Of a stretch of DNA of 64,000 nucleotides, positions 1 through 64,000 are shown in pieces (the stretch's first letter is position 1; each line of letters starts with the position of its first letter). Origin of the DNA: Mesaphorura yosii (taxonomy: Eukaryota; Arthropoda; Collembola; Poduromorpha; Tullbergiidae); NCBI GenBank assembly GCA_009869945.1, contig WIXG01000021.1:62001-126000 (forward strand), given 5' to 3'. The notes under the pieces are model-generated. The model did not search any database. It had not been told where the DNA came from and saw only the letters and a program-made list of their open reading frames with translations. The position numbers and the translations under genes were made by a program.

Positions 1-2070
1 CTTGTTTAGTGTACTTCAGTTCGTGCCGTGCCCGTACGTGCAGTGTCGAGTTTGGTTTAATAAACACTGGAGACAAAAATTCCGGGCTGGAGAAGAAAGG
101 ACATGAATGAATATTCAAGACTAAGGAAAAAAGTGAAGGGGTGAGCCCAAAAGAATACGTAATGAGTCTTAAGACTTTGGAGTTTGCGTTCGTTGCGAGC
201 GTGAGAAATGTCATTCTTCATTTACTCTGCTGGTGCTAATACGTTACACATTATTTAAAGTCTAGAAATTCAATTAACTTTTTTCTACCAATTAGTTTAT
301 AGTTTTGGGGTGCGAAGAAGAATCTACGAAAGACAACGACAACGCAAAGCAAAGCAACAACGAACTTGGACTTTTCTGCAATCTCCAAGAGACTTTGATC
401 ACATCTTCGTTTCCTTCATCTGTTCATCTGCTGCTGCTGGGGTTAACTCGCACTAATACTAATATTATATACTGATAAGGAACAATGAACAATTCACGAA
501 GAACACATTTGTTTTCATTAAGAAAAGCGCGACAAGACAAAACAAGCCAGTTCATTCGCTGGGGGGTGTGAAGGAGATTCATGGACAAAAGAAAATCCAT
601 TTGGATTAACTCGCTTGTTAGGAGTCTGTTTCTTTCTCGTACTCGCACTCGCAGTGGACAGGCGACAGATTCCATTAAAATAGTTAAGCCACTGTCTGCT
701 TACTGTGCTTCTGCCTGCCCAATTCGGTAAGTGCCAAGAGATAAATGAACTGATGAACGTCGAACGTGGACCAAAGTGAAAGCTTCTCCTTCCCAGCTCG
801 AACGCCAGATTGCCAGACGACCTCTCGCTGATGAACTTCTTCCAGACAATCGTAATTCCGGGAAAAACCTGTAACATTATCGCCAGTCGAAGCCGTCCAT
901 TATATGCAAATGAAACATTCAACTGCTGTTCGAATCTGAAATTCTCGTCTCCGCTTATCGCCTCGCCTGGTTTAAGTTGATTGGATCTAAATGTAATTAT
1001 TGCTCATTCTCGTAGCCGTAGCGTGAATCAGGCTTCACGACCGATGCACTAAATTCGATAGAGCTAAATTGAAAGAAATTGAATGCCACCACCGCAATGT
1101 CTGCCTGCCGTGATGAATTACCGTCGTCGTCGTGTTTTAATTTGGTTGTCTCACAGTTCACTGTCACTGAGCTCGCCTGCGCTGCGTTACGTAATTTGTT
1201 GTAATCATGCAAATTGCAAATACAAAATGCTGAATGCTGCACTGCGTTTCCCTTAAGCTTAATTTGTCCAATGCAATTTATTTCCGGGTTTTACCGTTGT
1301 GTCCGGAACGGGAAAGCTACGATGTCAAAGTACGTATGAAACTTGTGACATAACGAGACGAATTTCATTTCCAGCAATTAACGCACCCGCATCTTCGTGC
1401 CGCATGCCAGTGCCAGCGAGACGATCGGTTGTGATCCGTTTATTGGATGAGCATTCAACTACCCGTTTTTATTACCTCCTTTCCGTGAATGATAATTCAT
1501 CATTAATTAAATTGCTTGTCATTGCTATACGCATACGCATGAATTACACGTGTACATCAATTTTCCAGTCGACGCGACGTCCTGGCCTCCACCTCCACTC
1601 GACGTGGTCCGAAGGTTTAACTAACTTGTACTTCGCGAATATTTTAGCTAAATACCAAAACACATTAACGACTTTCGCTACACAGCAGCACGACACAAGA
1701 CTCAGTTTCATTTTACTTACAACTAAACCGTAGGTGGCTAGTTTACATTTCTACTTCTAACTCATAATAAAATTCTCAGGACTCGAATTCGCCAGTTTCG
1801 CGTTCGTCGAAAACCAGACAAGATTCAGATGCTGCAGATAATATTTCGTGGTATCACAGTCCATTAGCCATTAGCATGGCTTAAATCACTACCCGTGCCG
1901 TAAATGAATAAATAAAATAACAAAATCTCGACTCGACGGTTTTTGTACTGCCACATAAATATTCTCGTCTAGAATTTCAATATCAAGTTTGACTACAACG
2001 TTACAATTTATTACAGCTACAGAATTACAGTTACAGTGCAGTTAATTAAGTAAACAGGTTTGGCGGCTAA
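1..2070. other. Intergenic DNA, no gene seen
   Basis: No supported coding exon in about 2 kb. The longest open frames here are under 150 codons, lack good ATG starts and show no protein-like composition. On the minus strand an AATAAA hexamer lies at 2012-2007, about 60 nt past the membralin stop, and is the likely polyadenylation signal of that gene. Confidence 0.6.
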
Positions 2071-10465
<8,395 letters not shown>

Positions 10466-11759
10466 TCCTGAATCCTGCAATTAAGAGGTCCAAGTTTAGC
10501 AATTCAGTACTGACTCTAACGTTTGAGGGACTCGAATGAAGCATTATTCATAGTTCTGTAAGTTACCTTTGCTGCTAATCACAATCGTAAAAACACTTGT
10601 ACCATGTTCAGTGGGTCTTAATTTTTTAGGCTCCCATTTCTTTTCCAGTCGTCCGCTCAAGTCGCAGCTGGTCTTGATTTCCGTGTTTTGATTCAAGTAT
10701 TCAAGTTTAAAGACCACAGAAAATGACACAAATCACTACATTGTACTCACACAAGAAAGATGAACGAATCACCTTTGAATCTAAATTGGAGTAATCAGTT
10801 AAATTATTTGATTTATCACGCTTTTACGCTGTTAAAGAAGAAATCCTGTTTGCAGTTTGCTATTACATTCTCGTGATCATCTTCAATCTCAGCCTGCGAA
10901 TTCTCTTTTGAATTTTGACACGGTACAAGAGCGAATCGTTCGTTCAGTTCTTAGAAGCAACATTGCATTGGACGTGAGCTGGCACCCTGTGCAGTCGGTG
11001 CCTGGCCTGGTATAAAACGTAGCAGCGACAAAGAACGACCATGAATTGCGTAATGTGTATTTTGGGCAGGCAAGCAAGATCCACATCCAAGACCTAGACA
11101 GGCGAGACCCACCAGTAAGCGTAATTTACCCACGAGTTTCTGTTCTATCTGCGTGTCTTCTGTTATTATTGCATTTTTTGCGCCTAATTCAGTATTCAGC
11201 GCTATTCTTTGATTTCCAGGATCTTCCTTATCACACTATATCACTTTGCTATTATTTGCAAAGGTGAGGATCATTTTTTGCATGTGTACTGTTGTGGAAG
11301 TCATTTCGCATTATTCGCGTCAACCAAGCAGCCAGCTCATCTCGCTACGTGTACTCGAATCACATCGACGACTTCACATGTGATCGCTCGCTCGAGTTTC
11401 GCATAGTCGTGTTCGTGTTCGGATTGAGTTCGAGCTCAATCAAGCCCAAGTTACGTTAGCGATAAGGTACAGGAACAGCTAGCAGTATTAATTTTTGCGA
11501 ATGTGCATTAGTGCAATATTTTGCTGCTCGACCTTTTGAGCTAAAAGTTGACTTGACTTCATTTTGCATTTCCTCAATTCCAGTGCCAGTGCATATTGTC
11601 GAGATAGAAGTTAGACATTTCCAGCAAAATTGTAATTGCACCATCCAAAATTCATCATTTCAAGATTCAAAATTGAGCCAATCTAATTGTTGGCTTTGGG
11701 GTTTGGATTGGAAATTGATCTATTCTATGTTATCGTAATTATTCAACTGGAGAACGAAA
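10466..11759. promoter_or_regulatory. Divergent promoter region between membralin and atlastin
   Basis: About 1.3 kb separate the two start codons, which point away from each other. The membralin ATG has a splice acceptor just upstream (minus strand, AG at 10476-10475), so at least one of its untranslated exons lies here. No protein-coding exon is seen. A shared bidirectional promoter is inferred from geometry; no core promoter element could be assigned with confidence. Confidence 0.45.
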
Positions 11760-14700
11760 ATGACAAATGACAAAGGTAAGGAGTTGTTTTGTTTAGTTAG
11801 GTAGTGCACCTGTTATAATTAAGGAGCTAGTAGGCCATCTTAATTAATTTTGCTACTGCTCAGGTCAAGGTGATCATGTCACTGCACTGGTGTGAGTTGA
11901 GAGAATCCCTTTTACTTGCCCTTGTGTGTGGCAATTGTTAATATATAATGTAATGGGTGCATTGATTAATGAATTAGTCTGATCGCTAAAGTCCATTAAT
12001 AGGTATCAGATTTCCAGATGCCATTGAATGTATTTTGTTTTAAACATCAAACGGCTGTATTTCTTCAGATGTACCGCTCGACAATCTTTCTATTCCATAC
12101 CATGATTCAATTGTATTATTTGAGTACAAGAACTTCATGGTTGATTGTGTTGCGATATCTTAGAATTTATCAGTGACCTGGCAGAATTCAGAAAAATTTT
12201 CTGATCTAGTAAATGCGGTGTGAATCATAAATCACATGTCGAACTTTGTAGTGTCCGTATTCGAAAGTTACATATACGTAAGATAAGATTAGAGTTGCCC
12301 GTAGAATTTTGATCCTGCGCTGACGCGAACAATCTACCTTGAACCATGTCCATGACTGAAGTGGTTTTTACAATTTTTAGCAGGGGCGAAGATCAATAAA
12401 GTTTATGGCGGTGGGCAACATTTGGCTATTCCTTCTCGCTACATTACATTACTGGATTTACATTGAAACCTAAAATTATGAGCCCTAGGCCAAGCTTCCG
12501 CGTGAACACTTCAGTCCGTCACGAAATAACTAATTATGTAATGTAATTACTGAGTGTTCGAATCAAACAAAGGCTTCTGTTTAAGAAATGCACGTGGAGT
12601 GCCAAAATTTTCAGACTGCAGCAGACATGCGGGCCAATTTCTATTTATACGCTTGCCTCGGTTTGGGTTTACTGTCGATTCGAGTCGCCGACGACGCATG
12701 CATTCTGATTCTGATGTCATTCCTGCCAAGCATATAGCAAATGCAAATTCCTTTACGCTGTCATGCAAATGATTCTAGTTTCTGATTCAGGATGCACTTG
12801 ACTGAATTTAACGGTATGATATATTTTTTGACATTTAACAGAAAACGGGTACGCCAGCTTCAGCAATGAACCCGAGGCCATCCAGGTTGTCCTCAGTGAC
12901 GATGAGCACAGTTTTGAGCTGAACGAGCAGGCCCTGGAGAGTATTCTACTACGAGATGACATAAAAGATCTTCCTGTGGCAATTGTCTCCGTTGCAGGAG
13001 CATTTCGTAAAGGCAAATCATTTCTACTGGATTTTTTCATTAGATACTTGAATGCTGGGGTGAGTTGTTGGCACTTTTAAGCAGGTTCACTTAATGATGG
13101 CATTGACGGTGTTCTTGGTTTATGCAGGGAAGTGTTGATTGGCTGGGATCTGACGATGACCCACTCAAAGGGTTTTCGTGGAGAGGCGGCGCTGAAAGAG
13201 ATACGACGGGAATTTTGTTCTGGTCCCAAGTCTTTCGTGTCACAACGCCTTCTGGGGAAGAAATCGCAGTGTTGCTGATGGACACTCAAGTAAGATCCCA
13301 GTGAATTTAATCTTGAAGGTATAGCCATGTTAATGTTTTTGACTACGCACTGTAGGGAGCTTTCGACAGCCAGAGCACCGTGCGAGACTGCGCCACCATC
13401 TTCGCGTTGAGCACCATGACGAGCTCTGTACAAATCTACAATCTTTCACAAAATATCCAAGAAGACGACCTCCAACATCTTCAGCTGTTTACGGAGTACG
13501 GGCGACTCGCACTGGAGGATTGTGGAGACACTCCATTTCAGAAGCTTCAATTTTTAGTGAGAGACTGGAGTTATCCCTACGATGCGAGTTATGGAAAGGA
13601 AGGCGGCCATCAAATTCTGGAAAGGAGATTGCAGGTTTGTAGCAATTAAATTAGCACTTAATAATATTTTGCTACAGGTGTAATTTCTTGGGCAATTTGA
13701 ATGAAGGTGTCGGAAAAGCAACATCATACGCTACAATCGCTGCGGAAGCACATTCGATCGTGTTTCAGTGACATTTCTTGTTTTTTGATGCCACATCCTG
13801 GGCTGAAAGTAGCCACAAATCCATCGTTCGACGGGAGGCTAGCAGGTAAGTTTAGGAAAGTACGAAATTCGAATCCAATCGTTTCATGATGATCATGAAT
13901 TGATGCTGCTTGTGGTCAGATATCGAAGTCGACTTCAAGAAGTTTCTGCAGGAGTTCGTGCCGCTGATTCTCTCGCCAAGAAACCTGGTTGTTAAGAAAA
14001 TTGGAGGTCAAAAGGTGAAAGCGAAGGAGTTGGTCCACTATTTCAAAGCTTACACGGCCATTTACAAAGGAAATGAGCTACCGGAACCGAAATCGATGCT
14101 TGAAGCGACTGCAGAAGCGAACAATTTGTCCGCCGTAGCGAATGCCAAAGATCTGTACTCGATGTCGATGGAGGAGGTTTGTGGAGGCGGGCAGCCGTTC
14201 ATGTCGAATGCTCAGCTGGAAATGGAGCATCTGCGAGCAAAGGAAAAGGCCTTGCAACAGTTTCAAGCGCGGAGGAAAATGGGCGGTGATGATTTTTCGG
14301 TCAAATACAGAGAAACACTGGAGCAGGTGAGGAGTAGGAATTACCGATTGTGTGGATCTGAAAAACTGACGTAATTTTCTTTATATGCACAGGAGCTTGA
14401 AGATTTGTTTGTGAATTACAAGTCTTTCAACGAGGGCAAGAATATTTTCAAGTCCGCAAGGACGCCCGCGACCCTGTTCACAGTGTCCGCAGTTTGTTAT
14501 GTGATATCCGGTCTCTTCGGGCTGTTTGGAATGTATTCTTTTGCAAATATGTTCAATCTGCTAATGGGAGTCTTCCTTCTTATTCTAAGTTTGTGGGCCT
14601 ACATCAGGTAAGCTTTGCGTTAATTCTTTGACTGCCAAATTCTGGACCCAATCGTTAATTCCCAAATTGATGTGCAATTTTAGGTACAGCGGCGAATTGC

Positions 14701-14969
14701 GAGATTTTGGAATTCACATCGATACATTTGCTGGATTTATTTGGGAATACGTAAGCCAAGCCACCGATTACAAAATGAATTTTTCCATGTATTTAGATGT
14801 TCAAGTTAGTTCAATCTTTCATTCGCCATTTTAGGGTTTGAAACCATTCACGGGCAAAGTCGTGAACAAGAGCTTCGAGGCTGCTACGCAAGAATTGCTC
14901 GCTTCCGGTTCGTCAGGCGACAGCGTCTTCTCGCCCAAAGTGAAAATCAGATCTGGAAAGAGTTCTTAA
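11760..14969 (+). CDS. atl: Atlastin, dynamin-like GTPase of the ER
   Basis: Nine coding exons: 11760-11775, 12842-13059, 13128-13289, 13356-13634, 13707-13845, 13920-14326, 14393-14607, 14684-14750, 14835-14969. All junctions are in phase, giving 545 residues, the usual atlastin length. Atlastin tethers and fuses ER tubules by GTP-driven dimerisation. The P-loop GAFRKGKSF lies near residue 58, followed by GFSWRGG, LLMDTQG, YNLSQN and [16 protein letters not shown], the guanine-binding LVRDWSYPY, and [15 protein letters not shown] three-helix middle domain follows ([20 protein letters not shown]-like VCGGGQPF). Two close membrane helices lie near 432-477 ([17 protein letters not shown] and [19 protein letters not shown]), then a short C-terminal tail. 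The first coding exon holds only five codons plus one base, so the N-terminus is short, and the first intron is about 1.07 kb. AATAAA at 15086-15091 is a likely polyadenylation signal. Confidence 0.96.
11776..12841 (+). other. First intron of atlastin
   Basis: AT-rich intron of 1,066 nt with donor GTAAGG after codon five and acceptor ...TTTAACAG. No nested gene is seen. Confidence 0.7.
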
Positions 14970-15632
14970 TGTCTGCCTTTGCGTTGGCAATATTTCAGTT
15001 AGGCTTTCAATTTGACATTAAAATTACGTAATTACGTTTACGATATAAAATTTACGACTATGTAGCGCATTTCGTTCAAATCCGGAATAAAATTAGAGCG
15101 ATAATCTCTTCTCCAGCCTAAAAAGATAACGTTATACTCGTAAGTCTTCGAATTATGCAATTTATGCTAAGGTTATTAAGTTTCCAGTGGGAACAATTGC
15201 GTTTAAAATTAGCGTAGCGCTATTTTTGAGGGGTTCGTGCCCAAATAAGCTCAGCTGAAGGGCTTCTTCATGTCACCTTTCTATTCATATTCGTACGAAT
15301 TAAGAATTAGTTAGGAAGCTACTAACTTATTAGGCTAGGCAGTAGTTTAGTTTAGGAGTTTAGTAGTTAGTAGGTAGCACATCTTCAGAGCTCACTATTA
15401 ATTATAATTTTTACTAGTTTAATTGTTTAATGCTAAATGCTCCTAACACCAGTAATTACTTGCGAATGAGCGAACGCACGCAATTGTCAGTCGTGATTGT
15501 GATTCATTGTACTTGTACGGTATTAACTGGCTCCAGGCTCCACTCATCGTCTTCGTCAGCGATTCACGATAAATAAACCTGTTATCTGTCACTCACGTAC
15601 GTCTATTGCTTTCAAAATTTTAATGCGTAATA
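14970..15632. other. Intergenic DNA with TAG/TTAGT-rich tract
   Basis: Contains the atlastin 3' end (AATAAA at 15086-15091). About 15290-15440 is a low-complexity stretch rich in TTAG/TAGT words on the plus strand. A second AATAAA occurs near 15572. No coding exon is seen. Confidence 0.6.
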
Positions 15633-16561
15633 ATGGGAAGATCGAGCCAGACTCCAAATTTCTTTTACGATACTCCAAATGCTGATGACATGGTGTAAGT
15701 TAATTAGTTAATTAATTTCCTATCATTCCTGGCCTTGGCCTTCGTCTCCAAGAATTTATGAACGTTGGCTCCTCCAGTTTCACGGAAGACGACTACGTCC
15801 GCCGAAACGTGCTCTCGACGCCCGACCCGTCCGTTCGCGCCCTGCTGCTCCCACTTTGGCGTATCCACTCGCAGTACCGTGACACGATTCTGCCCATCCA
15901 GCGCAACATTTCCGAAGTCGCGAGCATTAAGCCACTGATTGCCGCCGAAATGGCGGACATGAGCATCGGCGACTTTACGCATCCGGGTATCAAGCTGATC
16001 ATCGTCGAAGCGGTGCAGTCGGTGCAGGTTTACAGCGCGTACCTGACGAAGCTCCATGCGCTCCGGACGAACGTCGACTACATTTTCCACTCGTATGCGC
16101 TCCATGCGACAGACATGATCGAGAATTTCCGACGGACCATCGACGTGGACGGAGTTTACAGCGCTGATTTCTCCCACCGGATAGTGTGTGCGCTGGAAAT
16201 GTGCCTTCTGCTCCGGCGGGCGCTGAGCGACTCGATCGAGACGGGGAAGGACGTGCTGAACTGTGCGCTGGAGAATTTGAAGGAAATGGCACGCTTCCAT
16301 TTTGTGACCAGGACGGAGATTTCGACGACGCTCCAGCAGCAGCAGCAAGCGCACATGCCAGGATACGCGATTATGAAGTCTTACTGGAACGAGTTTAAGC
16401 AAGACGGGCAGAAGCAAGACTGTGATTTACCCCCAACAGCAGCAACGGCTTCAGCACGGGGGAAGGAGAAGTCAAAGTCAAAGTCGAAGGCGAGGGAGCT
16501 TACGGCGAATAAGGCTCCAGTAGGAGTCGGGAGGCGTCCGCATCAGCCGTTCAAAGTGTGA
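15633..16561 (+). CDS. Unrecognised two-exon gene, 281-residue soluble helical protein
   Basis: Proposed exons are 15633-15694 and 15778-16561, joined in phase 2 (donor GTAAGT, acceptor CTCCTCCAG). The protein starts MGRSSQTPNFFYDTPNADDM. I recognise no family. The body, about residues 25-210, is predicted mainly alpha-helical, with no signal peptide and no membrane segment. A short Gln run follows, then a Lys/Ser-rich tail (GKEKSKSKSKARE). Codon use is GC-rich at third positions like neighbouring real genes, and the 784-nt second exon stays open, so I believe it is coding. AATAAA at 16666-16671, about 105 nt past the stop, fits a 3' end. An alternative start at 15758 without the upstream exon would give 267 residues. 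Function unknown. Confidence 0.7.
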
Positions 16562-16902
16562 TAGTGATGGTCACTCACCTTGGTTTGGAGTACGAACTAG
16601 GCAGCTATTCAGTAAAATTAACATGGATAATAATGATAGTACTGATTTCAAACCGTAAAACCCGCAATAAAATACATCGAGCGATCACCAATCACCAGTT
16701 TCCTAGAGCGGCCTGTAGAAATTCAGAGCAGGCGCGGATTTTTATTTTCATGACATGCTGGTGAGAAAACTTAATTTCTCAGCATAATCTTGCGAATATG
16801 AAACCGAATGACGATCAAACCCCAAGCAGCACGTCTTTTCATTGACTTCCAGTTACTGTGGATGAAAAGTAGGAAACTGACAAAATATCCGAAACAGAGA
16901 AT
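16562..16902. other. Short intergenic stretch
   Basis: Holds the likely polyadenylation signal of the upstream gene (16666-16671). Nothing else supportable. Confidence 0.5.
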
Positions 16903-17320
16903 CTAAGGCACGACTTCAATCATTAATACAAACGTTGAGACGTTGATCGAGAAAGCAAACACGATGAATGGAACCCGACACAGATTGAGTGACCCTTTCA
17001 GTGGTGGTGGCGGAGGTTCCGGCAGTTGATAGATCACAGGCTGTATCCTTGCAGGGTGATACATGCCATCTGGATAGAATCTCCTCCTAAGTAACCTAGT
17101 GAGGCTTTCGAAGTTCATCCGTTCCATTTGATTCCACCTATCGCACATTCCTGACTCGATCAATCCTTGAACCGTCCGTACAATTAGTGAGTAAACATAA
17201 TTTGATGAATTAAGTACTCTTTAATAGAAAAGAACCGTGTATCTGGTGCACTATGAACCACAAGTTTCTCCATAGCCAATATATGTTTAAAAGCGGCAGT
17301 GTAGTCATTCGTATCAAAAA
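16903..17320 (-). pseudogene. Ionotropic receptor-like C-terminal fragment, frameshifted
   Basis: Minus-strand reading starts after a good acceptor (AG at 17322-17321) with VFDTNDYTAAFKHILAMEKL and reaches FFSIKEYL. The frame then hits a stop, but a one-base shift continues NYVYSLIVRTVQGLIESGMC, DRWNQMERMNFESLTRLLRR, a Pro-rich patch, and the membrane helix VPFIVFAFSINVSTFVLMIE, ending EVVP. The order of second ligand-binding lobe, ESG-x-x-x-x-W, then a last helix with Phe-Val-Leu-Met-Ile-Glu is typical of the C-terminus of arthropod ionotropic (chemosensory) receptors. No upstream exons with the pore or other helices are visible. With the frame break this looks like a decayed 3' end. A sequencing indel or missed tiny intron is possible. 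Family assignment is by pattern only. Confidence 0.45.
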
Positions 17321-18140
17321 CTGCAAAGTTCTTTTATATTATTTGGTATGATGATAAAATGCACACCGCACAGTTCACCTTCTCTTTCCAACATGGTGCA
17401 GCTGTGGTACAAGCGCCTCCTGCAGGGAGCGAGAGAATCACAACCACAAAGACCCAAAGGCGATCTCCTCGACCACCACGACCCAACCAAGCTCGATTGC
17501 ACTCTACCGAGAAAATGTAGCTGTACATGAAACAGTACGTGGCCATTGTCTCGTTTTCGTGTCAGGCCAACGAGAAGTTGATGAAAATTCTTGAGATCGT
17601 GTCGGCCGTCAAGTGCCTCTTCGATAAGGAGTTGGAAGCTTTGCGTGGCGTGTGCACGGAAATTACTGGCGATCACCATGCGTGCTTGTGCTTGGGATCG
17701 TGTGCGGGTGCGTCGTCGATTGCCTCATGGATAAGGAATCGGAGGCACAGGAAGTACACACTGCAATTGCGGGAGATCGCAATCAATTGAATTCACTGGC
17801 TTTGTGATGACTGGTGATCCGTCTGGAACTTGCTATTTGATAAGAAATACAATGATTTTGATAGTACTTGCATTAATATTAATATTCCGTGTACGTTGAA
17901 AGATTTGTGATACAATAAATGTTTGACACTGTACTTGGTTAAAAAGTTAAAATGGAGATCCGGAAGACGATGCGGTGAGTTCAGAGCGGAAGCGGATGTT
18001 AGTTTTTTTTTTATTAAACTTGGGCCTGAGAACCAAAATCTGGAAACTTGAAGCTGATTCGAGTGTCTGTCCAGTCGAGTGTCCAGCACGGAGCTAAGGC
18101 CACGGCTAGCCAGCGTCCCACCACGCATAGCCGCAATAAA
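17321..18140. other. Ambiguous region, possible decayed coding sequence
   Basis: From about 17,380 to 17,815 codon-like GC-rich sequence is present on the plus strand, but no single frame holds together. One frame gives ANEKLMKILEIVSAVK... (from 17571); another gives a hydrophobic segment and tail, CVLVLGIVCGCVVDCLMDKE, ending at about 17,810. A stop and a frame change separate them. It may be a relic of the four-pass family downstream. Not annotated as a gene. Confidence 0.3.
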
Positions 18141-19046
18141 ATGCAGTTTATTGTCGGGATCAAAATCGTGGCTTTCGTGTCACTCGTAAGAGCAGAGCAC
18201 GATCTGGTTTATTAACCACCTTGTAATACGAGCTCATTTTGGGTTATATTCCGCAGATTTTTGGTGGCGTTCTTGTCGCGATTTGTGGCATCAGTCTTCA
18301 CGAATTTTTAGCAACGCAATTCAATCTTGGCGTCAAAGACCATGGTAGAACCACTTCAGCTCCTTCAGAATTGCAAGCCAGAGCCGACATTGACGTTGAC
18401 ATCCAACAGCAGCAACAGCGACAGGAAAATTTCTCGCATCCATCGTCGTCGTACAAGCCTTTTCTTCTGGTCGGTGACACGGACACGAAGATCGACATCA
18501 TCACTGAGTCGATTAACGAGCTGAAGATTCACTGGAATGAGTTCAAACCTTGGTTGCTTGGCTCCAGCGGAGTGGCTCTCGTCTCCGGAATCGTACAAGT
18601 GCTATCAAGTGTTTGCATTCTTTGTGCTGGTGGGAAGGTAAGTTTCCCGTTAACGAAACAATTGAGGCAGTAATTAAGTAATTTGAAACCTACAAACTAC
18701 AAAGTGTCAGCCTACTGCAGCCTCTTTTGCGTTTGCTTTCCAGGGAATTCGCCCTCGCTCCAAATTCTGGAAATGTACCCACATCCTCCTTTTCTGTGTC
18801 CTTCTCGCCTCGCTTCTCGCGCCTGTCATCTTCAACATGCAAAACGATTCGACAAAGAGCCTGCAAGAGCTCCTGACCAAAATCGGCGCGAGCCTCCAGT
18901 CGAAGAAAGAGTTTGACAACTTTCGCGTGTCGACGGTCGAGCTGTTTGCGGGAATGATTGCGCTGGACATTGCGGCCGTACTGCTTCTGGTCATTTCTAG
19001 CTGTTGCCTCATGAGGAATACCGACTATGATTACAGAGATGCATAA
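18141..19046 (+). CDS. Four-pass membrane protein of unknown family (copy 1)
   Basis: Three exons, 18141-18185, 18257-18637 and 18744-19046, all joined in phase 0, encode 242 residues. Membrane helices are predicted near 3-30 (VGIKIVAFVSLIFGGVLVAI), about 115-140 (GVALVSGIVQVLSSVCILCA), about 150-175 (THILLFCVLLASLLAPVIF) and about 210-232 (LFAGMIALDIAAVLLLVISS), ending CCLMRN plus an acidic/Tyr tail. The long first extracellular or lumenal loop has a Gln run and acidic residues; the second loop is charged. Topology resembles tetraspan/MARVEL-like proteins, but I see no CCG tetraspanin signature and do not recognise the family. The next gene has the same size, topology and position of the first intron (phase 0 inside helix 1), so the two are probably tandem paralogues. 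Function unknown. Confidence 0.75.
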
Positions 19047-19435
19047 AAGGGCCCAAGTTTTCATAAAATGCCTTAACCGACAGCACGTTTCATTAAATTC
19101 ATTATAATTAAAGCAATTTCCTGTTGTACAACTACTGAAACATGCGTCATCATCTTATTTATAAATCCCATCATGGATTTTCCTCCTGCACTGCAAGTGA
19201 ATTATATTTATATTGCAATTACAATAAGCTAACTTGACTTGAGGGGTCAGTCTCCACATTGCTAATTCGGCTAATTGAAGTAAACTTTATTCTAACTTTA
19301 CGCCGTGGTCGTTTTACGATTCCTGCATTAAGTGAACTCTTGAACGTAGAACGGCTTCAAAATCTTTAAAAAAGAAAAATGATATCCTAACGAGTTCTTA
19401 AAAGCTAGGTGTCCGGTGTTATCTTTCAGCTGGAG
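19047..19435. other. Spacer between tandem four-pass genes
   Basis: AT-rich, with no coding exon. It probably holds the 3' end of the first gene and the 5' untranslated part of the second (acceptor just upstream of 19436). Confidence 0.5.
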
Positions 19436-20255
19436 ATGAAGACAAAGTGCGAGAGATCCTGGCCGTACGTTGCCGTTAAAACACTTTACAGTCTATCAGT
19501 CGTAAGTTTAATTATTGGGCATTAACTTGGCATTTAGCAGTCGAAATCGAAGAATGAAGGCTTGGCCACTCTTATCTGAACAGGTTATTGGCCATGCCAC
19601 ACTCTTAACGAATTGCTGGGCGTTTGGCACACTGATGGCGTACGATCGGGAGTGGAAGTGGGCTTCCTACTCGCAAGAATCAAGAATTAGCAAAGCCAAT
19701 CACAGGGATACCACAACAGCCACAGCACCCGCAGGAGTTCGTGACTACCAAAAGCTCCACCCGCACGTGAGCTGCGTCTGGTCTCGCCTCGATCAAATGT
19801 CTGATTACTTCCAAAGCTTCTTAATCGCCTGCATCTGGATTTCCAATATTGCAATCCTTGGGCAGATTGCTGTTGCAGTAGTCGGTCTGGTCAGTTCGCC
19901 AGGCAAGCTGTCCACCCGATCCGCGTACTGCCTGGTCCCCGTCCAGTTCTCTGTGCTCGTCGCCCTTGTGATCTGCTTCTTCTTGCCGCTGGGCTACAAT
20001 CGGGAGCAGGACGAGCATCACAGCATAACGACATTCAACGACGACATCGTGGCGAAAGTTGGTGAGCTTAGGAAAGCTGGACTCGTGTACTTGTTCCACG
20101 ATCTGAATCTGTTTTACTCCATGCTGGCCGTGGATATAATTGTCTCGTTCGTAGTTATGACATGTACTTGTTGCCTGAGTCAGAGGCTTGCAGCGGTGGT
20201 TTCCGCGAACGCGTACGCGAAGCAGCGTCCGCGTCCGTTCTTAATAAACGCTTAG
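19436..20255 (+). CDS. Four-pass membrane protein of unknown family (copy 2)
   Basis: Two exons, 19436-19501 and 19584-20255, joined in phase 0, encode 245 residues. A splice acceptor (TCTTTCAG) lies just before the start codon, suggesting an untranslated first exon. Predicted helices: near 10-40 (VAVKTLYSLSVVIGHATLLT), near 105-130 (FLIACIWISNIAILGQIAVA), near 142-165 (FSVLVALVICFFLPLGY) and near 205-225 (LAVDIIVSFVVMTCTCCL). The layout matches the upstream gene, and both last helices end in a Cys-Cys pair, but overall sequence similarity is low and copy 2 lacks the second intron. Likely a diverged tandem paralogue. No known domain is recognised; function unknown. Confidence 0.75.
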
Positions 20256-20562
20256 CTCGAAGTCGAAGCACAGCGCTCGAGTCCATTGACTTATGGCGAA
20301 TTTTCCTTATTGTTTCCTCGTCCCAACGACGGATGACTGAATCACCAGAAGCACTGAACGTCAAATGTGGTTTGGTTTGATACATTTTAATGCGCTGAAA
20401 ACTGACGCCGGAAGTCTTCGATGTACTGCGTTGCGTTGCGTTCTGATTTGCTCATGTTTGTAATCGCCACCATCGTCAGCGTCAGCCACCGCATGGGATC
20501 CTGGAATACGAATTCAGTTACCAGAATGAATCCCTTCACAGCCACAGCGTTCAGCTCTCGGT
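20256..20562. other. Spacer before the Ig-domain receptor-like gene
   Basis: About 300 nt between the stop of the second four-pass gene and the chosen ATG of the Ig-domain gene. Another ATG frame opening at 20421 does not carry the signal peptide and stops before the Ig domain. Nothing else supportable. Confidence 0.4.
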
Positions 20563-23193
20563 ATGGGAATTCTTACGTTTTCCAAGTGCTCGCTGCTCCA
20601 AATCCAATTGTTGGTGATGGCGACTTGCATTGTTGTGGTTGTCAACTCCTGTAGCAGCAGCAGCAATGGGGAATCCGCCGAGAATCCACAGATGCAAATT
20701 TCCACATCACCAAATCACTTGCACTTCGAGTCACGAAATGAAAACGAGAATGTGAACGAGAACGCGAAAATCGTGATGATAACGCGCGTTGGGATCGAAG
20801 TACGTGTCGACTGCTGGGCTCCGTTCCCCATCAACATTGAGTTTGATGGGCATCTGGTACGAAAAGATTTAAAGATTAAGTCTCCTCCCTCGTCCAAGTC
20901 TCAACGGGTTCAATGGTTTTTTTTTTACTTCGATCGTCGTATTGACGGATGATTTTGATTTTTCAGTCGAATCGTGAAATCAAGGTGACCCTTATCAAGC
21001 GATCGTTAACGCCTTTTCCACCCCCTGCGCCAGCATCAGCGCATCAATCCTCCAGCAGCTTCAGCTTCTGCTTTCACATCAACGCGACTCTGGAGTCCTT
21101 CGAGGAGATTACTGGGAACTATTCCTGCTTTAACGCCATAAATCCAAATGCGAGAACTTCGTACTACGTATTTTATTCACGTAAGTTTAAAGTTCATCAT
21201 GTGGAGCACTGATTCAGGTAAAGATCTTTCCAAAATGGTTCTAGCGAGCCCTCCAGCCAGTTTGCTCAACCGCGGCCAGCGCCTCATTGTCGTAAGCAAG
21301 CTTGACCCACGCCAGCGTCCGGCAGAGCCTTCGTCAGCGTCAGCAATTACGATTCCGTGCCCGACGTCAATTCCTAATGTGACAGTGCATTTGTACGACG
21401 TGCGTAATTAGTTAATTAATGCAAGGTATTTAAATTGTGAGCCCTTAACTGTTAACTAAGACAATCTGGTCCTTTGTCGTTTTACAGGACAAAAACACGA
21501 AAATTAACCTCACAGCCTTCGGCATCGAGTACGACCCGCAGATTGGGTTCAGAATCCCGCTTGTGTCGGCCTCCACGTTCTTCCGGCAGGGCAACTTTCA
21601 GTGCAGGACCGAGCTAAGCGATGCTGATAAGGTCGACATTCAGATTGTCCCAGAAAAAAGTGCGTACTCAAGACTTTTGTGAAATTCCTGAAGTGAATTT
21701 AATTGTGCTTCGTAGGTTCCGTCGCCTATCCGTCCCAAAACATTTTCCTTCTTCGGGAGGGCGACCCGCTTCGACTTTCGTGCCTGTCCACCGAAGAGAT
21801 TCTGTTGGAAATCGAAATCGAGTTTGCGAGTGAGAGTGCGGAGAGGCGAATTCATCGAATCATTGGCGATGGACCAAAGATCGTGCGGAATTTGCCGAGT
21901 CCGTACAAGTACAATATAACGTACGTGACGAATAGCTCGCTGCGGGTCGGAGACACTGGTCGCGGGTCATGCCGGCTCAAATCTACGTCCACGTCAACGG
22001 GCAAGACGGAGACTGAGGTCGAGACGAGCACGAGGCTGGTCCATGAATGGGCTTTTGGCGTTCGTAAGTCTTACGAAGATTACCGAAGTAACAAACTTTT
22101 CATAAGGATTCGTTTCAGGGCCGTCAGCCAATGAAAACAACGGCATTGAAGGCTTTAGCCCGTTTTTATGCCAAATCTCCGGTCGGACTGCGATTATAAA
22201 GCTGTTTGCTTGCAATAATTGGGTCGAATGCAATCTTGTCAGATGCAAACGGAATGTAAGTCAGATTAGCATCGGCCAGACCTTTAATTAACTCTCTAAT
22301 CACCCAATTCTACCTTCCACGGTTTAAAGGACCGCACGTGCACGAGCTACGAGTGCAACGATGCGGACACATTCAGGTGTCTCCCCAGCGGGATTATTCA
22401 GTGCTTCAACACCCAGAATGAAAGCACGCAGGAACTGATTTTCTTCACTGGCGTCGGCCTGCCAGTGTCAAGAAACCGAAGCCGGAGTTGGAGCCGGGCA
22501 TACACAAACTGGAAGCACGCACCGAAAAGGGATTTACTGAAGATTCAATCAATTCGGGAGCTCAAACCATTCGAGCGTGATCGCGATCGCGAGACAGACT
22601 CCGACTCAATTTCGGTCGAAATGATCTGTGAGGGATCAGCGTTTGTGGTTGCGGTGGGGTTCAAGTGGTTTCTCAGGGCTCAAAATGGGACTGGGCCCGA
22701 AATTGAGATTCCAGAAGGTAAATTAAAACATCAGACGTGTTCGAGACCTTTCCAAGAGTCACGTTTTGCAATTTCTATTTGTACAGGCCAAATTGATCAC
22801 AAATGGCGGAGTTCAACGGAGAAGCACATCATCAGAAGCATTGCTCGGACCAGCGTGAGGTTGCCGCCGGTGCCTCGAAATTCGCCGACGGCGTCGGAGG
22901 CGGTGGAGGTGAATCAAATTCAAGTCGTGTGCAAGGCTCCGGTCTGGAATTCGACGGAGTGGATCGAAGACTCTGCTCCTTTCTCAAGTAAGCCACTAGA
23001 AGCCCCACTAAAGTACAAATGAGTAAACTTTTATTGATGGATTTCAGAATGGATCAAATGGAATTCGCCTTCAACTCCTTCGCATTCGTCGTCGTCGAAG
23101 ATCTCGAGCACGAATTTCCCTGCACACCTTTTGTCGCCGATTACCGTTTTCATTTTTTTTCTGGTGTACGCATTTACTAAAAAAGTTAGGTAA
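20563..23193 (+). CDS. PVR/VEGFR-like Ig-domain membrane protein lacking a kinase
   Basis: Nine exons: 20563-20856, 20967-21180, 21245-21399, 21488-21659, 21716-22063, 22119-22255, 22330-22717, 22787-22987, 23048-23193. All are in phase, 684 residues. A signal peptide (LLVMATCIVVVVNSCS) is followed by Ig-like domains. The first has VRVDCW and EITGNYSCFNA. The second has IPCPTSIPNVTVHLYD, EYDPQIGFRIPLVSAS and GNFQCRTE, closely resembling the second Ig domain of PDGF/VEGF-type receptors. Further domains are more diverged, with a Cys-rich stretch (CNNWVECNLVRCKRNDRTC). It ends with one hydrophobic helix (LLSPITVFIFFLVYAF) and KKVR, then stop. There is no juxtamembrane region or tyrosine kinase. 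Inference: a membrane-tethered decoy or co-receptor derived from a PVR-type receptor, or a paralogue that lost its kinase. The third exon start is uncertain (alternative acceptor at 21217 would leave a 37-nt intron). AATAAA at 23342-23347. Confidence 0.78.
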
Positions 23194-26100
23194 GGTCGTT
23201 CTAGGAGAAGTTGGGATAACTTGGCACGGCGAACGCACTGCACTGGTGAAAGTTGCGTCATACTATCGCCATCGTGTCATCGTCGGCCGCCTTTGTCGCC
23301 ATTGTCTAGTTGTCATTTATTTATCACGTCGCGTCGTCGTAAATAAAAATACACGCATCACGCATTTATGAATAATACACCTTTTTATTGTGCAATCATA
23401 CTGCATTGAGGCGCAAGGCGACGGGTACGGGTGCGGCACGGGAGCAATCTGCCTTTACCTTCACTCACTTTTAGGCTAGGACGATTTTTTGCGGCGGTTT
23501 CGTCATTAGAATTAATCCCACGACACTGCCGTGCCGTGCCTTCAGTGTACAACGGCGGTGGTGGCGAAGTGCCGTGGCACGCCGATGCTTGACTGTGTTT
23601 GTGAATGATGATATACACGCAATACACGGCAAGGCACATCAAGTTTTTCTGTTTTGTATTCCATTCCAAAGAAAGTACGTCACAATCGATCCGAAAGCCC
23701 ATACTGGAGCCCGTGTTCGCCTTTCACCAGTCGAGCCAAGCCAGTCTCAGTCTTCTAGGCTGGTGAAGGCGAAGAGCCAGCCAGCATGCGCTCTACAATT
23801 TCGTAACCCTTCCTTTCTTGCCTTTTGAAGATTTCTTTCTCCAGCAGTCCAGCGTACAGAAAGCAGCGCCATAAGCCATAAGCTTTTACTCATCTTTCTT
23901 TCCCTGCTGCTGCTACTCATACTACTTTCTCCATTCATCTTGGTCTGGTCTGGCCTGGCCCTAAAGTGAATACAGTTTCAGATTCAGAACGGAATCGGAT
24001 GGATCCAGATTCGATTCGAGCAAGTGTTCGTGTTTAGCATTCTGTACTGCACACAGCTGCTGTTTAAGTTGGGTCGCTACTATCGGATGTTGCTGCTCCT
24101 CCTGCTCTATATTTATATAGCAGCACTCCTTTACACTTTAGACGGACGTGGACTCGTTTCTATTTCATCTTCTTGACTGTTGGTGTTCGCCCAGTTTTCA
24201 GTTCGCAGTTTCCAGTACAGTTTCCATTTTTATCGTCGTACTCGTTTCCAAGATCGTGGGTAGGAGCCCAGACCAAGACCAAGTGAAAGTAAATTTACAC
24301 TTCCAGCGAAACGAAAGCAGACCACCGGAGTGGGTGACGGTGACTGGCAGACAGTGACAGAGAAGAAAGTTGTACAACTCGGTCAGGTCGCTGGTTTGTA
24401 GGTTTGGTGCTAGCTTAGCATTCTGAATGCTAAAAGCTAAGTGGTAGTAAAGTGGGAGCAGTCACAGTCAGCGAATCAACAAACAGTCAGTCACAGTAAA
24501 ACGAGCGCGAGGAGCGCAGCATAAGGCAGAAAAAGGAAGATTAGAAGATTTCCTCCCAGAGTCAGTGAGTTTTCTACTACTGGAAAGGCACAAAGACATA
24601 AAGGAGCTGCCAATTTATTGCTGCTTCACGTCAGTCGTAAACGCATCCATCAGTCCCCAAGAAGTTTATGGTCCATTAAGTCAATTACTCACGCTCAACA
24701 AATCAAATCAACACAAGGAACAAAGCCCAGGTAAGTTTATTAGAAACAGGTTATTTTAGGTGTTAGGCATTCGTATTAGGTTCGCTAGGTATTGGCACAT
24801 TGAATTGGAAGATGTCGATATTATTTATAGCCATAGCTGTGTAGGCTACAGCTGCGGGCTGCAGGCGCTGACAAGCCTATTTTGAGTGCTGCTCACCTGA
24901 GATCGTAGGTAGTCAGACACACGGGCACAGGCACACGTTGTGCAGCCTGCAGCTCGAACGAACGGCTCGAAGGTCAATAAAAATAGGGTGTAGTAAAGCG
25001 TAGCGACTAGCGAGTACGTCTCCGTGTCCCGAGCCCATGTTTTAATCGTATTACGCAATATTTGGATACAACAAACAAAAGCGAGTATGCGAAGCCAAGC
25101 CAGGCTCTTGTTTTGACAAATCTGGCCGATCGTGGTCATGGATCGTGATCGGATCCTATTTGCTATTGCTATTTCTATTGCTCTGCGATGGTAATCGTAA
25201 TCTAAAGTACAATACAAAAGCAAAGTCATGCGAGGCCAGCTAGCACTCAGCAGAACAATGCCAGTAGAAAGTCGAAGCTTTGCGTTAAAAGCACGGTTGG
25301 ATAAAGGAATACTTTCTGGAAAAGGAAAAGCAGCAGCAGCCAAGCCAAGTCGTGCGAGGCGAGGCGAGGCCAATAAAAGTAATTGCCCAACAGCTGCTGG
25401 CTGGATGGCTGCGTGCTGACTCGACTGGCTTTAAATACAAAGGCTTCGATGATGAGTCGTCTTATCTTTTAATGTGTATGGACATGACTAAGCTTTCCAT
25501 TCCATTCCAAGAAGAGAAGCAAGAGAAGCATCCATTCGAGGAGAGAGGATTTTAATCCAGTAGACGTGCGAATGCGAGTGCGAATAATCAACACTTCCAA
25601 TTAATACGTGCACGTAATATTCCATGCTGACAGCAAGCAGTTGGCTGCCAGTCTGCCACGCCACGCTGCTGCGGTTTTGTGGGTTTCCGTTCACTGCCTT
25701 GTCTTTGACTTGTGAAAATATGGAACGACTGACTCACGACGTGGCCCGTAGCCCGTGGAATGTGGATTAGGATTATGGATTATGCTAGAACACGGCCACA
25801 GCGACTCCATTATATTATATTAGCCGTGATCGTGCTCATGTTCTTGCTCCTGTCAAATTATTACAGACTGATTCAGTATTTCGTACTCGGTTTGCATACA
25901 AATAGCCGAAATAGCTATTGCTATTAGTCAGTGAGATTCACACTTGTACAATTCCAGAAGCAGAGCAGAGCACGGAGAAGAGCAGGTGCATTGTGCATTG
26001 TGTTTTGTAGTGCACGCTCGCTCCGATTTCTGGAAGGGCATGTCATCATCTCATTCTCATCCTCATCATTGCCATTAAGAGCGTCTGTTCCTATTGTTTT

Positions 26101-26360
26101 TGTGTCTGTGCATAAATTTAGCAATCTTTGACCCCAAATTGCATTGTTTTCGGTGTGCAACGTGAAATTCACGCACAAGCAACGATTCCGTGGCGATTTC
26201 GCCAATTCGCGAGTTGGGCTAGTCAATTCCGAGCTGAGAACATATTGCGAGCTAAAATATGAGGTAGTGCCGGTCAAAAAGGAGAGAAGTGCAAAGGTAT
26301 ACGAGCTTTGGTCGACTAATTAACTTCGATTCACTGTTCCGCAGGTTTTAGCCAAGAACC
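23194..26360. other. Intergenic DNA and probable Rab3 5' region
   Basis: About 3.2 kb with no coding exon. AATAAA at 23342 probably ends the upstream gene. A TATA-like stretch (TATATTTATATAG) occurs near 24,108-24,120. A strong donor (CCCAG then GTAAGTTT) at about 24,730 could end an untranslated first exon of Rab3, whose ATG is preceded by an acceptor (CCGCAG) at about 26,345. Promoter and untranslated exon are inferred. Confidence 0.4.
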
Positions 26361-29061
26361 ATGGCCGGCGGAGGCGACAAGTGGGGCGGTGGCGGCGGCG
26401 GGAAGGACGCTGCCGACCAGAATTTCGACTACATGTTCAAGCTCCTGATAATCGGCAACAGTTCCGTAGGCAAGACGTCCTTCCTGTTCCGGTACGCTGA
26501 CGACTCGTTCACGTCCGCTTTCGTCTCGACGGTAAGCCCATGAGTTTTTAAACTGTAGTTGGTTTATTTGAACAAATAATACTTTCATAATTATATAACA
26601 TAATTCATGTCGAGGAATAAGGGTACGAGTTATAACTGCTAAGATTTAGAGCTTAACACTTAACCTATATACTTTGCTAGCCTAACTTTACCCAGACTAA
26701 TAGCAATTAACAATTGAACCTGTTCAACCCGCCGGTTCCATTTCCAAGGTATTCAATCGATCCAGCCAAAATCTTGAAATGTGTTTCCCGCTTATGCGAT
26801 TCTGTCCTGTCAGTGGGGACTAGATCTAGAACTTACAATTTGACCGCTGCACACCTTTCAGCGTGCTCAACTGAAAAGAGGTAGGACGAGTCACAGCGCC
26901 AATCTCCATCTTCCCCTGCTTCAATCCTTTTCCTCCTTTGCTCTGCTGAAATTATTTTGCCACAGGCTGAGATGTAAGCACTCTCAGTCTTCTAGAAGTG
27001 CCTCGTCATTCTTCTATGTGCATTTACGGCCTGGCCAACATGATTTGTTTACGTCCCTCGTTGTTTGCAAACCTGGCAGTGCAGCATGTACAGTAATCCG
27101 GCGACTCCAGACGTATTGCAGTAAAATCTTTTGTTGAACTCGAATCATTGTGCATGGCCATAATCCAGTTCGTCGCATGAGGTGGCAACATCTCTGAGCT
27201 GGCAATGGGGATCTCGACACCAAAATGTGCCCGGTCCGTAATGGCCATGGCGAACGTTCTTGTTCAAGATGGACATCATTTCTATGTGATAAATAGAGTC
27301 ATTTATGGTAACTAATACTTGCAACTTTAAAGCCAGGTTAGCAAAGCAGCATGGCTTTTCCATGCCGGTGAGAATTACACTAATCACTGCGCATGGAACC
27401 GGCATTTTGTACTTTGCTAACCTAGCTTTGCTTTGCTTCTCACGTGTCAAAATTAACTGCACCTGAAATGCTCAAGGTGCCATTCGCAATTGCAGGCTCG
27501 CTATTTCGCTATTCTCGTCACATGGGAGATCGCCTTGAACTTTTTCGGTTTTGCAAATTGGTTACCTGATTTCATTTTACTGCTGACTCTTCTCTTCTTG
27601 ATGTTGGGGGCGTTTATTCGCCTCAACAGCTTTGATAATGTATTCCACCTGTTATCATCCGATCCCGCAGGCGGTACCACAACTTCAAATTCAGCATTGT
27701 CGGACTCCTTCCCGGCCATCCCCTCTTTGAACAGCTTTTGTTCCATATTGGATGCGGGGGTGCGGAAGTCATTCTGTTATCGTAGAAACTTGGGTCAACA
27801 AACCTTTTCCATGCTGCAATTAGTACAAAGTGAAATGTTGAAGACGATTGTATTCATACCGGTGACGAGCTATGTTTCATGCATGCGACGCGAACTCATA
27901 CACAGGGTCGTCAGCCGCACATTCAAATTTCCAGCACCGTAACAGTTTCTGTCTCTCTTCTGATATGTTTTTGATCTTTAAATTCTCCATACCAGATGAG
28001 CTTATCCTAACAATTTTGTTAATGAATTTCTTTTTCTCCGGGGACTCCAGAAGGCCCGGGGCTGCGTACAATGTTGAAGCTTCAGATTCTTCATTTATCG
28101 TGATGCTTTTCTTCGTTCTCTTCCTCGGTAGCATCTCTTCTTCCTTGCTGTGGTCTTCAATAGCAATTATTTCAGACGCTTTCGCACTTCTAACTTCTAA
28201 CTCATAACTCAAAGTGCTAAAACAATAGAAATTTAGTACCCAATTATCAATAATATAAATAATTAGCGCTTCACTTTCAATAATTTCAAGTTTTATTGCT
28301 CAGAAGCAAGTATAGACAAGATAATTCAATAATTCTCGAGTTAACATTTAAATTAAGTGCGACCAAACAAACAATTTGCGCGTCACCCAATGAGCGTGCA
28401 GCATGTGTTGTCAAACGAATAATTTTGTCATTGATTGGTCTCTAGTTCTTCTCTTCCTTTGTTGACAGGTGGGCATCGACTTCAAAGTGAAAACTGTGTT
28501 TCGACAAGACAAGCGTGTCAAGCTACAGATTTGGGACACGGCGGGTCAGGAGCGGTATCGAACCATCACAACTGCGTACTACCGTGGTGCTATGGGCTTT
28601 ATCCTCATGTACGACATTACCAATGAAGAATCATTCAATAGTGTTCAAGACTGGTAAGTGAATTGACTTAATCTTAATGTGAAATGCAAATTTCTTGATA
28701 AAGTCAAGCTAATCGATGGAAAATCTTTTGGCGTTTTCGCAGGGTCACACAAATCAAGACGTACTCTTGGGACAACGCACAGGTCATCCTCGTTGGGAAT
28801 AAATGCGACATGGAGGACGAGCGGATAATTTCGTACGAGCGCGGGAAGCAGCTCGCCGACCAGTTGGGCGTCGAGTTCTTTGAGACATCTGCGAAGGAGA
28901 ACATCAATGTGAAGGCCGTCTTTGAGCGTCTCGTCGACATCATCTGTGACAAAATGTCAGAATCCCTCGACTCCGACCCGACGCTTGCCAACTCAGCCAA
29001 GGGCACGAGGTTAACCGATGCTGGAGCGGGAAATCCACAGAACGGATCCTGTCAATGTTAA
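26361..29061 (+). CDS. Rab3: Rab3 small GTPase
   Basis: Three coding exons, 26361-26531, 28469-28653 and 28743-29061, give 224 residues. Rab3 regulates synaptic-vesicle and dense-core-granule exocytosis. A Gly-rich N-terminus precedes [20 protein letters not shown], with the P-loop at about 32-39, then the effector region [20 protein letters not shown], then [20 protein letters not shown] (switch II), GNKCD-type [13 protein letters not shown] and [19 protein letters not shown]. The C-terminus is NGSCQC, a Cys-x-Cys double geranylgeranylation signal. The effector and switch II sequence is diagnostic for Rab3. The first coding intron is 1.9 kb and carries possible minus-strand coding remnants; the second is 89 nt. 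The start codon is just after an acceptor, so the 5'UTR is spliced. Confidence 0.97.
27336..27422. repeat. Imperfect inverted repeat (hairpin) in the Rab3 intron
   Basis: The ends GGTTAGCAAAG and CTTTGCTAACC are perfect 11-bp reverse complements 87 nt apart. Internal segments ATGCCGGT/ACCGGCAT and TTCCATGC/GCATGGAA are also complementary. This could be a small inverted-repeat element or a structured intronic RNA; no flanking target-site duplication was established. Confidence 0.5.
27501..28228 (-). other. Possible nested minus-strand coding exons in the Rab3 intron
   Basis: One open exon-like stretch begins after a good acceptor (polypyrimidine then TTTTAG, exon start about 28228) and reads [17 protein letters not shown]..., lysine- and glutamate-rich, to 27877. 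A second, from about 27775 to 27501, reads [20 protein letters not shown] and continues with basic [12 protein letters not shown]. They could be joined in phase 0 (donor at GACGACCCT/GTGTAT). Further downstream (27248-27024) another open stretch has a Cys pair (YCTCCTAR). No family is recognised, no confirmed start codon is present, and composition suggests either a young nested gene or a decayed element. Confidence 0.28.
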
Positions 29062-32000
29062 GTTTCTAAGTATAAAACAAGTTAGTTACGATTATGATTG
29101 CAGTTACAAGAAACCTATTCTTAGGCTAGGCTTTAGTTGTGCTGTGTAAGTTGAAATTACAGATTTTTCAATGTGGGCGTCGGCTGAATGCGTGGCTTGG
29201 CTGGGTCTATGTAATTAAGCATAAGCCAGGCGTATGGCATAATTTTACTGTACTTGTACATAATCATTAATTAGTCCCACTATCGTTAGCCCAACCCGCA
29301 CGAAGCACGAAGCAAAAGGAATACCGGCCCTTTCTTCAGTGTTCAGTTTGTCTTGCCTGCTTCTTTCCTTTCCTTTCCATATTTAATGGCGTAATTTGAT
29401 CTTAGTCTTGTGTCTTGCTGGATGTTGATGCTGGTGCTGTTTCATCTTCTTTCTTCACTCTCCTCATTAGAATTCCTTGTATTCTAAGCCTCGCGGACGC
29501 TGAGCCAGCCAGCAGGCCAGTCAGCATCTTCTTCATCTTCCTTGCATCCTTTCTTTCTTTCTCTCTTTCGTTCTTTCCCTTGGCTTAGTGTCTAAATTCG
29601 TGGAATGCATTTGCAGTTTTGGCGTTCCGGCATCCTTCTTCGGCGTACGTAATTATGTTTTCATCAACTTTCTTCGTGCCCGTGCCGTGCCGCGGCTACT
29701 TTTTGAAGGGCGGCATTTATTTTCGCACATAATCAGCCAATTCACATTCCTCCCGCAGTCTGCAGTGCTTCCACCAATTTAAGTCATTTATCATTCAGTC
29801 TTTCTTCTGCGTGCTTGTTATTCACGATCTTTTCGTCTCCGTCTTTGCGTTTTCTTCTCAAATTCCTGTGTCTAAAATTACTCTTCTGGTCGATCGACTT
29901 TCTCTTGGCGTTGCGTTGCCAAGATTTTGTGTATTATCATTTAGACAATGGCAATGGCTTCTTCAACTTTCTTTCCTGTACTGTTCGGATTAGATTACGT
30001 AAAGTAATGCAAATGTAGTAGTTTGTAAAGTAAAGTAGTGTAAAAGGAGGCCGGGAAGGAAACTCTGGCTGGCAGGCATGTCAATTTGTCAATACTCGTT
30101 TTGATCGATTATTCGTACGTTCAGGAGTCGAAGTTGAGTGATTCTCGCTTAGCCAAGCTAGACCAAGCCAAGCCCGAAACCTTGTGTGCAATATGAAGAA
30201 CATGTAAACATGAATCTAGGGTCGTCAGATTTATTTTTGTAACCGTAAATATTGCCTGCGTGTTCCCAAATTGGAAAGAATTCAAAATTCTAAGTCCTTT
30301 GTCAAATTGTTCCCTGGCACTACGCGAATTTGAATTCCTGATTCCTGAATCGACCAGCCTTACCTTACCTCGTAACTAATTCGGTAAATGATTATTGGGT
30401 ACATTTCCTATCACTGGCCATGGCCATATCAATGTCAATCTCGCTGTCAATGATTTTCTAGTGAATTGTGACCAATGCAGTGCAGTGCGCAAAGATAAGA
30501 ATTTTGCTCCTTTTCTCTGTCTGACTTCATTTTCAAGCCGTTTTCTTATTTTAGTGGAATCAAAATTGTGAAATTGAGTAAAATTAGTTTCTTCTTCTGT
30601 GTCGTTAATCTGATTGACGCTTAATTACTGTTAGTATAGCTTAAACCTCTTGTGTGTTATGTGTATAGTGTATTAAGATTGAAAAACTAAGTGTAAGCAA
30701 GCAAAAGCAAATGCAAGATGCAAGCACGGACTATAATTACTAACCTGTAAAATCATGTATTATAGTAACCGATAAGGATTTAGCTCATAAATACTTTTTT
30801 TGCATTGCATGTAAGAAATTATTATATTATATTTACGTCATGTTAAAGTTAAAATGAGCTGGTTCAAGTCTATTGCTCGTTATTCGTGTTATTCGTGCTA
30901 ATGCTAATTACTTTACAAAACACAAAACACTTCACGACGTGGTGATAGAGTAAAGAGTACACTCTGGTCATATTGTATTATAGAGCCCGCAATCTGCATC
31001 TGCAAGATTGGAGTCACTTCCCAGTGAAGTGCTGCAAATTCGCAGATCAGCAGATTAGCCAACCGAGTATTTATCGACGTATATTTGGTGAGCAGAGATT
31101 GAATTTATCTATTTAGCATTGGGGTATTGTAAATTGTAAATACTGGCCGGGTGGGTACTGGAATCGAATCCGTGGCTGGCGGCTGGACTCCAGGTGATTG
31201 TTTCGACTGCCACTACGGAATTCTTCCAGGTTGCGGTAATGGACAATGAGTGAGTGTAAGAAATGATAAATTGCGGCGCGCAACGCGTACGCGCACGCAT
31301 TTATCGAAATTGTATGTAGAATTGTACAGTACAGTAGTCAAGTCAAGATTTAATTAATGTAGTGCAGTGCAGTCAGTCAGTCCAGAGCAAATCAGTAAAT
31401 TGAGAAGCAATTTATTGTAGAGATGAAACACTAAACACGTACATGTTCGTTTGGGTTTGGACCTCCAGTCTGCACTTCCTCAATCCACATTAAGTTAACA
31501 TTGTGAATAAGTCTAAGTCAAGTTTATGTTCAAACTCCAATTTTAAAGATTGCCATCATTAAATGAAAATTAATTTCTTAAAAAGCCGCCGTATTTGTCA
31601 ACTTCTCTTGAAGTGACATTGAAAATCGAAATCGAAAGCTGAATTGAATTGCGAAATTGATATGAAAGTATATTGTGACTTGAATTTAAAGAACAAATCA
31701 CTGAACAAGATCAGGATGCAGATGCAGATCATAACTTTCTCAAATCCTTATCAAATATTGTGACATTTAATGTGGAATTGCATTGTGTACAAGAAATTGT
31801 CAATCGCACCAACGCAGGAGTTGATTTTCGATCGATGCCGTTGTCACTTTTCAATAATCGCATTGAGAACCGAGTCGTTCGCACAGTTTTCACGTTGCAT
31901 CCTTTGTCGCTCGTCGACGAGACATGCGAAGAAATGATGAGAGTGACAGGACAAGATCACTTATCATAGGCATATCCTTGGCTTAGTTGGCTTGCGTTCG

Positions 32001-32573
32001 TGAAAAGTTGTCTGACCAGTTCCGCGAATGGACGAGTGACTGCAGATGCTGATGTGTTTTGGTCTTGGCTATATTCTTCTTTAATCCTGAGTTTAATCAC
32101 GAAGACTACCAAGGCCAATGCCATGCAAATGCAAGTGCCTGCCAAGTTTACTTGCAAAGTGGACTAATCCCTTGTCTCGATCGAGAATCTTGAGACTAGG
32201 TTATGCGTGATTAACCCAGATTTAAGTCACAATTGATGATTAGCACAACCTTTGCAATGAATCAGGTTCTCACGTTCATTTTCACGTTTGTTCACAAATG
32301 AAATGGAAAATCGTATGAAAATTGAAAGCCAGCCTGACACGAAGTCGCCAGTCAAACTGTATGAAACTCTGCTTAAGTGTAAAAGTTCACATGGACTGTC
32401 GTATCAACTCAACACGACAGATTCATGAAACTCGAAAGGGAAGAGGAAATGCGTCCGACCCGACCAGTTTAATCCTTCACCTTCACTTTGGCATTCAGTC
32501 GTCAGTGTCAGTAACACTTGAGAATTGCTGATTCCAATTTGTTCTAGGTTTACAATTGCCAATTGTTATAATT
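29062..32573. other. Rab3 3' region and intergenic DNA, no gene seen
   Basis: About 3.5 kb of AT-rich sequence without a supportable coding exon. The Rab3 3'UTR must begin here, but no single polyadenylation hexamer stands out. Several short Ser/Phe/Cys-rich frames (29.6-30.0 kb) are pyrimidine-tract artefacts. Confidence 0.55.
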
Positions 32574-33775
32574 ATGGCTCGGTGTTTTGTAGCGCTGTAT
32601 TCCTTGGCCGTGCTAATTTTGACTGTGCTCACGGTGCTAGTAAATTGTAAGACAGATATCAGTACGAATACGAGGCAGGAACCACGACCACAGAATGCGC
32701 GGAAGCACAGTCGACATGTCGAGACAGTGGACACGATTGTCATCGAGGGTAAGAACGCACCATTCGCCGTTTCAGGAGCTTCTTCAGTCGTTTTACAAGT
32801 TTTACAAGCGCGTTAGTGTAAACTGCAATCGTTTTTAGCTCCCAAAATTGAAGTCCAGCTCGCAGACGAGCCTGAAGGCGAAGGACACAAGAAGTATCCT
32901 CATCTGGCGTCCATCATGAAAGATGGCAAGCAAATCTGTGCTGGAGCGCTCATTGACGAGTTCCACGTGCTCAGTTCCGGACATTGTGTTCCCAAGTAAG
33001 TAGAGTAGACACCATCGTCTAGGGTATCTGGAACCCGGTTCCCACGCCAAAGCACTTCAAATGACCCTTCTGAATATTTTTAGCGTCACATCAGAAGAAA
33101 TTGTCCGATTCCAAATCGGAGTCGGGTACCAAACGTACGGCGACGGGGCGAACGAGGAGCTGAGAGCAAGAGAGGGTCCGTACTACATTCGACGAGTCTC
33201 GAAAGTAATCTTGGACCGAAGTTTCTATTATCAATCGCTCGTGACTGTAAGTTGTATAGCCAGCCTCGTAGGTCGTAGGGTTCCGAAATATATGGTATCT
33301 TGTGTCTTCGTTGTAGAGGAACAGTCTCGCAATCTTTCAAATGGCGGCTCCAATCACAAACAACGAATACGTCGAAGAAGTTGAGCTTCCTACTCCACGC
33401 ATCAATACCACCACAAAATTCGTGCGCCCAGTCTCACCGGTTAAGTCGGGCAAGCTGGCCGGATGGCGGAAGGGGTTCGACAAGGCGGGCAAGGAAGCGT
33501 TCTACCTGAAAGGAGTCACATTGCGTGTTCACGCGTACGAAGAATGCCGAAAGGAATATCTCAACTCAAACAAGATGGACGACATCTTCTGCGCGTCGAC
33601 GGCGCTCGCAAATTCCTGCCAGTACGCGCTCGGCTCGCCCGTGACGAACAAGCGGCAAGGGCGGAACACGCTGATTGGGATCCGCGAGCGAAATTGCCAC
33701 TTCCCCAACGTTTTTACCAAAGTGGAGTACTTCATGCCGTGGATTATGAAGAACCTGCGTCAATATAAGCCATAA
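32574..33775 (+). CDS. Secreted serine protease homologue without CLIP domain, inactive
   Basis: Four exons, 32574-32748, 32839-32995, 33084-33246 and 33317-33775, give 317 residues. A hydrophobic signal (VLILTVLTVLVNC) is followed by the cluster's typical end of exon 1, VETVDTIVIE, and a phase-1 intron. The chymotrypsin fold is recognised from PHLASIMKDGKQICAGALID, the histidine site VLSSGHC, and the C-terminal FPNVFTKVEYFMPWIMKNL. The catalytic Asp site, normally NDIAL, reads NSLAIF, and the serine site, normally GDSGSP, reads YALGSP. Asp and Ser are therefore both lost and only His remains, so the protein cannot act as a protease. Unlike the other six genes it has no CLIP domain between exon 1 and the protease fold. 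Likely a secreted regulatory or binding homologue. AATAAA at 33851-33856. Confidence 0.85.
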
Positions 33776-34381
33776 ACCCTGATTCACTACATCTACCTTA
33801 ATTTATCACGTAATTACCTAAATTACCTTACCTACCAGCTCAAGAGTTCAAATAAAATAGGCGAATTCGCGTAATTGCATCTGCATGTTCAAAGTGCATT
33901 TCCTGCAGCAGCTTTTGCTTTTACTGTTGTTTCAGCGAACGAGCTTAATAATCTGAGACTCTTCATTAATTAAAGCGCGTTCACGTAAGAAAAACAACCT
34001 TTTACTCGTCTCGTACATACTTGAAATGCAATGCGCAGGTGTGTCAATGGGTCATTCACATGCTCAGCCACATTTTGCACTCGCATTTGCAAAAAAATCT
34101 TGTATTTATTCTGTGTTTGGCATTGCTTTTACGTTTGCCAATGCCAATGCCATTATTTGATGATTAGCGTGATAATGATCATAAAGTACCTGGCTGGCCA
34201 AAGTGGGTCGGTTAAAGAACAACTTTAAACAGCAAATGCGATGTGCGATGCGATTAAAGAGAAAATGCTGAGAAAAAGAAAATTGCACGCGGTGACTACG
34301 CCAAGTCCTCATTTGGGTGTAGTTTGGATTCAAAACTCGGCGTGAGCGTGACCACAAGCGGACAAGATAAGAAAGAAAGCC
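33776..34381. other. Intergenic spacer in the protease cluster
   Basis: Contains the polyadenylation signal of the upstream gene (33851-33856) and the upstream region of the next one. No coding exon is seen. Confidence 0.5.
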
Positions 34382-36392
34382 ATGATAGTGAAACTTCTGC
34401 TCGTCTGCGCCGCGGCGGCGACGGTCGGGCTCGCTGCGGGTGCCAAGCTGGAATGGGCCGACGACGACACCGTAATTACGGAAGGTAAGCTGGAAATACT
34501 TGAAATGAAGCTGGAAATTCCCTCTGCCGACCTGCTTGACGTCTGCCTTAATTTTAGCCATCAAAGAAGACGACGACCCCTCAACAATCTACGAACGTGA
34601 CGACTCCGCCGAGGATCCGCCTCGTCGTCGCCCCTTCGGCAAGCCGATCATCCGCGCCCGCGCCGACCCGATCACTTGCTACTCGACGCACGGGGACGAA
34701 GGCATCTGCTCCACATTCCAAGACTGTTTCCCGATGCTGTACTACAAGGATGAGGAGCATATGAACGAAATCAAGCACCCCGTCCTCGCCGAGATCCTCC
34801 GCGCCAACGCTGGTCCGTGCATCCCACCGCCGATGAGCTTCAGAGACGATTTTGTGCCTGGTGGAGGTTATTACTACGATGGGACGCCGTATGCGGATCT
34901 CACCGATCTGATTTGCTGTCCGAGCATGAGGAGCAGCGATTTTGAGCATATGAAAGAGACGCGGACAACAACAAGCCCGACGACGACGACGACAACGAGG
35001 AGGACGACGACCACGAAGCCGACCACCACGCGTCGTCCTCCGAGTGATGAGGATCAGGACGACGAGGGCGTGTACAGCGATCCCGCGCCGGACGCGGCTG
35101 CGATGAACATGTTTTTCGAGGACCCGATCCCATCTTACCCGAAGCCAATCAGTAAGAAAGGTGAGAAGAAGCCACCGAAGAAGGGCACCGGCACGGCTGA
35201 GGGTCTTGTTTACGAAGTGATTAAGGATGCGGCGCCAGTCTCAGTCCAGTCAAAACCAGTTTCTGTTGTGGATCAGACACAGCAGCAACAAAGTGTCCCA
35301 GTCTCCATCAAGACACAAACCTCCTCCGAAGAGCAGCCGATTTATATTCCTGTCCCACCTCCCGTGCCAGTCTACCCCGAAATGACGCAGGAATGTGGAC
35401 TGATTAATAGCACATACGACCCGCCGCATCCGTGGATCGTCGCCATTCAGCTGGACTCAAAGTACATGTGCACCGGAAGCATTATTGACAACTATCACGT
35501 AAGATTGTACTTACTTGGCGCCTCTTCAGTCCCAATTTTAACTGGATAATTAATAATCTTTCGTGATTACGAATCACGTAGGTTTTGACCGCCGCCCACT
35601 GCGTGGCGCATTTGTCTCCAGCTGACGTTGGTCGTCTGCGAGTTTATCTCGGTGAACGCGTGCTGAATTCCAATGTCGACGGCCCGACGGTGATCCGGAA
35701 AGTCGCACGAGCCATGCGACATCGCGGATACTCAATTAGCACTTTGGTAAGACGAATACATTCTCTAGCAAAACTAAAAATTACGGGAATTTTGAATATT
35801 GAGAGAATTTAAATTTGTCTGCCTTTGTTCTTAGAAAAATGACATCGCCATCCTGAAGCTGAACCTACCAATTCCAATCAACACGAACCGCGTGAAGCCC
35901 GTCTGCCTGGCCAAGTACGACCCGAGCGAGGACATGGTCGCGACGATCGTCGGATGGGGCACGCAATGGAACGAAGTGGAGCACGATCGGCTCATGGAAA
36001 ACCACTTTCGCATGTGGCCCAACGACATGTGCGCCGAGAAATACAAGCAGCTTACTCCAGACATCAAGATCTCCGACGACATGCTGTGTGCGCAATATTA
36101 CCACATTACGTCGAGGCATCCGAATCGCCAAGTGTCCATCTACGATGTAAGAGCGGTGAATCATTTTAAAATCCGCGCGCTCTTTAATTTGCTATACTGC
36201 AATGCTTTTCTGCACTGTACTTCGCAGGTTGACAGCGCCGGAAGTCCGCTGGTCGTAAAAACTCCAAATGGGCGTCATGAGCAAATTGGGATCAATTCGT
36301 GGAGAATTCGGACGAATTCGTCGTTTCCTTTCGTCCTCACACGAGTCAACGCGTTTCCGCAGTGGATTGCCAAGAATTGCGCGAGACCTTGA
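34382..36392 (+). CDS. CLIP-domain serine protease homologue, catalytic Ser replaced
   Basis: Five exons, 34382-34484, 34558-35498, 35582-35746, 35835-36146 and 36228-36392, give 561 residues. The signal peptide (VKLLLVCAAAATVGLAAG) leads to WADDDTVITE at the exon 1 end. A CLIP domain follows (CYSTHGDEGICSTFQDC, later GPCIPPP and LICC), then a long Thr/Pro/Gln-rich linker with a TTTTTRRTTT-type tract. The protease domain has PPHPWIVAIQ, VLTAAHC (His kept), NDIAILKL (Asp kept), VGWGTQWN and VDSAGSPLV. Aligned to GDSGSPL the serine position is Ala, and the conserved Cys five residues before is also replaced. It is thus predicted inactive. No normal activation cleavage motif (R/K then IVGG) is present before the fold. 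Such CLIP homologues act as cofactors in melanisation and related cascades; that role is by analogy. AATAAA near 36643. Confidence 0.88.
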
Positions 36393-37723
36393 TCCAAACG
36401 CCACATTTCAGTTGGAGCTAGAAATAGAAGTGGAGTTACAGCTAGAAATAATGAAATTGGTGCATGGCAACGGCAGCGACAGAAGCAGCGTCTTCCATGT
36501 GAAAATGGCCACTATTTATGAGTATTTGTCATACATTCTTAATTTATGGTCACTGATATTTATTTTTGTTATCCTTCCTTCTTTCGTCATATCGCTCCTG
36601 TGTATTTCACGCTACGCAGATCAAATTTAGTCGAATTGAAGTAATAAAATAAAAGGGCAGATGCGGATTTCGTGATTTCGTTCTTCCCGTGACTTTTTTT
36701 TATCGTTCTTCTCGTGCACTCTGAAGCCTTGACCATAAAATCTGCCCATTAATGTACAATTCAGAATTCAGATCAGGCTTCCTGCAGGCAGGCATACAAG
36801 AAACGATGAAGAAATCATTGACCGTCTTACCCAAAGTCATCGCCTTTGCATGCATCGCATTGCAAAACAATAAATAAACTCTCCGGGTTGCTGAATTCAT
36901 GAATTCTGAATTCTCTTCGTTTCATGGTCCACTTGATAAAATCTTAATTTTGCTTGCATCTTGCGTGCAGCCGCAGCGTGCAATAAACTTCCGTTCCACC
37001 TTATTTTCAGTTGCCCGTACATGCAATTATATTTTGCTATTTTGCAAATTCCTGTAAGCAGATTTAAGTGATAATACCCATAATAATAATGGTTTTCGTT
37101 TATCGCAGCGCAGCCACGACGGACTGCATAAAAAATGAAGCTGTTTCGTGTTTAAGCTTTGCTTTACTTTTACTTTCCGTTCGTTGGTCCATCCGTCCAT
37201 CCGGACCGGCTGGCTGCCCAGCCACTCGCAACCACCGAACAGTAGCAGCAGGTTCATTCGCCTTTTCTTCATTGTGGGACCTGAATTTCAAGTTTTTGGA
37301 AAAACTACAACAACGTAGCGTAAAGATATGAAATACCAACTTCAACTGCAGCGAGACTGCGCTGGGAGAAGAAAAGAAGCACAGCATTAAAGGCATTAAT
37401 GAAATTATCCAAAATGAATTGCGAATTTGATAAAGAATGCGTCAAGCTTTAGTAGAGCCTTTTTCTTGTTTGCAGATCTGAAAATCAAAAGTAAATTTTA
37501 CGGCTTTCGGCTTAAATCATTTGTGTGTCTTGCAAGGACGGAGATTAACGTCCATCGAGTTTAAGTCTGCGTGCCCGTTCCCGTACCAGTGCGTAGCGTA
37601 CAGCTTGCCTTATCAGTCAGTCAGTGAAGGGTGAGGATTACGGATTTCAGTGCTCGTAAATAGTTTCAGTGTTCTACGGCTCGGAGGATATCAGTTTGTC
37701 GATTCGCCCATTGCCTTCGCAGA
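36393..37723. other. Intergenic spacer in the protease cluster
   Basis: 1.3 kb, AT-rich. A polyadenylation hexamer near 36643-36648 belongs to the upstream gene. No coding exon is seen. Confidence 0.5.
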
Positions 37724-40700
37724 ATGGCGCCCTACGGCATCTTGCACTCAATACAGCTTGGCCTGTTGACAATTTTGGTCTCTCTGCCGGCAATTCTTCC
37801 TCTGATGTGGGTGGCTGATCAGGATTCGGTGATCATGGAGGGTAAGCCACGTTTAGCAGAAATTGAACGAAGTCAGCAACCTTTGTTCGTTGACTTATTA
37901 TGTGGAGAGATTTGTCATTTTTGATATCGAAGCGAACTATGTTTAAAGCTCGTCGGTTGGCATAAACAACCGCCGTAACAATCTTTGCGTAAAAGTCAAA
38001 TAGTTTGTCCGTAGGTATTTAATCTCTCTTAGACTTTAAGGGCGAATCAAAGTAATAATGATTTTTGTAAATAATTGAATTGTATAAATTATTTATTCAA
38101 TTACTGAATGATAACTCAAAGTAAAGTTAACTTCAAACTGCCGCAAATCGCGTTAAGTGTCGAGTCCATTGATGATTGTGTTTGGTGAGGCATGCCCAGC
38201 ATTTTCAACGTCAACGATGGGTCGCCCGGTGCTGGTCCAGGCGTCGCTGTAGGCCTCACAAGGCACTTCAACCTCAAGCAGAGCCGAACAACGCAGAGAA
38301 TCAATAACGAAATGCAGCAGCTGATGATCGGCGGGGACGAGGCGGCGTACGGCGAGTTCGGGCAGCCCATTCCCGTCGACGAAATCCCGTCCTTCACTGA
38401 TTTCAGGAAGATAACCGAACCACCCAGCGAGATTTCCATACACGACAAGAATGTGCATGCTGGCATCGGTGCAGAGGGCGAAGGGCAAGGTGGAGGCTTC
38501 GGAGACGTCGGCGGCGGCCACGGCAAGAAGGATCTCGAAGGCACGCTGCGGGCGATCACCGAACAAGTCGACACGATGCCCGACTCTGGCTTCATTCACA
38601 AATACTGGCTGCAATATTCCTGGTACAAGACATTCCGCTCCATTCTTCTCGTGTCCGACCGCCCGACGATCCACCGCGCCGCGTACCGCTCCTCCGTGTC
38701 GATATTCAGCGAGAGAGCTCGCCACCTGGCCACATTTCCAAACACCATCCATCCGTACAGTCTTTTCCGGTGGTACTGGGACATCTTCCTCATCACCGTC
38801 CTCCTCGTCACCCTCGTCGTCGAACCAATTCGAATGACATTCTACTTCGAGCGGCTACTGAACGATACGACTCAGCTCAGATACAGCTTCGTCATCACGG
38901 TCACCTTCACCGTCGACATCTTCCTCAACTTTACGACGGGAGTCGCGAATCGGCGGAACGATCAAGTCAGTTTGGATCCGAGGATGATACGAAGGCACTA
39001 CTGCGGGACGTGGCTCGTCATTGACTTAGTCTCGACAATCCCGTACGATTTGATCTACGCGCTCGTGGAGGAGAGAAGCACGCACGGTGACTGGGATCAC
39101 GACCCCACCCATCTCGACCTTCGAATGTGGACTCGATTGCTGGAATTCCTGAAGCTGCTTCGACTCCCGAGGCTAATTCGCTATCTGGACAGGATCGAAA
39201 GGGTAAATTTGCCTAATTCACATCACTAAAAAACTCCGAAGTCCTTGTTTGGATTTACCGCCACCGCTAAATGTCCAGGCTGAAGAGGTTCCAGGCGTCT
39301 ACAAGCGGTTCATCAACCTCCTCATCGAGATGCTCCTCCTCGTGCACTGGATCACATGCTTCCATTTCCTGATCCCTGACCTGGCACGTGAACGATTTAC
39401 ACCTGAGGAGTACGCGAGAGAAAAATCCAGCTGGATCTCCCAACGGGGAATGTGGAATGCGACGGTGGGAACAAAATACATCACGGGGATCCTCCGCACA
39501 ATCTCTGCCATGTTTTGTGTCACGCTTGGACACGAGGCTGTCATCGAACCAGAAGAGATTCTGCTCATGATCACGAACGTGCTCGTCGGAGTGATTACGC
39601 TCGCCCTCTTCACAGCGCAGGTGTCGACCATTCTCGCGACGAAGGGCGTGAGCGAGACGAAATACTTTGAGATGACGACTGAAGTCGAAGAATACCTCAA
39701 ATTCAAACAAGTGCCCATCGAACTCCATAATCGGATACTTCTCTACTACAAATCCCGCTACCAATCGAACTTCTTCAATGAGGAGGCCATCTTGCATTCG
39801 CTGTCCGACGTCCTCCGCCGCGATGTCCTCATGTTCAACTGCCGCCAGCTGATTGAGAACGTGCCCATCTTCCAAGGGCTTCCGCAGCTCGTCATTTACG
39901 CGCTCGTGACGAAGCTGCATTTTGAGCTGTACCTGCCACTCGATTTAGTCATCAAAAAGAATACCGTCGGCGAGTCGATGTATTTTATCGAGCATGGGCT
40001 CGTCACAATTCTGCAAGAGAACGGAAGCGTCGTGGGCCACCTGAAAGACGGCGACTTCTTTGGTGAGCTGTCACTCGTCTCGCTGGAGAGGAGAACCGAG
40101 TCCATCGTCGCGACAAGCAAGTGCGACATTTACAGACTGGACAGGTCGGATTTCAATCAAGTCATGGAGCACTACCCGGAGATTCTGGATAGAATTCTGC
40201 AGATTTCAAACGTGCGGATGCGGGCGACGAATTTGGAGAGGGCGCAGCAGAAGCAGCAGCGGCAGGACCTGGACGGCGATCGTTTCGAGATGAACATGGA
40301 AATAGACACTAATAACGAAAACGTGGATTTTGACCACGATCAAGATTTGGGTTGGCGCGAGCGTCCGAATTTTCTCGTCAGGAAAGAAGCGTCGGCGTCG
40401 ACAGCGTCGTCGGAGGAATTGAAGGAGATTCCATTGAATAGAACGGGCGAGTTTGGACAAAAAGTAGCGGTAGCGAATGAAAGAAATGTGGGTGGCACGG
40501 ACACGGTTTCCAGCTCCTTGTCTTCAAGTTCATCGGGCAGTTCAACGAGTATAACGACAGTACCTGCAGCTTCGACTCCTCAAAATCCTAAACCTCCCAA
40601 TTTCAAGAATTCGAAAGTGTGAAATACGAAAGATTTCAGAACACTCGAAATAAAGACGATAGAGATTTGTGCGGTGACTGAAATTCATTTGCTTAATGTT

Positions 40701-42630
40701 AATTATTCCATTAGAATTAAGAACCTTCGGTGCTGAATTGACTTTCAATCTTTTTACTATTAAACTATTTGACTGATTTTGATTTTTTTATCTCCTTTCT
40801 TGGTTGTCAGCTGTCCAGCTCCACGACATTCTGAAACCACGCGGTGGTGGCCGCCTTCCTTCGTCTTGGCCGTGGAATTCCATGCTGGGCAACAGCAACA
40901 GTCGATCCAGTCGCATTGATGAAATTTCACCTCACCTGACGTGCTACACAGCGATCGGAGAAGTGGGCAGGTGTTCCACGCTGAAGTCATGCTACCCGAG
41001 CCTCTATTTTCAGTCCAGTTCCAGTAATAATAGCAGTAACGACACGGAAACGGAGACGAATTCGAATTCCACGAGCCCCAATTCGGCTTCGGCTGAATCG
41101 GGTGATGGGCTGCAGAATTCTGACTTGGCCAAGACGCTGAAGGACATTTCCGGCCCCTGCGACCTGCCCTTCTTCGAGAAATTCCGCATGGAATCTGGTA
41201 GGCACTCGGAAATTGCGACAATTGTCAATTAAGCGCATGCACGTCAATTGTCAATTAACTTCCCTTGCTTGCTCACCTCAGAAATTCCAGACACGCTGAT
41301 TTGCTGCCCAACGCGGCTCACGACGCAGGCGAAAGTGCACCAGCGCCGCCCAGTCGGATCCAAGCACCCAGGAGCGTCTCCCGTCGGCTACAAGAAGAAG
41401 TACGTACCTGACGCTGTTGCGGCGCTCGTGCACCGGACATCTAAGAATCCGCCGTGTGGGCAGTTGAATAATTCCATAATCGGGACGGAGGAGCACGAAA
41501 ACGAGAGGAGATTCCCCTGGATTGTAAGTTCTTAGCGACCATTTCCGGGAAGCTCCATCTTTTTCTTAACCACTACGCTCTTATTCGATTTTTCCTTTTC
41601 TTGAGGTGGCGTTAATCGGAAAGCAAGGCCACTTTTGTTCTGGGACGCTCGTCGACAAATATCACGTCTTGACTGCAGCGCAGTGCGTCAGCTTGTAAGT
41701 GCCTTCAATTTTAATGAAAAGGAAATCCAACCAAATTCATATTCAAACGTTTATCTGTCTTTGTGCATGTCGTCAGTCTGAAATCGGAGGACATTGGTTC
41801 TCTACGCGTCTTCCTCGGCGACTACAAACTCAACACCATCAGTGATGGACCGCTGATATCGCGGAGAGTAGCTCGCATCATTTATCACCGGCATTTCAGT
41901 GAACAAACTCTGGTGAGGCTCTAATTAGTTTCCGATTTGGCACAAGCTCAATCTAATTTTTAATTTTTCACTCCTTTTCTTGTGCCAGAAAAATGACGTC
42001 GCCCTCATCAAGTTGAATTTACCCGCGCCAATCGGCACCCCGAAAGTGCTTCCAATTTGCATGCCAGGCGATCCCGACCCGACCATCGTCGGAGGGCAGC
42101 GCCACCACGTTCGCGTCCGCGTTCGTGTCGATTTGCACGACAGCAGTGAAGACGAAGATCTGGCCGAGTCCACGATCGTCCTTGCCGGCTGGGGCCGCAG
42201 CTGGATCCATTCGCCGACTCCGATTCTACGTAAGACGGTAATGCGAGCGTGGTCCAATGAAGACTGCCGGAAAAAGTACGGGTATCTCGCCCGAAGCGGA
42301 GGGATTCTCGACTCAATGCTGTGCGCATCAAGCATTCCTGCTGCTGCCGCTGGAGCTTCTGCTGCTGCTAGTCAAGCTGAAGACGGGAGACTGGAAACAA
42401 TCTCCGGCATTCCCGACTCGATCATCGCACCCGCCACAGCCTTCAACGAAGAAGTGCAGGACTGCATCGGCGACAGCGGCTCGCCTCTCATGCGGATCCG
42501 GCCGGAGACGGGCACGTACGAGCTCGTGGGAATCACGAGCTGGAACATCGGATGCGGGAATTATCCGTACGTCTACTCGAGAGTGAGCAGATTCATGCCG
42601 TGGATTGAGAAAAACAGAAGGAGGCATTAG
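37724..42630 (+). CDS. CLIP-domain serine protease homologue, catalytic His replaced; hosts a nested gene
   Basis: Exons 37724-37841, 40811-41197, 41282-41523, 41606-41694, 41777-41912 and 41989-42630, 537 residues. Exon 1 is a signal peptide ending VADQDSVIME with a phase-1 donor, exactly like the first exon of the other cluster members. The matching phase-1 acceptor is at 40811, 3 kb away, and an HCN-like channel gene lies entirely inside that intron. Exon 2 carries the CLIP domain (LTCYTAIGEVGRCSTLKSCY, GPCDLPF, LICCPT). The protease fold has RRFPWIVALIG, VLTAAQC (His replaced by Gln), NDVALIKL (Asp kept) and QDCIGDSGSPLM (Ser kept). Without His it should have little or no activity. The S1-base residue is Gln rather than Asp. 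A charged insert (HHVRVRVRVDLHDSSEDEDL) sits in the middle. No clear activation site (GQLNNSIIGTEE). AATAAA at 42760-42765. Confidence 0.85.
38192..40622 (+). CDS. HCN/CNG-like cyclic-nucleotide-gated channel, divergent pore
   Basis: Two exons, 38192-39202 and 39279-40622, joined in phase 0, give 784 residues. It resembles hyperpolarisation-activated and cyclic-nucleotide-gated cation channels. The N-terminal region is Gly-rich. S1 lies near 191-213 (WYWDIFLITVLLVTLVVEP), S2 near 231-250, S3 near 270-290 (WLVIDLVSTIPYDLIYA), and S4 near 310-335 (FLKLLRLPRLIRYLDRIER, basic). S5 is near 346-370, and the pore near 405-427 reads AMFCVTLGHEAVIEP where HCN channels have CIGYG. S6 and a C-linker (EYLKFKQVPIELHNRILLYY) follow. 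The cyclic-nucleotide-binding domain, near 535-640, includes HLKDGDFFGELSL and RRTESIVATSKCDIYRL; the phosphate-binding Gly-Glu and Arg are present. The tail is acidic, then Ser-rich. It lies in the first intron of the surrounding protease gene on the same strand. AATAAA at 40649-40654 fits an independent transcript. Confidence 0.9.
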
Positions 42631-43319
42631 GCTTAAATCTCAGGCGTAACTGAATGTACAAAGTGTTCAATTTTATGCATTGTGCTAGTGAAAATGTATA
42701 CTCTCATTGCAATTATTGTGAATTGCGATTCGCGAATATTTTATTCTGCCTCACACTTGAATAAACTTGACTTAAGGTCATATGCAAAGTTGAAGGTTTA
42801 CACGATTTGACTTCTTCTTCGTTAACAAGCACGGCTTGGCTCAAAGTTGTAGCAATAAAATACGTGCAGCGATTTTTTGCAAATGCAAAATCTGTTATTG
42901 ATCTTCCCTCCGGTCAATTCACTCACTTTCACATCATCGCATTTTGCAAATAGCAAACGAGTGCCTCGGAGGCAAACGAGTGCTTAAGCCGCGCGGCGCG
43001 CGTGGACGGTCTTTTGCGAAGCGAGCAGGTGAAATGGCGTCGAACGTCGAATGTCGAAGGCTGGATGACGACGGGCGATGAAAAGATAATAATAATGATA
43101 GTGATACTGGATCTCTTGAAATATTTATGGCATCAAGAATCACAATCAAGAAACCGCATCACGATCACGACTTTTTGTATTGTTGAATCGAAAGCTGCGC
43201 TGCAGCTTTGCTGGATTTCAGTCGAAAGCGTTAGCTGGAATGTAAAAGATCTCAACTCAACCCGTCAATTTTGACTCTTAACTCTTGACATTTGTTAGAA
43301 TCCATTTATGTAATTGACC
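42631..43319. other. Intergenic spacer in the protease cluster
   Basis: Polyadenylation hexamer at 42760-42765 for the upstream gene. The rest is AT-rich with no coding exon. Confidence 0.5.
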
Positions 43320-45009
43320 ATGAAGTCAGTTTTGTCCTTATTTTTACTTACTTTACTGTCGGCGACGGTAGCTTCGTCGAAGATCGTCAAAGACGATGAT
43401 ACTGTGACCATTAATGGTAAATTATCTTATCTTATTTTGACCTTGACCTTGGCTTTGAACTGGCCAAATTAATTAATATTTTCGTTCGTGCGTTCTTCAG
43501 CCTGTTCAAACTGTCGATTCACTCGCCAGGCTCCGGGCGGCGGAATAGCCGTCTTCTATCCGCAAGAGGTCCTCGTCCCGTTGGAAGGCACCGCCTGTGA
43601 CTCGCTGAACAAGCAGCGAGGCAAGTGCTCGAGAGTCGCCGACTGCTACCCGCTCCTCTTCTCTTCTCAGCGCGATGAGCTCACCAGCGGAGGCCTCATT
43701 GACATCTTCAAGCATGGCACGGGAGTCTGCGAGCCGGATTTCATTATCCCCGTCGCTGCCGCCGCCGATGCTCCAGCAGCAACAGGCAGTCGGCACACCA
43801 GAACGATCCACGCCGTCCAAGTTGGCCAAATTCAAGGACACCGACCTCCAGCGGCAGTCCAAATCCAGACGCAGCAGAAACGAGTCAAAATCCCGACGCA
43901 ACAGCAGCAGCAGTCGGTGCCTGAGGAGTTGATTTGCTGCACGTCCGGTCAGTCAAAGTATCCGCTCCCGTTGCCGCAACCGACACCGGCAAACAATATC
44001 GAGAAGTTCGTAGTTGGCGGGCAGCGCGTGAGCTCAATTGCCAAGTATCCATGGATGGCTTCACTCCACGTGCGCGGACGCCATTCGTGTGGAGGTAAAA
44101 AAGCAAAGTAACCCAAATGTGAATTTGCAGTTGACAAGCCCTTTGTAGGAACGCTGATTAATCGGTACACCGTCCTCACGGCCGCCCATTGCGTGAAAGA
44201 CCTGCGCCAGACGGACGTGGCCAACATGCGGATTTATTTGGGGCACCACGACTTGCATGACATCACCAGACCAGGCGCTTTTGAGGTCAGGACCGCGGCG
44301 CAGATAAAATATCATCGCGGATTCAGCATGAGGACTTTGGTGAGTCAATTTCCAATGACAATTTGCCTGTTATCAGCCATCTTCTCAAAATTGTTTGTGT
44401 TATCTTTATTTTCAGCAAGACGACATCGCACTGATCATCCTGGACCGACCAATCGAGAACCATGCGAGAATTTCCCCCGTAACCTACACCGAACTGGGTT
44501 CCAGCGATGGAATGTCGACCGTGTCCGGATGGGGACAGACGAGTGAGTATTTCTGATTCTGACTGGCTCGAAGCCAGAAAAGTGCAACCTGTCCTAAGAA
44601 CTTTACGTTTGCGCTTTGACAGGCTGGACATCGCCAACCTCTCCCGCCCTGCTGGAGGCCACGATGCGCGTTTGGAGCAACGCCGAGTGCCAGACCAAAT
44701 ACATCGGCTTCGTCGCCCCGGTCCAGATCAGCCTGAAGCAAGTATGTGCGGGCTCGCCTGGAATCGACAGCTGCAGAGGCGACAGTGGCGGCCCGCTGCA
44801 TGTTACTCGAGGCGGCGTCATGCAGCAGGTTGGAATTGTGAGCTTCGGCGGCAAATGCGGCGAGTAGTAAGTTAACATTTGATTTGGCAGTTGTCTGTTG
44901 CCAGGCTGGGACTTTAATTGTATTAATTTACGATTTGCTTATCAGCCCTGGAGTTTACACCCGCGTGGCATCGTACCGAGACTGGATCGAGAAGAATCAG
45001 AAGCAGTGA
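43320..45009 (+). CDS. CLIP-domain serine protease, trypsin-like, predicted active
   Basis: Six exons, 43320-43416, 43501-44094, 44149-44339, 44416-44542, 44623-44866 and 44946-45009, give 438 residues. The signal peptide (VLSLFLLTLLSATVAS) leads to VKDDDTVTIN with a phase-1 intron. The CLIP domain has CDSLNKQRGKCSRVADCYPL, GVCEPDF and LICCTS; an Ala/Gln-rich linker follows. The fold begins NIEKFVVGGQ, so cleavage before VVGG would follow Phe, not Arg/Lys. Catalytic residues are intact: VLTAAHC, DDIALIIL and CRGDSGGPL, with Asp at the base of the S1 pocket (DSCRGDSGG), indicating trypsin-like preference. It ends YPGVYTRVASYRDWIEKNQ. A secreted zymogen acting in an extracellular cascade is inferred from the family. 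AATAAA at 45208-45213. Confidence 0.92.
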
Positions 45010-47045
45010 GTGAAAAGTAGCAGTGCAGCGTTGGACTGAGAACACTGACGGAAAAGGAAAGGAATTGTCGCCCGGAAAGCAGAAATGATTTAATTATCCT
45101 GGTCCAAACTTAACTGTGTTGATAATTGGCTAGTTAATTGGTAGTTTTGACTACTTTGACTACTGACTTGCATTTAAATTCAAGTAGTGCTAAATTTTAG
45201 ACTTGTGAATAAAATACAGGATTTGGTATTTTAAGCATTGCTGGACGGTTTCATGTGCGTGGACGCCACTTATGCGGTGGTTATGCGGCTTATGCGCAGT
45301 AACGGCAAACGTGGTTGCAGGTTGGCCAGTGTCATTGATAAATCGACCTAAGACGTATTCCAGTGCAATCCGCGTACTCGCGCAGCATTGAACTAGAAAG
45401 AGACTGGACCGAAATCGAAATGGAAAAAGCAATAAACTAGATAAACAATAAATAGAGCTGAAAAGTGATGGAATGCAGTCCAGAACTGAATGAAGTCAGA
45501 AATGCATACTGGATACTGAATACGTAAAAGTAGAGAGTGCTTTAAGAATTTAATTACCCTGTTCCAACAAAATAAATAACAATTAGCAATGCAATTGGCA
45601 ATTAAATTAAAACTAGTTTGTTGTGTTAATTGGGCTGCTTACGCAGTTGTCTACTTGTAATAAACTTACGTACTTCAGCCGTACAGGTTTATTCTTCGAA
45701 GAGTTCTGGCGGCACTGCTTCTGACTATTTTGAGAGTCCAATGGCTCCTTCGCCTGTTCGCCTGTCAAAGAGATCAGAACCCCTGGATTAATGTACCGTC
45801 GCGTCGTCGATTAACAAAGGAGTCATCGATCACGTCAATCAAATGCCAGTCGGAATGACTCGTACGATCCATCTTTACATTTTACCTGGAATTCACACTA
45901 TCGCAATCATGCGGACGAGCCGTCGAATGAGATCAGCCTCTTCTCCTTTCTCGTCAGACACCACCTGGAGTGCAAAATCTCAAGACGAAGACTGAAGACA
46001 CGACAGAAAGATGGACAAAATGGACCACACCCAATTAAATGCATTTCGCATTTGCAATTTACTTAACCAGTTTTTTTGCTTATCGCGTCTTTATTGTTTA
46101 TTTACGGTTCGGCAGTAACTTACGACTTACGTACATAAGTTGTCGGCGTTTTTGCACGTTTGTAATTTGCACGTCCTTTTTTGCGCATTGCAAATTCATG
46201 CATGCATGGGTTTACTGGCGGCTTCATTAGTGCGGCCTGGACTGGACAGGTACTTAACGACACAAAAGACTTGATTGATTCCAAAAGGATTTTAATTGAT
46301 GATGATAAACTGCTCTAATTCAATTGCAGCCCATCTTTACTGCGCTAAAGTTCAGGCAGGAGTCTGTACAAAAAAGTTGAATGAAATTCACAAAAAGCAA
46401 CAGCAACAGCATACATAGCTATTAATAATACAATATAATACAACAATACTCATAATAATATTCTAATCAGACTCACCGATCGATCGCAATCAGCGCACCG
46501 CCCGCCGGAGTGCAGAAGACGTGCCGTACAAGTACAAGATGATGAGTCAATTCGCAATATTGCCAATTCAAATTCGCAGTAGTATTCTTCTTATTGTATC
46601 GTAAGTTGTAACAACCTTGTTTTGGGTCATTCAACTAAATAGACCGATCGACTGATGGATTTTTGCATTCGCATTCGCACCGGCACACGCAGGCGAGGAA
46701 TTAACAAAAGATCTTAATATATGTATGTGTATCGAAGATCACTGCATTCTGCAGATTCGTAAGTACGGAGACGAGACGAAAAGAGATCGAGATCAAAAGT
46801 CTACAGTCTACATAAACACAAAACAAAAGCAAATCACTCGCAATTCGCAATTCTCGGACCGAAAAGTACTCTCTTTTGTTCGTGCTGTTCTTCAGCATTC
46901 ATCTTTCGTTTCGTGACTGTGTTTTCGTGATTGCTGATTGTGACTGGAAGAGTTTAGTTGAAGATTCGGTGCTGGCGTGGCAAGACTGGACGGACATTGG
47001 ACCACTTTGACTTCGCTTGTGATTGTGATCGTACATTGTGCCAAA
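45010..47045. other. Intergenic DNA, no gene seen
   Basis: 2 kb, AT-rich. AATAAA at 45208 ends the upstream gene. Near 46,540-46,590 and 46,830-46,860 words such as TTCGCAA recur. No coding exon is found. Confidence 0.55.
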
Positions 47046-49401
47046 ATGAAGCTAGTTACAAAACTCTTACTCTGCACGGTCGTGACTCTGGCCACTTTTT
47101 GCACCGGCGAGCTGTGGGAGGACGCAAACGAGATTGAAGGAGATGAAGATACGATTGTTGTGCAAGGTAAGGATAATGAAGCCACGCGTTTTTGCATGCT
47201 TTGCTAATTTCTCTGCAATCTCTGCCTTTTCTTGTGCATGCAGCTTTCTCGGAGACTGACAATGTCTATAATGGCCACTCGCGGAGTCGGATCAAACGTC
47301 AAGCTCACAACATTTTCGATGGATTCCCTGGCGGCTCCTTGCTAGGCGGTGGAATGTTCCAACAGCAGAGACCGCTCCAACAGCAGCAGCAAATTGGTGG
47401 AAGCAATTTCGGCTTTGGTCAATTTCCGAGCTTGCCTGGATTCGGAGGAGGCTTCCCGAGCTTACCAGGTTTTGGCGGGTTTCAGCTGCCTGGATTTGGC
47501 GGTGGTTCAATTCAGAATCATCTTCAGCAGCAGCAGCAACAACACTTGCAAATTCCTGGGTTTCCCACTACGACGCACGCGCCTGTCAAACCAGTTCAAC
47601 CCGGTGGCGGAGGCGGCGAGTCGCAGCCATGCTATACGAATACCGGTGAAGAAGGAGAGTGCAGCCAGTTCCAGAAATGCTATCCACTGTTGTTTTCATC
47701 ACCGGAAGCTGAGAGTGTGAATCCTGGCCTTGCGTACTCGCTGAGGAGCACCGCCGGAGTTTGTTCATCGGGCCCGATCAGCAATGAACTCTACAGAATG
47801 GCTGATCAGTGTAAGTTCCCGTCCAAAATCTCTCGACGGTCCTATCTACCCTTTGTAATACTACACACTTTTCCTCAGTTTCAACGCGTCAAAGCAAAAT
47901 CTGCTGCGCCAAACCTGGTTCGCATGTCCCCGGGTCCAAATTCCCGAAACTCACCACACCTGCGCCAATGCCAACCGCTCCGACTCACCCCACTACGACT
48001 ACGACCATCAAGCCACCTTATCACCAGCAATTTACTCAGCGCACGACTCCTCGCCCGATGTGGCCGCCATCTCCAATTGGCATTGGCGGTGCCCCCTGGC
48101 AGCAGCAGCAGCCACAGCAGCCAACCGCTGTGACTCAGGCCCCATTCAATCAGCACGGCAAGCAGCAAAATTGTGCAGGATTCTACATCATTGGCGGAGT
48201 TCCGGTTTCTGGAAGGACGTACCCGTGGATTGTAAGAACTCAATTTTAATGCCGGAGCTGGAATGAATCGCGATTCAAGCATTCGCGAATTTATCTGCGT
48301 TGTTTTGTCGTAGGCATCCGTTAAAGATGGACTCTCTAACCGACACGTTTGTGGAGGCTCCCTCGTCAGCGGCCGGTCCGTTTTAACTGCAGCTCACTGC
48401 GTGAAACAGTAAGTTTCCGGCGACGGACTGTGTATTACCAACTAAAGTGTGTAATTTCTTGAGATATGTTTCAGTACAATATTTCATGACTTTCAGACTC
48501 GGCCCTCAGCAAATCGCAAATTTGCGGGTTTATCTTGGAGTTAACGACATTACTGGCTCGTACAATAGCAATTGTGTGGTTGTCCGAAAGGTCAAGAATA
48601 TTCGTTATCACCGCGGGTTTTCCATGAGGACTTTGGTACGCCAATTTTGATGTGACTTACTCTATTAAGTTTGAGTTACGCCCGTGATTACTATTTTGCC
48701 TTGCCTTCCTTTCGCTTTCGTGTATCCAGCATGACGATATCGCGATGCTCACGCTGGAATCGTCCGTCCCCATCGGAGGAAATATCCAGACCGTCTCGCT
48801 ATCGTCGAGCCGTGTGGGTGACGCGGGTCAGGCTCAAGTTGCCGGCTGGGGAGGAGTTTACTTGGGTAAGCGTCCATCAGGCCAACAACGCCAGAATGGC
48901 AAGAAATCTGTTGTAGTGTCCGTGTCTGACTATAATGGTTTCTACTTAATTTATTAAAGGTGGAGCGCCCGTCGGGCAACTGCGCCACGTAACTCTGGAC
49001 ATTGTCAACAATAACGTCTGTGCCGCACGGTACGTCGGAAGTGCACCGGCTGGCGTTACCCAAAACATGATGTGTGCCGGAGGCGGCGGACGCGACGCGT
49101 GTCTTGTAAGTTCCCGCACTTTTTTTAATTGTCAGCATTGTTTTTATAGCTGTGCGTGGTGTCTCTTTTGTAAAAAGGGTGACAGCGGTGGGCCACTTCA
49201 TATAGGCGGACAGCAAGTTGGAATCGTCAGCTTTGGGACCGGATGTGGGACGCTGTAAGCCAAGCATTTTTTTAATTGGCACCAGAATTAAAAATGAGTT
49301 AATTATTATTTGAATTGCCCGGATTTTACTTTTACAGGCCCGGCGTGTACACGAGAGTCGCGTCTTACTTGCCTTGGATTCAGAAAAACATGGCAAACTA
49401 A
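47046..49401 (+). CDS. CLIP-domain serine protease, trypsin-like, predicted active
   Basis: Nine exons: 47046-47166, 47244-47810, 47879-48231, 48314-48408, 48497-48635, 48730-48865, 48960-49105, 49178-49254, 49338-49401. 565 residues. The signal peptide (LVTKLLLCTVVTLATFCTG) leads to EGDEDTIVVQ with a phase-1 intron. Next come a Gly/Phe-rich repeat region (short repeats of the type P-[GS]-F-G-G with SLPGFGGG units) with Gln runs, and then the CLIP domain (CYTNTGEEGECSQFQKCYPL, GVCSSG, KICCAK). A Thr/Pro/Gln linker follows. The fold starts GFYIIGGVPVSG, so activation would follow Tyr. Triad intact: VLTAAHC, DDIAMLTL and CLGDSGGPL, with Asp at the S1 base (RDACLGDSGG). It ends PGVYTRVASYLPWIQKN. 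AATAAA at 49603-49608. Confidence 0.92.
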
Positions 49402-50382
49402 TCAACTAATCCTTCATGCTTGAAAACTTTTTATTGTTGACTTGATACTATGCTAATGCTGTACAATTTATCCTTCCGTCCATGTCTTGTCTGTTGTATT
49501 ACTGCACGGCACGGCACGACATGGTCGATGCGATTGTTGCTGTTGCAAGTGTTAAGCTTAACCCAATCCTGTAATTGAATTAGTAGGTACCAGACACCAG
49601 GAAATAAATGCCCGGCAATTAAATAATTGCAGCACCAAAACGTGATTCGGGATTCGTGATTGAGTTGGCCGGCCGAGCCGACCATCTGCGCATTGCGATT
49701 TGCGAATTTGCGCACTACCATCACATTTTCGCACATGCAAAATTGCGAGCAAGTACGAATACGAAATATGATGCTAGGGCTAGGTCATTCATCTTTTGTG
49801 CCGTGCCGTGCTGCGCTGCTCGGATGAGTAATGCGGGTTGTTTATGGATGACAGATTAATAATTTTCGATTCAATTGTTGTTGTGTTGCAAGAAAGAATG
49901 AAACACGTTCCGGCTTAATAACTTAATGATATAATCTCAGTCGCGGTCGCGTAACAATGAAAAACACAATCGGAATCTGCTCCTGGCCTGCGTCTGCGCT
50001 TATTTTGCATTCTGCATCTGCATGACCATCTGTATCTCATTTTCTTCGACGACTGCATCTTCACTATAATTATATTATAATACAAAAGATCACATCACAA
50101 ATGGCAAATCAAAGATGAATGAATATTGGGCCGCGGTCGCGTATTGATGAGCCACGAGCGCCTTCCTTTTGTGCTTGTATTATTCGCAGCGAGTTCATCA
50201 CGTCGTCCGTCGTCGCCGCACTGCGACGAAATTCGCAATATCGCAAGCTGCAATCGTCAATTGCGAATTTACATCTTTCTTTCGGGTATCATTCTCAAGT
50301 TCAACAGAGTACAGGTGCGTGCAGTGAATTTATTCAGCGCAGTGACAGCAAAAAAGAAAAGAAATAGGATCAAATCGAGAAA
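49402..50382. other. Intergenic DNA, no gene seen
   Basis: About 1 kb. AATAAA at 49603-49608 belongs to the upstream gene. A stretch near 49,690-49,740 repeats GCGA/TTTGCGAA-type words, and GTGCCGTGCC occurs near 49,799. No coding exon. Confidence 0.5.
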
Positions 50383-52922
50383 ATGTGGTCGGTCAAGAAT
50401 TTTTGTGACAGTCGCTCGCTCTTGCTCCTTTTTCTGTTGTTGACATTGTCAAGGCTGCCGAGTCCGTGCAGCTGCAGAGCTGCAGGGAGCGGATTGGAAT
50501 GGTACACAGACGATTCGGTCATCATTGAACGTAAGCACTAAGCACGACTTAATTAACAGCAACGTTGACTTTCCCAGACTTGTTCACTAGCTTCGCTCGT
50601 TTTTGTCCATGCATCTAAAGCTCTTCACGACGAATACGAAGACGGCCTTCCAGCAGCAGCCCCGGAAGCCCGGCCCGGGTCTTCTCACGATGGACTCCGA
50701 CCATCAGGAGCAGGAGCAACGAGGCAGCTTTCCCACTACCCAATCATGTGGCCCCCGCGACATGTACCACCGACCCAGCACGAGCACGCCAAATCCAAGT
50801 CCCGGCACATGGCCAACAGGCAGCCAATGCCTCCGCCTCCGCCCCAGCGATTTCCTTCACAGACTGCTGTCGGCGGTGGCAGCGGCGGAAACATATTTGG
50901 GAGCTGCCTCACGTTGCGGGGCGAAGTCGGATTCTGCGCCACGCTCCGCCAGTGCTTCCCGGCGCTCTACACGTACACGAGCACGGGTACAGGTGACGGG
51001 CATAGGGACAGCACGCTGCCGTCGTCGATGTCGATAAAGGCCACCATTCACAATCCCGAACTCGCCGACGTCCTCCGTTCCATTTCGGGTAGCTGCAAGA
51101 CTCCAACGACCGAAAGTGAATTCTATTTCAAAACAGGTAAGCTAAGACAAAGAAAAAGGTTGACGGTCTTGTTCCGTACTAAAAACGGGGACTTTCTGCT
51201 CAGATGCGGAGTTGCTCCGACAGAATGTGATTTGTTGTGCCACGCAAGACTCGAGCCAACCGAGCGTGGTCAGCGTGTCACGACCACAAGAAACAACAAC
51301 GACGACGACGATGCAGCTGCAGTCGCAACCGGCATCCGTCCTCAAATATCCGAATCGGCCCAAAATTCCAATTGGATTCGGTGGACACCGTCCGCCTGGG
51401 GCGGTTTTGCGCCCACTGCCCGTAACCGTGGCACCAACGCCAGAGTTTGTGTCGATGCCGAAACCGTCGCCCGCGCCTGTGCCAGACGGGAAGGAGACGG
51501 CCACGGAAGAATATTTGGTCGAATCCAGTTGTGGCGTGCCAAAAATCGTTGGAGGGTACACAAATGCAGAAGAAACAAATAAAACTGCTTAAGATTGTTA
51601 AATCCCCTCTTCTCGTCGTTTCTGAACAGGAACGAGACTCACCAAGGAAAATTCCCGTGGATGGTGGCCATTCTGAACGGTCAGAAGCAGATTTGTGGGG
51701 GAAGCCTGATTGATAACAAATACGTATGCTTATAACCAAATTGTATCTGTACTTGCTAATGCGTTTGAAGAACTTTGCAAAATAATGCTACTGGCTTGGC
51801 TTTGATGTCAGGTTCTGACGGCAGCACACTGCGTGGCTCACATGCGGCCGCACGACCTTGCCCGAGTCCGGATCTTGCTCGGAGCCCACAATGTGATTAA
51901 AGTCAATCAAGGCGCAGTGGTCAAGAAGATTGTCAAGTTGATGCGGCATCGAGGATTCAGCCACAAGACACTTGTGAGTCCTGACGATGTCAATTAAGCA
52001 AACGCTGAAGTATTTTTCACTCAATTCGACTTCTGCCCGTGTTTTCTTCACAGCACAACGACATCGCGCTGCTGAAACTGGACTCCCCGGTCCAGTTCTC
52101 TACGAGAATCAGCCCGATTTGCCTGGATAGGCCAGAGCACCAACGGTACGAGAACAGCCAAGCCATTATTGCAGGTACGCCACGCGTGTGATTAGAATTT
52201 CTAACTTCAATGGCAACTTGACGTCTACTGCTTTGAATTAACATTTTAAAGATGTTTCTATTGGTTTCAGGCTGGGGCAGCGTCAGCGAATTTGGAGCAC
52301 AGCCGCCGACATTGCACGAGGTTACAATTGACATCTGGACAAATGCTCGATGCAAGGCAAAATATGGTCACCTCGCTCCAGGTAACTTCCTACAGCAAAG
52401 TGTATTATCAACCTGACAGTGGGTTTATCTATTTGAGTATTTCTAAACTATTTCAGGTGGGATCATGGACCACATGATGTAAGATTGCATTCGTGACCAT
52501 TTTGATCCACTGCAAATTAATTAATTCGGATTTGTACTTGTTTTGTTTGATTGAATTTTGTTTTTGATAAGGTGTGCTGGCTCTCCTGATCGCGACGCTT
52601 GCAGGGTAAGTAAGCAAATTGTTGCTCATTAACAAACAAAACGAAGATTTATTCAATTCGTTGGTTCATTCAATTTATTGCAGGGTGACAGCGGAGGCCC
52701 CCTGATGAGCTTCGACGGAGCAAAGTACACGCAAATTGGGCTCGTGTCGTGGGGAATTGGTCAGTCCACGCTTTCTCTGTGCTGTGCTTAAAGAATTCTG
52801 GGCGTGGTCCCGTAGTTCGATTTAATTTTACTCATGATTTTTCAGGCTGTGGACGATTTCCAGGTGTTTACTCACGAGTCGCCCATTTCAGAGACTGGAT
52901 TGATAAACAACGTGAATTGTAG
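50383..52922 (+). CDS. CLIP-domain serine protease, trypsin-like, predicted active
   Basis: Eleven exons: 50383-50530, 50621-51136, 51204-51555, 51630-51723, 51812-51973, 52054-52174, 52271-52381, 52457-52478, 52572-52605, 52684-52759, 52846-52922. All are in phase, 570 residues. The signal peptide (SLLLLFLLLTLSRLPSPCSC) leads to WYTDDSVIIE with a phase-1 intron. A Pro/His/Ala-rich region precedes the CLIP domain (CLTLRGEVGFCATLRQCFPA, GSCKTPT, VICCAT). A long linker leads to CGVPKIVGGN, the only fully canonical activation site (Lys then IVGG) in the cluster. Triad intact: VLTAAHC, NDIALLKL and CRGDSGGPL, with Asp at the S1 base (RDACRGDSGG). It ends PGVYSRVAHFRDWIDKQ. Two exons are very small (22 and 34 nt) and are easily missed by gene finders. 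Confidence 0.92.
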
Positions 52923-54320
52923 ACTGTAGACAATGAATTTAGTTAGCCAAGTTATGATCTGAGACATTTTATTGTTTATTTATTGAGCATAGCGTAAAGC
53001 ATAGCTTGTCGGACGACTGATTTGGTTTGAATGTGAAATGATGACAAGTAAAACGTAGTAAGCACTCTGACTTGCATTGCAATTAAATTGATCTTGACCT
53101 CTTCTAATTGTTGGTGAAACGCGAAACGCAACGAAAGCAGAGCTCAACCCAAAATAAGTTGTCTCATAAAATTCAAATTCGCAAATGTGGCACAACCGAA
53201 TGCCATTAAACACCTTGTCTACTGATTAACGACTGTCTAAATTCTGTTGCCAGTTCGAGTACGAATTTCACGATGTCGCGGCGCGGCGGCCCGGCGGGGC
53301 CGCAGACAACAAATCTTGCCAAACTTCACACGAAATTCGCACAGCCAGTCACTCGATCTTGCTCTTGCTCTTATTATCTTAATTGAACCGCATTTCACCA
53401 GATTTCAATGTGTGTTGGCACCACAAAAGAATTTGCCACTTACGATGTCTCGCCGTGGCTAAGAGTATAATTGCGATTGCGCGTATCGCATTATTTTCGC
53501 ACTGGTCTGGCGGGCCGATCGTGATCTTGTTACTTCACATTCGCATTTACAGTTGTGATACGCACGCACTACCAAGACAAGACTTTTCACTGCACTTTTT
53601 CAATAACGGGTTCCCAACAAGATTAATTTTATTACTGCTACGTCGTCGTCGGTCGTCGGCGAATCAATTCGCAAATCACAATCGCGATTCGCGAAGATTT
53701 ATTGCACTGGCAATTGAAAATGAGTACGATGAGCGATAACTGCACCGTGATGATGACCAGCAGAATAAAAACAAAGTCACAGTCCCTGTGAAGCCTAAAC
53801 TCGCAAAAAATTGGCAATTTACTGGTTCCCCGACCATTCATTAGGTCGTTCACACAGTAATTTCGCGCAATGAATGATGAATAGTCACTTGCACTTCTTT
53901 CTTCTGTCTTCACTAAGCTTTTGCGTCTTTGCGTTTGTCACGTACATAAACAGGGAAATGAATTTTTGCACGAAAGAACGAAAGAAGATAAGACTGTCAA
54001 CAACAGTTGGAGCCTTAAATCCACCGAAACTGGTCTAATAAAAACATTGTTGTTTTATTGTTTCTTGCTTGCAGGAAAAAAGGAAAATCTAACTGTAGAC
54101 TCGATCATCTACGAGCTCTCCTTTTGATTCGCAATTTTCTGTGGCAGTGTTGCGGAATTCGTGGACGAGACACCATCAAAGTACGAATTTTGTCTCGAAA
54201 CGAACCGGCATTGACACTTAACCAACTAAGCTGAGATTTGGGTCTCAAGCTTCATTTTTCAAAAACAGAGCAGTTAAATTCGTTCTTCATTTGGCTTGCT
54301 ACACTTCTCCGTGCTTTAAA
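52923..54320. other. Intergenic DNA, no gene seen
   Basis: 1.4 kb, with clusters of TTCGCAA-type words near 53,660-53,700. No coding exon. A 68-codon open frame at 53921 is judged chance. Confidence 0.5.
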
Positions 54321-56289
54321 ATGAAGTTTAAACTGCTGATCGGGCTGATTTTAGTCACAGCGTCGTGCGAATCCAAAATTTGGTCGGATAAGGACACCGT
54401 CGTCATTGAACGTAAGTTTCGACCGCGGAAAAAACTGTAAAAGCACAATCCGCTTTAAATGAATTTCTTGTCAGCAGCGCCGACAACTCAAGAAATCCGA
54501 CGACAGCGGCAGATTTCCGTGCCAGGAGTCGGCGTGTTCCCACAACTTCCTGGTTACCCACAAGGCGGCATTCGTCCCATCGGGAGTCCCGGCGGAGTTG
54601 GCTCCTGCTACGCGGCGAACGGTGAGATGGGACAGTGTGCCACGCTGAGGCAGTGTTACCCCATCGTTTACTCGAACGAGCCAGGAGAGGAAGACCAGAT
54701 TGCGAACGAAGGGCTGGCCGAATTCTTGAAGGAGACATCTGGTCCTTGCGAGACGCCGGTTATGCCAAATTATTTCTTCTTTAAAGCAGGTACCTTTTAC
54801 AAAGACGCGTGTTGCCGTTATCTCTGTCGCAAGCCCCGTTTCTTTTCAGATGCTGAGACCAGACAGCATTTCATCTGCTGCACAGCGCAAAATCCAAGAC
54901 CACCAATTATTCGACCAGTGTCTCGACCAACGATACGGACCACGCAAAGACCGGGAAATTATCCTCGACCTCCTCAAACGACCAAACAACCTGGACCAGT
55001 CGGAGGTGGTGGAGCCAGGCCCACAAATCCACCGGCAGATTCTCCAAAAGTGGAAGGACCCTCAAGTTGTGGCAATCCTAAAGTCGTGATGGGGGTTAGT
55101 GTGCCTTCATCTATTGCATTTGCCCAAAATGCAGTAGATTCTCCATTCTTCAAACGATTTCACTTGTCGATTTTTCTAGACGGTAAGCGCGCGAGGAAAA
55201 CATCCATGGATTGTCGCCTTAACCAACAACGGAAGACAATTCTGTGGTGGATCTCTAATCGGTAAAGCTGGAAAGAAATGCCAACTGTCTACTTTTTAAG
55301 AGGGTTCGCCTTAAATTGTTATGTTAACGTTATTTCAGACAGCAGACACATTCTGACAGCAGCCCACTGTGTTTCACAGTAAGTAACTTCAATCTTCCAT
55401 CATTTTCAATCATCATCTTCCAAATGCTGATCTTGGGCTATGTTTGTGTCGTATGACAGTATGACGGCAAACGATATTGCTCGACTTCGTGTGCACCTTG
55501 GAGAGCACACCATCGGTCAGTCCGATGGCACAGAACAAATCGAGAAGGTCACGCGAGTGCTTTATCACAGAGGATTCAGCCACCAAACACTGCACAACGA
55601 CGTGGCCATCTTGCAGCTGGCAAATCCAGCTAAAGAAACCGACTACGTTAAAAGAGTGTGTCTAGCCAAGAACCCGAGCGAGACGTACGCCAATAACGAC
55701 GTCACATTAGCTGGTAACCTTTGCTAGCGCTGTTGCTAATCTTTATTCGACATTCGGTCTCCCCGCTTGCCTAATTTATTGAGCATATTTCTTGCGTAAA
55801 AGGTTGGGGTCAAGTCCGCGACGGAGGACCGCAATCGAAGGTGCTGCTTGAGACGACGATGAAAGTATGGTCAAATGACGGGTGCAAAAGATCGTACGCT
55901 GGAAAAGCACCAGCTGGAATTGTCCCGAGCATGTTGTGTGCGTCGCTGAATGGAAGAGACGCTTGTCGCGTAAGTTTCAGCCTCAGTTAGCAAATCATGA
56001 TCATCTCGTTTGCTAAAGAAATTTTCATGAACATTTCAGGGTGACAGCGGCGGCCCGCTCGTGTACAAAAGCCCAAACAACGTGTTTACACAAGTTGGAG
56101 TCGTGTCATGGGGTAAGCGCTCGACGGCGTAGAGGCTAATTAAATTATAGAATTGTCCGATATTCGTATAATTTCTTAATTTTCCCGTTCCGGTTAACAG
56201 GCATTGGCTGTGGCACGTATCCCGGAGTTTATTCACGTGTGAGCCACTTTATTTCGTGGATTGACAAGAATACAAAGACCAGAAAGTAA
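54321..56289 (+). CDS. CLIP-domain serine protease, trypsin-like, predicted active
   Basis: Nine exons: 54321-54411, 54475-54789, 54850-55094, 55180-55261, 55339-55378, 55460-55713, 55803-55969, 56040-56112, 56201-56289. 451 residues. The signal peptide (FKLLIGLILVTASCES) leads to WSDKDTVVIE with a phase-1 intron. The CLIP domain has CYAANGEMGQCATLRQCYPI, GPCETPV and FICCTA; a Pro/Arg-rich linker leads to CGNPKVVMGT, so the new N-terminus would be VVMG. Triad intact: ILTAAHC, NDVAILQL and CRGDSGGPL, with Asp at the S1 base (RDACRGDSGG). It ends YPGVYSRVSHFISWIDKN. The His lies on a 40-nt exon. The donor after exon 3 is GTTAGT, a weak but usable site, so that junction is the least certain. CLIP and exon layout are closest to the preceding gene, suggesting a recent tandem copy. 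Confidence 0.9.
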
Positions 56290-57880
56290 ACACATAAAGT
56301 AGGTAGCAAAGAGCGAATGCTGATTCCACGCATTAAGTTATTGTTTTTGTTTTGCCTTACAAGCAGTAAATTATTGTTGGCTTTCTTTTAATGTGAATTC
56401 CACTCAGAAGCCAAGCCACGCCATTTTACATCCAAATTGAACTTGTTATTGTCCATTCAATTTTAGAACCTCGCAGGTTTGCTAAGAAAATGACAGCAAT
56501 CGACAATTGTGAATCGCCTCATAGTTATTTGTTTTTCATTATGTTTTGTGTACGAGGAGAAAATGAGCGAACATCAACAAAGAAAATCGACCTTGATCGT
56601 GATTTATTAACGGGAATTCTCATCTAAAGAGTCTTTAATCATTCAGCAGACACTAACCGAGCCCGTGACTCGTGTAGACACGCTGCCCGCAAATAATCCA
56701 GCTATGTCCAGCCAGTCGTCGTACAAGCAGCAATCAATCAGATAAGAACTGTGTTTCTGTTTTCTCTGTTTCTGTCCGTCCGCTGTTTTCCGTTCTTCGT
56801 CATTCATCAATCATCCATGGCTCAAAGCCTACATTTTCATTTGCATTCTTAATCGCGTTTCAGCTTGGAACCAGCAAACTAGAAATGACCGGTCAAGGCT
56901 CGTGTCGGGGACGGGGACCACCGACCACCGAATTTTCGCAATTCGCGTGGCGTTCGCAAAAGTAGCTTCCGTTTCGAACTTTCACCTGTCGTTTTTCTGG
57001 TCTGGCTTGGCCATGACATTTGTTACGCTTCGCTGTGCTGTGTTTTTCCTTTTACTTCAGGCTTGAGACTTTTAAGTATTCTGAGGCGCAATCAAAAATT
57101 CATGTGTCTGTCAGACAGTCTATCATTATCGAGTGCTGGGCAACTGGGCTGGAGTATGTGTTCAGCTCGCATTCGCCTTTCCGGCTACTCCTGGCGGTCT
57201 AGCCTGCCGGACTCTGCATGAAATTTTGATTCGATGGCACGTGTACGTAATTGGACCAGCCAGCAGTGCTCTTGTACTCTTTTGGTCTTGACATTGCCAT
57301 TGACATTGCCGTTGCCGACCGCCGAATTTTTCGAAGATACCTCAATTCACCTTGAATTTAATCTTGTAACTGCTGAAAGACTAACGAATGATAAACAATC
57401 GGCAAAATTGCAAGCCGGCAGGCCAAGGAAAGCAAAACAGAAGACAGCCGAGTGCGAGTGTGATCGAACCACCACAAAAGACAGTTATGCCAATTAACCA
57501 ATTATGCCGGCCAATTATTTGTCGGCTCGGCTCAAGAATTTACATTTTAAAGCTGCTCAAGAAAATTGTCGTCAATATTTTGCAAGAAAGAGCCGAAATT
57601 CTAAATTCTGTGGCAAAAGGCAAATGAATGAAAATGGCAGCTGAAGGCGAAGGCGCAATGATCGATTTATGCCATGTTGAAGGTCAGCAAAGGCAAATGG
57701 CAAATGGCAGGTGCAAATGAAGCTCCGGTCCAGTCAATGAAAGAATTCAGAGTCTCTTCAGACTGACAAATAACATGAATTTGTAGACGTGATGACGTGC
57801 GAACTTACAAAACGCTAAATCTGGAAATGTGAAAAGCGCGGAGCAGTGTGGGAGACAAAAGATGAAAGGACACAATACAA

Positions 57881-58555
57881 ATGACAGACATAAGGCGATT
57901 ATTTTCCATTTTCATATTTCTTGCTCGAGCTCGTATAGTGTTGATTTTGGAATGCAATGCGATTCCGGTCACGGTCACGCCGAGCAGCGCAAGCAATGCA
58001 AGCCAGGACACGGACACGACTGACGTAATTGCCGTCACCTTTCCGATCACCGTCACAGGGAAACCGGCGACGCGCGTTGTTATTACTTGCACTCATGCAC
58101 CGAAGAAACGACAAGCAGCGAGTTTCTATCATCGCATCGATTTCCTGTCTCCATGCTATTTTCAGTGCCTGTTGCTGTGCTCGGTTTTGAAACTGGAATC
58201 TTCGGAAAGCCACGACCTGGCCGTAAGCATGGAGATGGCCATGGAACTTGTACCAGCGAACGACCAACCGAGGAGAGCTGGAAACGCTGAAAGTGGAAAC
58301 GGGAGATCTTCCAGTCCAGCTGCCTTTCGGTTTCGGCTCGGTTCTCGACTCTTGCCTCTCACTGGCCTGCTATGCTGGACGGATGACTGGAAAGCTGGAT
58401 GCTGTGCGTGTGCCCTGACGTGGCTGCAAGGCATAAACGAAACCGGCGCTTCCCAGTACGAGTCTGTCGGGAGTCGGAACGGACTTGCCTGCAGACTGCA
58501 ACGCATTAGCATTAACATCAACATCTTTCGCAGTCGCATCAAATCCCACTCGTGA
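57881..58555 (+). other. Uncharacterised 224-codon open frame
   Basis: An ATG-initiated open frame of 224 codons with a hydrophobic start (LFSIFIFLARARIVLILE) stands alone in a long non-coding region. No domain, no homologous family and no splice context are recognised. Other frames over the same stretch are also open, which points to base composition rather than coding. Listed as a candidate only. Confidence 0.15.
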
Positions 58556-60143
58556 ATCGAATCTCGAAGGAAATTTTCATCGTTCGCATTCGCTCCGCTC
58601 ATTCTCATTTTGCCCGTCTGCCGCTGACGCTCGTCTCGTATCAGTCTGGCTTCCGTTCTCGCTTCTTGCCTTTTTCTTGCCGTGTGTGTGCGTGTTTGTG
58701 TAGCCTATCTGGTTCATATTCACATTCACGATAGTCTCACGTGTATGTACTGTTTTGGTGGCATGTTTTCTCATTCATTACATTGCTTGAGTAACGCATC
58801 ACATCGAGCCGACTACTCAAAGACGCGATTGGCGATTTGTGTAGTGTAGAAGGTTATAAAAGGAGTAACAATTAACCAAAGCGATTGTGATTGCAATAAA
58901 TTGCAATTACGTCCGTATGAACACGTAGGCGAGCGACGAGACTGCTGACTGCTGCAGTACATTGTTGATGTGGCTTCTCATTCACTCGACGGTCTCACGG
59001 TTCACGAACGGACAGACGACGGGCAACAAATTCAGCATCTTGAAGGTAAATAACACAACAATGTTCTTTACGTATAGAAAGAATGTAAAATAAAAGGAGC
59101 ACAGCACAGCACGCTCGCTAGCGAGGCGCGCCGCGAGCGCAGCGCAACAATGAAACGAAGGCTTGCGTCATTTGCCTTGAATCTCGCCTTCTCGCGTGTA
59201 GACTGCATTTACGGGGAAACGCATTAAAAATATTGACGCGACGTCGCTGCGCTGCGCTGCGAAGCGAGTCAATGAAAATGAGGTAAAGAGCATTAACAAG
59301 GCATTGGGCATGTTAATCTTAATCTTAAGCGCATTCGCATTAAGTATTCAATGCCCAACTGCCGAGAAAGTAAAAGTTCCTCGTCCGGAGTGGCAAGCTC
59401 ATTGGTCCTTCATTCTCCAAGAATAAGAACTCATCGCGTCGGGAGCGCCAACAATTAAATCGGGCGCCCAGCGCCACCCTAGGCTCAGATTTTATTGAAT
59501 ACTCGTTCATTCATTGAAAGTTCTGTAATCCACTTGTATGTAAAGTTTCATTGAAGTCGGTGCATCAAAATGAAATTCGTCAGCCAAGCCAAGCCGTCAA
59601 CCACCGTCAACAAAATCGTAAATCAAGCATTTAGAAACATCTTAGGCAGACGAAGAAGCCATATTAATTAGTCAATGCAATGCGTGGGCGGGCTGGAGAA
59701 AGCATTTCAATTTACACAATTGCCATCCGGACTTAATTAGACTCCAGATCGATCAACATTCCCAGTCTGGAATTACGCAAATGGTAAATCATGATTAAAC
59801 ACTGCAGTCAGCCGTGCAGTGCAAATTGAATTTGCACTTTAATTTCTGCACGCTGCACCGTCGCGCAGCGCAAATGCACGCGCACGTAGAGAATTTCATC
59901 TTCATCTCGCACATGCACGGCGCACGGCACGAATGTACATATGCGTTGCTTACGTAGAAAATGAGAATGAAACGAAGCAACTTGTATCAATGGTCTGGTC
60001 TGATCGGTCTGGCCGTGTAATTTGCGATTGCGTTGCTCTGCGCTGCGAGTAGAGACTCGGCTCAGCCCGGCATTCGTATTCGTAGCCTAGCCTAGCTTAG
60101 CAACACAATTAAGTTTAACACAAGCAGTGTTAGCAGAGTTTCG

Positions 60144-60163
60144 TCGGTCGGTCGGTCGGTCGC
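60144..60163. repeat. (CGGT)n microsatellite
   Basis: Four to five tandem copies of the CGGT unit, followed by CGCGTCG. Simple repeat. Confidence 0.7.
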
Positions 60164-63100
60164 GTCGAGACGAAGACGATTTTTAGTGGATGTGGATTAT
60201 TGATGACGTTAGTCGTAGTCAAGCTATAGTCTGGCCTGCCTGTCGTGCCTCACTTGCATGCCTACTTGCAATGTATTAATTCTCATTCTCATTCTCACAA
60301 AATTCACAGAAAGCGTAGTAAACAAGTATCAAGCGCTCGGGGACGAAACGACCGTGCACCAACTTTATAAAAGAAACTACCCACCCAAGCCCATAACGCA
60401 GGCGGCGGTTATGGAGTTTGCTAACCAAACTAAACTGCATTGACTGTTTGCCTGCCTGCAGAGTTTTGGCTTGTGGGCCGAGTACTGTGTAGACAATACT
60501 GTCTGGGGTCTAGACTAGCTAGCAATAGCATTGATACTCATAGTCGTAGCGCAACGAAGAGACGGACTCTCTCTCGGCCTGCCTGCCTCGCCAGGTTAAA
60601 TGCATTGGTTAAGGACGTAACAAGTACAAATAGTCTGTAGTCTGTAAACTGGCTGTGTCTAGCCTGGCTCGTTCTACATCTTTGATCGTGCGAGTGAATT
60701 GCGAGTCGAGACGAGATCACGAGAGAAAGAATTTGATGAAGGACCTCTGCGAAGTACAAACACAAAGTTGTTGGTTGTAGTCGGCCTCCATGTTGTGATG
60801 AACAGAACTTTAATTGCGATTATCACGCGAGTGTAGACAAAACAGTGCAGTGCTGCAGCAGTTTTTAATTGTTGTCACTGGCTTAATTGGAATGGGTTAA
60901 GGAAGGCTGTGAACTATAAGCTATCGAAATCCGTACACAACCCGCCCGGGCAAGATGGGGCGGTGACTTCGTCGACGTCTGCGTCTGTTTAATTGTGATC
61001 GTAATTCAGTCATTAACTTGGTAGTGGTAGTTTGTAATTACACGAAGACTAGACTTGGCTCGGCTCGACTGCGCTACCTCGAGGACTTTGCTCAAATCTA
61101 AACCTAATCAAGGACTGGACATAAGATTAAGGTACCGGAACTGGCTTCGCTTATTAGTTAATTACGAAATATTAGTGAATTTGTTAGCAACGGGTTACCT
61201 GATTTGAGTGCCTCCTTTATTGATACGAGCACGAATGTACTGACGGCGTTCGAAACTCGGGTAGAAATTGAATCTTAGATATGCACTGACGCCAATATCT
61301 CATTTAAGTAGTGTTTTAATTAGTATACGTCTGGAGCTAAGGTGTTAAGGCTTGTTGTAATTCTAACTTAATTATGATTACAAGCTAATTTTCTGTCTTA
61401 TTTGCTTTGCAGTTGTAGAGCCATACTTCAAATCAAATTCTGTCGAGGCCCTGAGCCCTGAAGGAAGAAGGACTGAAATCGAAACCTGACCCGCGGTGAC
61501 TGGCTCAAGTCTCAAGCTTGACCCTCTGCTATTTGCTTCTTCGCCTGCGCCTCAGAAAAGGAACCAAAATAGATTCTGATTCAAGCCTATCAGCAAAAGC
61601 GAATTTGAAGACGGCGGCTGCTGCTCATACAAAAGGGAACCGTAAGTTAACAATAGTATAGTCAAATTACGAATGAATCTCTAAATCTAGAACCAGAAGC
61701 TAATTGGCTTGAGTAATGCGAATGCGGTAATATCATTCCATTCCGTGTCCATATCGGTGAGAAGATTGTATGACCATTTTAATGAGGCAGGCACTCCGGC
61801 TAGACGACGTTGCATGCATTCGCTATTCGTGTATCGGGTTCTTTAATTCTGAACAGTGGCAGTGCGGTGGTAGGAATTTTATTAGAGGCTTGCTTGCATG
61901 CATCGTGTGCTCAGGTGTTTGGTTTATGAAGCCATTTAACATTTAACGATTTAGCAATTTAACTACGGTGTTGTTTACAATGTAGTTTGCGTTTACGCTC
62001 TACTGTTTACGTCAACAGTCGAACCGCAATCGCAGTCACCGTCTGAGTGCTTTGCTGGCTGTGGCTGTTAATGCGAGTTGAACCTGCCAGTGGGAGAGTC
62101 GGCAGACGAGAACGTGCGAATTTCTGCATTCTTTTTATAGCATTCAGCAGCATCAACAGCTCTTTTATCAAAATATAGCGTGGCATGGCGTGGCAAATGA
62201 CAATTCCCTCCACACAGCTTATAAAGCAAAAGCAGCTTAGCAGTTAAGAGTTAAGTTAAAGTTAGTTCCCAGTTAGCAGATTTTACTGCGGCACGGCCAC
62301 CGCAGAAACAAGAAGAGAACGCCAATACACCAATCAAATGTGAGTATGAAATGCCAGAGCCTGTACAGTGTAAAGCCACGCTGGCAAAAATAACCGTGTT
62401 GTGCTTGGCTCGGTTGGCCTTGAGTCATTTATGTCCTTATCCTTATTTTGCACAAATTTTTGCACTCTACATATATTCTTTTGCCGTCAGTGCTGTGCTG
62501 TGATATTGCAGGCAGGCAACAAGACTTTTTGATTCTGATGATATAACAACTTGACGAATTGATTCTGGCTCTGACGGACTGACGGCGCCTGCCGCCTGGC
62601 CGGCCATTCTTTTTTTTGCTGCTGCTCATCCAAATCGCGATACTGTCACTTGTGAATCACCTGCGCAAAACTAGACACCGGTCCTAGTGACCTTGCTCGC
62701 TAGTTTCTAAACACGATTGGCTCGCGATTAAAAAATTAGGACATTAAAGTTTTATTAACATAAGCGGAAAAATGAATTATGAAAGGGAAAAGAACGTTTT
62801 AGTTATTGGACGAAACAGAAACGTGCTAACGAGCAAAATTGCAATCGCAAAGTCAGAGGATGTCTAAAGACCACATGTGGAGCTGATAAATCACGATTAC
62901 TTGCACTGCACTCAATAATTACTCAACTCATTTCATATCAGGCAGACTGCGTGTCGGTGCCCGTATCGATGATGGTGACTAATCTAAGCAAATCCAATAG
63001 CACACATGATGCATGACCCACATGGACGGGGTAGGATGTAGGGTAAATGCAGCAACACTGCACTACACGAGCACATGAGTTCCGCGAAAACATGACGTGT

Positions 63101-63562
63101 CCTTTGTGTCTGGGGCCTGCACGGCACGGATGCACGTGAGGTACTTGGACGGAACCTGTGTACTCGGTCGCTCGGCTGGCCTTTTAACTCTTTCCTTTTT
63201 GGTTTTGGTAGGAATTATTTACGTTATATTAAAGGCGAAGGCCAGGCCGTCTAAAGTACCTAACTCATATTTACTTTCGTGTTTTAGCGATTAGAAAGGA
63301 GGAAAGGGAAGTCTGGGTGGCACAGCGGTGGCTTGTCAGTCGCCGTCGCCAGCATCCAGCATAATAATTTTTTATTTTTACTGACGTAAATTACTCATAC
63401 TCATTACGGCTTCTGTTCTGCAAGTTGTTTTACACCTGACACGTGATTAAGTATTTGAGGTTTGAGCTTTGCCTGAGAGTGCGACGGCGATTCCCCGTCA
63501 ATCAACCAATTAGTTGAATGCTGAGTGTTTAATTACTATTGTTTGTATTGTTCTTGTAGTCA

Positions 63563-64000
63563 ATGGTGGTGGATACCGAGATGGACGCTAAACCCAGTCC
63601 ACACCTCAAGAAAGTACTCAAGAGCTACCAATTGAATGCTGCGAACACAATGAGCGGGCCGGGAGTCGTGCTGAATGGAGTTGGAAACGGTACGGGCAAC
63701 GGTGTTGGTGGTGGTAGCGCCGGAGGAGGCTCAGGACACACGGGTGCGTCCCTCATCAGTCAGCTGGCGCTCCGTGGCGGCGTGGGCGGTGGCGCCTCCG
63801 CCGCAGCAGCAGCTTCGCTCTTGGCTCTGTCCACGCCAAAGTTCAACATGCTCGCTTCGGACAAACGGGACTCCAACGCCAACAACTCCAGCTCCAAGAT
63901 GGCCATCAAACGAGTGTTAATCACACAGGACCCGACGCCGACGGAGTTGGTCAAGAATCCGGTGCTCTACAAAAGTCTGGGAAGCCAGTACACGATTAGT
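63563..64000 (+). CDS. N-terminal part of an unrecognised protein, cut by the window end
   Basis: An acceptor (TTGTTCTTGTAG) just before 63,560 is followed by ATG and 146 open codons to the last base of the window. The sequence starts MVVDTEMDAKPSPHLKKVLK, continues through a Gly/Asn-rich low-complexity stretch (NGVGNGTGNGVGGGSAGGGS), an Ala run, and a better-conserved-looking KMAIKRVLITQDPTPTELVK followed by NPVLYKSLGSQYTIS. No signal peptide or membrane helix is seen. The composition suggests a nuclear or cytoplasmic regulatory protein, but I do not recognise it. The exon continues beyond the window, or ends close to it. Confidence 0.75.
   Translation, partial: MVVDTEMDAKPSPHLKKVLKSYQLNAANTMSGPGVVLNGVGNGTGNGVGGGSAGGGSGHTGASLISQLALRGGVGGGASAAAAASLLALSTPKFNMLASDKRDSNANNSSSKMAIKRVLITQDPTPTELVKNPVLYKSLGSQYTIS

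Follow-up and report, generated by a model that had tools for sequence, protein, structure and literature searches.

A candidate PVR/VEGFR-type receptor gene without a kinase, and its relatives, in the genome of the collembolan Mesaphorura yosii

The locus and its gene model

We analyzed a window of 64 kb of the Mesaphorura yosii genome (contig C21, positions 62001-126000; the assembly comprises 93.0 Mb in 1127 contigs). The gene described here, hereafter the window gene, occupies positions 20563-23193 of this window on the forward strand. It has nine exons, all in phase and joined across GT-AG introns (phases 0,1,0,1,1,0,1,1), which together yield 684 codons plus a stop; GC at third codon positions is 61% in the exons, against 37% GC in the introns. 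Its features are listed below, with D1 to D6 denoting the successive parts of the ectodomain and bit scores referring to an HMM built from six relatives.

20563..20856, + strand: exon 1, hydrophobic segment at the N-terminus, a putative signal peptide, then the first half of D1 (VRVDCWAPFPINIEFDG); D1 scores 34.7 bits, best shuffle 3.7
20967..21180, + strand: exon 2, second half of D1
21245..21399, + strand: exon 3, first half of D2 (IPCPTSIPNVTVHLY); PF21339 match at aa 202-266 with E=2e-4, below cut-off; VEGFR1/2 matches of the family profile
21488..21659, + strand: exon 4, second half of D2 (IEYDPQIGFRI ... FQC); D2 scores 36.9 bits, best shuffle 0.8
21716..22063, + strand: exon 5, D3 region; alone without a match to the family HMM
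22119..22255, + strand: exon 6, start of the cysteine-rich D4, by alignment; D4 alone not above shuffles
22330..22717, + strand: exon 7, D4 with the FFTG motif region, and the D5 region; can be aligned with paralogues and with C147
22718..22786, + strand: intron 7, 69 bp, in frame and stop-free; possible retained-intron form
22787..22987, + strand: exon 8, D6 region with CKAPVWNSTEW; resembles C1038 (CFAPVWNTSDW), C377 and C331
23048..23193, + strand: exon 9, stalk, membrane helix (23128-23175, aa 664-679; hydropathy only), tail TKKVR and stop TAA (23191-23193)
23188..23195, + strand: donor-like site containing the stop codon (TAG/GTAAGG at 23190), from splice-site scoring
23342..23347, + strand: AATAAA, candidate polyadenylation signal, 149 bases 3' of the stop codon

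The initial annotation had read nine in-phase exons encoding 684 residues and then a stop; the GT-AG joining, the third-position GC and the stop codon at the end of the model (which closes with SPITVFIFFLVYAFTKKVR) all bear this out. The two strongest hydropathy peaks of the protein lie at its ends, the N-terminal one with its best 19 residues at aa 9-27, the C-terminal one at aa 662-680. By hydropathy alone, the latter corresponds to a single membrane helix peaking at aa 664-679 and followed by only five residues before the stop. The single helix and basic KKVR tail described earlier were thus recovered, with the tail reading TKKVR.

Upstream of the gene, two adjacent open regions (18140-20255) look by eye like small multi-span membrane proteins. 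Downstream, Rab3 begins 3.2 kb past the stop codon. Further along the window, long open frames at 38192-40622 resemble by eye a cyclic-nucleotide-gated or HCN-type channel, and clustered open frames between 34500 and 55300 resemble, also by eye, clip-domain serine proteases or their N-terminal parts.

The ectodomain and the search for a kinase

Searched on its own against PDB, the window protein gave nothing relevant (one irrelevant match, E 0.62). The Pfam search of the 684-residue model, which had been proposed as a check, returned a single match, to PF21339 (VEGFR-1-like Ig; E=2e-4), with a score of 21.5 bits that is under the curated cut-off of 27. We also built a D1-D2 profile from five family members including the window protein and compared it with 177,635 PDB sequences, accepting E up to 10. 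Of the 17 matches, ranks 1-10 were VEGFR2 or VEGFR1 (E 7.2e-5 to 0.0021). PDGFRA (twice) and PDGFRB followed at ranks 11-13 without reaching significance (E 0.15 to 0.5), and the remaining four, all with E of at least 0.5, were CHRAC-14, DIP-theta (an Ig protein) and a pair of unrelated chains. No FGFR appeared among these 17 matches, and thus no FGFR-type Ig domain was indicated; the sub-cut-off PF21339 match and the family profile both point to a second Ig domain of VEGFR type.

The window protein is 18-20% identical to its six relatives, and scored 91.1 bits against their HMM (best of 200 shuffles 1.7). In the same HMM, the best shuffle reached 1.0 both for aa 395-660 (12.7 bits) and for aa 500-660 (2.9 bits); D4 alone (aa 395-500) scored 0.5 bits, equalled by 2 of 200 shuffles, and D3 (aa 279-395), assigned by position only, had no match. 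Judged by their scores against shuffles, D1 and D2 are secure, D4-D6 have joint support and D3 has none. Within this putative row of Ig domains Pfam recognises D2 only; D1 and D4-D6 are assigned by alignment. Two profile tests and the homology to relatives, among them the kinase-bearing C147, support a PVR/VEGFR-type ectodomain, consistent with the VEGFR domain-2 features noted in the initial annotation. The idea of an LDLa domain in the cysteine-rich region was rejected: Pfam found neither LDLa nor CBM14 in the window protein, and the region aligns with D4 of the relatives.

For kinases, we built an HMM from the C147 kinase and five others of this genome, and ran it on the window and 23 loci. 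In the 64-kb window, read in six frames over open stretches of at least 20 aa, there was no match at E<0.05, nor did any frame of the window contain the catalytic-loop pattern (HRD, HCD or HGD). A narrower scan of kinase motifs gave one stray DFG-like match at 57940. As positive controls, the HMM recovered the C147 kinase exons (E 6e-62 and 4e-61) and also matched kinase exons in C806 and C949, loci in which kinases were already known. Its further matches were to a 30-residue scrap in C567 (E 4e-6), a stretch of C572 on the opposite strand (E 2e-5) and C1038:5766 (E 0.003). Contig C21 was also absent from the kinase places of the genome, among the strongest matches listed. The earlier reading, in which no kinase exon precedes Rab3, is therefore upheld, and extends to the whole window: the window protein is kinase-less, unless a kinase lies outside the window. 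Since the split tyrosine kinase of PVR, VEGFR and PDGFR was not found, we class the window gene as a PVR-derived kinase-less receptor and not as a PVR kinase.

Relatives of the two receptor halves in the genome

Relatives were found using as queries the window protein, PF21339, three relatives and C126; the paralogue comparisons use exon pieces joined by eye, so that junctions may be off by some residues. The window protein itself matched, outside its own locus, only C822 (E 0.0039, 30% identity), apart from three matches with E >0.1. PF21339 matched four places across the genome, with only C147 over the cut-off; the D2 of the window gene, split by an intron, was missing from these matches. 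C147 carries the separate full-length PVR gene for which the initial annotation had advised a search (+ strand, ~53.8-58.2 kb): a signal region, D1, D2, Ig domains, a helix and a kinase with HGDLATRN and DFG. Compared with PDB, this kinase had on top of its best 60 of 814 matches an EGFR-named entry (9p9u, two matched stretches), followed by VEGFR2, PDGFRA, FLT3, VEGFR1, KIT and CSF1R, with two FGFR1 last. A PVR-like gene in C567 (- strand, 22.8-18.9 kb) has a helix at ~20.2 kb and, 1.2 kb further, the 30-residue kinase remnant, and is possibly an intermediate in kinase loss.

Eight kinase-less genes could be read to their C-terminal end: the window gene, C822a and C822b (tandem copies), C126, C473, C377, C331 and C1038. 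In the seven sister genes we examined about 4-14 kb of sequence beyond each, where the sole kinase HMM match, C1038:5766, came from a following serine/threonine-type kinase gene. Against an HMM of the other seven, C1038 scored 138.8 bits (best of 200 shuffles 7.7), C377 105.4 (3.5) and C331 55.9 (1.4); without the membrane-near Ig part the scores were 103.4 (shuffle 2.5), 61.0 (6.4) and 18.1 (2.4), respectively. The matches of C331 are limited to D5, D6 and the Ig and helix part, and its D1-D2 were not identified, making it the least certain member. Left outside this classification were C154 (a partial copy of C147), the fragments C572, C643, C914 and a third C822 stretch, C56 (near a contig start), and the weak C5 and C806.

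These sisters share the ectodomain family and the lack of a detected kinase with the window gene; they differ from it in having an extra Ig domain before the membrane or the C-terminus, in the membrane-bound ones longer tails and, in some, LDLa or CBM14 domains. LDLa was recognised over two stretches of C126 (9e-16) and in C473 (4.5e-11); the match of C822a, from pieces joined by eye, is weak and below cut-off (5e-4). C473 (- strand, 38.3-35.6 kb) combines LDLa and Ig domains with a C-terminal chitin-binding CBM14 (1.8e-5); with no visible helix, it is probably secreted. The other sisters have a helix and a tail of ~25-60 residues by eye, and no tail read in the sister genes ends in KKXX. In a ten-member alignment, the window protein parallels its relatives up to the D6 motif, and is the only member without the membrane-proximal Ig domain, which is partly missing in C331 and C473.

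The phylogeny of the Ig domains suggested earlier resolved part of the family: the LDLa group had a bootstrap of 100 and C1038+C377 of 98. The place of the window gene was unsupported (C1038+C377+C331 to its exclusion, 56; the window gene with C1038+C377, 0.13 in FastTree), and both one and several kinase losses are compatible with the tree. Overall, with about eight kinase-less genes in one genome, the window gene seems to belong to a family of traps or partner receptors for growth factors and not to be a one-off.

The kinase half is multiplied as well. A degenerate DNA pattern for the HGD loop occurred at 59 places in the genome (33 on the + and 26 on the - strand; the reversed-pattern control gave 0), none of them in C21. 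The loop reads HGDLAxRN in 58 and HGDFAARN in one; C646:18304, C789:18474, C387:55266 and C604:28391 are examples. In the PVRs of decapod crustaceans, HGDLA delimits the PVR motif, a single exception being named (PMC11024359). In the best 60 PDB matches of the C789 and C387 kinases, an EGFR entry was followed by VEGFR and PDGFRA, and then by FGFR or FLT3 and CSF1R. These two and C147 are the three kinases of the 59 compared in this way, so that "PVR-type", applied to all 59, is an assignment by motif. Among the loci read, only C147 joins a PVR-type Ig ectodomain to a kinase; most of the 59 lie outside that reading, and diverged ectodomains were possibly missed.

Upstream of these loops, on the same strand and within 6 kb, we found a Peptidase_S8 match at five of the 59 loci, and a CLCA match likewise at five. 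In C789 (L004:1-2463), a subtilase (Pfam 6.5e-28), a helix and a VEGFR/PDGFR-like kinase share one open frame. The usual motif around the subtilase catalytic serine is GTSxA; the region reads GTNRA in C789, so this protease may be dead. A single open frame at C539:27105-28500 (L048) similarly holds a kelch propeller (Pfam 3e-18), a helix and the start of a PVR-type kinase. A separate pattern search, with a 30-base pattern of the TTAGG repeat, gave 21 matches on 5 contigs, overlapping registers counted, as is in keeping with an arthropod.

Possible roles of the window gene

Among known systems, the closest are the class III/V receptor tyrosine kinases (PVR/VEGFR/PDGFR, including Drosophila Pvr and crustacean PVR1/PVR2), which the window protein resembles in its VEGFR-type D2 and single helix, and with whose kinase-bearing member C147 its D1 and D4-D6 align. 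Unlike them, it lacks the juxtamembrane region, the kinase and the membrane-proximal Ig domain, and has a tail of five residues. Growth-factor receptor ectodomains without a kinase are known elsewhere. Soluble VEGFR1 (sFlt-1) is a VEGFR ectodomain without kinase that acts as a ligand sink, and is a secreted alternative product of a kinase gene, whereas here the VEGFR-type ectodomain has a separate gene and a membrane helix. FGFRL1, the kinase-less fifth FGF receptor, is likewise encoded by its own gene as an ectodomain on a membrane anchor, an arrangement also found in the window protein. The two differ in Ig family (the profile matches VEGFR, not FGFR) and in the tail, here of five residues; the intracellular domain of FGFRL1 has a zinc-binding motif, according to the title of PMC2806250.

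VEGFRs have seven extracellular Ig-like domains. For crustacean PVRs, PMC11024359 describes two to five Ig-like domains plus a kinase. Its Table 1 takes 61 PVR sequences from two branchiopod species, and large arthropod PVR sets are thus already in print. The same paper mentions a subclade outside PVR1/PVR2 that matched low-density lipoprotein receptors; this subclade may have a connection to the LDLa-bearing genes found here. A kinase-less PVR gene family in an arthropod was found neither among the titles and abstract starts returned by our searches of an open-licence library nor in the excerpts of PMC11024359 and PMC10328876. Kinase-less growth-factor receptors as such are known (FGFRL1, sFlt-1); the set of about eight PVR-type ones in one genome is new as far as these searches go.

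A protein that has D1-D2 of PVR type but no enzyme would most simply bind ligand without signalling, as a decoy or inactive partner. We consider it reasonably probable that the window gene encodes a dedicated non-signalling receptor of PDGF/VEGF type, a membrane-anchored decoy or co-receptor. The protein would enter the secretory pathway, and its outer Ig domains would bind PDGF/VEGF-like ligands; having no kinase, it would divert ligand from signalling receptors, pair with them as an inactive partner, or present ligand. This reading is strengthened by the seven other genes of kinase-less architecture, since the number of such separate genes argues for a function kept in the family. Ligands of this kind probably exist in the genome, as PDGF-family matches occur at five places, three of which attain or exceed the Pfam cut-off (best E 1.6e-5); C527, C53 and C696 are loci of PDGF/VEGF-like proteins. 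Speaking against it are the 18-20% identity, the lack of a close paralogue in the search with the window protein alone, the sub-cut-off Pfam match and the D3 without a match, a domain that in vertebrate receptors contributes to ligand binding.

The same divergence would fit an ectodomain that no longer binds PDGF/VEGF and has been re-used as a recognition receptor for microbes or matrix, its LDLa and chitin-binding sisters being recognition proteins likewise. The LDLa (weak in C822a) and CBM14 domains of sister genes and the tandem copies in C822 point in this direction; however, preservation in the window protein is best in D1 and D2, and the protein itself has no LDLa or CBM14 match, and we regard this explanation as rather unlikely. 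A broader scenario, which we put forward as speculative and quite doubtful, is the dismantling of an ancestral PVR: the half that binds ligand would have multiplied as kinase-less membrane or secreted proteins (some with LDLa or chitin-binding domains), and the kinase half to dozens of copies joined to ectodomains of foreign type, namely subtilase, CLCA and kelch. Kinase-less binders and foreign-headed kinases would then cooperate in a large recognition system specific to this lineage, with the window gene as one of its sensors. About eight kinase-less PVR-type genes and dozens of PVR-loop kinases in a small genome would offer a natural experiment on the separation of receptor halves. They would suggest an origin, apart from vertebrates and in number, of receptors that act as decoys or partners in PDGF/VEGF-like signalling; whether the kinase-less genes serve to buffer PVF signalling or have been co-opted for recognition is testable.

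The T-K-K-V-R-stop directly after the helix has the form of KKXX, the dilysine retrieval signal of type I proteins. The protein could accordingly be an ER-resident trap that retains ligands, or partner receptors, early in the secretory pathway. We think this very doubtful: the coat might not reach a tail of five residues, no tail read in the sister genes is KKXX, and an alternative tail is possible.

Nor do we give much chance to the window gene being a former PVR truncated of its kinase and now drifting. Decay does happen in the PVR-like family, given the scrap to which the kinase of C567 is reduced and the apparent fragments or partial copy in C572, C643 and C154, and the window gene is itself without the membrane-proximal Ig domain. 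Its nine clean exons, with no stop or frameshift, its GC3 of 61% against 37% in introns and its candidate polyadenylation signal speak for an intact gene.

The reading as a decoy or co-receptor must also accommodate alternative products. The donor-like site at the stop codon is the strongest of the gene, its score being reached by 0.4% of the GTs in the window; with the stop codon inside it, an isoform with another short tail is possible. A kinase-bearing isoform spliced from this site, favoured by a donor score above those of all eight donors used, is extremely improbable, as the kinase HMM has no match in the 40 kb downstream inside the window, Rab3 follows 3.2 kb on, single-exon continuations before it reach 116 aa at most, and those from the twelve best acceptors show nothing kinase-like by eye. 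We also discarded the idea that the stop codon is the relic of a splice site once leading to a kinase, because the post-helix intron of C147 has phase 0 (by eye) and the site here phase 2, in a single comparison. Finally, automatic exon joining read straight through intron 7, which is in frame and stop-free, so that a retained-intron form of 707 aa is possible.
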